Assembly (NCBI RefSeq): GCF_013282625.1
Contig: NZ_CP054020.1
Span: 1,240,001 to 1,304,000, forward strand
Direction of reading: 5' to 3'
DNA: 64,000 nucleotides
Origin: Thiomicrorhabdus xiamenensis
Lineage (GTDB): Bacteria > Pseudomonadota > Gammaproteobacteria > Thiomicrospirales > Thiomicrospiraceae
A program made the translations under genes and the position numbers. This document shows, piece by piece, positions 1 through 64,000 of this stretch (the first letter of the stretch is position 1; every line of letters starts with the position of its first letter). Below the pieces are notes generated by a model, which saw only the letters and a program-made list of their open reading frames with translations, was not told the DNA's origin and did not search any database.

Positions 1-7
1 GGAATTC

Positions 8-904
8 ATGGCTCAATATCGCAACCCTCCAAAACAAAAGGTGAACGGTATCGTTCTTCTTAATAAGCCGGCCGGAGTCTCATCCAACGGCATTATGCAG
101 CAGGTCAGACGTATTTTTAATGCGGAAAAGGCCGGACATACCGGTGCCTTGGACCCATTCGCAACCGGTTTGTTGCCGGTCTGTCTCGGAGAGGCAACCA
201 AAGTTTCCGGACTGCTTCTCGATTCCAATAAGCGCTATACGGCGACGTTAAAACTCGGCGAACAGAGCGATACCGGTGACACCGAAGGCGAGATCATCGC
301 CACCGCTGAAGTTCCTGAACTGAATGAGCAAAAGGTTGATCAGGTTTTGCAGCAGTTTAAGGGCGAAATCGAACAGATCCCTCCGATGTATTCGGCTCTG
401 AAACATCAGGGCAAACCGCTGTACTGGTATGCACGTCAGGGCATCGAAATCGAAAGGCCGGCGAGAAAAATCACCGTCTTTGACATCCAACTCAAGCAGT
501 TGCAAGAACGGGAGTTGGTATTTGATGTTCTTTGCTCAAAGGGAACTTATGTCCGTACCCTAGGTGAAGATATTGCCAAAGCGTTGGGAACGCTCGGTCA
601 CTTGACGGCATTGCACCGTACGCAAACAGGCAGTCTTAGTGGTGATGACATGCTAACGCTTGAAGAAATTGAACAACAGAAAGAAGCGTGTCTGAAACCG
701 ATTGATATTGCGCTGCAGCATCTGCCGGCGATTCATTTAAATGCGGAACAGAGCAAGCATCTGTTGCATGGCGGTATGCTGCGTCTGCCGCAGCCGGACA
801 GTGAACTGGTGCGTTTTTATAACGAGCAGAATGTCTGTATCGGCGTCGGCGAGTGGCACGAAACAAAACAACTCCTCAAACCCAAGCGTTTGTTTAACCT
901 TTAA
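8..904 (+). CDS. truB: tRNA pseudouridine(55) synthase TruB
   Basis: Converts U55 in the T-loop of tRNAs to pseudouridine. The motif GHTGALDPFATG holds the catalytic aspartate at about D49, and the N-terminal KVNGIVLLNKPAGVSSN is the usual TruB opening. Family length is about 300 aa and this is 298 aa, so the gene is complete. The start at position 8 follows a GGA at 1-3, and the window begins inside the presumed ribosome binding site. In related genomes rbfA lies just upstream and rpsO downstream; here two extra genes separate truB from rpsO. The next gene starts 22 bases after the stop, suggesting co-transcription. Confidence 0.97.
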   Translation: MAQYRNPPKQKVNGIVLLNKPAGVSSNGIMQQVRRIFNAEKAGHTGALDPFATGLLPVCLGEATKVSGLLLDSNKRYTATLKLGEQSDTGDTEGEIIATAEVPELNEQKVDQVLQQFKGEIEQIPPMYSALKHQGKPLYWYARQGIEIERPARKITVFDIQLKQLQERELVFDVLCSKGTYVRTLGEDIAKALGTLGHLTALHRTQTGSLSGDDMLTLEEIEQQKEACLKPIDIALQHLPAIHLNAEQSKHLLHGGMLRLPQPDSELVRFYNEQNVCIGVGEWHETKQLLKPKRLFNL

Positions 905-926
905 ATACTAGATTGACGGCCCAGGC

Positions 927-1808
927 ATGGAACAGATGCGTTTTATTACCGCCGACGGCATTTTGGATTTGCGCTCGGCAGCGGATTATCAGGCGGGACA
1001 CCTTAAAGAATCGACTTTGCTTCCCTTCGAATCCCTTTTCGAAAGTCTCAACCAGCTTCCGGCGGCACCCGCCGAACTGTTTCTGGTTGGCGATAAGGAT
1101 CAAATCGATACCGCCACACTTTTTCTCGATGCCAAAGGGTATGAGGTTAAAGGCTCTCTGGTTTTTCAGAATCATGAAGATATTGAGTTCTGGTCACAAC
1201 AGCTGGCTGATTTCTGGTGTACCGGTAAAGAATCGAAAATCCTCTGGAAACCGAGTACGCTGGTACAGGAATTTGCCGATAACTGGCTTCCTGAACTGCA
1301 GGGAAGAATGCCGGAAAAGCAACGTCCATTGGCTCTGGATATTGGCTGCGGCGGGGGACGTGATGCGGTTTTTCTCGCCAAACAACGTACTCAGGTGCTG
1401 GCGATCGATAAGGAACGTCGGGTATTAAAGCGCGCTAAAGAACTGGCTCATGCCAGTGGCGCTCAGCTGCAGTTTAAATGCTGTGACCTTAAGCAGGAAA
1501 GTTGTATTCCAGAAGAGGTTAAAGGACGACCTTTCGACATCATTTTGGGGGTTCGCTATCTGAACCGTGAACTTTTGCCGCAGCTGAAAAATCAGCTGGC
1601 ACCCGGCGGTTATTTTTTATGGCAGACCTTTGTTGATATCGGCGAGCCGATTGAATCCCCTAAAAACCCGAATTTTTTACTGAAACAAGGCGAGCTGCAG
1701 CAAGTTTTTTCAGGTTTTGAAATGATTGTTGATAGAATACAGCGGTTGGACGATGGACGACCACTAAATACTTTTATCGCTCGCAAACCGCTCGGTGATG
1801 ACAAATAA
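927..1808 (+). CDS. Rhodanese-like domain fused to class I SAM methyltransferase
   Basis: 293 aa. Residues about 5-90 read as a rhodanese fold (ILDLRSAADYQAGHL, then a GYEVKGSL ending). The active-site loop, expected to be Cys-x-x-G-x-R, is instead LVGDKDQI, so the catalytic cysteine is missing and this half is probably a binding module. Residues about 135-285 are a SAM-dependent methyltransferase, with motif I LDIGCGGGRDAVFLA and an acidic AIDKE at strand 2. The substrate is unknown; TehB- or UbiE-like small-molecule methylation is a guess. It sits 22 bases after truB and 24 before the next gene start, probably one transcript. M4 at 936 is an alternative start. Confidence 0.75.
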   Translation: MEQMRFITADGILDLRSAADYQAGHLKESTLLPFESLFESLNQLPAAPAELFLVGDKDQIDTATLFLDAKGYEVKGSLVFQNHEDIEFWSQQLADFWCTGKESKILWKPSTLVQEFADNWLPELQGRMPEKQRPLALDIGCGGGRDAVFLAKQRTQVLAIDKERRVLKRAKELAHASGAQLQFKCCDLKQESCIPEEVKGRPFDIILGVRYLNRELLPQLKNQLAPGGYFLWQTFVDIGEPIESPKNPNFLLKQGELQQVFSGFEMIVDRIQRLDDGRPLNTFIARKPLGDDK

Positions 1809-1832
1809 AAAAAGACAAGAAAAGGAGTGCCT

Positions 1833-2324
1833 ATGTTATCGATGACTGCCAAAGAGTTGTTCCGTTTTTTCCAGAATCACTTGATCTGTGAATCTTTGAC
1901 CCTTGAGGAAGTAGAAAAGCTGATGGCTTATCTGCAGGAAAGAGATTTCACAAAAGACGAAGTGATTTTTGATATCGGAGAAGTCGGAGATGCACTTGGT
2001 TTCGTTATGAATGGCCGCGTACAGTTTATCGGTCCGGACAAGGATAATGTCGCGGTAGGTACTCAAGGTGAAGGTTCCCTGATTGGTGAAATGTCTTTCT
2101 TCGATCGTAAACCTCGTGATTTGCGAATGAAGGCTTGTGGTAAGGAAGGGGTGACAATTTTGATGTTGACCCGTCCGATGTATGACCGTTTGAAAGTTGA
2201 AGAGCCGTTTATTGCAGTAAACATTCTGGAGAACACGATTGTCAGTCTGGATAATCTGGTGCGTCACATGGGTGAAGACATCTCGGCGCTGGGGCACTAT
2301 ATGCACGGTTTCGGCCGCCAATAG
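1833..2324 (+). CDS. Small cyclic-nucleotide-binding (CRP-like sensor) domain protein
   Basis: 163 aa made almost entirely of one cNMP-binding beta-roll: FTKDEVIFDIGEVGDALGFVMNG followed by the phosphate-binding cassette around GSLIGEMSFFDRKPRDLRM. The cassette keeps the Gly-Glu and an Arg, so cAMP or cGMP binding is plausible but not certain. There is no helix-turn-helix, so it is not a CRP-type transcription factor by itself. I chose the ATG at 1833 because AAAGGAG at 1821-1827 sits five bases upstream; a GTG six bases earlier is in frame but overlaps that ribosome binding site. Its target or partner is unknown. A terminator follows at 2344-2419. Confidence 0.78.
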   Translation: MLSMTAKELFRFFQNHLICESLTLEEVEKLMAYLQERDFTKDEVIFDIGEVGDALGFVMNGRVQFIGPDKDNVAVGTQGEGSLIGEMSFFDRKPRDLRMKACGKEGVTILMLTRPMYDRLKVEEPFIAVNILENTIVSLDNLVRHMGEDISALGHYMHGFGRQ

Positions 2325-2343
2325 TTCCTGAAAGAGCTAAAAC

Positions 2344-2419
2344 GCCCTCACTCTTTGTTGCACTTCGCTTATTTAGTTTTACTGAACTGCGTTTAGTGCG
2401 CCTTGATTGAGGGCTTTTT
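2344..2419 (+). terminator. Rho-independent terminator after the truB cluster
   Basis: GCCCTCA at 2344-2350 pairs with TGAGGGC at 2408-2414, followed by TTTTTA. The loop is long and has internal pairing potential. Confidence 0.6.
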
Positions 2420-2475
2420 ATTGTCTTTAGAAAGCCTCTTTGAAGACGATAATGGACGAATAATTACTTAAATGG

Positions 2476-2503
2476 TTGACTCTTAAGCAAAAACCATTAA
2501 AAT
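2476..2503 (+). promoter_or_regulatory. Sigma70-type promoter for rpsO
   Basis: TTGACT at 2476-2481 and TAAAAT at 2498-2503 with a 16-base spacer, about 70 bases before the rpsO start. Confidence 0.65.
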
Positions 2504-2573
2504 TCACGGCTTATTTCTGTCATCGGTTGCGGAAATAGGCTTTTATTAAAACCGATCTAATTGGAGATAACCC

Positions 2574-2840
2574 ATGTTTGATGCTGAAACTAAAGCAAAA
2601 ATCATCGCTGAATACGCGACTTGTGAAAACGATACTGGTTCACCAGAAGTTCAAGTAGCACTTCTAACTCACCGTATTACTTACCTAACTGAGCACTTTA
2701 AAGCACACAAACAAGATAACCATTCTCGTACTGGTCTTTTGCGTTTGGTTAGCCGTCGTCGTAAGCTTTTGGATTACCTTCACAAGAAAGACGGTGAAAG
2801 ATACCTTTCATTGATCAAGCGTCTAGGTCTACGTAAGTAA
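2574..2840 (+). CDS. rpsO: 30S ribosomal protein S15
   Basis: Primary 16S rRNA-binding protein of the small-subunit platform. 88 aa, matching the family length, with the usual [21 protein letters not shown] and [10 protein letters not shown] segments. Upstream AATTGGAGATAACCC supplies a good ribosome binding site. Codon use is shifted to CTT/CTA leucine and CGT arginine compared with truB, as expected for a very highly expressed gene. It has its own promoter and a strong terminator. Confidence 0.99.
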
Positions 2841-2875
2841 GCTTTTACGCACTTGTAATCCATTTTGGATGACTG

Positions 2876-2904
2876 AAAAAACCCCGCATCGTCGGGGTTT
2901 TTTT
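2876..2904 (+). terminator. Terminator of rpsO
   Basis: AAAAAACCCCG, a short loop, then CGGGG and a run of seven T. The strong GC stem (2882-2886 with 2893-2897) separates rpsO from the following genes. Confidence 0.9.
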
Positions 2905-2986
2905 GTATCTGCTAAATTAAATATTACCGTCATGTGACAAGTTTTCTTGCGTGTGATAGTTTATAGCCTCTTTTAGAGGAGAAGTA

Positions 2987-3478
2987 ATGACACTGAAAAC
3001 AAATAGAGTGTGTCAGCCGTGTACCGCCTGTTGTGACGGCTGGGTGCAAATCAAGGTCAAAGGCTGCGAGGCCTATCCGGGAAGACCCTGTCCACATAGC
3101 ACCGGCAGTGGATGCGACGACTATCACAATCGTCCTGTAGATCCATGCCGAAAGTTCGAATGTGCATGGGTTAAAGAGGGGTCTTACCTTCCGGATGATT
3201 TCAGACCCGACCAATGCGGTGCTCTGGTGATCGACAATGTGTTGCAATGGCAGGGAATGGACGTCGATCTTGCCGTACCGGTCGGTCGGGAAATTCCGCT
3301 AGAGACATTGAATTGGCTCAAAAGTTATGCCGAACAGAAGATGCGACCGCTGATTTATCAGCAACAGCCAGCTAACCGCCGCAAACTGGTTAAGAATCCG
3401 TTAACACTGGCGCATGGACCGCCGGCCTTTCAGGAATGGCTTCAGCAGAAGCTCGAATCGGGTGAGAAGCTCTGGTAA
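2987..3478 (+). CDS. YkgJ-like cysteine-cluster protein (putative Zn/Fe-binding)
   Basis: 163 aa. Cysteines cluster at the N-terminus (CQPCTACC) and recur in GRPCPH, GSGCDDY, DPCRKFEC and DQCGAL. This pattern is typical of the YkgJ/UPF0153 family of presumed metal-chelating proteins of unknown function. There is no signal peptide or membrane segment, so it should be cytoplasmic. The ATG at 2987 is preceded by GAGGAGA. It lies alone between two terminators, in the place where rpsO and pnp are usually adjacent. The function is not known. Confidence 0.75.
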   Translation: MTLKTNRVCQPCTACCDGWVQIKVKGCEAYPGRPCPHSTGSGCDDYHNRPVDPCRKFECAWVKEGSYLPDDFRPDQCGALVIDNVLQWQGMDVDLAVPVGREIPLETLNWLKSYAEQKMRPLIYQQQPANRRKLVKNPLTLAHGPPAFQEWLQQKLESGEKLW

Positions 3479-3515
3479 ATATCGAGCGCTCTCCGAGCCT
3501 CCTGTGTTTAGAGTG

Positions 3516-3557
3516 AAAATAGGACAGAAAAAATTGTTTTTTCTGTCCTATTTTTTT
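3516..3557 (+). terminator. Terminator after the YkgJ-like gene
   Basis: AATAGGACAGAAAA at 3518-3531 pairs with its complement ending at about 3552, followed by a T run to 3557. The stem is nearly perfect, with a four-base loop. Confidence 0.88.
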
Positions 3558-3604
3558 GTCAAAGTCAGTAGAATGTTAGCCCTGTAATCGATTTATTATT
3601 CGAA

Positions 3605-3714
3605 TTGAGTCTGTAAACCCTAACAAGCCTGAATCCCTAAGGCAGATGTTTATCAAGCATGCGTACTATATAACTGCTTTAACGCTGTTTTAGGGATTCA
3701 GGTTTCGGACTCAA
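3605..3714 (+). promoter_or_regulatory. Long hairpin leader of pnp (likely RNase III / PNPase autoregulation site)
   Basis: CCTGAATCCCTAA (3628-3640) and TTAGGGATTCAGG (3690-3702) are a perfect 13-bp inverted repeat with a 49-base loop. Outside it TTGAGTC (3605-3611) can pair with GACTCAA (3708-3714). The structure ends 33 bases before the pnp start. In E. coli a long pnp leader stem is cut by RNase III and then degraded by PNPase, which autoregulates pnp. Position and shape fit that model, but cleavage is inference. Confidence 0.6.
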
Positions 3715-3747
3715 ATTTATATCTGAAACCTAATGAAAGGATTTTGC

Positions 3748-5838
3748 ATGTCAAAAATCACTGCGGCTTTCCAATATGGAAAACATCAAGTTACTCTAGA
3801 AACCGGTGAAATCGCCCGTCAGGCTGATGGTGCCGTTATGATCGGCATGGGGGACACCCGCGTTCTGGTTACGGTCGTTGCCGCAAAAAGTGCCAACGAA
3901 GGTCAGGACTTCTTTCCGCTGACGGTTAATTACCAGGAAAAAGCCTACGCGGCCGGTAAGATTCCTGGTGGCTTCTTGAAACGCGAAGGGCGTCCGTCTG
4001 AAAACGAGACCCTGACTTCACGTTTGATCGACCGTCCGATCCGTCCTCTTTTCCCGAAAGGTTTCTATAACGAAGTTCAGATTATTGCGACCGTAGTTGC
4101 GCTGGATCCTGAAGTCGGTTCTGAAGTTCCGGCTATGCTGGGTACTTCGGCGGCTCTGGCTATTTCCGGGATTCCGTTTAGCGGTCCGATCGGTGCGGCG
4201 ATTATCGGTTACAAGGATGGCGAGTATCTGTTAAACCCGAGTAAAGAAGAACTGATGGAATCAGATCTTGAGTTGAGTGTCGCTGGTACCAAAGAAGCGG
4301 TTCTGATGGTTGAATCCGAAGCGTCCGAACTCTCCGAAGACATCATGCTGGGTGCGGTGGTTCACGGTCATCAGGAAATGCAGATCGCGATCGAAGCGAT
4401 TGAAAGTTTCGCTGCTGAAGCCGGTAAACCTGCATGGGATTGGCAGCCGCCTGCGGAAAATACCGAATTGAAAGACGCCGTTTTTAATCTGGTTGAAGCA
4501 GATGTTGCCGAAGCTTATCTGATCTCTGACAAGATGGATCGCTATGCGGCTTTGGATGCAGCGAAAAGCAAAGCACTGGAAACTTTGTCACAAAGCGAAG
4601 AAAACCCTGATGGTTTCAGCGAAAAAGAGATCGAAGGCATGTTTGCCAAAGTACAGAAGAGTATCGTTCGTGGCCGTATTATCGCCGGTGAGAAGCGTAT
4701 CGACGGGCGAGACACTCAGACGGTTCGTACGATCGACTGTCAGGTTGGTGTTCTTCCTCAGGTTCACGGTTCAGCGCTGTTTACCCGCGGTGAAACTCAG
4801 GCGTTGGTCGTAACGACACTGGGTACAGAAAAGGATGCCAAGATTGTTGACGAATTGACCGGTTCCTACCATGACCGTTTTATGCTGCACTACAACTTCC
4901 CTCCATTCTCGGTAGGTGAGTGTGGTCGTGTCGGTAGCCCTGGTCGCCGTGAAATCGGTCACGGTATGTTGGCGCGTCGCGGTGTGGCTGCAATGTTGCC
5001 GACCGAAGCGGAATTCCCTTATACCATCCGTGTGGTATCGGAAATTACCGAGTCCAACGGTTCCAGTTCGATGGCATCAGTATGTGGTACTTCGATGTCT
5101 CTGATGCATGCCGGTGTTCCGATCGCTTCGCCGGTCGCAGGTATCGCGATGGGCTTGATCAAGGAAGAGTCCGGTTTTGCGGTTCTGTCTGATATCTTGG
5201 GTGACGAAGATCACCTTGGCGATATGGACTTCAAAGTAGCCGGTACCGATCAGGGGATCACCGCTTTGCAGATGGACATCAAGATCAACGGTATTACCGA
5301 AGAGATTATGCGCATTGCATTGGATCAGGCAAAAGCCGGACGCCTGCATATTCTGGGCGAGATGTCCAAGGCGATCACGCACTCGAATCAGGAAGTCGCC
5401 ACTACGGCACCTCGCTTCTTTACCATGAAAGTGAAGCCGGAAAAAGTGCGCGAAATCATCGGTAAAGGTGGGGCGACCATTCGCTCGATTACCGAAGAGA
5501 GTGGTTGCGTCATCGAGCTGGATGACGACGGTAATGTGAAAATTGCCGCTGTTGACGGTGATGCGGCGCAAATCGCGATCGACAAGATCAACGAGATTAT
5601 CGCTGAACCGGAAATCGGCAGAACTTACGAGGCTGTGGTTAAGAAGATTGTTGATTTCGGTGCTTTTGTCGCTTATATGCCGGGTCGTGAAGGTCTGGTG
5701 CATGTTTCACAGATCGCCAAAGAACGTGTTGAAGACGTTAACGATTATCTGAAAGAGGGGCAGGAGATCCGTGTCAAACTGACCGATATCGACAAGCAGG
5801 GGCGTGTGAAACTTTCAATGACGGCCGTTGAAGACTAA
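3748..5838 (+). CDS. pnp: Polyribonucleotide nucleotidyltransferase (PNPase)
   Basis: 3'-to-5' phosphorolytic exoribonuclease and a core degradosome enzyme. About 696 aa from the ATG at 3748, close to the E. coli 711 aa. The order is RNase PH-like domain 1 ([15 protein letters not shown]), linker, RNase PH-like domain 2, KH domain with [10 protein letters not shown] (about 550-610) and C-terminal S1 domain ending [11 protein letters not shown] moved the start from an in-frame ATG at 3733 to 3748 because AAAGG at 3736-3740 gives good spacing and homologues begin at this point. The leader carries a long hairpin and the gene ends at a strong terminator. Confidence 0.98.
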
Positions 5839-5859
5839 GCGGTTGTAATCATTGTCCTG

Positions 5860-5887
5860 AAAAGCCATTCTTACGAATGGCTTTTTT
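5860..5887 (+). terminator. Terminator of pnp
   Basis: AAAAGCCATTC (5860-5870) pairs with GAATGGCTTTT (5875-5885), four-base loop, T run. Confidence 0.92.
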
Positions 5888-6033
5888 GTCTACAGAAGGA
5901 AATAAATTCGCTTCGAAGTACAGGCTGAGTAAACACTTAAAAGAATAATAGAGTCAAAAGGTTATGCTGAGTATTTAAACTCATTACTCAGCTCTATTAG
6001 TACTTCGGGACAGCAAATAACAGAGAGACATAT

Positions 6034-8955
6034 ATGAGTCGAAAATTACATCCCGCCTTTGAATATATCGGTGCAACAGAAATTGAAACCCTGAAACTTT
6101 CGGTCGAGCATTATCGTCATAAAATCACCGGAGCAGAGCATTACCATCTTGCGGCGGATGATCCGCAGAATGTTTTTATGGTGGCTTTGCGCACGGTACC
6201 GATGGATTCTACCGGTGTGGCGCATATTCTTGAACATACGGTGTTGTGCGGTTCGGAAAAATACCCGGTGCGCGACCCTTTCTTCATGATGATTCGCCGT
6301 TCTTTGAATACCTTTATGAACGCCTTTACCTCGAGCGACTGGACCGCTTATCCGTTTGCTACCGAAAATCGCAAGGATTTCCAGAATCTGTTGCAGGTCT
6401 ATCTGGATGCAGTTTTCTTTCCGAATCTCGATCCGCTGGATTTTGCACAGGAAGGCCACCGTTTCGAGTTCGAGGAGATGGATAATCCGCAATCGAAACT
6501 GACCTACAAAGGGGTGGTTTTCAACGAGATGAAAGGGGCTATGAGTTCACCGGTTTCAACCTTATGGCAGACACTGACAACAGAACTCTATCCGACCAGT
6601 ACTTACCACTATAATTCCGGCGGGGAACCGGAAGATATTCCGGATTTGAGCTATCAGCAACTTAAAGATTTCCATCAGTTGCATTACCACCCGTCCAATT
6701 CCGTGTTTATGACTTATGGCGATATTTCCGCCTATGAACATCAGGAGCAGTTTGAATTGCTGGCTCTTGAGCGTTTCAAAGATGCGGTAAAACAGATCGA
6801 AGTATCGACCGAGCAGCGCTATTCCGAGCCAAAGCGCGTGCAGCACAGCTATGCACTAGATGAGGAGGAAACGGCTAAAAAAACTTATATCAATATTGCC
6901 TGGTTGCTGGGTGAAAACAAAGACCCTCTGGAAGTTCTCAAAGGGCATCTGCTGTCGGCGGTTCTGCTGGACAACTCCGCTTCACCGATGCGTCAGGTGT
7001 TGGAGAACACTGATCTGGCCGAAGCACCATCACCGCTTTGCGGTTTTGAAGAATCCAATAAAGAGATGGCGTTTGTCCTTGGTGTGCAGGGTTCTGAGGC
7101 GGAGAATACCGAAGCCTTCGAAAAACTGATACTGGATGAATTACAACGCATTGCTAAAGAAGGTGTTGATCAGGGACAGTTGGAAGCGATGCTGCATCAG
7201 TTGGAACTGTCTCAGCGTGAAGTCGGTGGTGACTCTTACCCATATGGTCTACAGCTGATTCTGCACGCTCTGTCCGGTGCAATGCATGGCGGCGATCCGA
7301 TCGCTCTGCTGGATGTCGATGCAGCATTGAAAGAGCTTGAAGAAGAGATCAAGGATCCGAACTTTATCCCGGGGTTGGTGCAGAGCTGGTTGCTGGACAA
7401 TCCGCACAGAGTTACTTTGACAATGGTTCCGGATAAGGAATTGTCGGCGCAAAAAGAACAAGCGGAAAAAGAAAAACTGGCCCAGATTCAGGCCCAATTA
7501 TCGGACGAAGAGAAACAGGCCATTGTTGAACAGGCATTAGCTTTGCATGAACGTCAGGGTATGCACGACGATCCTTCTCTGTTACCGGAGGTGACTAAAG
7601 AGGACATTCCGGTCGATATTAAAAACCCGCAGGGTGAAAAAAGTCGTCTGGGCGATCTGCCGGTGACTGACTTCGTCTGTGGCAGTAACGGTATTACTTA
7701 CCAGCAGATGATTATGCAGCTTCCGGAATTGAGCCAGCATGAACAGGCGATTATGCCGTTGTTTAGCAGCACCTTGACCGAAATTGGTTCGGCCGGCCGC
7801 GGTTATCTTGATACTCAGGCCTATCAGGCGGCGGTGACCGGGGGATTCGGTGCCCGAACGGCGCTGCGCGAAGATCTTAACGACAGCGCTCGTTTCCATA
7901 GTCACTATGTATTGAGTTCCAAAGCATTGGATCGCAATGTCTCTGCAATGAGCGAGTTACTGGCCGAGACGCTCTACCAGCCGAACTATACGGAGCATAG
8001 CCGTTTGCAGGATCTGTTTGCACACATTCGCGCCGGCATCGATCAGGGAATTACCGGCAGCGGCCATATGCACGCCATGATGGCGTCTATGCAGCAGTTT
8101 TCTCCGATTGCCCGTTGGAAATTCGAACGCAGCGGATTTGCCGGCGTTCGTTTCATTAAAGAGTTCTATCAGGAGCTTCAGACGTCGCCGGAGAAAATCG
8201 AACAGCTGTCCAGCGATCTTAAAGGGATTGCCGATAAGATCGCATGCGCTTCGAAGCAAGCACTGGTGGTCAGCGATGAAAATGGAATCGATAATGCCTT
8301 GGCGGCTGTCGAATCTTACTGGCAGGATAAGGCTTCGACCGCTTCGCAAGGCGAATTCAGTTTGAGTGCATCCGGAACGGCCGTTAAACAGGCGTGGATT
8401 ACCAGTACGCAGGTGAATTTCTGCGCCATGGCTTATCCGACGGTGGCAGCCGGACATCCGGATGCTCCGAAACTGGCCGTATTGGGTGCCTGTCTGCGCA
8501 ACGGCTTTTTGCATACAGCGGTGCGTGAAAAAGGCGGCGCCTATGGCGGCGGCGCGACTTATAACCCGGAAGCCTCCGGATTTGTTTTCTACTCCTATCG
8601 TGACCCGCGTTTGATGGAAACTTACGACGACTTTGCACGTGCCAAAGAGTGGTTGATGTCTGCTGAAGCAACTCAGGCCAAGGTCGATGAAGCGATTCTG
8701 AACGTTATCTCGGCAATGGATAAACCGGGCTCTCCGGCGGGAGAAGTCAAAAAAGCGTTTTTCCAGGAGTTGTACGGACGTACTTATGAAATTCGTATGG
8801 CTTACCGACAAGGCGTTATTTCAACGACCATCGAGGAGTTACGTGAGTTGGCTGATAAGTATTTCAAAGCGGAACGGGCATCCTATGCTGTCTTGACTCA
8901 GGCGGCTTCGCAGGAAATGCTTAAAGATCAGGGCTTTGACTGCTTCCAGCTGTAA
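6034..8955 (+). CDS. PreP-like M16C zinc metalloprotease
   Basis: 973 aa insulinase-superfamily peptidase. The inverted zinc motif HILEH is at H64-E67-H68, and the downstream Glu is probably in VVFNEMKG (about 175). The LCGSEKYPVRDPFFMM segment and four-domain length match presequence protease/M16C, which degrades unfolded peptides inside a closed chamber. The second half carries the inactive-type repeats and the REKGGAYGGGATY segment that completes the active site. No signal peptide is visible, so it is likely cytoplasmic. AGAGAGA precedes the ATG. It is a single-gene unit flanked by terminators. Confidence 0.9.
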   Translation: MSRKLHPAFEYIGATEIETLKLSVEHYRHKITGAEHYHLAADDPQNVFMVALRTVPMDSTGVAHILEHTVLCGSEKYPVRDPFFMMIRRSLNTFMNAFTSSDWTAYPFATENRKDFQNLLQVYLDAVFFPNLDPLDFAQEGHRFEFEEMDNPQSKLTYKGVVFNEMKGAMSSPVSTLWQTLTTELYPTSTYHYNSGGEPEDIPDLSYQQLKDFHQLHYHPSNSVFMTYGDISAYEHQEQFELLALERFKDAVKQIEVSTEQRYSEPKRVQHSYALDEEETAKKTYINIAWLLGENKDPLEVLKGHLLSAVLLDNSASPMRQVLENTDLAEAPSPLCGFEESNKEMAFVLGVQGSEAENTEAFEKLILDELQRIAKEGVDQGQLEAMLHQLELSQREVGGDSYPYGLQLILHALSGAMHGGDPIALLDVDAALKELEEEIKDPNFIPGLVQSWLLDNPHRVTLTMVPDKELSAQKEQAEKEKLAQIQAQLSDEEKQAIVEQALALHERQGMHDDPSLLPEVTKEDIPVDIKNPQGEKSRLGDLPVTDFVCGSNGITYQQMIMQLPELSQHEQAIMPLFSSTLTEIGSAGRGYLDTQAYQAAVTGGFGARTALREDLNDSARFHSHYVLSSKALDRNVSAMSELLAETLYQPNYTEHSRLQDLFAHIRAGIDQGITGSGHMHAMMASMQQFSPIARWKFERSGFAGVRFIKEFYQELQTSPEKIEQLSSDLKGIADKIACASKQALVVSDENGIDNALAAVESYWQDKASTASQGEFSLSASGTAVKQAWITSTQVNFCAMAYPTVAAGHPDAPKLAVLGACLRNGFLHTAVREKGGAYGGGATYNPEASGFVFYSYRDPRLMETYDDFARAKEWLMSAEATQAKVDEAILNVISAMDKPGSPAGEVKKAFFQELYGRTYEIRMAYRQGVISTTIEELRELADKYFKAERASYAVLTQAASQEMLKDQGFDCFQL

Positions 8956-8978
8956 CAATTAGCATTAGCCTGTAACTG

Positions 8979-9041
8979 AACCGTCTGTATTTGCCTCGCT
9001 CGCGTAATTTTCGAAAGTGAGACAAGTACCGACGGTTTTTT
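8979..9041 (+). terminator. Terminator of the M16C protease gene
   Basis: AACCGTC (8979-8985) pairs with GACGGTT (9031-9037), followed by a T run. An inner GCCTC/GAGAC pairing extends the stem. Confidence 0.7.
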
Positions 9042-9108
9042 TATTTGCCTCAAGTTATGCTGAGTTTAGTTTATGGTAAGCTAAAACACCTATCGTGTAG
9101 TCTCTAGA

Positions 9109-9939
9109 GTGAAGGAAGTGAAGCAGAAATTCGGTACTTTTGAATTGATGAAAGTCGATGACTTATTGCGTTACCGTGATTCCGCGGGGCGTAAGTTCAC
9201 CTTGGATTGTGAAAAGTGCGCGGCCTGTATCGATTTCGATTTCAGCTATGCTTTTCAGCCGATTGTCGATCTTGATAAGCAGGAAATTTTCGGTTACGAA
9301 GCGCTGGTTCGCGGCGTCAATAATGAACCGGCCAGAGAAATACTCTCCCGAGTCAACGAAAAAAACCGTTATGCGTTCGATCAGATCTGTCGGCAGAAGG
9401 CGATCCGCATCGCCAGTGAACTTGGCCTGGATAAGGTTTTAAGCATCAATTTTCTGCCGAACGCGGTTTATCAGCCGGAGCACTGTATTCAAAGCACTTT
9501 ACAGGTGGCGAATGAGGTTAATTTCCCGACCCGGCTATTAATGTTCGAAGTCACTGAATCCGAAGAGGTCGTGGATCGCAAACATCTGACCAATATTTTC
9601 CGCTACTATCAGGCGCAAGGATTTATTGTTGCACTCGATGATTTCGGCGCTGGGCATGCCGGACTGAATATGCTGGCCAGTTTTGTTCCGCAGATACTTA
9701 AGATTGACCGGGAGTTAATCCAGAATATTGATTCCAACCCGGTTAAACAGGTGATTGTCAGGCATCTGGTGCAAACCTGTCAGGAGCTGAATGTTTCCGT
9801 GCTGGCCGAAGGAGTAGAGACGCGTGAAGAGTTGGATTATATTCGCACTTTAGGCGTGTCCCTTTATCAAGGTTATCTGTTTGCAAAACCCGGCTTCGAA
9901 TCACTGCCTGTTATCGAGGACTGGTCTGTCTATTTTTGA
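9109..9939 (+). CDS. EAL-domain cyclic-di-GMP phosphodiesterase with N-terminal Cys cluster
   Basis: 276 aa. The EAL domain spans about residues 47-270 and keeps the catalytic signatures: EALVRG (E64), NFLPN, FEVTE, ALDDFGAG, LKIDRE, AEGVET and YQGYLFAKP. It is therefore probably an active enzyme hydrolysing c-di-GMP. Immediately before it is CEKCAAC, a CxxCxxC (C34, C37, C40) that could bind a metal or sense redox state. No GGDEF domain or membrane segment is present. The start is uncertain: GTG at 9109 lacks a clear ribosome binding site, and GTG at 9118 or ATG at 9148 are alternatives. It is a stand-alone gene. Confidence 0.88.
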   Translation: MKEVKQKFGTFELMKVDDLLRYRDSAGRKFTLDCEKCAACIDFDFSYAFQPIVDLDKQEIFGYEALVRGVNNEPAREILSRVNEKNRYAFDQICRQKAIRIASELGLDKVLSINFLPNAVYQPEHCIQSTLQVANEVNFPTRLLMFEVTESEEVVDRKHLTNIFRYYQAQGFIVALDDFGAGHAGLNMLASFVPQILKIDRELIQNIDSNPVKQVIVRHLVQTCQELNVSVLAEGVETREELDYIRTLGVSLYQGYLFAKPGFESLPVIEDWSVYF

Positions 9940-10241
9940 TCTGTTTGCTCTGCGTCGTCTTCTTGCAAAAATCACGATGACTCACAAACAACCTTTAAAA
10001 TTTTCCTTGTGTCATGTGCTTCATTTCAATTCGTGGAATTAACCTCATATTCCTGCATTTACTTTTCTTGTGCTGAACACAGTTGAACCTACAGGGCTAA
10101 ACTTACCTTTTCCCGATTTACATCAATTTCGGACGAATAGTATTTCAAGTTTCGCGCACACCTGCATTCACAATAATTAACGCGGTATTGCATCTTTCTC
10201 AAAACGCCATTAGCTAGGGTAAAATTTATCGACTGGCTAAA
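9940..10241. other. Long AT-rich intergenic upstream region of the giant gene
   Basis: No credible ORF, tRNA or terminator is visible in these 302 bases. The stretch nearer the giant gene holds the FNR-type box described separately. Confidence 0.5.
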
Positions 10242-10282
10242 TTGATGTTAATCAATAACAAAATGTACTGTCAATGTAGTAT
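10242..10282 (+). promoter_or_regulatory. Perfect FNR/ANR-type box with class II promoter geometry
   Basis: TTGATGTTAATCAA at 10242-10255 matches the FNR consensus TTGAT-N4-ATCAA exactly. A -10-like TAGTAT lies at 10277-10282, which puts the start point near 10289, about 41 bases from the box centre. That is the usual spacing of an FNR-activated class II promoter. The ribosome binding site AGGAG (10313-10317) and the ATG at 10324 follow. The box is seen directly; binding by an FNR-like protein is inference. Confidence 0.6.
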
Positions 10283-10323
10283 GGAACTCCTTTCTGCCAT
10301 TTTCTTTTATTTAGGAGTGTGTC

Positions 10324-13300
10324 ATGAGCAGTGTCAGCGTCAACGGTCTTTTACAACCGGTAAATAATCAGGTGATTGATGGAATCGATAATCCATACAT
10401 CGGACATTTTCTTAAAATCAGCTACAGTCAACTGATCTCCCAACAGCCGGTTTTTTCCAAAGACCGTGTGGATGTCGAGGGTGGAGGCGCATTTCGCTTT
10501 GCCTTGCCTAAGGATGATTTGCTTCAGGGGAAATCGATTAAAATCGAAGTATTCTCTCCCGATGGCGCATTGCTTGGCAGTCAGAACTACAGTATCGGTA
10601 GTCTATATACGGCGGACATCGCAGAAAATGCCGAAGACGACAGCAAGCCTTTTCGTATTCAGGTTGATCCTAAAATCGTTGAATTCTGCCCAGGAGGTGA
10701 ATGCGATCAGATTCGGGAAATTCAGCGCAATATCAGCGGAAAGCTGGTCGATATTTCCGGTGAAAATAAAGTGGCCGGTGTGCAGATTGTCATTATGGCC
10801 AGCGATGACCCCGCGGCGGAGATGAATGATAAGAGCTTTCAGCCGGTCTTAACCTTACAGACCGATCAGGGCGGCCATTTTTTCGGGCGCGCCGACAGCC
10901 GGGAATATGAGCAGGCTTACGGATTGATCGCCGGTCTGCAGGATACGCCGGTGCATGTTGAATTGGAAGATAAAAAAATTTCGGAAACGCTTCTTCTTGT
11001 CGCGGACCTGTCGACTTTGCAAACGACAGCGAGTGGTTCGGAAGGAACGCCCAAATTACCTGAAGCCAAAGACATGATCGGTAGTGGAACCTTTTCTCAG
11101 GACATTGGCGGGAAGTGCGTTGATTTTACCATTCCCAACCGGACACTCGAAGAGTTCAGTTTTTACCATACGGTACGCACCACCGAGCCTGAAATCCGCG
11201 GGCTGACAATCACCTCCAAGGAGAGCAGACAGTTTATTACTGAGCTTGATTCGATCTCTGATGAACTCTTTACGGTGTTTAACCGTATGAATAATTCGAT
11301 GAGTTCAATGGATTTACTGCCGATCAGCGTTGATGAAGAGGAGCAAGAGAGCGCTTCGGCAGCGACTCAATCCGTTGACAATTCGACCGGCTCTATAAGC
11401 GAAGAGATCAGTGTTCAGCCCAAAACACTACAGATTGCCAGTGTGGCTTCGGCGACTCTCGATAAGCCTGTGTATCATTTAAAAATCGCCACAGGGATCG
11501 ATAACATTAAGCTGGCAACACCGAAAACCTTTGATTTTACCGCGATAGCCAAGTTTCTAGCCGAGCAGGCTCGGCGCCGCGCCAAGTTGCAACGTTTGCA
11601 TCATGAATTGGCCGCCGCTTACTGTGGCAAAAACGGCGCAGAAGCCGCAAGCAGCTACTGCGAAACCCTTAAAGCCGAAGATTCTCTCAATCGCGCCACC
11701 ATTCTATCCCTGTTGGGGCATGTCGAACGCTATGCGCAGTTTGATCCGTCAAATCATCTTTTTGCAGACAAGGTACTGCCAAAACTGTTGTTGCGTTTTG
11801 TCGAAGATGTCAGAGAAATCATGAAACAGTCGTATGTTGAAGGCGAACTGATCTCTCTGACGCAGAAACGTGCTGAAAAAATGTTGCTGAGCATCGACCA
11901 CGCCACCAAAGAAGTTCAGGATCAGGAAGAGTTGCTCGGTTATCTTCGCGATCTGATTCATCAGTTTTCGCTGGCAGCGGGTAAAGACTCGCATAATTTC
12001 GAACCTTGCCCGACCCGTAAAACTGCAACTATGGGTATTCTTTGTCTGGTTCAGCAGTTTGACGATACCCGCGAAACGTTACGTAATAAAGCCGTTTTTA
12101 CGTTGGGAGAGATTCTGTCTATCCGTGCCAACTATGATACCTACATTGCGAGTATTAACGCTTTTAGCGGACTTTTGGAAAAGTTCCATAATTTTTACCA
12201 GTCCGGTTCCGATCTTTTTGTTTCGCTCGACGACCGTTATTTTATCGAGCACTATGATGCGATTCGTGCAGGCTTACAGACCATTAAGCGGCGTATTTTT
12301 ACGGCGATCAGCAAGATCGAAGCGATTCAGGCCGAATACATTACAAACCATCCGGGCCGTAAGCAACTGAGTGCAGAAAACAGTGTTGATTGGGACGATA
12401 CGCCGACCGTGTATGAGAATACAACAATAGCACACGGTCATATTCTGCACTTTAAACAAAAGTGGAAGGCGGACGGCTATTCGTTGGGCGATCTGTTGTA
12501 TAGTCTGCCTCTGGCTCCCTGTCAGGAAAAACAGATTGCCATTATCGATTGGGACCGGGAAGAGCGCGCACAACGTTCGGAAGCGCAGACCGTTTCGGAA
12601 TCGATCGCGGCCGATATTTCACATGATCGAGATATCAGCGAAATCATTAACTCTACCTTTGCGGAAAATATCCGTGCCAGTTCGCATAATGAAACCAGCG
12701 GTACCAGTGCCGGAATCGGCGGAGGAATTATGGGCTCGGTCGGCAAGTTTGTCGGCGGTTTATTCGGTGGTGTTTCCCATTCTGGAAGTTCTTCGTCATC
12801 GTCCGCTTCACAGGATTCGGCACGCAATCTTTCCGGCAGCACACTAAACCGTCTGCAAGACAGTATTTCGCAATCCGCTTCGGCATTACGCAGCCAGCGC
12901 AGCACCGTTGTGCAGACGGTCGGGCAGCACGAAACTGTGAGCGCGCAGACGGAAGTAATCAAAAACAACAATCATTGTCATGCGATGACGGTCGAATATT
13001 TCGAAGTGCTCAAGCATTACGCGATCGAGCAGGAACTGGTGGACGTGCAGGAATGTCTGTTTGTACCGCTCCCAATGAGTCATTTCGACTATGGAAAAGT
13101 CTTGCGCTGGAAAAACACCTTGCGCAGAGCGGTTGCCGGGCACAAGTTACAACGCGGCTTTGATGCCATTGAACGGATTACCAGCCTTTATGCGGATTCG
13201 GATATGCCCAGCGGTAGTTATGCTGACGAAGCGATTAAGGTTTTCAGCGGGCATTTCTCGATGACGTTCGAATTGCAGCGTCCTTATATGTCCGAGATCG

Positions 13301-15849
13301 AGGAGCAGACGAAAACCGTTACCGAAACCATTGAACTCAAGCACTGGTTTCCGTGGTTCGACAGGGTGTTTAAAATCAGCTACGACAAGGAAGTCCCATT
13401 AACCGAAGCAGAGAAAGATGCTGTTTTCGAAGCGGACTATGCCGCCGATATCGTACGCAAATTCATTGAGAAGCTCGATATCTACGCGGTGGCGGACGAC
13501 GGATCGGAAATACGTTTGGATCTGGATTATACGCAACTCTCCAACTATCGTCGCGGCACGCAGATTCAGGTCAAAATTGCCAGCCGCAGTATGCAGCACA
13601 TTACCCGGCGTCAAATTCAATATTTGCGCCTGCGCGCCAATACACAAGTCCATGCGTCGTCGAAAATTATTTTGCGTGCCGCTTATCTGCACTACCGAAC
13701 GGCGTATTCGGGAGGAAGCATTATTCGCAATGGGCGGATAAACAATGATGTGATTAATGTAATCGATGTCAAAGTATCCGGCTTGTTTGATATCGATGTC
13801 GACTATGTTACCGATGCAGCCCTGATGTATACGCCGCTGTCCGACGCCGAATTACGCGATCCGCGCAAGGAGGACCGTGAAGCGGCGACAGAACTGCTGA
13901 GCTTTCTCAATGAGCATATGGAGATGGCGCATAAAGTTATCTGGTCCAGCCTGGATTCGAGCCGTCTGTTCGGTCTTCTGGACGGTTATATCGCTCCCAA
14001 TTCAGGCGGCAAAAGTGTTGCCAGCGTCGTCGAGAATAAGGTGATCGGTGTGGTCGGCAATAATCTGGTGCTGAAGGTCGTCCCCGGTGAACGACTGGAT
14101 CCAGTCTTCAAGAGCATTACCAATCTAATGGCTTACTACAAACCGACGACACGTCCGGATCCATATCGTATCAGCATGCCGACGAAAGGGGTCTATGCGG
14201 AATCGGTAATGGGTAAATGCAACAGTTGCGAAGAAATCGACGACAGCCGTCACTGGCGTTTTGAAGATGTCCCTTGCGGAACGACACCGACAGCGATTAA
14301 TCCGCTTTCAACGGAAAGCCGCCGTAGCGATATCGGTGATCTACAGGTTAAGGATCTTCCGGCCAATATCATTACCATGCAGAATGCGCCGAATGCCCCG
14401 GATCCGACGGGATTGGGCGCCGCTTTCGAACTTCTCGGCAAAAGCGAGGCCTTCAAGGATATGACCGGGCTTAGCGGAACTCAGGCCAATGCGCTGGAAG
14501 CGCTGAAAACCACATCGAAAAGCGTAACCGATCTGGCCGGTATGGCAGTAGATTTCCAAAAACAGAATGCGATGAAAAAGGACATCGGTAAAACGTTAAA
14601 AGCGGTTCAGGAAGCTCAGAAAAGCGGACAGATCAGCAAGGAGCAGGCAAATCAGCTTGCCTATAAGGCATTGAGCTCAATGGTTGGCGAACCGACTGCC
14701 AAAGACAGTAAATCGACGGCGACCAGCGAAGCCAAGGAGTTGACCAAAGCCGCCGGCGCAAACAAAGCCTCGGTAAAAATCGCCAAGCCCGATGGTGAAA
14801 AAATTGAAGTTGATGCCAAGACATCGAACGACAGTCTGCAACCGCAGATTGTTCTTTCCAGTAATTTGACTGCAGAGGTTCGTGCCTTCAATCCGGCCAA
14901 AAACGATAAATCCTTGATTATCGAAGTGGGTGCCAGTTTGCAAAACGCGCCGGAGGGGGCCACGCTTCAGTGGGTGGCCGAAGATGCAAGCGCACTTAAA
15001 GTGGATTCACCGAATGCCCTGGTTACCCGTGTAAAAGGGATTAAACCCGGTAAACAGTTATTGGTTGCCAAACTTGCGGATGCTGGCGGTAATACGCTGG
15101 TCAGCAAAAAAGTTCAACTTTCTGTGCCTCAGTGCGTAACAGTTGACGAGGACGCCGCTCTGTTTGACGCTGCATTGAGCGCATTTCAGTTATCAAGTGT
15201 CAAATCCAATGTCGTCGATGAGATGAAAAAAGTTTCTGATCAGCTACTGTCGACTGCGAATGTTCGTGTATTCTGGAAATTCGGTGGTTACAGCGAGAGT
15301 GTTCCGGCACATGTTCCGAACACGATGGTGGTCAGCACGCAGATAAAAAATACCGATCCGGGCAATAACGGCGTTGCCGGCGTCACAACCGGATCTTCCT
15401 CATCCGATCTGTTCAATGAAACGATTGTGCTTTATCCCGGTGTTTATCAATTGCCGAATGCAATCGACGTCGATACGGAAACGCAAGGCATCGTTCTGCA
15501 GCTGGAAAGCAGTATAACAACAGATGAAGACGGCTTGATTCCGGTGGCAATCAAAGTATTTGGTCGTTTAATCGGTGAGACCTTAAGCCATGAAATCGGC
15601 CATGCCTTGCTTTGGGATGATATTAAAGGACAGGGGGGGCATAATTCGCCTTCCATTAGCGGCGATATTATGAACCGAGGTCTGGATCGCAATTTCAAAC
15701 AGCGTACGGGAATGGAAAACACCGCACAGCAAAGCCCGGTTCACCCGGATGATTTCATCGATCACGGTATCGGTAAAATCAATAAGTTTCTGGCGGTTAA
15801 TCAGGCGCATCTGGACAGCCAGTGGCCGGTTCCGCCGGCATTTGCCTAA
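10324..15849 (+). CDS. Giant orphan protein with C-terminal metzincin-like zinc site
   Basis: 1841 aa; I do not recognise a named family for the whole. Seen in order: two beta-rich N-terminal modules (about 1-100 and 145-250, the second like a carboxypeptidase regulatory domain); an acidic Ser/Thr linker (about 335-380); a long helical region (about 420-700); a conserved-looking LPLAPCQEKQIAIIDWDREE segment from about 727; a Gly-rich stretch at 797-815 and a poly-Ser tract after it; a CxxC at C1299/C1302; an amphipathic helical region (about 1365-1460); an Ig-like segment (about 1515-1603); and a C-terminal peptidase-like domain. The last contains HEIGHALLWDD, giving H1756, E1757, H1760 and D1766, the metzincin spacing with Asp as third ligand as in snapalysin, then SGDIMNRG as a possible Met-turn. 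No signal peptide or membrane helix is visible. AGGAG precedes the ATG. The function is unknown. Confidence 0.7.
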   Translation: MSSVSVNGLLQPVNNQVIDGIDNPYIGHFLKISYSQLISQQPVFSKDRVDVEGGGAFRFALPKDDLLQGKSIKIEVFSPDGALLGSQNYSIGSLYTADIAENAEDDSKPFRIQVDPKIVEFCPGGECDQIREIQRNISGKLVDISGENKVAGVQIVIMASDDPAAEMNDKSFQPVLTLQTDQGGHFFGRADSREYEQAYGLIAGLQDTPVHVELEDKKISETLLLVADLSTLQTTASGSEGTPKLPEAKDMIGSGTFSQDIGGKCVDFTIPNRTLEEFSFYHTVRTTEPEIRGLTITSKESRQFITELDSISDELFTVFNRMNNSMSSMDLLPISVDEEEQESASAATQSVDNSTGSISEEISVQPKTLQIASVASATLDKPVYHLKIATGIDNIKLATPKTFDFTAIAKFLAEQARRRAKLQRLHHELAAAYCGKNGAEAASSYCETLKAEDSLNRATILSLLGHVERYAQFDPSNHLFADKVLPKLLLRFVEDVREIMKQSYVEGELISLTQKRAEKMLLSIDHATKEVQDQEELLGYLRDLIHQFSLAAGKDSHNFEPCPTRKTATMGILCLVQQFDDTRETLRNKAVFTLGEILSIRANYDTYIASINAFSGLLEKFHNFYQSGSDLFVSLDDRYFIEHYDAIRAGLQTIKRRIFTAISKIEAIQAEYITNHPGRKQLSAENSVDWDDTPTVYENTTIAHGHILHFKQKWKADGYSLGDLLYSLPLAPCQEKQIAIIDWDREERAQRSEAQTVSESIAADISHDRDISEIINSTFAENIRASSHNETSGTSAGIGGGIMGSVGKFVGGLFGGVSHSGSSSSSSASQDSARNLSGSTLNRLQDSISQSASALRSQRSTVVQTVGQHETVSAQTEVIKNNNHCHAMTVEYFEVLKHYAIEQELVDVQECLFVPLPMSHFDYGKVLRWKNTLRRAVAGHKLQRGFDAIERITSLYADSDMPSGSYADEAIKVFSGHFSMTFELQRPYMSEIEEQTKTVTETIELKHWFPWFDRVFKISYDKEVPLTEAEKDAVFEADYAADIVRKFIEKLDIYAVADDGSEIRLDLDYTQLSNYRRGTQIQVKIASRSMQHITRRQIQYLRLRANTQVHASSKIILRAAYLHYRTAYSGGSIIRNGRINNDVINVIDVKVSGLFDIDVDYVTDAALMYTPLSDAELRDPRKEDREAATELLSFLNEHMEMAHKVIWSSLDSSRLFGLLDGYIAPNSGGKSVASVVENKVIGVVGNNLVLKVVPGERLDPVFKSITNLMAYYKPTTRPDPYRISMPTKGVYAESVMGKCNSCEEIDDSRHWRFEDVPCGTTPTAINPLSTESRRSDIGDLQVKDLPANIITMQNAPNAPDPTGLGAAFELLGKSEAFKDMTGLSGTQANALEALKTTSKSVTDLAGMAVDFQKQNAMKKDIGKTLKAVQEAQKSGQISKEQANQLAYKALSSMVGEPTAKDSKSTATSEAKELTKAAGANKASVKIAKPDGEKIEVDAKTSNDSLQPQIVLSSNLTAEVRAFNPAKNDKSLIIEVGASLQNAPEGATLQWVAEDASALKVDSPNALVTRVKGIKPGKQLLVAKLADAGGNTLVSKKVQLSVPQCVTVDEDAALFDAALSAFQLSSVKSNVVDEMKKVSDQLLSTANVRVFWKFGGYSESVPAHVPNTMVVSTQIKNTDPGNNGVAGVTTGSSSSDLFNETIVLYPGVYQLPNAIDVDTETQGIVLQLESSITTDEDGLIPVAIKVFGRLIGETLSHEIGHALLWDDIKGQGGHNSPSISGDIMNRGLDRNFKQRTGMENTAQQSPVHPDDFIDHGIGKINKFLAVNQAHLDSQWPVPPAFA

Positions 15850-15894
15850 AACGTCTGTTGCGACTTAAGTTGAGATAGACCCGTCAGCTAAAAG

Positions 15895-15913
15895 GGCCTG
15901 CAGTCGGCAGGCC
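15895..15913 (+). other. GC-rich hairpin downstream of the giant gene
   Basis: GGCCTGC (15895-15901) and GCAGGCC (15907-15913) form a perfect 7-bp stem with a five-base loop, but no T run follows. It may protect the 3' end or assist the terminator downstream. Confidence 0.5.
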
Positions 15914-15931
15914 GCAATAGCTTTATACTTT

Positions 15932-15988
15932 ACCGGTGCTCGGTGCTCGGTGCGTCGATCAGACGTCTTCTTGCACCGGTTTTCTTTG
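15932..15988 (+). terminator. Probable terminator of the giant gene
   Basis: ACCGGTGC (15932-15939) pairs with GCACCGGT (15973-15980) and is followed by TTTCTTT. The loop contains a short tandem repeat of CTCGGTG and the palindrome AGACGTCT. Confidence 0.5.
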
Positions 15989-16114
15989 TAAAGCCGTAAT
16001 TTCCACTTCTATAAAATCCTAAAACTTGGATTGGCTCAATAAGTTTAAGCTTTTATACGCACTCCCGTGAATTTCTGAGATGATAGCTAGCAATTCAAAC
16101 CGATGGAGAGGCGT

Positions 16115-18016
16115 ATGGCCGAGTTCACAATCCAAAACATCTGGCTTATTTGTGATTCTCATACCCCCGAATCGCTATGGCAGAATATCGAGCGCTATTG
16201 CGAACAGAAGGGGTGGCATTTTCAGGGTGTTATTCAATTCAGGGATTTACATGTCGCCTCACTCAATACCAGTGATTTATATCTTTTAAGTCTGGCGGAT
16301 CGCAACCTCAAAATCTTTCTCGAAGAGGTTGAGGAGATCCATGTCGGAATGCTTCCACATCCGCAGGCACCGTTTGCAAAAAAACGCTTCAAGATCGCCG
16401 ACAATTTAGAAAAGGCATTGCAGGACGTTGACGGTTGCGAGACACCAAGAATCGTCGATAACCTTTACTGCAACAATCAACTGGTCCTGTCTTCTGTTCT
16501 TGCCGGCGACCGAGAAGCGATGCAACCGGCGTTAAAAATTCAGAAACATTTTCTGGCTCGGCTGATTTTCATCTGGCATCTGATGCTGCACATGATCAGA
16601 GGACGCCTGTTCGAGGTGAATTTTACAACCGGAAAAGAGTCGCAGTTACAGACGGCGGCGCTCGGTCTGTGTGTGGTTTATAACCCCAGCGATAACGCTT
16701 TCAGCCACAGGGTGATCGCCAATAGCGATATCGACGAGCCAAGTATGCATGCGGTAGTAATTTCGCCGCGCTCCATTTCAGAAATTTTGCATTTTGTGAT
16801 TACCCGTCTGTTGCCGGTAAGTAAAAGAGATATGCCGCTGAATAATTATTTGGGACATATTAAAACGCAAACTTTGGACATTGTTTTTCAAAAACCGGTC
16901 AGTATCCGCCTCGATTCCGAAGAAGCGGAGTCGGAAAAATTGCAATGTGTCGTTAAAACGACGCAGATCGGATTATTACATCAAGGTCTGCCGTCAAGTC
17001 GGTCGACTGAAACCAAAGAGTCTTTTCGGGTCAAAAGTCTTCCCAAAGGCAAGCTTGTCAGCTCGTTGATTGCCCGCCCCTTACCATGGATTTACCATAC
17101 CGATCCGGAAGAGGTTAAGGAAACCTTTATCGGCCTTAAGGAGAGCGCAAAATTTACGCAAACGTATGTGGTTCTCATGGCGCTTTCATCACTTTTGGCG
17201 ACGGTGGGCCTTTTTGCCAATTCTGCGCCGGTGATTATCGGTGCCATGATTCTTGCCCCTTTGATGGCCCCGATTATTTCACTTTCGATGGGGGTGCTGC
17301 GACAGGAAGTGGATCTGATCACAACCAGCTCCAAAACCTTGATTTTCGGAATATTGTTGACTTTGTTCGGAGCGACGCTGTTTACCTGGGTAATGCCTCT
17401 GCAATCACTCAATTCAGAGATTGGCGCACGTTTAAGCCCGACTTTGCTTGATCTCGCGGTTGCGATTATTTCCGGCATAGCCGGTGCTTATGCCAGCGCA
17501 CGCTCCGAGGTGGCAAAGAGTCTGGCGGGTGTCGCCATTGCCGTCGCCCTGGTTCCGCCGCTAGTCATTTCCGGTATCGGTATCGGCTGGTGGGATTGGC
17601 ATGTCTTTTCAGGCGCTATGCTGCTGTTTATCACCAACCTTTTCGGGATCGTTCTGGCTGCCGCCGCGACCTTTTTGCTTCTTGGTTTCAGTCCGTTTCA
17701 CCTCGCCAAACGCGGTCTGGTACTTTCACTGATGGTCGTGGCCTTGGTCAGTTTACCGCTGAGCTGGGCTTTCTATTCGATGGTACAGGAGCAGCGCATG
17801 GTGTCGCAGCTGGAAGGTGTTGTCCTTGTCCAGCAGCAGACGAAAGTGGAAATTCGCTCGGTGCATATTCGCCGCGGTGATCCTTTGAAAATCAACGCGG
17901 TTCTGGTTGCAGATCATAATCTGCAAACCGAGGATATTGATCGGATTAAAAATGAAATGCAACGTCGCCTGAATCGTGAGATCCAACTCGAAGCAACATT
18001 ATCGCTGTTGCGATAG
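16115..18016 (+). CDS. DUF389 / TIGR00341-type membrane protein
   Basis: 633 aa. The N-terminal half (about 1-290) is soluble and resembles the NAD-kinase/diacylglycerol-kinase-like region found in some DUF389 proteins. Residues about 345-565 contain some six membrane segments with the DUF389 hallmarks APVIIGAMILAPLMAPI and AGVAIAVALVPPLVISGI. The C-terminal tail (about 570-630) is soluble. The function is not established. I chose ATG 16115 over the in-frame ATG at 16103, since GGAGAGG at 16105-16111 is then the ribosome binding site. It converges on the DUF1810 gene with only 7 bases between stops. Confidence 0.85.
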   Translation: MAEFTIQNIWLICDSHTPESLWQNIERYCEQKGWHFQGVIQFRDLHVASLNTSDLYLLSLADRNLKIFLEEVEEIHVGMLPHPQAPFAKKRFKIADNLEKALQDVDGCETPRIVDNLYCNNQLVLSSVLAGDREAMQPALKIQKHFLARLIFIWHLMLHMIRGRLFEVNFTTGKESQLQTAALGLCVVYNPSDNAFSHRVIANSDIDEPSMHAVVISPRSISEILHFVITRLLPVSKRDMPLNNYLGHIKTQTLDIVFQKPVSIRLDSEEAESEKLQCVVKTTQIGLLHQGLPSSRSTETKESFRVKSLPKGKLVSSLIARPLPWIYHTDPEEVKETFIGLKESAKFTQTYVVLMALSSLLATVGLFANSAPVIIGAMILAPLMAPIISLSMGVLRQEVDLITTSSKTLIFGILLTLFGATLFTWVMPLQSLNSEIGARLSPTLLDLAVAIISGIAGAYASARSEVAKSLAGVAIAVALVPPLVISGIGIGWWDWHVFSGAMLLFITNLFGIVLAAAATFLLLGFSPFHLAKRGLVLSLMVVALVSLPLSWAFYSMVQEQRMVSQLEGVVLVQQQTKVEIRSVHIRRGDPLKINAVLVADHNLQTEDIDRIKNEMQRRLNREIQLEATLSLLR

Positions 18017-18023
18017 TGGATTT

Positions 18024-18488
18024 TCAGGCGGGTGTCAGTTTACGGATAAGAGCCAGTGAGTTCTCATCCGCCTGACCGTTGCAGAAGCGATCGATCGCCT
18101 GTCGGAAAGCAGGCTTATCACTGATTGCTGCAAAGAGCGTCATGCAGGAGCAGAATTTACGGTTGTCCGGTTTTCCGAATATTTCCAGCAAGGATTTATT
18201 GTGGTGTTCCATCACTGCTTCGGTGCATTGGATCAGGCGTTTGCCTAATAACGGGTGCTCCAGATAGGCGCGCGCTTCTTCGATATTTTTAATCGAATAG
18301 AAAACGGTCCATGGACGGCTGCCCAGTCCATCCAGTTGCGGAAAAATAAACCACATCCAGTGAGTTTGTTTGTGTCCGGCCTGAAGTTCGCTCAAGACGC
18401 CGTCGTAAACCTGAGCTTGCCCGTCGATAAAACGTTGCAGGTTATAAGGATCATCCGAACGGCTATCCGTTTTCAAGACGTCATCCAT
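18024..18488 (-). CDS. DUF1810 family protein
   Basis: 154 aa. Recognisable by DPYNLQRFIDGQ, HWMWFIFPQLDGLG, EARAYLEHPLLGKRL and the final SCMTLFAAIS...FCNG pattern of DUF1810. Cytoplasmic and of unknown biochemical role; the family has been linked structurally to ADP-ribose-type folds, which I treat as background only. It lies downstream of roxA on the same strand, 38 bases away, so the two may be co-transcribed. Confidence 0.88.
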   Translation of the reverse strand: MDDVLKTDSRSDDPYNLQRFIDGQAQVYDGVLSELQAGHKQTHWMWFIFPQLDGLGSRPWTVFYSIKNIEEARAYLEHPLLGKRLIQCTEAVMEHHNKSLLEIFGKPDNRKFCSCMTLFAAISDKPAFRQAIDRFCNGQADENSLALIRKLTPA

Positions 18489-18526
18489 TGCAATTCTCCA
18501 CAGTAAAACTGACCGGTTGACCGGCC

Positions 18527-19696
18527 TTATTCAATAAAGACCAGATACTGCAGTTTCCAAAGATCGAATAGCAGGGCCTGAACTTCGTCCTTTTGCAGGT
18601 GAGGGGCAAGCATTTCCTGGGTTAGGAAATTGTTATTGGCAAGCAAACTGATAAATTCGGCATTCGCTCCAAAACCATTCCAGATGGCGCCATTGATATA
18701 TAGTTGGGTTTCGTTTTCGATCTGAGTATAGGCAAAACGACAGACGGCGTCCTTAATCAGGCCGTGTTCACTGTACAAGGCCTCGATAAATTCCTGTTGT
18801 GTCGGAGTTTCTTCTGCACTGAGCGGTTCCGGAAGCTGTTGGGCGGCACTTTGATCCAGTTGCGTTGCGAAACGCGCAAACCAGGTGTGCAGTAATTTCT
18901 CGTCCTGAAGTTTCTCAGCAAGCAGTTTTTTGGCCTGTAGAGCCGCGTCTTTGGTCACTTCGCCGGGGTTCAGATTTGCCGGCATTTCAGGATCGAAATA
19001 CAACTCTTTGAAAAGAGCCATTTCCGACAGGTGATCACCGAGACTATCCCATAATTCTTGTCCACGGTATGAGCGGTAGCCGACAGAGAAAGTCATGCAC
19101 TGATCATCGAGTGCCACACCGTGATGTCCGACCTTGGGCGGTAGATAAAGGATGTCGCCCGGATTGAGGATAAAGTCCTGTTCAATTTCAAAGGTTTTCA
19201 TAAGACGTAGGTCGACACCTTGGATGTAATTATCTTCTGTACACTCTTGGGTCGTCAGGTGCCAGTGGCGCTGTCCGGCCGCCTGTAGAAGGAAAACGTC
19301 GTAGTGATCGAAATGTGGGCCGACGTTACCGCCTTCAGTTGCATAACTGATCATGATGTCATCGATGCGCCAGCGTGGCAGAAAATCAAAGTCGTTTAGA
19401 ATATCGGCGACTTCTGGAAGTAAACGGTCACACCCCTGGACCAAAAGTGTCCAGTTCTCTTCCGGCAAAGCAGCGTAATCCTCTTCGGTAAAAGGGCCGC
19501 GTTTGAGTTCGTAATCTTCTGTACCGTGCTGGACAACAATACGACTTTCGATTTCTTCTTCAAGAGAGAGTCCCGCCAGTTCTTCAGCACTGATCGGCGT
19601 TTCAAAATCCGGCAAAGCATTACGCAAAAGAATCGGTTTTTTCTGCCAGTAATCTTTGAGAAAAGTCGGAAGGTCAAGTTGTTCAAAATGAATCAT
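18527..19696 (-). CDS. roxA: Ribosomal protein L16 arginine 3-hydroxylase (RoxA/YcfD type)
   Basis: 389 aa 2-oxoglutarate/Fe(II) oxygenase of the JmjC/cupin class. The metal ligands are visible as GPHFDHYD (H128, D130) and the distal His in KVGHHGVA (about 191), framed by the WQKKPILLRNALP opening typical of YcfD. In E. coli this enzyme hydroxylates an arginine of ribosomal protein L16. The winged-helix-like C-terminal part follows, and the length matches the family (about 373 aa). Start MIHFEQLDLP is the usual position. Confidence 0.9.
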   Translation of the reverse strand: MIHFEQLDLPTFLKDYWQKKPILLRNALPDFETPISAEELAGLSLEEEIESRIVVQHGTEDYELKRGPFTEEDYAALPEENWTLLVQGCDRLLPEVADILNDFDFLPRWRIDDIMISYATEGGNVGPHFDHYDVFLLQAAGQRHWHLTTQECTEDNYIQGVDLRLMKTFEIEQDFILNPGDILYLPPKVGHHGVALDDQCMTFSVGYRSYRGQELWDSLGDHLSEMALFKELYFDPEMPANLNPGEVTKDAALQAKKLLAEKLQDEKLLHTWFARFATQLDQSAAQQLPEPLSAEETPTQQEFIEALYSEHGLIKDAVCRFAYTQIENETQLYINGAIWNGFGANAEFISLLANNNFLTQEMLAPHLQKDEVQALLFDLWKLQYLVFIE

Positions 19697-19796
19697 GTCA
19701 GCTCTTTATCCTGCATCAGTAGGTTGGAAAAGGGTATTGCGCTAATGATACCGAATTACCGGAACGGCTAGGAGGTAATTGAATGGGGCGGTAGTG

Positions 19797-19856
19797 GAAA
19801 AAGACAAAGCCTGCAAAAAATTAGGAGAGTCACTTTAGGGGAGTGCGCAGGCTTTG
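19797..19856 (-). terminator. Terminator of the small conserved gene (minus strand)
   Basis: CAAAGCCTGC (19805-19814) pairs with GCAGGCTTTG (19847-19856). Read on the minus strand it is followed by TCTTTTT. Confidence 0.75.
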
Positions 19857-19888
19857 CTGTCAGGGGAGTTTACTGATGAATTTAAATT

Positions 19889-20275
19889 TTATTTAACCAG
19901 AGATTTAACCCAGGCTTCCATGGTGTCGTTGGCGATCGGGTTTGGCGCTTCCATAAAGTTGACGACAAACTTGTCACCCAGATCGGTTACGCCGATTGAA
20001 CGTGGTCTAACTGCAACCGGATCCGCCGAAGGGAGTTGCATACCGAAGCACAGAATCAGGTTTTGTGCATCTTCGATGCCTGCACCGATTTCGCCGCCAA
20101 TGTTTTTTGTGTGGCTGAAGTGGTCAAAACGGGCGATAAAAACGGCTTTAGGATGATTCTCTACCTGCTCCTGAAGGTAATCCAAAATGGCTGGAACGCT
20201 ATCGTACTTGGATTCTTCCTTGGAGAATTCAAGAGAGAAAATTGGATATTTTTCTTTAAAGATTTTCTGTTGCAT
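19889..20275 (-). CDS. Small conserved protein of unknown function (DUF6858-like)
   Basis: 128 aa, soluble, no signal peptide. The sequence (FKEKYPIFSLEF, FIARFDHFSHT, LILCFGMQL, AVRPRSIGV, EAPNPIAN) resembles a small family I associate with DUF6858 in sulfur-oxidising and related bacteria. That assignment is from memory and only moderately certain. GAGGG precedes the start, and a monocistronic unit is suggested by its own -10 element and terminator. No catalytic motif is apparent. Confidence 0.7.
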   Translation of the reverse strand: MQQKIFKEKYPIFSLEFSKEESKYDSVPAILDYLQEQVENHPKAVFIARFDHFSHTKNIGGEIGAGIEDAQNLILCFGMQLPSADPVAVRPRSIGVTDLGDKFVVNFMEAPNPIANDTMEAWVKSLVK

Positions 20276-20321
20276 AGTCAGGCCCTCGGGTTTTTGATCT
20301 AGGTATTAAATTGTTTTATGT

Positions 20322-20327
20322 ATTATA
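20322..20327 (-). promoter_or_regulatory. -10 element for the small conserved gene
   Basis: TATAAT on the minus strand, 47 bases before the start codon. No good -35 is visible at the usual distance. Confidence 0.4.
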
Positions 20328-20339
20328 GGAATAATTTAT

Positions 20340-20648
20340 AAACAATCTATTCGAAAAAATTTATAACCGCTAATAAAGGCCGCCAATCCGTATCGGTTTA
20401 TGATGAGAGAGCTATGCAAGTCGTGTTAAATAATTATTAAGGCTTACTGTTGACGACTATTTAAACAGGGTTTGCTAAACGGTATATCCACTTCTAGGGG
20501 GGAGCTGGATATTCGGAATGGCTTCTTGGAGAATTGGACTACAGTCTGTCGGCTTGAAGAATATGCTTTCAATTAGGAATGGATGTTAGAGAAGACTTAA
20601 AGCTGGGGGTGGAAAAACAGCGATACTCAAGACAGAGGTTTTTGGCAT
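20340..20648. other. Intergenic stretch without a recognised gene
   Basis: No convincing ORF. On the plus strand TTGACG occurs near 20451, and the region ends at a hairpin that can also terminate plus-strand transcripts. A small RNA is possible but unsupported otherwise. Confidence 0.4.
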
Positions 20649-20676
20649 AAAAAAACCGGCAGAAGCCGGCTTTTTA
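20649..20676 (-). terminator. Terminator of purB (bidirectional)
   Basis: AAAAACCGGC (20651-20660), loop AGAA, GCCGGCTTTTT. It is symmetric, with A and T runs on both sides, so it can act on either strand. Confidence 0.88.
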
Positions 20677-20694
20677 TGAACAGCGGTTTGACTT

Positions 20695-22110
<1,416 letters not shown>

Positions 22111-22135
22111 TTAATAAGATGAAAAACAGTTCGAC

Positions 22136-22141
22136 ATTATA
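22136..22141 (-). promoter_or_regulatory. -10 element of purB
   Basis: TATAAT on the minus strand, about 41 bases upstream of the purB start. The -35 is not obvious. Confidence 0.45.
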
Positions 22142-22575
22142 GCCTAAAGTCTTTATGGATTTTGCTTGGATTCCATCTAAAGCCGCTAACAGGCGTGTTG
22201 ATAAGAAAAATCACTACAAATGACTGTTCAAGAGCAAGTATTTATTCTGGTGTTAGGGAGCGATAGACAGGCTCGTTGAATGATCTTGTCGATAAACAGA
22301 TAACAGTTGGCAAAGAGACTAAAAATGATTTGGAATAAATATTGTTTACTCTGTATTTGTCATTACCTGGAGAGGTCTATAGAATCCAAAAGGATTTAGT
22401 TTGAATGACTGCAACTCTCATTTGTGTAGGCTTTAATAATATAAATATCCTTAAATTACTGTATTAATGAGGTTTTACTGAGCTGCCATGGCCTTTAGTT
22501 AACTGTCAAAGGTCTTGCTAGGGTGGTGAGAAGCTTTTAATAAAAACAATGGTTGCGGGCGCTTTTAAATATTCA
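22142..22575. other. Long AT-rich divergent intergenic region
   Basis: Lies between purB and the lipoprotein gene. I see no ORF with a ribosome binding site, no strong hairpin and no clear promoter apart from AT-rich segments around 22436-22456. Confidence 0.4.
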
Positions 22576-22589
22576 GGGGGAGGGGATTT

Positions 22590-23165
22590 ATGCAGAGACT
22601 TTACAAGCAATCAATAGCGCTGGTGTTGTGCTTGATAACCGGCGGCGGATTGGTTTTTTTGAGTGGTTGTTCGACACAGCCGGAGCAACCGGTTGCCGAA
22701 GAAAAAGTTGAATACAGTACTTTTTCCGGGTTGCGGGAGTACGGCACTCATAACGGTTATGAGGTATTGACGCCAGAGAAACTGCAAAGTTGCATGGAAA
22801 TGCAGGCCAGTTTCGAGCAACAGAAAAATGCGATTAAAGACTTACAGGCCTCAATAGCTTTGCAAAGAGAGCAGGTTATCGAGCAGAATCAGGAAATCGC
22901 ACAAATCAAACAGGAAATAGATAAAGAGCAAACGCGCTCTTTGGTCGAAAAGGCGAATTATGAGCAGCACAATGCGCTGTTAGAGCAATACAATCAGAAG
23001 GTGACAGCCTTGCAAGAGAAACTGGTCGGTTATAACAATATGTTAGAAAAATATAATCAGATGAGCTTGTCTTACAATGCCGGAGTGACTTCGTTTAATG
23101 AAGAGTGTGCAATCGATAAAAGAATCTATCCACTCGATCTCAAAGAAATTTCGGTTCGGCATTAA
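22590..23165 (+). CDS. Coiled-coil lipoprotein of unknown function
   Basis: 191 aa. Signal peptide with a hydrophobic core (IALVLCLITGGGLVFLSG) and lipobox LSGC, so C27 would be the lipidated residue after cleavage by signal peptidase II. Residues about 70-155 are rich in Gln/Glu/Lys heptads and predicted coiled coil by eye, followed by a short tail with one Cys. The ribosome binding site is a very purine-rich GGGGAGGGG at 22576-22584. It is separated from the ZIP-like gene by 186 bases. I do not recognise the family; a periplasmic scaffold role is only a guess. Confidence 0.7.
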   Translation: MQRLYKQSIALVLCLITGGGLVFLSGCSTQPEQPVAEEKVEYSTFSGLREYGTHNGYEVLTPEKLQSCMEMQASFEQQKNAIKDLQASIALQREQVIEQNQEIAQIKQEIDKEQTRSLVEKANYEQHNALLEQYNQKVTALQEKLVGYNNMLEKYNQMSLSYNAGVTSFNEECAIDKRIYPLDLKEISVRH

Positions 23166-23351
23166 CTCCTGGTCTTAACGCCTTTTATCAACTTCGCTCC
23201 CTAGATACTTGCTGTTGAATTAAATTTGTATCATCAAGAGGTGAAAGAATCGCTGTAGGCAAACTTTTTGCGGTGGTTTCATCAAACTGTCTCTGTAAAC
23301 GATTAAGATAAGGACGATAATTTTTCAGACCGTTTTTTTAGGGGGAAGGTT

Positions 23352-25196
23352 TTGCTTGAATCTGTTGCTGTACAAGCATTCTGGATTGGTATTATCAGTG
23401 CGGTTTCTCTACCGTTAGGCGCGTTGGTTACTTATGTTTGGCAGCCGGGGCAACGCCATATTGCGTTGCTGATGGCATTTGGTGCCGGAGCATTGCTATT
23501 TGCACTTACCATTGATCTTTTTGCACCTATGCTGAATTCAGGTATGGCATTAACGGTCAGTGTTGGGGCGATTATCGGTAGCTTGGTCTATTTGGGATTG
23601 AACTACCTGCTAAACCAAAAGGGTGGTTTTTTACGCAAGCGTGCGACGACCTTGCAGTTTTTCCGTAATCGTGTCCGCCGGCAACGAACTGAAATGTTGC
23701 GCTCTTTGAAGCGCCTGAATATTTTTCACTCACTGGACGAAAAAAGTCTTCACCAATTGGTTGCGGCAATCGATGTGGTTGAGGTGAAGGCAGGACAGGT
23801 TATCTATCATCACGGCGACCGTGCCGGGTCTTTTTATGTTTTGTGTGAAGGCGTGGTATCGATTCTCGACCCGCAAAAACATCTGCAGAAAATTATTCAG
23901 TTGGAAAAGGGCGATACATTCGGACGCATGGCCTTTTTTACAGGATTGAATAATGCAACCATGGCGATTGCCAAATCCGACTGTGTCTTGTGGTGTGTTG
24001 ATTATCACTGTATCAACGATGTGTTACAGGAAAGTTCGGAACTCTATCAAACGTTACTCGATTTTTATGTTCAAGAAAGTCGCTATAACACAGAGTTACT
24101 GGAGTATTTGCAACAGCGTCACTTCTTTTCCCTGCAGCAGGCGCAGGAATATCTACGCGACATTCAAGCACATCTGTTGCAGTATCGGGAGCTTGAATCG
24201 CATCATTACCCTGAACACGAATTGAATTTTTCTCTGTTCAAACTGGCTCAGCGACTGCCATGGATTAAGTCGCTTCCTGAAGAAGATTTGCAGCTGTTTG
24301 CCAGAGGCTTTGAATGGCGTACGCTGAAAGCGGGTGATACCTTGTATAAAGGTCGTGTGCACTCCGACCAGCTGTATTGGTTGGAAGAAGGGGTCGTCAA
24401 TTATTGGAATCCGCACGATAAAACCGGCTTGATACAAACGCATTCCGGTGGGGATTTTTTCGGTGTCCGGGCATTTTTGCTTGGCGCTAAGGAAGCGATG
24501 ACGGTTGAGGCCAAAACAGATATCGAATATTGGGTTCTGAAAAGAAATGTCTTTGCCCAGTTGCTTAAACAGTCCGAAGCGCTGAGAAGCGTACTGAAGA
24601 AATTCATCAAAAACGATGCTATCGACACTTATCTGGTTGAAAATCAAAATTTATCAACCCCTCAGGCGCACATCTGGTTGAATCAGACCGTTCGCCACCT
24701 TTGGCCTGATCGATTGCCGAATCTGTCCGAATGGCAGGATCCGGTCCTGCCGAAGCATACTGCCTATCTGGCCATATGGCTCGGTATCTTTCTGGATGGG
24801 ATCCCAGAATCACTGACGATCGGCGGCCTGATGACTTTGGAGTCGGCAGTCAGTTTGAGCCTGATTATGGGGCTGTTTTTATCCAACTTTCCCGAGGCGT
24901 TATCGAGTTCAGCCAGTATGCGTGCGCAAGGCATTCCTTTTGTGAGAATTTTTATGGCCTGGTTCAGCTTGATGCTCTTTACTGGTGTTGGCGCCGCTTT
25001 CGGTGTGGTCTTTCTGCACGACGCGGACGATGCGACTTTCGCCTTGATAAACGGTATGGCTGCCGGCGCCATGTTGACGGTCATTGCTGAAACCATGCTG
25101 CCCGAGGCTTATCATAAAGGAGGCTCTATTATCGGTTTTATTACCTTGCTGGGCTTTCTGGCGGCACTACTGTTTAAGGCGATCGAAACGACCTGA
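23352..25196 (+). CDS. ZIP-type metal transporter with two inserted cyclic-nucleotide-binding domains
   Basis: 614 aa. Three N-terminal membrane helices (about 5-85, with LPLGALVTYVW and LLMAFGAGALLFALTIDLF as in ZIP TM1-TM2) are followed by a roughly 390-residue cytoplasmic insert. It holds two cNMP-binding beta-rolls, one from about 115 to 235 (GQVIYHHGDRAGSFYVLCEG) and a more diverged one from about 310 to 430 (GDTLYKGRVHSDQLYWLEEG). The remaining helices (about 475-612) carry WLGIFLDGIPESL, FLSNFPEAL and AETMLPEA, matching the metal-site helices of ZIP proteins, although the TM4 His is absent. The start is a TTG at 23352 after GGGGGAAGG. Likely an inner-membrane transporter gated or tuned by a nucleotide. 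Confidence 0.72.
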   Translation: MLESVAVQAFWIGIISAVSLPLGALVTYVWQPGQRHIALLMAFGAGALLFALTIDLFAPMLNSGMALTVSVGAIIGSLVYLGLNYLLNQKGGFLRKRATTLQFFRNRVRRQRTEMLRSLKRLNIFHSLDEKSLHQLVAAIDVVEVKAGQVIYHHGDRAGSFYVLCEGVVSILDPQKHLQKIIQLEKGDTFGRMAFFTGLNNATMAIAKSDCVLWCVDYHCINDVLQESSELYQTLLDFYVQESRYNTELLEYLQQRHFFSLQQAQEYLRDIQAHLLQYRELESHHYPEHELNFSLFKLAQRLPWIKSLPEEDLQLFARGFEWRTLKAGDTLYKGRVHSDQLYWLEEGVVNYWNPHDKTGLIQTHSGGDFFGVRAFLLGAKEAMTVEAKTDIEYWVLKRNVFAQLLKQSEALRSVLKKFIKNDAIDTYLVENQNLSTPQAHIWLNQTVRHLWPDRLPNLSEWQDPVLPKHTAYLAIWLGIFLDGIPESLTIGGLMTLESAVSLSLIMGLFLSNFPEALSSSASMRAQGIPFVRIFMAWFSLMLFTGVGAAFGVVFLHDADDATFALINGMAAGAMLTVIAETMLPEAYHKGGSIIGFITLLGFLAALLFKAIETT

Positions 25197-25270
25197 AGTT
25201 TGGTCGAAATGAAAATCCCCTTGGCAGCCATTAGTTTTCGTTATTCATCGGCTGTGGAGGCGGCAAATTG

Positions 25271-25279
25271 TGGTAAAAT
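25271..25279 (+). promoter_or_regulatory. Extended -10 promoter of acnB
   Basis: TG-G-TAAAAT (25271-25279) is an extended -10 motif about 40 bases upstream of acnB. The -35 is weak, as is common for extended -10 promoters. Confidence 0.5.
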
Positions 25280-25319
25280 GTCGCCACGATTTTTTTAAAA
25301 ACTTGGAGTAATAGTGATT

Positions 25320-27896
25320 ATGTTAGACGCTTATCGCAAACATGTTGTCGAGCGTGAAGCAGAGGGCATTCCTCCTCTGGCACTGGATGCCGAGCAGACT
25401 GCGCAGCTGATTGAATTGATTAAGAACCCACCTGCAGGAGAGGAAGAGTTCGTTATGGATTTGCTGGTGGAGCGTGTTCCACCGGGTGTTGACGAAGCTT
25501 CTTATGTTAAGGCGAGTTTTTTGGCGGATGTAGCTGCGGGCAAGACTCAGGTCGATCTTATTACTCCTGAAAAAGCGACTTTCCTTCTTGGAACCATGAT
25601 GGGTGGATACAATGTTCAGCCGTTGATCGATTGCCTGGATTCAGACAATGCAGCAGTGGTGGCAGAAGCAGTTAAGGCGCTATCGAAAACACTTCTTGTA
25701 TACGAAGCGTTCCACGATGTCGAAGAAAAAGCTCAAGCCGGAAATGAAGCGGCTAAAACGGTTATGCAGTCTTGGGCGGATGCGGAATGGTTTGAAGCCA
25801 AGCCTAAAATGCCGGAAAGCATTACCGTTACCGTTTTTAAGGTAGACGGTGAAACCAATACCGATGATCTGTCTCCGGCAACGGCAGCCTGGTCGCGTCC
25901 GGATATTCCATTACACGCCAAAGAAATGCTGGCGGCACGTATGGAAGATGTTCAGGGTACAATCGAATCACTGAAAGCAAAGGGACACCCTGTTGCATAC
26001 GTTGGCGACGTTGTCGGGACAGGGTCTTCGCGTAAATCGGCCATGAACTCGGTGATGTGGTATTTCGGTGACGATATTCCGTATGTGCCGAATAAACGCC
26101 AGGGCGGTGTGGTTCTTGGGGGCAAAATTGCGCCGATCTTCTTCAATACAGCAGAAGATTCAGGATCTTTGCCGATTGAGTGTGAGGTCGATTCAATGAA
26201 TATGGGTGATGTGATTACCATCTATCCGTATGAAGGTAAGATCACAAACGAAGCCGGTGAAACAATCTCAACTTTTGAATTGGCACCGGATACCATGCCG
26301 GATGAAGTTCGTGCCGGTGGCCGTGTTCCTCTGATTATCGGGCGTGGACTGACTGATAAAGCCCGTCGTTCTATGGGGCTGGAACCTTCAGATAAATTCA
26401 TCCGTCCGCAGGATAAATCACAAGCGGATCACGGCTATACTCTCGCCCAGAAAATGGTCGGTAAAGCGTGCGGAATCGAAGGTGTACGTCCGGGTATGTT
26501 CTGCGAACCGCATATGACGACCGTTGGTTCACAGGATACAACCGGAGCCATGACGCGTGACGAAATGAAGGAACTTGCGTGTCTTGGTTTCTCGGCGGAC
26601 TTGGTTATGCAGTCTTTCTGCCATACAGCCGCTTATCCTAAGCCGGTTGATGTTAAGTTACAGCACACACTTCCGGATTTCATGACCAGCCGTGGCGGTG
26701 TTGCGCTTCGTCCTGGTGACGGCGTTATTCACTCTTGGTTGAACCGCCTGCTTCTTCCGGATTCGGTCGGTACCGGGGGCGATTCGCATACCCGTTTCCC
26801 GATTGGTATCTCTTTCCCGGCCGGTTCCGGTCTGGTCGCATTCGCCGCTGCACTTGGCGTTATGCCTCTGAATATGCCTGAATCGGTATTGGTTCGCTTT
26901 AAAGGTGAAATGCAACCGGGTATCACCTTGCGTGACCTGGTTAACGCGATTCCATATGCGGCCATTCAGCAAGGCCTGTTGACCGTTGAGAAGAAAGGTA
27001 AAATCAACTGTTTTAACGGTCGTGTACTGGAAATCGAAGGTTTGGAACACTTGAAAGTCGAGCAGGCGTTTGAACTTTCCGATGCCTCTGCAGAGCGTTC
27101 GGCGAACGGCTGTGTGGTCAAGCTTGGTCAAGAGCCTATTATTGAATATTTGAAGTCGAATATGGCTTTGATCGACTGGATGGTTGAAAACGGTTATCAG
27201 GATGCGCGTACCTTGTTGCGTCGTCGTGATGCAATGCAGGCGTGGATTGACAACCCTGAGCTTTTGGAAGCGGATAGCGACGCGCAATATGCGGAAGTCA
27301 TCGAAATTGATCTGGCTGAAATCAAAGAGCCGATCGTTGCTTGTCCGAATGACCCGGATGACGTTAAGTTGTTGTCTGATGTTCAGGGCGACAAAATTGA
27401 CGAAGTCTTTATCGGTTCCTGTATGACCAATATCGGTCACTACCGTGCCGCTGGTAAAGTTCTGGAAGGTATGTCAAATGTTCCAACTCGTCTGTGGATC
27501 GCTCCTCCGACTAAAATGGATGAACGTCAGTTAATTGAAGAGGGTTATTACAGCACTTACGGTAAAGTCGGTGCTCGTACCGAGATGCCGGGTTGTTCTC
27601 TGTGTATGGGGAACCAGGCTCGTGTAGCAGATGGTGCGACGGTCTTCTCAACCTCTACGCGTAACTTCCCGAACCGTTTGGGGAATGGCGCGAACGTTTA
27701 TCTTGGTTCGGCAGAGCTTGCGGCGGTCTGTGCTGCCACAGGTAAGATTCCGACGGTCCAGGAATATATGGATGCGGTATCCATGCTGAATACCATGTCA
27801 GGTGATATTTACCGTTATCTGCAATTTGATGAAATGGCGGATTACAAGGTTGAATCTCCTAAGTCATTGGATGAAATCGGAGTTGCCGTAGCTTAA
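25320..27896 (+). CDS. acnB: Aconitate hydratase B / 2-methylisocitrate dehydratase
   Basis: TCA-cycle enzyme converting citrate to isocitrate through a [4Fe-4S] cluster. About 858 aa, equal to the family length. Order is the AcnB HEAT-like N-terminal domain, swivel domain ([20 protein letters not shown]) and catalytic domains with [26 protein letters not shown] and [11 protein letters not shown], which supply the cluster cysteines. Homologues start ML-x-x-YRKH, so I use ATG 25320. A GTG six bases earlier is better spaced from GGAG (25305-25308) and may be the true initiator, adding two residues. Single gene with its own promoter and terminator. Confidence 0.98.
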
Positions 27897-27923
27897 TCCC
27901 TATAGCATTTTCCATTGGCAATT

Positions 27924-27963
27924 AAAGCCGCTTGAGAATTAAACTCTCAAGCGGCTTTTTTTA
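27924..27963 (+). terminator. Terminator of acnB
   Basis: AAAGCCGCTTGAGA pairs with TCTCAAGCGGCTTT around a seven-base loop, followed by a T run. Confidence 0.93.
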
Positions 27964-28168
27964 TATTCGGCACAATGAATCCGATGATGCGCAGAGTTCT
28001 TACCCCATCATACATTTAATAAGAACAAACAATAACTCCTTTGCCTTGAATTTCATATAAATGGAAGCAAAAACAAAACAAATTATCTAATAAGCGGGAA
28101 TGAGATTTATTTTGCGCTGGTATCAGTTAGAATACGGTGATGGTTGAAATCAATAAGGTATTTAACGG

Positions 28169-29326
28169 ATGAAACTTTTTAAATTGACGGTACTTTCCTT
28201 AACGATAGCGGGATTATTCGGGTGTGTGCCATCGGATCAGGTTCAGCAGGATGATGAGAAGAAAGAGGTTGTTTCTCCCGCAGATATCGATTTATTGATT
28301 GCTAAAGCCAAAGCGGAAGAACGCGAGCGAATTTTGGCTGAGCAGTCGCGACAGAAAAAGCAGGCTGAAGTATTTGCTTTGTTAAAAAAACAGCAGGCGC
28401 AACCTGAAGCAATGACGATCGATGATTCGTCGATTGCCGGCAATATTGATGGACGTGTTTACAAAGCATGTATGGCTGAATTGACGATTCCGGCACAATA
28501 TCGAATCGACAAGGAGCGTATTCTGGTCGAGCCTGAGTCGACGCACCAGGAATTCGAACCAGCCGAATATAAAACGGTTGAAAAACGCATTGAGATTGAG
28601 CCGGAACAGAAAGTGGTCGATAAAGTCGTTCCGGCTAAATACAAAACTGTAACTGAAGAAGTTGTTGTAACACCTGCCCGAGAACGATGGGTTTCAGTAC
28701 CGGCCGAATATGAAATTCGCGATGTACGTATTAAGGTCAAGGATGGCTACGAAGAGTGGCAACCGTGTTTTAAAACGTCTCCGGGCGCAACCCTGAAAGA
28801 TGGCGAATATCGTTGTCTGGTTAAAGTTGCCGATGAATATAAAACGGTTAAACAGAAAAAGCTGGTTAAGGCCAAATCGGTCACCAAAGAGTTGATTCCT
28901 GCTGAAACCAAAAAAGTTCAGCGCAAAGTGCTGGTTGAGCCGGAAAAGGTGGTTTATAAAACGATACCGGCCAAGTATAAAACGGTCACTTCCAAAGAGT
29001 TGATTGCCAAACCGAAAACGATGCAGGTAACATCGGCGGCAAAATACGAAACCGTAGAAAAACGCGTCAAGATCGAAGAGGCTCGCACGGAAACTCGCAA
29101 AGTGGTCTGTAAGGCGGAAAGAAGCGAAGAGTTGGTCAAGCGTATTCAAATCGTGCTTGAAAAAGAGGGCTATCTGAAACCGAGTCCACCGAATGATCTC
29201 GATGTGATTGATGGCTTATGGGGGCCGAATACGGCCAAGACCTTAAGTCGCTATCAGCGGGATAATAATCTGGCTGAAGGTGCGATTACTTTCGAGGTGC
29301 TGCATTTTATGGGGATTATGAAATAG
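28169..29326 (+). CDS. Lipoprotein with tandem YKTV repeats and peptidoglycan-binding domain
   Basis: 385 aa. The signal peptide ends in lipobox GLFGC (C19). After a short charged helical stretch (about 45-75), residues about 130-325 hold roughly six diverged repeats of the form PAxYKTVxxxVxVxP (for example AEYKTVEKRIEIEPE and AKYKTVTEEVVVTPA), interrupted by a two-Cys loop near 205-220. The C-terminus (about 328-385) reads as a PG_binding_1 domain (IQIVLEKEGYLK, IDGLWGPNTAKTLSRYQ). The protein would be anchored in the outer membrane by lipid and touch peptidoglycan with its C-terminus. The repeats may form an extended stalk; this is inference. Confidence 0.75.
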   Translation: MKLFKLTVLSLTIAGLFGCVPSDQVQQDDEKKEVVSPADIDLLIAKAKAEERERILAEQSRQKKQAEVFALLKKQQAQPEAMTIDDSSIAGNIDGRVYKACMAELTIPAQYRIDKERILVEPESTHQEFEPAEYKTVEKRIEIEPEQKVVDKVVPAKYKTVTEEVVVTPARERWVSVPAEYEIRDVRIKVKDGYEEWQPCFKTSPGATLKDGEYRCLVKVADEYKTVKQKKLVKAKSVTKELIPAETKKVQRKVLVEPEKVVYKTIPAKYKTVTSKELIAKPKTMQVTSAAKYETVEKRVKIEEARTETRKVVCKAERSEELVKRIQIVLEKEGYLKPSPPNDLDVIDGLWGPNTAKTLSRYQRDNNLAEGAITFEVLHFMGIMK

Positions 29327-29360
29327 CCAGTTGCCGTTGTTATTCAATACGTTGGAAAAT

Positions 29361-29391
29361 AAAAAACCGCTCAATTAAGAGCGGTTTTTTT
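29361..29391 (+). terminator. Bidirectional terminator between the lipoprotein and DUF2892 genes
   Basis: AAAAAACCGCTC (29361-29372) pairs with GAGCGGTTTTTT (29379-29390). It serves the convergent genes on both strands. Confidence 0.9.
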
Positions 29392-29433
29392 TAGATCGCT
29401 GTTGGTAAACGATCTGAATCTTCTGGTTCGCAA

Positions 29434-29643
29434 TTATGAACGGTGGAAGGCGTTACCGCTTTTAACACCGAATTTGCGAAGGATTTTTACCATCGGACAG
29501 AAGCCTGTCATACCGGCAAACAGCAGGTTTGCACCGACAAAACCGGTTAGATAAACCCATTCCGGAGCATGGTAAACAGTAAGGATAGAGCCGGCCAGAA
29601 CCATAGTACCCGCTAATAATAGAACGATTTTTTCTACTGACAT
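29434..29643 (-). CDS. DUF2892 (YgaP-type membrane domain) protein
   Basis: 69 aa with two membrane helices (IVLLLAGTMVLAGSILTVY and WVYLTGFVGANLLFAGMTG) and the FCPMVKILRKFGV ending characteristic of DUF2892, the membrane part of YgaP. No rhodanese domain is attached. GAGG lies about ten bases before the start. The role is unknown; the family is often near sulfur-metabolism genes, but there are none adjacent here. Confidence 0.88.
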   Translation of the reverse strand: MSVEKIVLLLAGTMVLAGSILTVYHAPEWVYLTGFVGANLLFAGMTGFCPMVKILRKFGVKSGNAFHRS

Positions 29644-29827
29644 ATTAAGTAAACCTCGGTTGAAAACTCGTGGAGTTTTGAATTTTATTTAAACCTTTCT
29701 TGTGTTGTTTTCCGCTAAATCAAGCTCGGATACACAATTTGGCGCTATTTTAGCATTAAACTTTTGTTGTTGAAATTTTGATTACAGGACTTTTGTTGTT
29801 GTTTTTTCAAGGGTTTTATTCTTTTGC

Positions 29828-29856
29828 TTTAATTTTCATTGTTTAGTCAGTATAAT
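29828..29856 (+). promoter_or_regulatory. Promoter of tig
   Basis: TTTAAT (29828-29833), 17-base spacer, TATAAT (29851-29856). A small hairpin, GTTAAT-TTGA-ATTAAC (29906-29921), lies in the leader. Confidence 0.55.
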
Positions 29857-29941
29857 TTTGTCCCTAAATTTGCTCCGTGCTGCCTGAGAAATCAGAGGGC
29901 GGTCGGTTAATTTGAATTAACTTTGAACTTTGAGAAATAAA

Positions 29942-31261
29942 ATGCAAGTAACTGTAGAAAAGCCGGAACAAGGCCTTGAACACAAAATGACAGTGACTTT
30001 CGCAACCGAAGATATGGCTGCAAAAGTTGAAAAACGTTTAAATGAAATCCGCCGTAAAGTTCGCATCGACGGTTTCCGTCCTGGAAAAGTTCCGATGAAA
30101 CTGGTGAAACAACGTCATGGTGCTGAAGTTCGTCAAGAGCTTATGGGCGAAGCTCTACAGAAAGCATTTTATGATGCGGTTGAGCAAGAGTCTTTGCAGG
30201 TAGCTGGTTATCCGCTATTTGACGACCTTAAAGATAGCGATAACGAAGTGACTTTCACTGCGCGTTTCGAAGTTTATCCAGAAATTACACTTCCTGAATT
30301 CTCCTCTGTTGAAGCGGAAGTGATTAAGTCTGAAGTGACTGATGAAGACGTCGATAATATGGTGAATCGTCTGCGTGAACAGCGTATGGCGTGGAAACCG
30401 TCTAAGAGTGCTGCTAAGAAAGTCAAAAAAGGCGAGCAGGTAATTATTGATTTCGTCGGTAAAGTTGACGGTGAAGCGTTCGAAGGCGGTTCGGCTGAAA
30501 ATGTTCCGCTTGAAATCGGTTCTGGCCGAATGATTCCTGGTTTTGAAGACGGAATCGTTGGGATGAAGAAAGGTGAAGAGAAGACCATCGAAGTGACTTT
30601 CCCTGAAGAGTACCATGCTGAAAACCTGAAAGGTAAAGCGGCAACTTTCGATATCACTGTTCACTCGATTTCTACCAAGCAACTTCCGGATATTGACGAA
30701 GAATTCGTTAAGTCTTTCGGTGTTGAAGAGGGAACCGAAGAAGCACTGAAGAACGAGATCAAAGAGAGTATGACCAAAGAACTTGATCGTGCCGTTGAAG
30801 CGAATAACCGCACTGCAGTACTAGAAGCGCTTCAGCAGGTTGTTGATGTCGAAATGCCTAAGTCACTGGTTGATCAGGAAGTTAAAGGTCTGATGGATCG
30901 TGCGCTTCAGAATATGCAGCAGCAAGGCATGCAATCCGAAGATGTTAAACTGGAAGCGTCAATGTTTGAAGAAGATGCCAAGAAACGCGTTAAGCTTGGC
31001 TTGATCCTTGGTGATATCATCAAAGCGAACAACCTTGAAGCATCGGACGAAGAAGTTGAAGCTTACATCTCTGAACAGGCGTCTTCTTATGAAGACCCTG
31101 AAGAAGTGATCAAGTGGTATGCACAAAATCCAGGTGCACGTTTCGAGATCCGTTCAGTGCTAGTGGAAAACAAAGTTGCTGAAATGGTTAAAGAACAAGC
31201 GAAGGTTTCTGAAGTCAGCAAATCTTTCGAAGAAGTTCTAAACCGTAACTTCGCAGGTTAA
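29942..31261 (+). CDS. tig: Trigger factor (ribosome-associated chaperone)
   Basis: Binds ribosomal protein L23 and shields nascent chains. 439 aa from ATG 29942; E. coli has 432. The ribosome-binding signature is GFRPGKVPMKLV, the FKBP-type PPIase domain lies at about 150-245 (GEQVIIDFVGKVDGEAFEGG), and a helical C-terminal domain follows. An in-frame TTG at 29930 is less likely because homologues begin MQV. The SD is weak (TGAGAA). First gene of the tig-clpP-clpX-lon-hupB order. Confidence 0.98.
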   Translation: MQVTVEKPEQGLEHKMTVTFATEDMAAKVEKRLNEIRRKVRIDGFRPGKVPMKLVKQRHGAEVRQELMGEALQKAFYDAVEQESLQVAGYPLFDDLKDSDNEVTFTARFEVYPEITLPEFSSVEAEVIKSEVTDEDVDNMVNRLREQRMAWKPSKSAAKKVKKGEQVIIDFVGKVDGEAFEGGSAENVPLEIGSGRMIPGFEDGIVGMKKGEEKTIEVTFPEEYHAENLKGKAATFDITVHSISTKQLPDIDEEFVKSFGVEEGTEEALKNEIKESMTKELDRAVEANNRTAVLEALQQVVDVEMPKSLVDQEVKGLMDRALQNMQQQGMQSEDVKLEASMFEEDAKKRVKLGLILGDIIKANNLEASDEEVEAYISEQASSYEDPEEVIKWYAQNPGARFEIRSVLVENKVAEMVKEQAKVSEVSKSFEEVLNRNFAG

Positions 31262-31271
31262 GCTTTGCCTT

Positions 31272-31291
31272 TGGCGGAAAAAATTTTCCGC
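31272..31291 (+). other. Palindromic hairpin after tig
   Basis: GGCGGAAAA and TTTTCCGCC flank an AA/TT centre, a nearly continuous palindrome just 3' of the tig stop. It may stabilise the mRNA end. Confidence 0.55.
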
Positions 31292-31316
31292 CACTAGGAA
31301 TCTAAAGTAAAACCAC

Positions 31317-31376
31317 AAAAAAACTTAATCTTGGTGATGTAATCTTTGATTTGTCATCGAGGTTAAGTTTTTTTTT
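31317..31376 (+). terminator. Terminator between tig and clpP
   Basis: AAAAAAACTTAA (31317-31328) pairs with TTAAGTTTTTTT (31363-31374) and is followed by more T. It implies that clpP has its own promoter. Confidence 0.75.
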
Positions 31377-31543
31377 GCCCGTAAAAAAGCTAAGATAGCT
31401 GAAAACAGGGGTTTGAAAGCACTTTGAGTAATTTTGGAGTGTTATCGGCTTTTGATCTTGCCGAAACGGAAACCTTGCAAACAGGCTGGCATACTTTTGC
31501 GGGGAAAAAATAAAAAAATTGCCTAAAGGATACATAGAGATTT

Positions 31544-32143
31544 ATGGATAGTTCGATTCAAAACGCATTAATCCCAATGGTTATTGAACAGACCAGTCGC
31601 GGGGAACGATCATTCGATATTTATTCCCGCCTGTTAAAAGAACGGGTAATTTTTCTGGTAGGGCCTGTCGAGGATCATATGGCTAATTTGATTGTCGCGC
31701 AGTTGCTATTCCTTGAATCTGAAAATCCTGACAAAGACATTAGTTTGTATATCAATTCCCCAGGCGGAAGCGTAACAGCCGGTATGGCGATTTATGATAC
31801 GATGCGTTTCATCAAGCCTAATGTCAGTACCATGTGTATCGGTCAGGCAGCAAGCATGGGGGCTTTCCTGCTTTCAGCCGGAACTAAAGGAAAACGTTAT
31901 GCGTTGCCTAATTCCAGAGTGATGATTCACCAGCCGCTGGGCGGTTTCCAGGGGCAGGCAAGCGATATTCAGATCCATGCACAAGAGATTCTGGATATCA
32001 AAAAACGCTTGAACCAGGCATTGGCCGATCATACCGGGCAAGATATAAAAACAATTGAAAAAGATACTGATCGTGATAACTTCTTAAGTGCGGATGCCGC
32101 TTGTGAATACGGTTTGATTGATAAAGTTCTCAGTGAGCGCTAA
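31544..32143 (+). CDS. clpP: ATP-dependent Clp protease proteolytic subunit
   Basis: Serine peptidase that forms the double-heptamer chamber used by ClpX and ClpA. 199 aa. Catalytic residues visible: S104 in GQAASMGA, H129 in MIHQP, and an Asp in DTDRDNF near 178. The N-terminal segment through [23 protein letters not shown] is canonical. AAAGGATACATAGAG gives the ribosome binding site. clpX follows after 17 bases, so they form one operon. Confidence 0.99.
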
Positions 32144-32160
32144 ATCTCGGGTGGTAGAAA

Positions 32161-33414
32161 ATGAGTGATGAAAATCTAAAATGTTCCTTCTGCGGGAAAG
32201 GGCAGGAAGAGGTTCGCAAACTGATTGCGGGGCCATCTGTATATATTTGTGACGAATGTGTTGAACTCTGCAACGATATTCTCGACGAGGAATTCGGGCA
32301 CAGTGATTTTACCGAGCTGGATTTGCAGAATCTTCCGACGCCGCATGAGATTAAAACAACTCTGGACGATTACGTTATCGGTCAGGAACAGGCGAAAAAA
32401 GTTTTGTCGGTTGCGGTTTATAACCACTACAAGCGCCTGCAAACATCGCATGTTAAAGATGATGTTGAGCTGACTAAGAGTAATATCCTGCTGATTGGTC
32501 CAACAGGGTCCGGTAAGACTTTGCTGGCACAGACATTGGCGCGACTTCTGGATGTGCCATTTGCGATGGCAGATGCCACTACGCTTACCGAAGCGGGTTA
32601 TGTAGGGGAAGATGTCGAAAGTATTCTGCTGAAACTGTTGCAGCGTTGCGACAACGATCCGGAAAAAGCAGAACGCGGTATTATCTATATCGATGAAATC
32701 GACAAGATTACTCGTAAATCGGAGAATCCGTCGATTACCCGTGACGTTTCCGGTGAAGGTGTTCAGCAGGCGCTATTGAAATTAATTGAAGGTACCGTCG
32801 CATCTGTACCTCCGCATGGTGGCCGTAAGCATCCTAATCAGGAGCTGATTCAGGTCGATACCTCAAAAATTCTGTTTATCGTCGGTGGGGCTTTCGAAGG
32901 GTTGGATCGTATTGTCGAGCAGAGAACCGAAACTGATACCGGTATCGGTTTCTCGGCCACGGTCCGGTCAAGTGACGACAAGCCGTCGTTGTCGGACAAG
33001 TTCAAGCAGATCGAACCGGAAGACCTGGTTAAGTTCGGTTTGATTCCGGAGTTTGTCGGTCGTCTGCCGATGATCGCTTCGCTTGAAGAACTGGATATTA
33101 AGGCTCTGGTACAGATTTTGACTGAACCTAAAAACGCCTTGGTTAAACAGTTCCAGAAAATGTTTGAACTTGAAGGCGTTGAGCTTCAATTCCGTAAAGA
33201 CGCGGTGGAAGAGATCTCGTCACTGGCGATTGCCCGCAAAACCGGTGCGCGTGGACTGCGTTCGATTCTAGAACAAATTCTTCTTGAAACAATGTACGAC
33301 CTGCCAAGCTTGAAAAATGTTGAAAAAGTCATTATCAATAAAGCAGTCGTGCTAGGTAAAAAAACGCCAATGCTGGTTTATAAAGAGTCAGAGCAAAAAG
33401 CGGCAAGCGAGTAA
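32161..33414 (+). CDS. clpX: ClpX AAA+ unfoldase
   Basis: Unfolds ssrA-tagged and other substrates and feeds them to ClpP. 417 aa. The N-terminal C4 zinc domain is CSFCGKG...CDECVELC (residues 8-38). Walker A is GPTGSGKT, Walker [11 protein letters not shown], then the RGLRSILE sensor-2 region. A typical IGF-like loop for ClpP contact lies near [11 protein letters not shown]. It shares a transcript with clpP and ends at a good terminator. Confidence 0.99.
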
Positions 33415-33466
33415 GCGATCGATTTCTTGATCGTTAACCAGTGGTTGCATTGCGTTTTGAACCTCG

Positions 33467-33491
33467 AAACCCGGCTTTGGCTGGGTTTTTT
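33467..33491 (+). terminator. Terminator of clpPX
   Basis: AAACCCGGC (33467-33475), four-base loop, GCTGGGTTT (33480-33488) with one G-T pair, then T run. Confidence 0.88.
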
Positions 33492-33583
33492 GTTATCTGG
33501 GGAAAATTCAACTTAATTATCTTGCGTCCTATAGATGGAATCGGACGGGTGGGCAAATAATAAAAACAAAAGGGAAGAGAGCG

Positions 33584-36010
33584 ATGGATATGGATCAAAT
33601 CAGTATGAAAATGAATGTGTTAGTTTTGCCTCTAAGGGATGTGGTGGTATTTCCTGGAAATGTTATGCCGCTTTTTGTCGGGCGCGAAAAATCGATCCAG
33701 GCTCTGAATGAAGCTATGGATGGGGATAAAAAGATATTCTTGGTGGCACAAAAACGTGCGGATCTTGATGTCCCGGCCTTGGAGGATTTGTATCAAGTTG
33801 GAACCATGGCCAATATCCTGCAATTAATTAAGTTGCCGGATGGCACCGTAAAGGTATTGGTCGAAGGGATACAGCGTTTCCGTCTAACAGGCTTGCATAT
33901 GGATCACAGCGTTCTGCTGGGCGATATTGAGGAAATGGCGGTCGAAAGCGGTGATCAGTTGGATGTTAAGGTTCTTATTCGTGCACTTAAAGAACGTTTT
34001 TCTACCTATGCGGATTTGAAGAAAAAAGTGCCTTCTGAAGTCAAACGTTCGGTGCAAAACGAAGATGATCCGTCCCGACTGGTCGATCTGATTTCCGCCA
34101 ATATCGCAATTGATCTGGAAATGAAACAGTCACTTCTTGAAATGGTGACCATCAGCGATCGACTGGAAAAGATTTTGATGATAGTGGAAACCGAGCTGGA
34201 AATTCTGGAATCGGAAAGACGTATCACCTCCCGCGTTAAAAAACAGATGGATAAGACTCAACGCGAGTACTATCTGAACGAAAAAATCAAAGCGATCCAC
34301 TATGAACTCTCCGGTGAAGAGGAGGATATGAGTGAAGCGGATCAGTTGGCTCAGAAGATTGAAGAAGTTGGGATGCCTGAAGAAGCTAAAAGCAAGGCTA
34401 AATCCGAATTGAAAAAATTGCGTATGATGCCAGCCCAGTCTTCGGAAGCCACCGTTGTGCGTAATTATCTGGACTGGTTGCTTGAGGTGCCTTGGAAAAA
34501 ACGCAGCCGCGTCTCCAAGGATCTGAATCGTGCACAGAAGATTCTGGATGAGCAGCACTACGGTTTGGAAAAGGTTAAAGAACGAATCGTTGAGTACCTG
34601 GCGGTGCAGAAGCGTATGCGCAAGATGAAAGGGCCGATTCTTTGTCTGGTCGGGCCTCCAGGGGTTGGTAAAACTTCACTGGCTAAGTCGATTGCCGAAG
34701 CAACCAACCGCAAATATGTCCGTATGGCGCTCGGTGGTGTAAGGGATGAAGCCGAGATTCGCGGGCATCGTAAGACTTATATTGGCGCTCTACCGGGGAA
34801 AATTATTCAGAAGATGCATTCTGCCGGTACGCGCAATCCGCTGTTCCTGCTGGACGAGATTGATAAAATGTCCAGTGATATGCGTGGCGATCCGGCTTCG
34901 GCGCTTCTGGAAGTACTGGATCCTGAACAGAACCATACTTTCAACGATCATTATCTGGAAGTGGATTACGATCTTTCGGATGTGCTGTTTATCGCCACAT
35001 CCAACTCAATGGATATTCCGGAAGCTTTGCTTGACCGTATGGAAGTTATCAATCTGGCCGGTTATACCGAGGCGGAAAAACTGAATATCGCTCAGAAGCA
35101 CCTGCTGCCAAAAGCGATTAAAGATCATGGATTGAAAAAAGCCGAAATCGAAGTCAGCGAAGAGGCGATTCTGGGCATTATTCAAACCTATACGCGGGAG
35201 GCCGGTGTGCGCCTTCTAGCTCGTGATTTGGCCAAAATTTGCCGTAAAGTCGTCAAAAAGCTGGATACCGGCGAGGCAAAAGCACCGGTTGCGGTCGAGC
35301 CGGATAATCTGGAAGAGTATCTGGGCGTCGCCAAATATCGTATTGGTTTGGCTGATGACGAGAATCGTATCGGCCAGGTTGCCGGCTTGGCTTGGACGCG
35401 TGTCGGCGGTGATTTGCTGCGAATCGAAGCGACCGCCATGCCCGGAAAAGGCAAATTGTCCAGTACCGGTCAGTTGGGATCGGTCATGCAGGAGTCAGTA
35501 CAGGCGGCGATGAGCGTTATTCGTTCGCGTTCTGCGAAACTGGGTCTGAAAGAAGAGTTTTATGAAAATTTCGATTTACATCTGCATTTTCCGGAAGGCG
35601 CAATCAAGAAAGATGGTCCAAGTGCCGGTATCGCAATCTGTACGGCGATTACCTCTGTATTAACTAATACGCCGGTTAAAGCCGATGTGGCCATGACGGG
35701 TGAAATTACATTGCGTGGCGAAGTTTTGCCGATCGGTGGTTTAAAAGAGAAGCTTTTGGCGGCCTTGAGAGGGGGGATTAAGACGGTATTGATTCCGAAA
35801 GATAATGTTCGTGATTTAGCCGATGTGCCTCAGGAAATCAAAAACGAATTGAATATCTGTCCGGTGCAATGGGTTGAAGAAGTACTGAAAATCGCCTTGA
35901 CAAAGATGCCCGAAGCCCTGCCACAAGAAGGTGCAGAAGCTGCTCCAGTAGAGGGATTTAATGATTCGGATCATGAAACAGCTGTTGAAAATGCCTCAGC
36001 CCATCATTAA
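33584..36010 (+). CDS. lon: Lon ATP-dependent serine protease
   Basis: Degrades misfolded and regulatory proteins. 808 aa. It has the LON substrate-binding N-domain (VLVLPLRDVVVFPG), a central coiled-coil region, an AAA+ module with GPPGVGKTS and FLLDEIDKM, and a C-terminal Ser-Lys peptidase (KDGPSAGIA with catalytic Ser; GGLKEKLLAA with catalytic Lys). AAGGGAAGAGAG precedes the ATG. It lies between clpX and hupB as in many gammaproteobacteria. I looked for a heat-shock sigma factor promoter and saw no convincing match. Confidence 0.99.
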   Translation: MDMDQISMKMNVLVLPLRDVVVFPGNVMPLFVGREKSIQALNEAMDGDKKIFLVAQKRADLDVPALEDLYQVGTMANILQLIKLPDGTVKVLVEGIQRFRLTGLHMDHSVLLGDIEEMAVESGDQLDVKVLIRALKERFSTYADLKKKVPSEVKRSVQNEDDPSRLVDLISANIAIDLEMKQSLLEMVTISDRLEKILMIVETELEILESERRITSRVKKQMDKTQREYYLNEKIKAIHYELSGEEEDMSEADQLAQKIEEVGMPEEAKSKAKSELKKLRMMPAQSSEATVVRNYLDWLLEVPWKKRSRVSKDLNRAQKILDEQHYGLEKVKERIVEYLAVQKRMRKMKGPILCLVGPPGVGKTSLAKSIAEATNRKYVRMALGGVRDEAEIRGHRKTYIGALPGKIIQKMHSAGTRNPLFLLDEIDKMSSDMRGDPASALLEVLDPEQNHTFNDHYLEVDYDLSDVLFIATSNSMDIPEALLDRMEVINLAGYTEAEKLNIAQKHLLPKAIKDHGLKKAEIEVSEEAILGIIQTYTREAGVRLLARDLAKICRKVVKKLDTGEAKAPVAVEPDNLEEYLGVAKYRIGLADDENRIGQVAGLAWTRVGGDLLRIEATAMPGKGKLSSTGQLGSVMQESVQAAMSVIRSRSAKLGLKEEFYENFDLHLHFPEGAIKKDGPSAGIAICTAITSVLTNTPVKADVAMTGEITLRGEVLPIGGLKEKLLAALRGGIKTVLIPKDNVRDLADVPQEIKNELNICPVQWVEEVLKIALTKMPEALPQEGAEAAPVEGFNDSDHETAVENASAHH

Positions 36011-36033
36011 TTGGCGTTTTTAGGTGTTTTTCC

Positions 36034-36063
36034 TTGACACTGTAGAGTCTAGATTGCTATAAA
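36034..36063 (+). promoter_or_regulatory. Sigma70 promoter of hupB
   Basis: Consensus TTGACA (36034-36039) and TATAAA (36058-36063), 18-base spacer (17 if the -10 is read as CTATAA). Confidence 0.8.
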
Positions 36064-36115
36064 TGCTAAAGCTTTTCAGCTGGATACTATAAAACGAAAA
36101 CTCATGGAGAAAATG

Positions 36116-36388
36116 ATGAATAAATCTGAACTAATCAGTGCAATCGCAGAAGAATCAGGACTAACTAAAGCGGATGCAGGTAAAGCATTGGATGCGACTG
36201 TTAACGCGATCACTAAAGCACTAAGCTCTGGCGATTCTGTTGCCATTCTAGGTTTTGGTACTTTTGCTGTTGGTGAGCGCGCTGCGCGTACTGGTCGTAA
36301 CCCGCAAACAGGTAAAGAGATGCAGATTCCTGCGGCTAAGGTTCCAAAATTCAAGCCAGGTAAAGCACTTAAAGACGCGGTTAATTAA
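36116..36388 (+). CDS. hupB: DNA-binding protein HU-beta
   Basis: Nucleoid architectural protein. 90 aa starting [22 protein letters not shown], with the DNA-binding arm [14 protein letters not shown] and ending KALKDAVN. Upstream in-frame ATGs at 36104 and 36113 are less likely, since GGAG (36107-36110) is correctly spaced for 36116 and HU proteins start here. Codon choice is that of a highly expressed gene. No terminator is evident before the tRNA promoter. Confidence 0.98.
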
Positions 36389-36426
36389 GTCGGTAAATAA
36401 AACCGTAAAAAAGTCTTAAAAAACGT

Positions 36427-36454
36427 TTGACATGCTCTCCGAACACCCTATAAT
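36427..36454 (+). promoter_or_regulatory. Strong promoter of the tRNA array
   Basis: Consensus TTGACA (36427-36432) and TATAAT (36449-36454), 16-base spacer. Start point expected near 36461, about 50 bases before the first tRNA. Confidence 0.85.
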
Positions 36455-36509
36455 ACGCCACATCAATTAGCGAGGCACTTAACCAAAACGGTTGAAAGCC
36501 AGTCTAATT

Positions 36510-36585
36510 GGGTGATTAGCTCAGTTGGGAGAGCATCGCCCTTACAAGGCGAGGGTCACTGGTTCGAGCCCAGTATCACCCACCA
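36510..36585 (+). tRNA. tRNA-Val (anticodon TAC), copy 1
   Basis: Acceptor GGGTGAT pairs with ATCACCC, anticodon loop CTTACAA, T loop TTCGAGC, encoded CCA. Only one base separates it from the following tRNA-Asp. Confidence 0.98.
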
Positions 36586-36586
36586 C

Positions 36587-36663
36587 GGAGCGGTAGTTCA
36601 GCTGGTTAGAATACCTGCCTGTCACGCAGGGGGTCGCGGGTTCGAATCCCGTCCGCTCCGCCA
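36587..36663 (+). tRNA. tRNA-Asp (anticodon GTC), copy 1
   Basis: Acceptor GGAGCGG pairs with CCGCTCC, anticodon loop CTGTCAC, T loop TTCGAAT, encoded CCA. Confidence 0.98.
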
Positions 36664-36670
36664 GTTTCTG

Positions 36671-36695
36671 AAACGAGTTTATAACTCGTTTTTTT
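36671..36695 (+). terminator. Terminator-like hairpin inside the tRNA array
   Basis: AAACGAGTT (36671-36679), loop TAT, AACTCGTTT and a T run. It lies directly after the first tRNA pair and may attenuate transcription of the later pairs. Confidence 0.65.
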
Positions 36696-36745
36696 ATGCA
36701 AGTTCGTAAACTTGCATTCGGTTGAAAGGCAATGTATTTTGCCTT
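36696..36745 (+). other. Two further hairpins before tRNA pair 2
   Basis: ATGCAAGTT/AACTTGCAT (36696-36717, loop CGTA) and AAGGCAA/TTGCCTT (36726-36745). Possible processing signals between tRNA pairs. Confidence 0.5.
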
Positions 36746-36751
36746 CACTCC

Positions 36752-36827
36752 GGGTGATTAGCTCAGTTGGGAGAGCATCGCCCTTACAAGGCGAGGGTCA
36801 CTGGTTCGAGCCCAGTATCACCCACCA
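36752..36827 (+). tRNA. tRNA-Val (anticodon TAC), copy 2
   Basis: Identical in sequence to copy 1, with encoded CCA. An eight-base spacer precedes the next tRNA-Asp. Confidence 0.98.
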
Positions 36828-36835
36828 TACAATTC

Positions 36836-36912
36836 GGAGCGGTAGTTCAGCTGGTTAGAATACCTGCCTGTCACGCAGGGGGTCGCGGGTTCGAATCCCG
36901 TCCGCTCCGCCA
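36836..36912 (+). tRNA. tRNA-Asp (anticodon GTC), copy 2
   Basis: Identical to copy 1, with encoded CCA. Confidence 0.98.
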
Positions 36913-36967
36913 CTATTTCCGGACTTCCAGATGTCCGCTGTTTGTTACTGCAAACAAAATCTATTCT

Positions 36968-37043
36968 GGGTGATTAGCTCAGTTGGGAGAGCATCGCCCT
37001 TACAAGGCGAGGGTCACTGGTTCGAGCCCAGTATCACCCACCA
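36968..37043 (+). tRNA. tRNA-Val (anticodon TAC), copy 3
   Basis: Identical to copies 1 and 2. It has the same eight-base spacer to tRNA-Asp as copy 2, so pairs 2 and 3 look like the most recent duplication. Confidence 0.98.
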
Positions 37044-37051
37044 TACAATTC

Positions 37052-37128
37052 GGAGCGGTAGTTCAGCTGGTTAGAATACCTGCCTGTCACGCAGGGGGTC
37101 GCGGGTTCGAATCCCGTCCGCTCCGCCA
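37052..37128 (+). tRNA. tRNA-Asp (anticodon GTC), copy 3
   Basis: Identical to the other two copies, with encoded CCA. Confidence 0.98.
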
Positions 37129-37400
37129 TTATTTCCCTATATTTCAACACCAATTCATGCATCGCTTAACGAGTCATAATCGTTATTACCACGCTGTCTG
37201 GCCCAGTACTAGGCTTTGCTCTTTAGTTGTCTTTACGATTCAGTGTTTAGTATTTTTGCAGGCTATGGTGATGATAAGAAGGTTGCCAGTATAATTGAGA
37301 TGCTGGATTAAGCTTGTTCATAAGCTATCCGTTGCCAGAGATTATAAAAGGGTGTTGTTGCCCCGAAATAGCCAGATATGTCGATCCAGGTATCGGATAA
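37129..37400. other. Intergenic stretch after the tRNA array
   Basis: Trailer of the tRNA transcript and spacer before fabI. I see no gene in it; the transcript should end at the bidirectional hairpin at 37401. Confidence 0.4.
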
Positions 37401-37429
37401 TAAAAAACCGCCGTTAAGGCGGTTTTTTT
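37401..37429 (-). terminator. Bidirectional terminator between tRNA array and fabI
   Basis: AAAAAACCGCC, short loop, GGCGGTTTTTTT. It serves fabI on the minus strand and the tRNA array on the plus strand. Confidence 0.88.
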
Positions 37430-37454
37430 GTTTCTGATACGAAATGCAATCGAA

Positions 37455-38231
37455 TCAGGTTGATGCGGTGACGTTGTAACCACCATCTACATAGGTGATT
37501 TCACCGGTAATACCGGAGGCAAGGTCAGAGCATAGGAAGGCAGCTGTGTTACCGACTTCTTCGATGGTTACATTGCGACGCAGTGGTGTGGCCGCAGCGG
37601 ATTTGTCCAGCATCGTACGGAAGTCTTTGATTCCGGCTGCAGCCAGCGTACGGATCGGTCCCGCAGAAACAGCATTAACGCGAATGCCTTCCTGACCAAG
37701 GTCTGCAGCAAGATAGCGAACGGTTGCTTCAAGCGATGCTTTGGCAATCCCCATTACGTTGTAATTCGGAACTGCGCGCTCGGCACCAAGGTAGGAAACC
37801 GTCAGAACGGAACCGTTATTCGCTTTAAGCATTTCATGGGCAGCTTTGGTACACGCCGTCAGGCTGTATGCGGAAATGTCGTGGGCGATTTTAAATCCTT
37901 CACGGGTCGAAGCGTCGATCATGCGGCCTTCAAGTTCTTCACGCGGTGCAAATGCAACCGAGTGGACTAGAATGTCCAGACCGTCCCATTGTTTACCCAG
38001 TTCGGCAAAGACGGCGTCGATTTGTGCGTCATCTGCAACGTCCAGAGGTAGGATCAGATCGGAGCCCAGTTCAGCAGCGATTTTTTCAACACGCCCTTTA
38101 AGTTTGTCATTCTGATAGGTTAGGGCGATTTCGGCACCTTGCTCGTGCATCTGCTTAGCAATACCGTAGGCGATCGATTTGTTATTGGCGACACCAATAA
38201 TTAAGGCTTTTTTCCCTGAAAGGAATCCCAT
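37455..38231 (-). CDS. fabI: Enoyl-[acyl-carrier-protein] reductase, NADH
   Basis: Last reductive step of the type II fatty acid elongation cycle. 258 aa from [13 protein letters not shown]. It has the FabI variant of the Rossmann motif ([14 protein letters not shown]) and the catalytic Tyr-x6-Lys [12 protein letters not shown] lies six bases upstream of this ATG. An in-frame start four codons earlier would overlap that ribosome binding site and is rejected. The promoter faces that of the peptide transporter operon in a mirror-image arrangement. Confidence 0.97.
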
Positions 38232-38322
38232 AGTTTTCTCCAAATGATTGAATTTGTCTTGGGTTTTAAAATTTGTTTCTGATTCATCGGCCTTAAATAA
38301 GGGCCTGAATATGAATTTATGA

Positions 38323-38354
38323 GCATTATAACGCCAAATTATTCGTTATAATGC
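38323..38354. promoter_or_regulatory. Overlapping divergent promoters in a perfect inverted repeat
   Basis: GCATTATAAC (38323-38332) and GTTATAATGC (38345-38354) are exact inverted repeats 12 bases apart. Each arm contains a TATAAT: on the minus strand for fabI (38325-38330) and on the plus strand for the ABC operon (38347-38352). Each -10 would occupy the -35 region of the other promoter. The repeat is seen directly; promoter use and any regulator are inference. Confidence 0.5.
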
Positions 38355-38477
38355 CTTTGTTTCATACGAAAAAACGGGTAAAAAATCAGTAAAAATGGAA
38401 CCGGAAGAGTGCGTTGGCAGGTTCTGGAGAAGTGAAGCTTCTAAAACCCATTAAAGTAGGATGCGAGTGGTTTGGTA

Positions 38478-40757
38478 ATGGAATTACAGAGCAGAATGGC
38501 AAGTGCTGTTTTACGACAGAAAATGGATATTTCTGATACGGGCCGATCCAATACTGGTGTCAATGTTTTTGGGTTCATTCTACTGTTTGTGCTGCTGTCT
38601 TTTGTCCTCAATACATCATCTGTATCAGCCGATTGGAACAATCCTTATCCGGCAAACAGCAGTAACGGAAAAACCCTCTACAGTACCTTCAGCTCACCAC
38701 CAAAACATCTTGACCCGGTTATCTCCTATAATTCGAACGAATGGTCGTTTCTCTCGCAAATTTACGAACCGCCACTGCAATACCATTATTTCAAACGTCC
38801 TTATGCTTTACAGCCTTTAACGCTGGATAATATGCCGGAGATTTTCTATCTGGCTGAAGATGGGAATAAACTGGATCAAAGTGAGCAGGATAATGCGGTT
38901 TATACCGAGTACCATTTCCATTTAAAACAGGATATCCGTTTTCAACCGCATCCTGCATTTGCCAAGCAGGGCGATCAGTACCGTTACCACTCGCTCAGTG
39001 AAAAGGATCTTCTGGGCATCGAATCGATTAACGATTTTCAATATACCGCCAGTAGAAATCTGCGTGCCGAGGATTATGTGTATGCGATAAAGCGCATGGC
39101 GTTAAGGCAGAACCATTCGCCGATTCTCGATACGATGAAACAGTATATTATCGGTTTAGATGCATTTTCCGATCAGGTAACCAATGACTATCAGCAATTG
39201 CTGCAAGAAAATGGCGCTACAGTCAAAAACCGTTATTTTGACCTGAATGCTTATTCAATAGATGGCGTTCAGGTGTACTCCGATTTTCATTTCAGTATCC
39301 GTATCCATGGCGTTTATCCCCAGTTCCTGTACTGGCTGACAATGAATTTCTTTGCTCCGATTCCCTGGGAGGCAGACAAGTTTTATAAACAGCAGCTACT
39401 GGTTGAGCGCAATATTACACTGGATACCTCTCCGGTCGGAACGGGTCCTTTCTATCTCGCCGAGAATAATCCTAATCAGATCATGAGGTTGAAAAAAAAT
39501 CCTAATTTCCATGCCGAATATTTTCCGCAAGAAGGCCTGCCAAAAGATGCTGATCCTGACTTGTTGAATGACGCCGGCAAGCAACTGCCACTTATTGATG
39601 AGGCGGTATATACTCTGGAAAAGGAAAGTGTGCCTTTATGGAATAAGTTTTTGCAGGGGTATTACGATGCCAGCGGTGTCAGCTCGGAGAGTTTTGATCA
39701 AGCCGTCAGCGTCTCCGGCGGCGGAGATATGTCGCTGACACCGCAAATGCAGCAAAAAGGCATTCAGTTCATCAATGCGATTCAGCCGACGATTTTTTAT
39801 TTCGGTTTCAATATGGCAGATCCTGTGGTCGGCGGTTATTCGGAAAAGCAGCAGAAGCTGCGTCAGGCAATCAGTATTGCGATCAATTATGAAGAGTATA
39901 TTTCGATCTTTCTCAATGGTCGCGGTATTGCTGCACAGGGACCGATTCCTCCAGGCATTTTCGGTTTCGATCAAGAACGCTTTAATCCTTATGTGTATGA
40001 GAAGAAAGCGGATCGAGTCCAGAGAAAGGCGATAGACACGGCGAAAAAAATATTGGCTGAAGCAGGATATCCGGATGGTAAACAGCAAGATGGAACGCCG
40101 TTAAAACTTTTCTATGATACCGCAGCGACCGGCCCAGACAGTCAGTCTCAGTTGAATTGGTATCGGAAGCAGTTTGCCAAACTTGGAATTGAACTGGTTA
40201 TACGTGCAACGGACTATAACCGTTTTCAAAGCAAGGTACGCGGTGCCAAGGTTCAGCTATTTTCCTGGGGCTGGAATGCCGACTATCCGGATCCGGAAAA
40301 CTTTTTGTTTCTGCTCTATGGAGGCAATGCCGCGATTCATACCAACGGTGCCGGAATTAACAGCGCCAACTACGACAACCCGCAATTTAATCAGTTATTC
40401 CAGCAGATGAAGCGACTTCCGAATGGTGAAGAACGACTTAAGATTGTCCAGCAAATGGTTGAAATTGCGAGAAAAGATTCCCCTTGGGTTTGGGGTTTTC
40501 ACCCGAAAGCCCTGGCTTTGTATCATTCCTGGTTGCAGAATGTCTGGGCCAATCCTTTGGCAAACAATACTTTGAAATATCGTAATTTGGATGTTCAGCA
40601 GCGAAGCGATAAACAGCTCGAATGGAACAAACCTGTCCTCTGGCCAATTGGTTTGGTGATGTTGTTGCTGGTGATTTCCGTATATCCCTTAGTCCGAGGC
40701 TATGAAAAACGTCAGCAGGCTAAGATCAACGTGTCGAAGAAGGGAGTTGCGCGCTGA
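38478..40757 (+). CDS. Peptide ABC transporter substrate-binding protein with C-terminal membrane anchor (YejA-like)
   Basis: About 759 aa SBP_bac_5-type solute receptor. N-terminal signal sequence (FGFILLFVLLSFVLNTSSVSA) with likely cleavage after VSA. Domain signatures are LDPVISYNSNEWSFLSQIYEPPLQ and PVGTGPFYLAENNPNQIMRLKKNPNF. It ends with WPIGLVMLLLVISVYPLVRGYEKR, a predicted membrane helix plus basic tail, unusual for this class and implying anchoring beside the permeases. I chose ATG 38478 over a TTG two codons earlier; 38493 and 38523 are alternatives because no good ribosome binding site is visible. The stop overlaps the start of the first permease. Confidence 0.82.
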   Translation: MELQSRMASAVLRQKMDISDTGRSNTGVNVFGFILLFVLLSFVLNTSSVSADWNNPYPANSSNGKTLYSTFSSPPKHLDPVISYNSNEWSFLSQIYEPPLQYHYFKRPYALQPLTLDNMPEIFYLAEDGNKLDQSEQDNAVYTEYHFHLKQDIRFQPHPAFAKQGDQYRYHSLSEKDLLGIESINDFQYTASRNLRAEDYVYAIKRMALRQNHSPILDTMKQYIIGLDAFSDQVTNDYQQLLQENGATVKNRYFDLNAYSIDGVQVYSDFHFSIRIHGVYPQFLYWLTMNFFAPIPWEADKFYKQQLLVERNITLDTSPVGTGPFYLAENNPNQIMRLKKNPNFHAEYFPQEGLPKDADPDLLNDAGKQLPLIDEAVYTLEKESVPLWNKFLQGYYDASGVSSESFDQAVSVSGGGDMSLTPQMQQKGIQFINAIQPTIFYFGFNMADPVVGGYSEKQQKLRQAISIAINYEEYISIFLNGRGIAAQGPIPPGIFGFDQERFNPYVYEKKADRVQRKAIDTAKKILAEAGYPDGKQQDGTPLKLFYDTAATGPDSQSQLNWYRKQFAKLGIELVIRATDYNRFQSKVRGAKVQLFSWGWNADYPDPENFLFLLYGGNAAIHTNGAGINSANYDNPQFNQLFQQMKRLPNGEERLKIVQQMVEIARKDSPWVWGFHPKALALYHSWLQNVWANPLANNTLKYRNLDVQQRSDKQLEWNKPVLWPIGLVMLLLVISVYPLVRGYEKRQQAKINVSKKGVAR

Positions 40758-41734
40758 TGTTTGCTTATATTGTACGCCGTGTGCTGTACGCCGTTCCGAT
40801 TCTAATCGGGGTGAACTTTATAACCTTTGCGCTTTTTTTCATGGTCAATACACCGGATGATATGGCGCGCGCGCAACTGGGAGCCAAGCAGACGACACCG
40901 GAAATGATTGCCGCCTGGAAGCAGGAAAGAGGGTACGATAAGCCATTATTTATCAATCTTGAAGCCGAGGGCATCGCGCAGATTACCGATACCTTGTTTA
41001 CTCAGGAATCCATTAAGTTGTTTAAATTCGATTTTGGGCAGTCGGATGCCGGCAGACAAATTTCGGCAGATATTTACGAGCGTATGTGGCCGTCGCTGGC
41101 GATCGCTTTGCCGACCTTTATTCTCGGTCTATTTACCGCCATTTCGGTTGCACTGCTGGTAGTGCTGTTCCGCGGTACTGTACTGGATACCGCAACAATG
41201 ATGCTGGCGGTGACCATTATGTCGATTTCCGGTCTGTTTTATATTATTGCCGGGCAGGTGCTTTTCAGTAAGTTGTGGCATTGGGTGCCGATTTCAGGTT
41301 ATCAGCCAGGAGTGGAAGGCATTAAGTTTTTGATTTTGCCGATTCTGATCGGGGTGTTTGCCGGCTTGGGAACCGGAATCCGCTGGTATCGCAGTATTTT
41401 TCTGGAAGAGATGAATAAAGATTATATTCGTACCGCCCGAGCCAAAGGGCTGGATGAGATAAAAGTCTTGTTCAGACATGTTTTACGTAATGGCATGCTG
41501 CCTATCCTTACCGGTGTTGTCGTAGTGATACCGACGCTGTTTATGGGGAGCCTGATTATGGAATCGTTTTTTGGAATTCCCGGGCTGGGCAGTTATACCA
41601 TTGACGCAATCAATGCGCAGGATTTCGGAATCGTCAAGGCGATGGTCTTTATCGGTTCGGTTTTGTATATCCTCGGTCTGGTACTGACCGATATTTCCTA
41701 TACCATTTTTGACCCGAGGGTGAAGCTGTCATGA
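40757..41734 (+). CDS. Peptide ABC transporter permease 1 (YejB/OppB-like)
   Basis: 325 aa inner-membrane permease with about six helices. The N-terminus MFAYIVRRVLYAVPILIGVNFITFALF is typical of DppB/OppB/YejB proteins. The ATPase-contacting EAA loop is YIRTARAKGLDEIKVLFRHVLRN (about 225-247). It ends YTIFDPRVKLS. It overlaps the receptor gene by one base and the next permease by four (ATGA), so translation is coupled. Confidence 0.92.
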   Translation: MFAYIVRRVLYAVPILIGVNFITFALFFMVNTPDDMARAQLGAKQTTPEMIAAWKQERGYDKPLFINLEAEGIAQITDTLFTQESIKLFKFDFGQSDAGRQISADIYERMWPSLAIALPTFILGLFTAISVALLVVLFRGTVLDTATMMLAVTIMSISGLFYIIAGQVLFSKLWHWVPISGYQPGVEGIKFLILPILIGVFAGLGTGIRWYRSIFLEEMNKDYIRTARAKGLDEIKVLFRHVLRNGMLPILTGVVVVIPTLFMGSLIMESFFGIPGLGSYTIDAINAQDFGIVKAMVFIGSVLYILGLVLTDISYTIFDPRVKLS

Positions 41735-43149
41735 CAATGGTGTGGTTATGGACCGATTTTCTTTTATGGTTACTGCTGATGGTTTTTATCTTCGGCTGGC
41801 GTTCGATCCGTCGTTCGCCGCAGTCACAAAAGCAATGGCGAAAAATTTTTCAATCCAAGATCGCTATGGCTGCGGTGGTTGTTTTGAGTACTTATTTTTC
41901 ACTGGCATTGCTCGACTCGGTCCACTTTAAAATAAACCCTCAGCAAACGCTTCAGCAAGGGCCTGTTGCCAGTTACATAAATCCTTATCTTCAAGACTGG
42001 GTTGATCCACAATTGCACGGCAAAACACTCAGTCTGCTGGATCTTTTCTCCCAGCATCTTATTTTGTCTACCGAAAGAACTTATTCCGCACCTTTTGCGC
42101 TGCAGGAATACAGCAGTTCGATCGTCTATACCGAAAACGGTGTTGAACAGCAATTCAAACCGCTTCAGTACGCCGGTCAGCATCTTGATAACCCGGATGA
42201 AATATTCAAGGATGTAATAATCAAAAGCATTTATGCGCTGGTGTTGAGTTTTTTCATCACCCTGGCCATCTGGGTGGTTCACGGTTATTTCCGCATTAAA
42301 GCTTACATATTCAGGGATATCACCGTAAAAATCGAGCCTTTGCCGTGGAACAGTTTCTACCTCGCTTTATTGACTGTCATATTTGTGTTGACCTGGTTAT
42401 TTTATCTGAGCCATTACTATCATGTATTGGGTACCGACAAGGTCGGACAGGATGTTCTGTATCAGTCAATTAAAGCGATTCGTACCGGTGTGATGATCGG
42501 TCTACTGACGACTCTAGTCATGCTGCCTCTGGCCTTGATTCTCGGAATATCCGCGGGCTATTTTAAAGGCTGGATTGATGACATTATTCAGTACCTGTAC
42601 ACCACTTTAAATTCGATTCCCGGCGTGTTATTGATCGCTGCGGCGGTATTGGTTATGCAATCGATCCTCAATACGCATAGTGACTGGTTCGGTTCCACAG
42701 AGGAGCGTGCCGACATGCGTTTACTGTTTTTGATTTTAATTCTCGGTATTACCAGTTGGACAGGCCTATGTCGTCTTTTGCGTGCGGAAACCTTGAAAAT
42801 ATCCCAGGTCGAATATGTCGCTGCAGCCAAAGCCTTCGGTTTGGGCGGTTTTAGTATTATCAGACGGCATATTATGCCGAACCTGATGCATTTGGTATTG
42901 ATCGCTCTGGTGCTGGACTTCAGTGGTTTGGTTCTGGCCGAAGCCGTTTTGTCCTATGTCGGAGTTGGGGTTGACCCGACTACGCCGAGTTGGGGAAATA
43001 TGATCAATCAGGCACGCTTGGAAATGGCTCGCGAGCCGATGGTCTGGTGGTCTCTGGCGTCGGCCTTCGGTTTTATGTTTATTCTGGTACTGGCGGCCAA
43101 TCTGTTTTCCGACCGTGTGCAGTGGGTACTTGACCCTCGCGCCCATTAA
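41731..43149 (+). CDS. Peptide ABC transporter permease 2 with enlarged N-terminal region (YejE/OppC-like)
   Basis: 472 aa, longer than the 300-340 aa typical for OppC/YejE. The core permease occupies about residues 205-472, with GTDKVGQDVLYQSIKAIRTGVMIG and EAA loop EYVAAAKAFGLGGFSIIRRHIMPN. The first 200 residues add a leading hydrophobic helix pair, an apparently periplasmic loop (about 65-160) without obvious motif, and another helix. YejE proteins carry a shorter version of this insertion. It forms the heterodimeric channel with permease 1. Confidence 0.88.
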   Translation: MTMVWLWTDFLLWLLLMVFIFGWRSIRRSPQSQKQWRKIFQSKIAMAAVVVLSTYFSLALLDSVHFKINPQQTLQQGPVASYINPYLQDWVDPQLHGKTLSLLDLFSQHLILSTERTYSAPFALQEYSSSIVYTENGVEQQFKPLQYAGQHLDNPDEIFKDVIIKSIYALVLSFFITLAIWVVHGYFRIKAYIFRDITVKIEPLPWNSFYLALLTVIFVLTWLFYLSHYYHVLGTDKVGQDVLYQSIKAIRTGVMIGLLTTLVMLPLALILGISAGYFKGWIDDIIQYLYTTLNSIPGVLLIAAAVLVMQSILNTHSDWFGSTEERADMRLLFLILILGITSWTGLCRLLRAETLKISQVEYVAAAKAFGLGGFSIIRRHIMPNLMHLVLIALVLDFSGLVLAEAVLSYVGVGVDPTTPSWGNMINQARLEMAREPMVWWSLASAFGFMFILVLAANLFSDRVQWVLDPRAH

Positions 43150-43178
43150 ATTCACTTTGATAAAAGGCTTGCTGCTTT

Positions 43179-44855
43179 ATGTTGACAAAAATGCCAAAAA
43201 GTTATGAGTTTCCGGTTTTGAGCGTTTTAAACCTTTCCGTTGAGGCTCAAGGAAAAAAGCTGGTCGACAAGGTGACTTTTGATATTCATAAAGGTGAGAT
43301 ATTTGCCTTGGTTGGAGAGTCAGGCAGCGGAAAATCCCTGACCTCACTGGCGATTATGCGTCTTCTGCCTCAGGCGTTGCAGATTACCGAAGGTTCGATT
43401 GAATTGGAAGATCAGAATCTATTCGATTTGAGCGAGGCGCAGATGCAATCGATGCGCGGCAAAAAAGTCGCAATGATTTTTCAGGAGCCGATGACTTCGC
43501 TTAACCCGGTGATGACAGTCGGTGCTCAGGTTGCCGAAGTTTTGCGAGTACATTTGCATTTACGCTCCAAGGCGGCTCGTAGCCGGGTAATTGAGTTATT
43601 TGAAGAAGTCGGTATTCCCGAGCCCGAACAGCGTTACAACTGGTATCCACATCAGCTTTCCGGCGGGCAGAAACAGCGGGTTATGATTGCCATGGCTTTG
43701 GCCTGCGAGCCGGATCTGCTGATCGCCGATGAACCGACAACCGCCCTGGATGTTACGATTCAGGCGCAGGTATTGCAGCTGCTTAAAAAAATCCGCGAGG
43801 AGCGCAAGCTTTCCATACTGTTTATTACCCACGATATGGGTGTGGTACATGAAATGGCGGATACCATTGCGGTCATGAAGCAAGGGACTTTGGTGGAACT
43901 GGCGCATAAAGAACGCTTTTTCAAAAGCCCGCGTCACAGCTATACCCAAAAACTGCTTGCCGACGCGATTCCTAAACGGCATGAGCGTGTACAGACCGTC
44001 AGCGAACCTTTGCTTAAACTCGAGCAGCTCAAAGTGCATTTCCCGATTAAGAAAGGGATCTTCCAGCGCACTGTCGGTTATGTTAAAGCGGTTGATGGGG
44101 TAGATTTAGAAATACCGAAAGGACAGACGCTGGCACTGGTCGGGGAGTCAGGAAGTGGTAAGAGCACAATTGGCCAGGCGATTTTAAACCTGACAAGGGC
44201 AACGGACGGCGACGTTATCTACTTTCAGAAAGAGTCAGTGGCTGGCCAGAATGACGCTATGGTACCGGTCTTCCTGAACTCGCTTTCGGAATCCGCAATG
44301 CGTCCGATGCGCAAAAAGGTACAGGTTATTTTTCAGGATCCGTTTTCTGCGCTGAATCCGCGTATGACTATCAGCGAAATTATTCGCGAGGGAATGAATA
44401 GTCTCAAAGTCGGCCCGAAAGCTCGTGATGAACAGGATCAGAGAATCGAGCAACTGTTGATGCAAGTCGGGTTGCTTCCCGAGCATATGGATCGTTATCC
44501 GCATGAATTTTCCGGCGGTCAGCGTCAGCGTATCGGTATTGCACGTGCTTTGGCCGTCGAGCCGGAGCTGATTATTTGTGACGAACCGACCAGTGCCTTG
44601 GACGTCAGCGTGCGTGCACAAGTATTGCAGTTGTTGCATGATTTGCAGCAGGAATACGGGATTTCCTATCTGTTTATTACCCATGATCTGTCGATTGTGC
44701 CGACCATCGCCCATCGTGTCGCGGTGATGCAGCAAGGGCGGATTGTCGAACAGGGCGAAATTGATCAGGTAATGCGCCAACCGCAGCATGAGTATACACA
44801 AGCCTTGTTGGCTTCAGCTCCTGAGCTGGTTCGCAAAGCGTTGGATGCAGCCTGA
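43179..44855 (+). CDS. Peptide ABC transporter ATPase with two fused nucleotide-binding domains (YejF-like)
   Basis: 558 aa containing two complete ABC ATPase domains: NBD1 about 14-265 ([24 protein letters not shown]) and NBD2 about 290-550 ([25 protein letters not shown]). This is the YejF/DppDF-fusion arrangement that powers oligopeptide uptake; in E. coli YejABEF also imports microcin C. An in-frame ATG at 43191 is an alternative start. Last gene of the four-gene operon. Confidence 0.93.
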
Positions 44856-44872
44856 ACTGCTCTGTGAGCAGT
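44856..44872 (+). other. Hairpin after the ABC operon
   Basis: ACTGCTC (44856-44862), loop TGT, GAGCAGT (44866-44872). It has no T run, so termination here is doubtful. Confidence 0.4.
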
Positions 44873-44903
44873 AGTTACAACAGGCTGTATTGTTTTGATT
44901 GCA

Positions 44904-45602
44904 TTACAAATTGATTAAAGTCGCTTTGCCCTGCAGGAGCGTATGAGCCTGCATCTGGCTTAAGAGCGCCTGAACCATGCTTTCGGCGCTGGTGATCTGC
45001 GTCGGATTTTCTCCTGGAAAAAGGCGGCCACGGGATTCCGTAGCAAAAGCCCCTAGCTCAGCAATAAAACAGTGCATGCGACTGGCGCTGTTTTCCGCGG
45101 CGACACTGTGCATCAGTTGCTCCAGACCGCATTTTGCGACCCCATAGGCGCCGTAAAAAGCAGGGGTTTCGTGAACCGCCGAATCCGAAACCGCGACCAG
45201 ATTTCCGCCACTTTTCAGTAGCAGAGGCAAAGTCTGCTGGATAATGTGAAAATGGGCATTCAGGTTCGTATGCAGCACTTCATACCACTGGGTATAGTCG
45301 AAATGCTCAATCGGGGTAAAGGCCGGAAGGATGGCTGCATTCAGGAATACACTGTCCAGCTCGCCGAACTCTTTTGTCAGGATTTCACCGAATTCTTTAT
45401 AGTGGTCGATATTCGCGCCGAGCAGATCTATCGGGTAGAGAAACGCTTTTTGTGGAGCGATTTCTTCAAGTTCGTCATACAGCTGAACCAGCGGCTTCAT
45501 ATCCTTGTCCAGAAGAATGACGCTGTCACCTTGAGCGATCAGTTGGCGGCTCAGTTCTCGTCCGAGGCCGTTTGCGGCACCGGTAATCAGATGTGTTTTC
45601 AT
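44904..45602 (-). CDS. Short-chain dehydrogenase/reductase (YciK-like position)
   Basis: 232 aa Rossmann-fold oxidoreductase with NAD(P) motif TGAANGLG, structural LNAAIL (in place of NNAG) and active-site Ser...Tyr-x3-Lys as YGAYGVAK. The substrate is unknown. It follows ubiG and the muropeptide phosphatase on the same strand, the place where pseudomonads carry a YciK-type SDR. The gene starts 14 bases after the phosphatase stop, so it belongs to that operon. Confidence 0.85.
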   Translation of the reverse strand: MKTHLITGAANGLGRELSRQLIAQGDSVILLDKDMKPLVQLYDELEEIAPQKAFLYPIDLLGANIDHYKEFGEILTKEFGELDSVFLNAAILPAFTPIEHFDYTQWYEVLHTNLNAHFHIIQQTLPLLLKSGGNLVAVSDSAVHETPAFYGAYGVAKCGLEQLMHSVAAENSASRMHCFIAELGAFATESRGRLFPGENPTQITSAESMVQALLSQMQAHTLLQGKATLINL

Positions 45603-45616
45603 AAGCTACTCTTCAA

Positions 45617-46291
45617 TTAAAACCGGTTTTCGATAAATTGACTGATTTCATACGGGGTGTTGAAAAACAGATCGGCGGGCCAGTCTTTGTCTTCGGCCTG
45701 TTCCGGCAGGTAGCCGAACAGGGCGGCACCAGTCATCATTTTGGCGTTAATGCCTGCTTCGATATCACGTGGATGATCGCCCAGGTAAATGCAATTTTCC
45801 GGTGCGCTGCCGCACTCTTTTGCTGCCAGTAGCATCGGTTCGGGAAAAGGCTTTCTTACCGCCAGTGTGTCACCGCAAATAACGGTTTTAGGTGTGCTTG
45901 GAAAATAGACGTTCTGCAACAGTTTTTCCGTCAACCAGGTTGGCTTATTGGTCACGATTCCCCATGAGGCGTCTTTTTTAGCCAAATGTTCGAGGCCGCT
46001 TTCAAGGCCCGGAAATATACGGGTATGGCGGTCGATATTATTGAAATAGACATCCAGAAAAAATTGGCGGCGTTGTTCCAGTTCCTCGCCTTCTAGTTCG
46101 GGGAAGGCCAGTTTGGTCATCGCCAGTCCTCCCTGCGAAACGGTTTTACGTAAATCCTGATAGCGTAGTGTCTTCTGATTGAAATGCTCGCACGTCAAAT
46201 GCATTGCATAAGCAAAGTCATACGAGGTGTCCAGTAAGGTACCGTCCAAGTCGAACAGGACGCAGTTGATGTCGTGAGCGGAAGTGTCCAC
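45617..46291 (-). CDS. mupP: HAD phosphatase, probable N-acetylmuramic acid 6-phosphate phosphatase
   Basis: 224 aa HAD-superfamily hydrolase. Motif I is FDLDGTLLDT, motif II VTNKPTW, and motif III with YLGDHPRDIEAG. Similar to phosphoglycolate phosphatase, but the position between ubiG and the SDR gene is that of mupP, which dephosphorylates MurNAc-6-P in the peptidoglycan recycling shunt to UDP-MurNAc. Sequence alone cannot separate MupP from Gph. The start is a GTG, with AGGA eight bases upstream. Confidence 0.75.
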   Translation of the reverse strand: MDTSAHDINCVLFDLDGTLLDTSYDFAYAMHLTCEHFNQKTLRYQDLRKTVSQGGLAMTKLAFPELEGEELEQRRQFFLDVYFNNIDRHTRIFPGLESGLEHLAKKDASWGIVTNKPTWLTEKLLQNVYFPSTPKTVICGDTLAVRKPFPEPMLLAAKECGSAPENCIYLGDHPRDIEAGINAKMMTGAALFGYLPEQAEDKDWPADLFFNTPYEISQFIENRF

Positions 46292-46323
46292 AAATAATCC
46301 TTGAGTGTATACGTTAAAACGCT

Positions 46324-47055
46324 TTAATAATTTTTCTGGTAGGCCAGCAGGTAGTTGATGTCCAGTTTATCGTTGAGGCCGTAGCGATTGAGTAGCGGAT
46401 TGAACTCAATGCCTGCGCTGTCTTTTAGTTGCAGACCCGATTTGCGTGCCATGGCATCCATCTCTGCAGGGGTAATGAACTTGTCGTAGGTATGGGTTCC
46501 TTTAGGAACCAGGTTCAAGACGTTTTCTGCGGCCAGGATTGCCAGCAGGTAGGCTTTGTAATTACGGTTTAAGGTCGAAAAGAAAACCCAACCGCCTGGT
46601 TTGACCGTATTCGCAGCCGCTTGAATAATCGATTGCGGGTCAGGAACGTGTTCCAGCATCTCCATGCAGGTTACAACATCGTGCTTGCCTGGGTTTTGTG
46701 CCGCATAGTCTTCGGCACTGATAAGCTGGTAGTTGACCTTAACTTCCTGATCAAGGCTGTGCAGGCGGGCAACCGTGAGAACTTCCTGAGCAAGGTCGAT
46801 TCCGGTAACATCGGCATTTTCTCTGGCTAAGGCTTCGGAAAGGATTCCGCCGCCGCAGCCGATATCCAAAACGGATTGATTTTCAATAGACTGCCAGCGT
46901 TTGATAAATTCGATTCTGAAGGGATTGATTTTATGCAATGCAGCGAATTCACCGTTTTCGTCCCACCAAGTGCTCGATAAACGGTTGAAATTATCCAGTT
47001 CTTGCTGGTCTGCATTATCCTTACTGTGCTGTTCAGTAATCGGTTCGGAGGTCAT
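46324..47055 (-). CDS. ubiG: Ubiquinone biosynthesis O-methyltransferase UbiG
   Basis: SAM-dependent enzyme that carries out both O-methylations of ubiquinone synthesis. 243 aa from MTSEPITEQ; E. coli has 240. Signatures are FNRLSSTWWDENGEFAALHKINP, motif I LDIGCGGGILSE and the CMEMLEHVPDP block. An ORF start at 47133 would add 26 unusual residues and lies upstream of the likely transcription start from the -10 at 47134-47139, so I use 47055 with AGGACAGAG as ribosome binding site. Confidence 0.95.
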   Translation of the reverse strand: MTSEPITEQHSKDNADQQELDNFNRLSSTWWDENGEFAALHKINPFRIEFIKRWQSIENQSVLDIGCGGGILSEALARENADVTGIDLAQEVLTVARLHSLDQEVKVNYQLISAEDYAAQNPGKHDVVTCMEMLEHVPDPQSIIQAAANTVKPGGWVFFSTLNRNYKAYLLAILAAENVLNLVPKGTHTYDKFITPAEMDAMARKSGLQLKDSAGIEFNPLLNRYGLNDKLDINYLLAYQKNY

Positions 47056-47133
47056 ACTCTGTCCTGGAAATATATAAAGTGCATATCGCTCAACGGCGTT
47101 CGGCCAGATAAGCTGAACGGGTTCAGGGGTCAA

Positions 47134-47139
47134 ATTATA
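47134..47139 (-). promoter_or_regulatory. -10 element of the ubiG operon
   Basis: TATAAT on the minus strand, about 79 bases before the ubiG start; -35 weak. Confidence 0.4.
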
Positions 47140-47285
47140 ACGGTTCGTGTATAAATAGGTTAAAAAATGCTTTAAATGCAGTTAGACGAAAAATAAGCCT
47201 CGCTGTGAAGATTTCTTGATTTTTCGACAGGGTGACGAGAAAGATTTTATAAGCCGAAAACGTCGCTTTAAAGGGCGAATATAGC

Positions 47286-47291
47286 TATAAT
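47286..47291 (+). promoter_or_regulatory. -10 element of gyrA
   Basis: TATAAT 44 bases upstream of the gyrA start; the -35 region has no good match. Divergent from the ubiG promoter. Confidence 0.4.
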
Positions 47292-47334
47292 TAGATTTTT
47301 AATCTGTTTGTCATAAAAATAAAGTGAATAGCTA

Positions 47335-49941
47335 ATGGCGGAATTTGCACGAGAGATTATCCCAATTGCTCTAGAAGATGAAATGGAGCAGTCCTATTTA
47401 AGTTATGCCATGAGTGTTATTGTCGGGCGTGCGCTTCCCGACGTTCGAGATGGTCTTAAGCCGGTTCACCGTCGCGTACTGTACGCGATGAACGAATTGA
47501 AGAACGATTACAACAAACCTTACAAAAAATCCGCACGTATCGTCGGGGATGTAATCGGTAAGTATCACCCGCACGGTGATACGGCTGTCTACGATACGAT
47601 CGTTCGTATGGCTCAGCCGTTCTCATTACGTTATATGCTGGTGGACGGACAGGGTAACTTCGGGTCGGTTGACGGTGACTCTCCAGCAGCGATGCGTTAT
47701 ACCGAGATCCGTATGGCGAAGATCGCTCACCAGCTTCTGGCCGATCTTGAAAAGGAAACGGTTAATTTCTCGGAAAACTATGACGGTTCCGAGAGCGAGC
47801 CGGATGTTCTTCCGACGCGAATTCCGAACCTGCTGGTTAACGGTTCCTCCGGGATCGCGGTCGGGATGGCGACCAATATTCCTCCACATAACCTGACGGA
47901 AACCGTCAGTGCCTGTTTGGCCTATATCGACAATCCGCAAATTGACATTTCTGGTTTGATGGAATATCTGCCTGGGCCGGATTTCCCAACTCACGGAATT
48001 ATTAACGGTAGTGCCGGCATTCGTCAGGCGTATGAAACCGGCCGCGGTCGTGTGCAGATTCGTGCAAAAACCGCCATTGAAACTGACAAGAGCGGCAAAT
48101 CGCAAATTGTGGTTAACGAAATTCCTTATCAGGTCAACAAGGCGAAGCTGATCGAGCGAATCGCCGAGTTGGTTAAAGAGAAAAAAATCGAAGGAATTAC
48201 CGGTCTGCGTGATGAGTCGGATAAAGACGGTATGCGTATCGTTATCGAACTGCGTCGCGGTGAGGTTCCGGAAATTATCATTAACAACCTCTATAAGCAG
48301 ACGTCGATGCAGACTGTTTTCGGTGTCAATATGGTCGCCTTGATCGACGGCCAGCCGAAACTGTTGAACCTTAAGCAGATTATCGAAGCGTTTGTTAAGC
48401 ACCGCCGCGAAGTGGTTACCCGTCGTACGATTTACGAACTTCGCAAAGCGCGCGAGAAAGCACATATTCTTGAAGGTTTGGCGGTTGCGCTGACCAATAT
48501 CGATGAAATGATCGAACTGATTAAGGCTTCTCCAAGCCCGGCGGTGGCTAAAGAGCGCATGATCGACCGCGACTGGCCGATCGGTTCTGTTGTCGATCTT
48601 TTGGAACGTGTCGAAATGGCGGATGTCCGCCCTGAAGACTTGCCGGAAGGATTTGGCGCCGAAGGTGCTATCTATAAACTTTCCCCGGTTCAGGCTCAGG
48701 CGATTCTGGAAATGCGTCTGCACCGTCTGACCGGTCTGGAACAGGATAAGATTCTTGACGAATACCGAGAATTGATTGCCAAGATTGCTGAATACCTTGA
48801 AATTCTGCGTAACCCGGATCGTTTGACCGAAGTGGTCAAAGAGGAATTGGTCGAAGTCGTGGAAAACTTCGGTGACGGACGCCGTACCGAAATTGACCAC
48901 TCTTATCAGGATCTGGATGCAGAAGATCTGATTGCAGAAGAAGATCGTATCGTAACCATCTCTCAGGACGGTTATATTAAAGCGCAACCACTAAGTGATT
49001 ACCGCGCGCAACGTCGTGGCGGTCGCGGTAAATCCGCGACGGCGATGAAGGAAGAAGATCAAGTTGGGCAGCTGTTTGTCGCCAGTACGCATGATATGCT
49101 GCTGTGTTTCTCAAACCGCGGTAAGCTTTACTGGCAGAAAACCTGGCAGTTGCCATTAGCCAGTCGCGGCAGTCGTGGTAAACCGATTGTTAATGTATTG
49201 CCACTGGAAGAAGGCGAACTGATTACTTCGGTATTGCCGGTGGATGAGTTTGATGACGAGCGCGTTGTCTTTATGGCAACCAAAAATGCGGTTGTTAAGC
49301 GTGTTGCTCTTAAAGACTTCTCGCGTCCGCGTGCCAACGGAATTATTGCTCTAGATCTTCTGGATGACGATGAACTGGTCGGCACGGCTCTGACTGACGG
49401 TCAGCAGGAAATTATGCTGTTCAGCGATATCGGTAAGGCGATCCGTTTTAAAGAGGATGATGTTCGTGTAATGGGGCGTACTGCTCGCGGTGTTCGTGGA
49501 ATGAAACTTGCCGAAGGACACAACATTATCAGTATGCAGGTCGCTAAGCAGGATACTCTGATTTTGACAGCAACCGAGAACGGCTTCGGTAAATCCACCC
49601 CGGTGGATGATTACTCGACAATCAACCGCGGCGGTCAAGGAGTGATTTCCATCAAAACCACCGAGCGTAACGGTATAGTTGTCAAGGCGGTTGCGGTTAC
49701 ACCGGAACAGGAAATTGTGCTGATCACCAACAAAGGTACTCTGGTTCGTACCCGCGTCAGTGAAATCTCGATTGTTGGCCGAAATACCCAGGGCGTTAAG
49801 CTGATTAACGTGGGCGCCGGCGAGGCTGTAGTTGATATCGCTGTTGTCGATGTTGAAGACGACGATGAGTTGCTTGATGAAGAAAATCTCGATACGGCGG
49901 AAGTGGCAACCGAAAGCTCGGAAGATAAAGAACAGGAATAG
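47335..49941 (+). CDS. gyrA: DNA gyrase subunit A
   Basis: Breaks and rejoins DNA in negative supercoiling with GyrB. 868 aa. The winged-helix and tower domains contain the catalytic Tyr in [11 protein letters not shown]. The quinolone-contact helix reads [17 protein letters not shown], with Thr where E. coli has Ser83. The C-terminal six-bladed pinwheel starts near 535 and includes the GyrA box QRRGGRGK. The acidic tail ends EDKEQE. It is followed by a terminator, then serC. Confidence 0.99.
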
Positions 49942-49951
49942 AGTAACAGCC

Positions 49952-49991
49952 AGTCGTAACCTGTGAAATCAAAAGGTTGCGACTCTTTTTT
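49952..49991 (+). terminator. Terminator between gyrA and serC
   Basis: AGTCGTAACCT (49952-49962) pairs with AGGTTGCGACT (49974-49984) with one G-T pair, followed by CTTTTTT. Confidence 0.8.
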
Positions 49992-50008
49992 AAGAGAAAA
50001 TAACGATT

Positions 50009-51097
50009 ATGAGATCATTTAATTTTAGTGCGGGACCGGCAATGCTGCCGGAAGCGGTGATGCGTAAAGCACAGGCGGAATTCCTTGACTGGAATGACAC
50101 CACGATGTCGGTTATGGAAATGAGCCACCGTAGTGCGGACTACATGGCTCTGGCTCACCAGATGGAAGCCGATCTGCGTGAAATTATGGCGATTCCGGAT
50201 AACTATAAAGTCTTGTTTGTGCACGGCGGCGCTTCTCTGCAGTTTTCGGCGATCCCAATGAACTTGACTCAACCAGGTGATACGGTTGATTACATTGATA
50301 CCGGTGTCTGGTCTTCTAAAGCGATTAAAGAAGCCCGCCGTTTTGTTAATGTCAATCTGGTTGCCGGTGGTGAATCGAATCCGACAAAGATTCCGGATGC
50401 ATCGGAATGGAAGTTTAGTGACGATGCGAAATACATTCACATCTGTTCGAATGAAACCATTACCGGTCTGGAATTTCAGGACGCACAGCTGGAGGCGGTA
50501 TTTGCTCAGGGCAAGCCCGTGATTGCCGACATGTCTTCGAACATCATGTGCCGTCAAATCGACGTTTCCAAATATGCCATGATTTACGCGGGTGCTCAGA
50601 AGAATATCGGCCCGGCCGGCCTGGCGATTTTGATTGTACGGGACGATTTGATCGGTCACGAACGTGAAGATTGCCCGACCTTGATGAAGTGGTCGACTTA
50701 TGCGGAAAACGAATCGATGTTTAATACACCGAATACTTGGGCCTGGTATCTTGCCGGTCTGGTTTTCCAATGGATTAAAGAACTGGGCGGTATTCAGGCG
50801 ATTGAGGCGATCAATCAACGCAAGGCGCAAAAGCTGTATGACTATATTGATGCCTCCAATTTCTATCATAATCGTATTGATCCTTCAGAACGTTCGTGGA
50901 TGAATGTTACCTTTGAATTGCCATCCGAAGAGATGAATGCGAAGTTTCTTGAGCAGTCCAAGTCAGCCGGCTTGTTAAGCCTGAAAGGTCACAGAGCCTT
51001 TGGTGGCATGCGTGCAAGTATTTATAATGCTATGCCGGAAGAAGGCGTCGATGCATTGATCGACTTTATGCAGAGCTTTGCTTTACAGCATGCTTAA
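50009..51097 (+). CDS. serC: Phosphoserine aminotransferase
   Basis: PLP enzyme making 3-phosphoserine for serine synthesis, and acting in pyridoxine synthesis. 362 aa; E. coli has the same length. It starts MRSFNFSAGPAMLP, and the PLP lysine is in YAGAQKNIGPAG. AAGAGAAAA precedes the start. First metabolic gene of the mixed-function supra-operon. Confidence 0.98.
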   Translation: MRSFNFSAGPAMLPEAVMRKAQAEFLDWNDTTMSVMEMSHRSADYMALAHQMEADLREIMAIPDNYKVLFVHGGASLQFSAIPMNLTQPGDTVDYIDTGVWSSKAIKEARRFVNVNLVAGGESNPTKIPDASEWKFSDDAKYIHICSNETITGLEFQDAQLEAVFAQGKPVIADMSSNIMCRQIDVSKYAMIYAGAQKNIGPAGLAILIVRDDLIGHEREDCPTLMKWSTYAENESMFNTPNTWAWYLAGLVFQWIKELGGIQAIEAINQRKAQKLYDYIDASNFYHNRIDPSERSWMNVTFELPSEEMNAKFLEQSKSAGLLSLKGHRAFGGMRASIYNAMPEEGVDALIDFMQSFALQHA

Positions 51098-51126
51098 AAA
51101 CTGTTTTCCAGTGTGCTCCTAACCGC

Positions 51127-51154
51127 AAAAGCAATGCTTCGGCATTGCTTTTGT
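51127..51154 (+). terminator. Terminator between serC and pheA
   Basis: AAAAGCAATGC, TTCG tetraloop, GCATTGCTTTTG. The T run is short, so read-through is likely. Confidence 0.7.
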
Positions 51155-51183
51155 TTAATAAACCGAATCAATTTATGTAAGTT

Positions 51184-52296
51184 ATGACGAAAACAACTGC
51201 CCAATCCGTTTCCGAACAGGAACAATTGACTGAAATCCGCAATCAAATCGATGCAATCGATCAACAGATTCAACAATTGATCGGTGAGCGTGCTGCCTGT
51301 GCGCATAAGGTTGCTGAAATAAAAACCCAAGGTGGGAAAGTGGATGCGGTTTTTTATCGCCCTGAGCGTGAAGCTCAAGTTTTGCGTGCGGTTAAAGAGC
51401 GTAACGACAGTCTGTTACCGGATAAAGAGATGGCGAAGTTGTTCCGTGAGATCATGTCGACCTGTCTGGCTCTGGAACAGCCGATCAGTGTTGCTTACCT
51501 CGGGCCGGAAGGCAGCTATTCGCATTCCAGCGTCATAAAACAGTTCGGTACGGCAGCACATCCGGTCGCGGTATCCAGTATTGAAGAGGTTTTTTCGGTT
51601 GTCGAAAAAGGCGAAGTCAATTACGGTATCGTGCCGGTCGAGAATTCTACGGAAGGTGAAGTTAAGGCGACTCAGGACGAACTTCTGAAAAGCAGCCTCA
51701 AGGTTTCCGGTGAGTTGGAGTTGGCGGTAGATCACTGTCTGTTGTCTCATGCCACTTCAAGCGATAAGGTTTCTAAGGTACTTGCGCATCAGCAGGCGTT
51801 GGGACAATGCCGCGAATGGCTGAAGAATAACCTTCCATGGGCGGAGCTTGAAGCGGTCAGTTCAAATGCCGCAGCGGCTAAAATTGCTCAGGAAGATCCG
51901 TCGGTAGCGGCGATTGCTTCGGAGCAGGCTGCGGATCTCTATCAGTTGCCGATTCTGGAATATCATATTTCCGATTCCAAGGCGAATACCACACGCTTCT
52001 GGGTTCTTGGTCGAGAGGATGTTGAGCCTAGCGGCGAAGACAAAACCGCTCTGGTACTCTCGATTAAGAACGAAGCGGGTGCGCTGCTAAAGATTCTCGA
52101 TGCTTTTGCCAAGCGTCACATTAATATGACGCGCATTATTTCCCGACCATCGAAAAGTAAAAACTGGGATTATGTTTTCTTTATCGACCTGATCGGACAT
52201 CAGCATGATGAAAATCTCAAGGAAGCTTTGCAGGAGGTCGTAGAACAGGCCGCTTTCGTCAAAATTCTGGGCTCTTTTCCCATCTCTCCACTATAA
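51184..52296 (+). CDS. pheA: Bifunctional chorismate mutase / prephenate dehydratase
   Basis: Converts chorismate to phenylpyruvate. 370 aa: AroQ chorismate mutase (about 15-100, IRNQIDAIDQQIQQLIGERAA), prephenate dehydratase (about 102-280, YLGPEGSYSH and NTTRFWVLG) and a C-terminal ACT regulatory domain (about 285-365). The phenylalanine-binding motif usually written ESRP reads ISRP here, while the GALL motif is kept. No clear ribosome binding site precedes the ATG at 51184. Confidence 0.97.
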   Translation: MTKTTAQSVSEQEQLTEIRNQIDAIDQQIQQLIGERAACAHKVAEIKTQGGKVDAVFYRPEREAQVLRAVKERNDSLLPDKEMAKLFREIMSTCLALEQPISVAYLGPEGSYSHSSVIKQFGTAAHPVAVSSIEEVFSVVEKGEVNYGIVPVENSTEGEVKATQDELLKSSLKVSGELELAVDHCLLSHATSSDKVSKVLAHQQALGQCREWLKNNLPWAELEAVSSNAAAAKIAQEDPSVAAIASEQAADLYQLPILEYHISDSKANTTRFWVLGREDVEPSGEDKTALVLSIKNEAGALLKILDAFAKRHINMTRIISRPSKSKNWDYVFFIDLIGHQHDENLKEALQEVVEQAAFVKILGSFPISPL

Positions 52297-52325
52297 CTAT
52301 AGACAAACAAAGAAACGATTAGGCT

Positions 52326-53444
52326 ATGAGTGAAACTTCAGAAAAGTTTATCGATCTGGTGCAGCCAGCAGTTACTAATGTCAGTCCTTACCAACCAGGC
52401 AAGCCGATTGATCAATTAAAGCGTGAATATAAAGTCAGCTATGTTTCCAAAATGGCATCCAATGAAAATCCTCTGGGATCCAGTCTCAAGGTAGCGACTG
52501 CACTGGTTAATTTCGCTAATCAAATGTCGCGCTATCCGGATGCGGACGGGCATAATTTGCGCGCTAAACTGGCTGAATTTCTTAAGATTGATATGAGTGA
52601 AGTCACTTTAGGTAACGGTTCTAACGAATTGTTGGAGCTGGTCGCTCGTGTATTCGCCGGTCCCGGTGACGAAATTATCTATTCACAATATGGTTTTGCG
52701 GTCTATCCGATTTCTGCTCAAATTGTCGGCGCCACGGCGGTGGAAGTCCCGGCGGTAAATTACGGGCATGATCTGCAGGCAATGTTGGCAGCGATTACGC
52801 CGAAAACGAAAATTATCTATGTAGCTAATCCAAATAATCCGACCGGAACCTTGTTCAGAAGAGATGAGTGGGAAGCCTTTATTTCTCAGGTTCCGGAGAA
52901 CGTTATAGTGGTACTGGATGAGGCCTATCTGGAATATGCTGAAAACGCCTGTCGCGACGGTTCTTACCCGAATGGTGCGGAGTATTTCCGTGACTATCCG
53001 AATCTGCTGGTTTCGCGTACCTTTTCCAAGGCTTATGGATTGGCCTCACTACGTATCGGCTATATGCTGGGATGTGAAGAGATTCTTCAGTACATCAGTC
53101 GGTTACGTCAGCCGTTCAGTGTCAACGCCTATGCTCAGGTCGCCGCTATGACCGCATTGACGGATCCGCAGTTTGTCACTAAATCATTGCGTATAAACGA
53201 TCAGGGGATGATGCAGATTCGTGCGGCCGTCGAAGCCAAAGGCTTGAAGGTTATCCCGTCTTATGCCAACTTCCTGACCATTGAATTTGGCGAAAATGCC
53301 ATGGAGATTTACGACAAACTCCTGCATGAAGGCGTAATTGTGCGCCCGTTGGCGAATTACGGCATGGCAAATTTCTTACGTGTTTCGATCGGTAATAATC
53401 ATGAGAACAGCCACTTTATGGGCGCTCTGAATAAAGTGCTGTAA
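52326..53444 (+). CDS. hisC: Histidinol-phosphate aminotransferase
   Basis: PLP-dependent fold type I aminotransferase. 372 aa with the PLP lysine in SRTFSKAYGLASLRIGY and NPNNPTGT. In this supra-operon the paralogue (HisHb type) can serve histidine as well as aromatic amino acid transamination; the genome context supports both roles but sequence alone cannot decide. 29 bases after pheA. Confidence 0.95.
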   Translation: MSETSEKFIDLVQPAVTNVSPYQPGKPIDQLKREYKVSYVSKMASNENPLGSSLKVATALVNFANQMSRYPDADGHNLRAKLAEFLKIDMSEVTLGNGSNELLELVARVFAGPGDEIIYSQYGFAVYPISAQIVGATAVEVPAVNYGHDLQAMLAAITPKTKIIYVANPNNPTGTLFRRDEWEAFISQVPENVIVVLDEAYLEYAENACRDGSYPNGAEYFRDYPNLLVSRTFSKAYGLASLRIGYMLGCEEILQYISRLRQPFSVNAYAQVAAMTALTDPQFVTKSLRINDQGMMQIRAAVEAKGLKVIPSYANFLTIEFGENAMEIYDKLLHEGVIVRPLANYGMANFLRVSIGNNHENSHFMGALNKVL

Positions 53445-53464
53445 CGGGAAGTGACAATTTAAAA

Positions 53465-54343
53465 ATGCGTACCGTACTTAATAAAATTACCGTGATCGGA
53501 GTCGGTTTGATCGGCGGTTCTTTTGCCAAGGGCATCAAACAGCTCGGATTGGCAAAAGAGATTCACGGCTTCGGTAACAACGAAGAAAACCTTAAAATGG
53601 CTGTCGATCTGCAAGTAGTGGATTCGTACAGTACCGATATCCAAACTGCGATGCAGGATTGTGATCTGGTTATGCTCGCCGTGCCTTTGGGTGCCATGCA
53701 GCCGGTTTTGGAAAGTCTGCGGCCGCATATTCCTCAGTCTGCGATTATTACCGATGCCGGGTCAGCAAAGCAGAGCGTAATCGATGCAGTCACGAAAGTG
53801 TTCGGTTATCTGCCTGAAAACTTTGTCCCGGGGCACCCGATCGCCGGTAAAGAGCAGAGCGGTGTTGCTGCGGCCGACGATCAGCTCTTTGTTGACCACA
53901 GAGTGATTCTGACTCCTGCCGAAAGCACGTCATCTGCAGCAGTGGAGACGGTTAAAAAATTATGGCTGGCATTGGACGCTCGTGTCGAAGTAATGAGCGC
54001 GGGCTTTCATGATGAAGTCTTTGCGGCCACTTCGCACTTGCCGCATCTTTTGGCCTTTGCTTTGGTGGAGATGTTGCATGAACATCCGGAACTTGGCAAC
54101 GTCTTTAAATACACGGCGGGCGGTTTCCGAGACTTCAGCCGAATCGCTTCCAGCGATGCCACTATGTGGCGTGATATTTCCATCTATAATCATCAGGCGA
54201 TTGCCAAATGGATGACCGAATATCGCGACTATTTAAGCGGCATGATTGAGCTGGTTGAAAAGCAGGATGCCGAAGCCTTGTATGAACTCTTTACGACAGC
54301 CAAGCAGGCCCGCGACCAACATATAGTGAACAAGCAGGATTAA
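53465..54343 (+). CDS. tyrA: Prephenate dehydrogenase (TyrA family)
   Basis: NAD(P)-dependent oxidation of prephenate (or arogenate) in tyrosine synthesis. 292 aa, Rossmann motif GVGLIGGSFAKGIK at the N-terminus and HPIAGKEQSGVAAA with the active-site His. Not fused to aroA, unlike in pseudomonads. 20 bases after hisC. Which side-chain form it prefers is not readable here. Confidence 0.95.
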   Translation: MRTVLNKITVIGVGLIGGSFAKGIKQLGLAKEIHGFGNNEENLKMAVDLQVVDSYSTDIQTAMQDCDLVMLAVPLGAMQPVLESLRPHIPQSAIITDAGSAKQSVIDAVTKVFGYLPENFVPGHPIAGKEQSGVAAADDQLFVDHRVILTPAESTSSAAVETVKKLWLALDARVEVMSAGFHDEVFAATSHLPHLLAFALVEMLHEHPELGNVFKYTAGGFRDFSRIASSDATMWRDISIYNHQAIAKWMTEYRDYLSGMIELVEKQDAEALYELFTTAKQARDQHIVNKQD

Positions 54344-54417
54344 AGATTACAGGGTTTGTAATGTAATGCTGCTAACGTATTGAATTTTAAGTTTTAAGAA
54401 TGACAGAGAATTAAACT

Positions 54418-55755
54418 ATGGCCAATATTCAGTTTCATGTACAGCCCGGTGGGAAAATTCAGGGCCGAGTTCGTGTTCCGGGTGACAAATCGATTTCGCA
54501 CCGAAGCATTATGCTTGGTTCGATTGCCGAAGGAACCACAACCGTAACCGGTTTTCTGGAAGGGGCCGATGCATTGGCGACATTAAATGCATTTCGTGAA
54601 ATGGGTGTGCAGATTGATGGGCCGGAAAACGGTAAGGTAACCGTGCATGGTGTCGGCTTGAAAGGGTTGCAAAAACCGAACAAGCCTTTGGATATGGGGA
54701 ACTCCGGTACTTCAACGCGACTGCTGGCAGGGATTATTGCCGGACAGGATTTTGATGTGACTCTGGTCGGCGATGCTTCACTCTCAAAACGCCCTATGAA
54801 GCGTGTTGTCGATCCGTTAACTGAAATGGGTGCGGTGATTGAAACCCAGGAAGGCGGTACTTTGCCGATGGTGATCAGAGGTTCCGCTCATCCATTGAAA
54901 GCACTTGATTACACCTTGCCAATGGCGAGTGCTCAAGTTAAATCCTGTGTTTTACTGGCCGGCCTGTATGCCGATGGTACAACCTGCGCTTTGGAACCTG
55001 CTCCGACTCGAGATCATACCGAACGAATGCTGAATGGGTTTGGGTATCAAGTGAAATCGGAAAAAATCGATGCACAGCAAACCAAGGCTTGCCTTCAGGG
55101 CGGCGGTAAGTTGACGGCCTGCCATATCGACGTACCGTCCGATATCTCTTCGGCTGCTTTCTTTATGGTTGCGGCCGCAATTTCGGAAGGCTCTGACCTT
55201 GTGATCGAGCACGTTGGAATGAACCCGACACGTACCGGTATCATCGATATTCTTAAATTAATGGGCGCAGATCTGACTCTGGAAAACTTCCACGAAGTCG
55301 GAGGTGAACCTGTAGCAGATGTACATATTAAATATGCGCCATTGAAAGGAATTGAAATTCCTGAAGAGTTGGTAGCGCTGGCGATTGATGAGTTCCCGGT
55401 ATTGTTTGTCGCGGCTTCTGCTGCAGAAGGTCAGACGGTGCTAACCGGTGCTGAAGAGTTGCGCGTCAAGGAGTCCGATCGCATTCAAGTTATGGCGGAC
55501 GCCTTACAGGCTTTGGGAATTGACGCCCAGCCAACGCCGGACGGAATGGTGATTAACGGTGGCGAACAATGTACGCAGAAAGGGGAGATTCAAAGTCATC
55601 ATGATCATCGAATCTCTATGGCGATGACGATTGCCGGTCTTAAAGCCAAGGCACCGGTGATTATTGACGATTGCGCAAATGTGAACACCTCCTTCCCTAT
55701 TTTCCTTGATCTGATTAACCAGGTCGGGATGCAGGTCGAAGCTAAGGAAGCCTGA
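54418..55755 (+). CDS. aroA: 3-phosphoshikimate 1-carboxyvinyltransferase (EPSP synthase)
   Basis: Sixth step of the shikimate pathway. 445 aa with [23 protein letters not shown] and LRVKESDRI. The [10 protein letters not shown] form resembles the class II (Bacillus-type) rather than the E. coli class; this is judged from motif only. AGAGAA lies upstream. It is followed by cmk after five bases. Confidence 0.97.
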
Positions 55756-55760
55756 TCATT

Positions 55761-56432
55761 ATGAGTATGACAAAAAACATTATTGCGATTGACGGCCCGA
55801 GCGGTGTCGGTAAAGGGACTTTGGCGCAATGGCTGGCCTGTAAGACCGGTTTTCATTTTTTGGATAGTGGGGCGATCTACCGTTCACTGGCCTACGGCGT
55901 GATCGCTGATGGAATCGATTTGCAAGATGTGGCAGCATTGAGCGAATTGGCCAAGACACTGCCGGTTGAATTTAAAGCGACCAGTATTCTGTATAAAGGC
56001 GATGATATCACCTCTAAGGTGCGTACAGAAGACGTCGCAGCGGTGGCTTCCAAGGTCGCCGCCATTCCAGAAGTGCGACAGGCACTTCTGGAGCGCCAAA
56101 AGGCATTTGCACAAGAGCCGGGGTTGATTGCCGATGGACGTGATATGGGAACCGTCGTTTTTCCGGAGGCACCGGTTAAACTGTTTTTAACGGCCTCAGC
56201 AGAAATTCGAGCGGAAAGACGTGTTAAACAGTTGAAAAACCAAGGGAATGATGCTAATATCGCTCAAATTATTCAGGACATCAAGGCTCGAGACGAGCGT
56301 GACGCCAATCGTAAGACGGCGCCACTTAAGCCGGCTGACGATGCCATGCTGATTGATACATCAGATTTATCGATTGATGAAGTGTGTCAAAAAGCGGAAT
56401 CTATTTTATGGGAAAAGGGTATTTTGAAATAA
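55761..56432 (+). CDS. cmk: Cytidylate kinase
   Basis: Phosphorylates CMP and dCMP. 223 aa with P-loop [21 protein letters not shown] and [13 protein letters not shown]. The start at 55761 has AAGGAAG ten bases upstream; an ATG two codons later is possible. Translationally close to aroA. Confidence 0.97.
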
Positions 56433-56497
56433 CGCTTTTTGCCATAAAAAATCAGATATTTTTAGTTAAGTGTTTGATTTTGAAATGAATTTAATTG

Positions 56498-56530
56498 CCC
56501 CAGGGTTTCATTGAATCTGGGGTTTTGTTT
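56498..56530 (+). terminator. Terminator between cmk and rpsA
   Basis: CCCCAG (56498-56503) pairs with CTGGGG (56517-56522), then a T-rich run. Probably partial, since rpsA is also read from its own AT-rich promoter region. Confidence 0.7.
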
Positions 56531-56644
56531 TTTTATAAAATCGGCTCTTGGGAAGGCTGGTTTATCGTTAACTGACCCGACTGTTCCACGAAAACTCCCA
56601 TGCGCAGTGGCAGGCGGTTGAGAAACTATTTGGTAATAAAATCC

Positions 56645-58306
56645 ATGAGTGAATTATCTTTCGCTGAACTATTTGAAGCGTCTTTGCAAGAAGACAAATT
56701 TAAAACCGGCTCACTAATCATCGGTACCGTTGTTGGTCTTGATAAAGAAGCCGTTTTAGTTGATGCAGGTATGAAATCTGAATCAGCTATTCCAAAATCA
56801 CAATTCCTAAACGCTGAAGGTGAGCTTGAAGTTGCTATTGGTGACGAAGTTGAAGTTTACCTTGAGACCCTAGAAGATGGTATGGGTGAAACTCGTCTGT
56901 CGCGTGAAAAAGCAAAACGCGCTAAGACTTGGGACCGCCTTGAAACAGCGATGGAAGAAAGTGAAATCGTTAAGGGTATGGTTACTGGTAAGGTCAAAGG
57001 TGGTCTTACAGTTGATGTTGAAGGTGTTCGTGGTTTCCTACCTGGTTCACTTGTGGATATCCGTCCGATCCGCGACTTCGGTTTCCTTGAAGGTAAAGAA
57101 GTTGAGCTTAAGCTAGTTAAGCTGGATCGTAAGCGTAACAACGTTGTAGTTTCTCGTCGTGCAGTTATCGAACAAGAATCTTCTGCTGAGCGTGAAGCAA
57201 TTCTTGCGAACATGGAAGAAGGTTCAGTTCTTAAAGGTATCGTTAAGAACCTTACTGACTACGGTGCGTTCATCGATCTTGGTGGTGTTGACGGTCTTCT
57301 GCACATCACTGATATGGCGTGGCGTCGTGTTTCTCACCCATCTGAAATCGTACAGGTTGGTGATGAGCTAGAAGTTAAAGTTCTTAAATTCGACAAAGAG
57401 CGTAACCGCGTATCTCTTGGTCTTAAGCAGCTTGAAGAAGATCCATGGGCAGATATGGTTGCACGTTACCCAATCGGTGCTGAGGTTATGGGTAAAGTGG
57501 CTAACATCACTGACTACGGTGCATTCATCGAAATCGAAGAAGGCATTGAAGGTCTGGTTCACACTTCTGAACTTGACTGGACTAACCGCAACATCCACCC
57601 ATCTAAAGTGGTTCACCTTGGTGAAGATGTTAAAGTTAAGATTCTTGATGTTGATCCAGAGCGTCGTCGTATCTCTCTATCCATCAAGCAGTGCACTGTT
57701 AACCCATGGGAAGGTTTCTCAGCGACTCATGCGAAAGGTGACAAAATCTCCGGTAGCATCAAGTCGATCACTGACTTCGGTATTTTCATCGGCCTAGACG
57801 GTGGTATCGACGGTCTGGTTCACCTGACTGACATCTCTTGGAACCAACCAGGTGAAGAAGCGATCCGCGAATTCAAAAAAGGTGATGAGCTAGAAACGAT
57901 CATCCTTTCTATCGATCCTGAGCGTGAGCGTATCTCTCTTGGCCTTAAGCAGCTAGAACAAGATCCATTCGGACAGTTTGTTGCATCTAATGGTAAAGGT
58001 TCAATTGTAACTGGTACTGTTAAGTCTGTTGACGAGCGTGGTGCGGTTATCGACCTAGCTCCTGAAGTTGAAGGTTACCTTCGCGCTTCTGAGCTTGCTG
58101 AAGATACTCGTGATGCATCTTCAGTTCTTCGCGAAGGTGAAGAAGTTACTGCGAAGATCACCAACATTGATCGTAAAAACCGTTCACTTTCACTATCTGT
58201 GAAAGCGAAAGAAGCTCACGAAGAGCAAGAAGCGATCAAAGGTTACACTGAACAGCAGGCTGTTACTGGTAATACTCTTGGTGACCTTCTTAAGGACAAG
58301 ATGTAA
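56645..58306 (+). CDS. rpsA: 30S ribosomal protein S1
   Basis: 553 aa with six S1 repeats, the first two binding the ribosome and the rest mRNA. The start is ATG 56645 ([15 protein letters not shown]), not the in-frame ATG at 56600, because homologues start there. The leader has no strong Shine-Dalgarno sequence, as in E. coli rpsA, which is autoregulated. Leucine codons switch to CTT/CTA and rare in the neighbours, a marker of very high expression. Confidence 0.98.
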
Positions 58307-58336
58307 TCTGAAATAAATTAGGTTCTCTAATTTATT

Positions 58337-58385
58337 AAGCCTCTAGAACAGATTTCTTTAAGTTATTGGTTTTAGAGGCTTTTTG
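58337..58385 (+). terminator. Terminator of rpsA
   Basis: AAGCCTCTA (58337-58345) pairs with TAGAGGCTT (58373-58381), T run follows. Confidence 0.85.
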
Positions 58386-58448
58386 GTCTAAATGATGGGG
58401 TTTTTATAAACTCTCTTTTTGTTAGTAATAAGATAAGAGTGAAATCAA

Positions 58449-58754
58449 ATGACCAAGTCAGAACTGATTGAGTTAATTGCTCGCAAACAGACTCAGTTCT
58501 CGCAAAAAGATGTAGAGCTGGCTGTTAATCAAATTGTCGATTCAATGATCGATACTTTGTCGCAAGGTTCACGAATTGAAATTCGTGGTTTTGGAAGTTT
58601 CAGTCTTCATCATCGCAAAGCGAGAGTGGGACGAAATCCCAAAACAGGGGAAACAGTTGAACTGACGGATAAAAGAGTACCTCACTTCAAGCCTGGTAAG
58701 GCTTTAAGAGAGCGTGTCAATGATTCCAAAGACAATACTGACATTCTAGCCTGA
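58449..58754 (+). CDS. ihfB: Integration host factor subunit beta
   Basis: DNA-bending protein pairing with IhfA. 101 aa with [16 protein letters not shown], the arm [12 protein letters not shown] and ending [10 protein letters not shown]. Downstream of rpsA as usual. Confidence 0.97.
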
Positions 58755-58761
58755 TCTATAG

Positions 58762-58823
58762 CTCTCAATTTGATTGAGAGTCTTAAAGGCCGCAAGCGTT
58801 TTATCGTTTGTGGCCTTTTTTAT
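58762..58823 (+). terminator. Tandem hairpins terminating ihfB
   Basis: CTCTCAAT/ATTGAGAG (58762-58780), then AAAGGCCGCAAGCG/CGTTTGTGGCCTTT with a T run (58785-58823). The second is the likely terminator. Confidence 0.82.
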
Positions 58824-61270
<2,447 letters not shown>

Positions 61271-61390
61271 AAGGTTAATTTGGTTCGTTACGATTAAGAT
61301 CTATGGAAAATAGAAATGATTGTTGAGGTATCGTTTTAATAATTGCGATAATATCAATTAAATGAGTTATTTTTCTAGAATCTTTCTCGG

Positions 61391-61458
61391 TGCTGTTTGC
61401 AGGATCTTATTCGCAATATTACGCGAATGATTGCGATTTATTGTGTTCTGCAACAGCA
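61391..61458 (+). other. Long structured stem upstream of lapA
   Basis: TGCTGTTTGCAG (61391-61402) pairs with CTGCAACAGCA (61448-61458) with one bulged T, an 11-bp outer stem. Inside, ATTCGC/GCGAAT or alternatively TCGCAAT/ATTGCGA can pair. It could be a katG 3' structure or a lapA leader. Confidence 0.45.
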
Positions 61459-61575
61459 GGCGGGACCATCAGTTGTCTTGCTGATTATTCGTCAATTCGT
61501 TTTGTGTTTATTCAAAATGTCAGTGATTTTCCTCTATAATCTGTCGAAGCTTTATCCAAAAGGGTTTCCGGTTAT

Positions 61576-61926
61576 ATGTTCAAGCTGATTTCATTGCTGT
61601 TTACCTCCGCTTTTCTCCTCTTGGGACTGGTTTTAGGGGTTCTAAACCCGCACTTGGCTGAGTTCGATCTGTTTTTTTATCATGTTGAATTCCCCTTGGG
61701 TCTGGCTATGGCCGTTATGTTGGTAATCGGTATGCTTATCGGTGCACTGCTGATTAAAATGCAGGTTACTCAACTCAAATGGCGTCTAGGCAAGCAGACA
61801 AGACTTAACCAAAAGCAGTCCGACGAAATGGTTCATATGAAGAAGCAACTGCTTGAAGCAAAGCAGCAGAAATCATTGGATGCAATACAACCGGCAAACC
61901 AAAACAATCATTTGCCGTCACCTTAA
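61576..61926 (+). CDS. lapA: LapA/YciS-type inner-membrane protein
   Basis: 116 aa. Two N-terminal helices (LISLLFTSAFLLLGLVLGVLN and FPLGLAMAVMLVIGMLIGAL) separated by HLAEFDLFFYHVEFP are the DUF1049/LapA pattern. A cytoplasmic coiled coil rich in Gln and Lys follows. In E. coli LapA works with LapB in LpxC turnover and LPS assembly. Here lapB is not next to it; pyrF follows after 18 bases. Confidence 0.87.
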   Translation: MFKLISLLFTSAFLLLGLVLGVLNPHLAEFDLFFYHVEFPLGLAMAVMLVIGMLIGALLIKMQVTQLKWRLGKQTRLNQKQSDEMVHMKKQLLEAKQQKSLDAIQPANQNNHLPSP

Positions 61927-61944
61927 AATAGTGGAAAACAATCA

Positions 61945-62667
61945 ATGACTTCTCACATGCAAAATTCCGTTCATGATCCTAAAGTATTAATTGCCCTTGA
62001 TTTTGCCGATGCCGACGCAGCACTGGAGTTTGTTAAACCCTTGGATCCAAAGAACTGCCGCTTGAAAGTCGGTAAGGAATTATTTGCAGTTGCCGGTCCT
62101 GAATTCGTTCAGCAGTTGGTATTTCAAGGCTTCGATGTCTTTTTGGATCTAAAGTATCATGACATCCCGAATACAGTGGCTAAAGCGGTAGCTGCCGCTG
62201 CCCGTATGGGGGTATGGATGGTGAATGTTCATGCTTCCGGCGGCTCCAAGATGATGAAAGCCGCTAAGGAGGCTTTAACAGGCTTTGAAAAGCCGCCGCT
62301 GTTAATTGCCGTCACCGTCCTGACCAGCATGCAAAGAGAAGATTTGGCCGAAATCGGCTTGGATATCGAGCCTAAAGAACAAGTGTTGCGTCTGGCGAAA
62401 TTGACTCAAGACTCTGGTTTGGATGGTGTGGTGTGTTCTGCACAGGAAACGGCAATGCTACGAAAAGAGCTGGGTGAGGATTTTTGTCTGGTGACGCCGG
62501 GAATCCGTCCTGCAGGCAGCGCCGCTAATGATCAGAAACGGATTATGACACCGGCCGACGCGCTGAAATCCGGCTCCAGTTATCTCGTCATAGGGCGTCC
62601 GATTACTCAGGCGGTTGATCCGATTAAGGCATTACAATCTATAAACGATTCGTTAGACGTTGAATAA
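61945..62667 (+). CDS. pyrF: Orotidine 5'-phosphate decarboxylase
   Basis: Final step of UMP synthesis. 240 aa; TIM barrel with the catalytic Asp-Lys-Asp [10 protein letters not shown] and phosphate loop [14 protein letters not shown]. The residues before [11 protein letters not shown] form a short unusual lead; ATG at 61957 is an alternative start. Adjacent to lapA. Confidence 0.97.
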
Positions 62668-62713
62668 GCTTTTAGTCGCTAAAGCCTTGTAAAACCAGCG
62701 TTTAGACAGATTG

Positions 62714-62751
62714 AACAGCGGTAGTTTTCGAGTGAAATTACCGCTGTTTTT
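62714..62751 (+). terminator. Terminator of pyrF
   Basis: AACAGCGGTA (62714-62723) pairs with TACCGCTGTT (62739-62748), followed by TTTTA. Confidence 0.8.
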
Positions 62752-62792
62752 ATATTTACAGAATATGTTTATAGATTGCGGAATTCTGTGTC

Positions 62793-62821
62793 TTGCGAAA
62801 AAGACAAAAAGTGGTTATAAT
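62793..62821 (+). promoter_or_regulatory. Promoter of rpsF-rpsR
   Basis: TTGCGA (62793-62798), 17-base spacer, TATAAT (62816-62821). The long leader to 62906 could carry S6:S18 autoregulation. Confidence 0.8.
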
Positions 62822-62905
62822 CCGCGTCTTTCAAGCACTGCTTGATATCCTTGTCTCACCGTAGCGTTCGGGAGACTGTTTATTCATCCATAAGGAGAAA
62901 ATTGA

Positions 62906-63259
62906 ATGCGCCATTATGAAGTCGTATTTCTAGTACACCCTGACCAATCAGAGCAGGTTCCTGCGATGGTTGATCGTTATAAGGCCATGATCGAACAATC
63001 TGGCGGACAAATCCACCGTCTTGAAGACTGGGGTCGTCGTCAGCTGGCTTACCTGATCAATAAGGTACACAAAGCCCATTACATCATGATGAACATCGAG
63101 TGCGGCCAAGAAGCACTTGACGAGCTTGAAAATGCTTTCTATTACAACGACGCAGTTCTACGCAGCATGGTTGTTAAGCAAGATGAAGCAATCACTGAGC
63201 CTTCAGTTATGATGGCTCGTAAAGATGACAAAGCTGATAAGCGTCAGAACAAGGAGTAA
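62906..63259 (+). CDS. rpsF: 30S ribosomal protein S6
   Basis: Forms a heterodimer with S18 on the platform. 117 aa with [18 protein letters not shown] and the [19 protein letters not shown] core. Upstream AAGGAGAAAATTG is a strong ribosome binding site. C-terminal tail is Lys-rich. Confidence 0.98.
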
Positions 63260-63264
63260 TAAAG

Positions 63265-63492
63265 ATGGCTCGTGGATTTGGTCGTAAAAAATTCTGTCGT
63301 TTCACTGCAGACGGCGTAAAACAGATTGATTATAAAGATCTTGATACTTTGAAAGCGTACATTACCGAAACCGGTAAAATCGTTCCTAGCCGTATTACTG
63401 GAACCAGCGCTAAGTATCAGCGTCAACTTTCGAATGCAATCAAGCGTGCGCGTTACCTCGCTTTGTTGCCATACACTGATCAACACAAATAA
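63265..63492 (+). CDS. rpsR: 30S ribosomal protein S18
   Basis: 75 aa, with [16 protein letters not shown] and [46 protein letters not shown] precedes the start, only five bases after rpsF. Confidence 0.98.
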
Positions 63493-63526
63493 TTTGTTTG
63501 AAGAAGTGAAATAGCTAGGACACGGG

Positions 63527-64000
63527 ATGTTAGCCTTAGCCAACTACAGTATGAAAGGGCCGATGCAGGCCATTATTGCGGTAGTTCTGCTTTCACTCCT
63601 GAGTGTCTGGGTCGCTCCGGTCGGTATTTTAGCTGGTGCGATCATTGCCCTGATTACCTTGCGTATCAACGCAGGCGAAGGGGCGAAATCCCTCCTGTGG
63701 GCGGTTGCCGTCCAAATAGGAGCCAACCTGATGATAAGCGGAAGCTATTGGCCTGCTGTCATCGCAGTTATGGAATACCTGCTGCCGGTTTATGTGATGG
63801 CAGTGGTATTAAGAGAAACAAATTCTCTGGCCCAGGCGCTACAGTCTGGCATGTTGATGATCGGAGCCGGTTTAATTGCCTTTCACCTAATGGTGGGGGA
63901 TACAACGAACTGGTGGTTGACTTTGTTCGACCAACAGCTTAAACCGATTCTTGATTCATCCGGTGTGGATTTTGACGCCGAACTGATACCAGGACTTGCA
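63527..64000 (+). CDS. Membrane protein of the DUF2232 type (partial, cut by window end)
   Basis: At least 158 residues from an ATG at 63527 (MLALANYSMKG), with no stop before 64000. About four or five hydrophobic helices (AIIAVVLLSLLSVWVAPVGIL, VAVQIGANLMIS, VIAVMEYLLPVYVMAV). The position just after rpsR fits the DUF2232-type gene found between rpsR and rplI in many gammaproteobacteria. CACGGG is a poor ribosome binding site, so translational coupling to rpsR is possible. Confidence 0.7.
   Translation, partial: MLALANYSMKGPMQAIIAVVLLSLLSVWVAPVGILAGAIIALITLRINAGEGAKSLLWAVAVQIGANLMISGSYWPAVIAVMEYLLPVYVMAVVLRETNSLAQALQSGMLMIGAGLIAFHLMVGDTTNWWLTLFDQQLKPILDSSGVDFDAELIPGLA

Follow-up and report, generated by a model that had tools for sequence, protein, structure and literature searches.

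What turns ZIP transporters on and off within the membrane is poorly understood, and the loop that joins their third and fourth transmembrane helices (TM3 and TM4) is usually disordered and difficult to study. A gene of Thiomicrorhabdus xiamenensis, found in a window of 64,000 nucleotides (contig NZ_CP054020.1, positions 1,240,001 to 1,304,000; coordinates below are those of this whole stretch), encodes a ZIP-fold protein in which this loop is occupied by two domains of the cyclic nucleotide-binding (cNMP) type. This raises the question of whether the protein is a membrane-bound nucleotide sensor, as an initial annotation had proposed, or an ion transporter under a different kind of control.

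The gene and its neighbourhood

The gene lies on the forward strand, with a purine-rich stretch (AGGGGGAAGG) immediately 5' of its TTG start at 23352:

23352..25196, + strand: whole gene, ZIP-fold protein interrupted by two cNMP-type domains (614 aa, TTG start)

This ORF is a real gene that codes for a single protein and is not an artefact, since it has full-length orthologues and is under strong purifying selection. Within the family, full-length orthologues with the same two-domain architecture were found at 43-48% identity, and comparison with the 98%-identical orthologue of Thiomicrorhabdus sp. 6S3-12 (L002) gave an overall dN/dS of 0.022 (0.000 for TM1-3, 0.053 for the linker and domain 1, 0.013 for domain 2 and 0.006 for TM4-8). 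It is also the sole ZIP-like gene detected in a search of its own genome. The genes purB and acnB and a lipoprotein gene flank the ZIP gene only here and at the nearest orthologue, and neighbours vary at the other orthologues; because the flanking genes differ in this way, no functional link can be drawn from the gene neighbourhood, and no conserved neighbour hinting at a substrate, signal or partner was found among the orthologue loci compared. The lipoprotein upstream of the ZIP gene (22590-23165, + strand) is a coiled-coil protein that is also present at L002 and L003, and is not found beside other orthologues.

A ZIP fold interrupted between TM3 and TM4

The membrane part of the protein is split in two, and a basic linker follows the first of its segments:

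23364..23642, + strand: ZIP-like TM1-TM3 (residues 5-97), identified by hhalign with this part alone
23643..23705, + strand: basic linker after TM3 (residues 98-118), identified by charge count
24753..25187, + strand: ZIP-like TM4-TM8 (residues 468-612), identified by PF02535, phmmer matches to BbZIP and hhalign

The assignment to the ZIP fold rests on profiles, because the AlphaFold model, which had as input only the window protein and its 98% orthologue, is unusable when built from two near-identical sequences (mean pLDDT 34.6, pTM 0.19). In hhalign comparisons, TM1-3 alone matched a short-loop ZIP-like subfamily (alignment A3) with an E-value of 3e-12 and the GufA-branch ZIPs (alignment A4) with 9.5e-7, the corresponding values for TM4-8 being 2e-31 and 3.8e-10. 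Once both segments were spliced, omitting residues 98/99-465, these values became 1.5e-43 (over 234 columns) and 2e-15 (over 232 columns), respectively. When searched with phmmer against PDB sequences, residues 475-608 match BbZIP structures (E 2e-7 to 2e-6), and a search of the PDB sequences with the profile of the short-loop subfamily returned chance matches only and no ZIP. The Pfam profile PF02535 gives 30.4 bits over residues 470-593 of the window protein, slightly below its curated cut-off of 35.1, and the orthologue L039 exceeds the cut-offs of both Pfam families involved (38.3 bits for PF02535 and 96.6 bits for PF00027). At profile level, TM1-3 and TM4-8 together are an eight-helix ZIP fold. 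Six of the eight helices give a hydropathy peak; the polar TM4 and TM5 fall below the threshold and were placed via the alignment.

The first segment contains an invariant MAFGAGALL and an invariant D55 in TM2, and it ends in a positively charged GGFLRKR. Across the orthologues, conservation is highest in the membrane half, with mean pairwise identities of 0.70 and 0.74 for its two parts versus 0.45 and 0.48 for the two cNMP-type domains.

The insert is placed after the basic tail of TM3, at a position where members of the short-loop subfamily have a loop of about 10-30 residues, and the TM3-TM4 gap of about 380 residues holds two folded-type domains. Residues 88-118 contain 10 K/R versus 1 D/E, and because this flank is so strongly basic, the positive-inside rule argues for a cytoplasmic insert. 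In BbZIP, alpha3 and alpha7 belong to Domain II (the scaffold) and alpha4 and alpha5 to Domain I (the moving transport domain), and the two domains slide past each other (PMC9873690); since TM3 belongs to Domain II and TM4 to Domain I, the insert joins two halves that move. In the plant ZIP IRT1, the TM3-TM4 loop has been described as a regulatory platform (PMC10152663).

The general architecture proposed by the initial annotation, a ZIP fold whose TM3-TM4 loop carries two cNMP-type domains, was thus recovered by Pfam, phmmer and hhalign, although with PF02535 below its cut-off in the window protein itself. The first three helices do precede the insert, but the C-terminal half carries TM4-TM8 rather than just a last helix, and the separation, given there as about 390 residues, is large as described and closer to 380.

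The inserted domains have lost the canonical cassette residues

Both domains satisfy the PF00027 beta-roll profile (110.5 bits summed, with a cut-off of 27.5 that each passes by itself), and their phmmer matches among PDB sequences are the regulatory domains of PKA and PKG:

23778..24032, + strand: cNMP-type domain 1 (residues 143-227), PF00027 63.5 bits; cassette FGRMAFFTGLNNATMA, with Glu replaced by Arg192 and Arg by Asn201
24318..24572, + strand: cNMP-type domain 2 (residues 323-407), PF00027 55.4 bits; cassette FGVRAFLLGAKEAMTV, with Glu replaced by Val372 and Arg by Glu381

Canonical cNMP receptors require a Glu and an Arg in the cassette, E292 and R301 in PKG1 (PMC6940986). The register of these residues in domain 1 was taken from an alignment with PKG. 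In 13 aligned rows, which include the window protein and count the near-identical orthologue L003 as one row, the Glu is found in 0/13 for domain 1 and again in 0/13 for domain 2, while the Arg is absent from every row in domain 1 and present in one (L039) in domain 2. A search of the genome with PF00211 and PF01295 for class I / class III adenylate/guanylate cyclases detected none, the positive controls being recovered. The sensing of a cyclic nucleotide by the two domains is therefore not supported. The initial annotation had proposed that a nucleotide is sensed in cis and had itself named the loss of the cassette residues in homologues as evidence against that proposal; it is this loss that the alignment displays. 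Arg192, which occupies the Glu position in domain 1, is kept in 10 of the 13 rows, and its conservation could reflect an altered ligand instead of none. The orthologue L039 also gives a weak match to CNBH_CNNM2_C, below the cut-off (16.5 of 27 bits).

Domains 1 and 2 form a sister pair (hhalign E 2.5e-28; SH-aLRT 94 in the tree), which suggests that the pair arose via tandem duplication. Elsewhere in the window there is a small free cNMP-domain protein (1827-2324, + strand, 165 aa, PF00027 42.7 bits), correctly noticed near 1833 in the initial annotation, which served as a control for the cassette comparison: unlike the two inserted domains, its cassette IGEMSFFDRKPR keeps both the Glu and the Arg, although no class I/III cyclase was found in the genome.

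The metal site and the likely substrate

The binuclear site of BbZIP is formed by M99, H177, N178, E181, Q207, D208, E211 and E240 (PMC9873690). Three motifs of the window protein align with BbZIP residues in TM4, TM5 and TM7:

24792..24812, + strand: TM4 motif LDGIPES (residues 481-487); D482 corresponds to BbZIP H177, G483 to N178 and E486 to E181
24879..24902, + strand: TM5 motif LSNFPEAL (residues 510-517); S511 corresponds to BbZIP Q207, N512 to D208 and E515 to E211
25083..25106, + strand: TM7 motif IAETMLPE (residues 578-585); E580 corresponds to BbZIP H275 and T581 to E276

In addition, a Leu in TM2 aligns with M99 and T544 aligns with E240. The window protein shares with the GufA-branch ZIPs (SLC39; BbZIP, ZupT) the order and fold of the eight helices by profile, the xxxPE motifs of TM4 and TM5 with E181 and E211, and probably a TM3-TM4 loop with a regulatory role, but differs from them by the substitutions H177 to D, N178 to G, Q207 to S, D208 to N, E240 to T and M99 to L, and by a loop of about 380 residues with two folded domains where theirs is short or His-rich. 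Because just two of the eight site residues are identical (E181 and E211), transport of transition metals cannot be assumed.

The absence of the TM4 His, correctly noted in the initial annotation, is due to Asp482, but the suggestion made there, that the protein may for this reason have become a sensor instead of a transporter, is not supported. The same replacement of His177 by Asp, together with LDGIPES and LSNxPEG, is found in short ZIP-like relatives that carry no insert (from Deinococcus, Rhizobium, Comamonadaceae and others), so that the loss of the His is not damage caused by the fusion. Since Asp is typical of this subfamily and no other region of the protein is conserved as well as the membrane half, a transporter whose site is rich in carboxylates is likelier than a dead sensor, and we infer transport activity on these grounds, in whichever direction the ion would move. 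The residues D55, D482, E486 and E515 are invariant in the family alignment and, with E580 of TM7, point to a cation transporter whose site would consist of oxygen ligands only. Its substrate would probably be a divalent cation held by the carboxylates D482, E486 and E515, while D55 and E580 would lie along its path, and, because carboxylates are predicted to form the site, possibly an ion harder than Zn2+, such as Mn2+, Mg2+, Fe2+ or Ca2+.

Distribution and relatives

Of the 63 family genomes searched, 14 (the genome of the window included) contain a match to the membrane profile, nearly all as one long frame. In a metagenomic orthologue with 34% identity (L043:1495-3378, - strand), an in-frame TAA is found in domain 1, reflecting either decay or an assembly error. 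Among 369 genomes drawn from the class, matches at E <= 1e-15 revealed the fusion only in two near-identical genomes of the genus and in one further gammaproteobacterial genome (G314), and no additional case was found among the best loci read in a sample of 398 genomes from the phylum. Viral contigs and phage records contained no relative of the window protein, and on plasmids all matches were either ZIP-like proteins lacking the insert or different proteins with a cNMP domain, with no record spanning 80% of the query. Within the phylum, which the genome searches covered, the two-domain ZIP fusion is lineage-restricted. In the tree, the two-domain proteins form one clade (97/95) beside the short-loop subfamily and apart from the GufA ZIPs (100/99).

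The nearest relatives of the membrane half are the proteins of this short-loop subfamily, labelled 'ZIP family zinc transporter' (for instance WP_225523609.1 from Deinococcus and WP_203431459.1 from Rhizobium). They share LDGIPES, LSNxPE(G) and a basic end of TM3 with the window protein, but have no inserted domains and are about 240-250 aa long. The subfamily is broad (L050, L051, L052, L054-L058), has LDGIPES in place of HNxPEG, and its tested members score slightly below the PF02535 cut-off.

The fusion of G314 (L004) also has a cNMP-type domain in the TM3-TM4 loop, but only one, with the Glu and Arg of its cassette (FGEIALLSGGVRTATIRA) intact, and its TM4 motif, LDTIPGC, has no equivalent of E181. 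Its cNMP-type domain falls among other such domains, away from domains 1 and 2, the branch of its membrane part is long and of unsure placement, and neither part groups firmly with the window family, so this fusion may have originated by a separate insertion. It is found in 1 of 36 genomes of G314's own family, and its gene (L004:931-2346, + strand) adjoins an ORF resembling a ChrA-type transporter. Its sequence makes this single-domain protein a promising candidate for a ZIP that is genuinely gated by a nucleotide.

A model for the two-domain protein and its alternatives

The explanation that we favour, with a probability of roughly 0.55, is that the protein is a ZIP-fold ion transporter of the short-loop, carboxylate-site branch in which a tandem regulatory module has taken the place of the TM3-TM4 linker and works independently of cyclic nucleotides, in a manner analogous to the CNNM proteins. 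The cNMP domains of CNNM also have neither the same Glu nor the same Arg; they do not bind cAMP or cGMP, they form dimers, and Mg2+ transport requires them (PMC6940986). CNNM/CorC-type proteins thus resemble the window protein in being ion-transport membrane proteins with a cytoplasmic cNMP-fold domain devoid of the cassette residues, but they have an unrelated membrane fold (DUF21), a Bateman module and a single C-terminal domain rather than an inserted tandem. In the likeliest reading, the tandem would restrain or gate the elevator of a cation transporter without the involvement of a nucleotide. In such a model, the pair of cyclic-nucleotide-binding homology domains would occupy the cytoplasmic TM3-TM4 linker, on the covalent connection from the scaffold (Domain II) to the elevator (Domain I), where it could act as a clamp, a dimerisation or a docking module, setting the extent or the timing of the elevator movement. 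Control would come from some ligand or partner, but not from cAMP or cGMP bound in the canonical way, which would parallel the CNNM mediators of Mg2+ transport. The more specific proposal that this scaffold-to-elevator module gates transport allosterically in cis via a non-canonical ligand is put forward tentatively.

Gating by a cyclic nucleotide after all, with at least one domain binding it non-canonically and controlling transport in cis, as the initial annotation had it, would agree with the PF00027 scores, well over the cut-off in both domains, with the cassette retained in the single-domain fusion of G314, and with precedents among secondary transporters fused to cNMP-type domains, such as SLC9C1, which is reported to be gated by cyclic-nucleotide binding (PMC6052114), and the MFS-CNBD fusions (PMC10710835). 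These precedents, however, have other transporter folds, whereas the cassette residues of the window protein are lost (Glu in 13/13 rows of both domains and Arg in nearly all), the genome search found no class I/III cyclase and the G314 domain falls outside the group of domains 1 and 2, so that we regard such gating as distinctly unlikely. It is also unlikely that the protein is a ZIP-derived receptor without transport activity, whose membrane part detects an ion and whose cytoplasmic domains relay the signal to a partner protein. The substitution of six of the eight BbZIP site residues and a large insert, cytoplasmic by its charge, would fit such a receptor, but the substitutions, including His to Asp, are common to the insert-free subfamily and hence not a consequence of the fusion, conservation peaks in the membrane half, and there is neither an output domain nor a conserved partner gene adjoining.

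A metal-sensing feedback, in which the inserted domains would bind the transported metal, for example at the HHxD turn of residues 153-156, and shut transport, draws on a nearly invariant H153 and an invariant D156 (alignment A2); H154 is variable, though, and L039 reads QQGD at this turn, making this feedback very improbable. Finally, an artefact, whether misassembly or the chance joining of a ZIP gene to cNMP-domain genes, has nothing in its favour except that the architecture is rare beyond the family, and was rejected, being contradicted by the full-length orthologues in further genomes of the family, in nearly all of which the gene is one open frame, and by the dN/dS of 0.022.

Implications

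Fusions of transporters to cNMP-type domains were already known from SLC9C1, MFS and CNNM proteins; such a fusion in a ZIP is new within the open-licence PMC literature searched, where no ZIP with a cNMP-type domain is described. The two-domain protein also brings into view a common ZIP-like subfamily whose site is acidic where other ZIPs have a His, which databases label as 'zinc transporter' and whose substrate is putative. Since the loop of the window protein consists of two folded, purifiable domains that link the scaffold to the moving domain, the two-domain fusion is experimentally tractable and would make allostery in a ZIP elevator directly testable.
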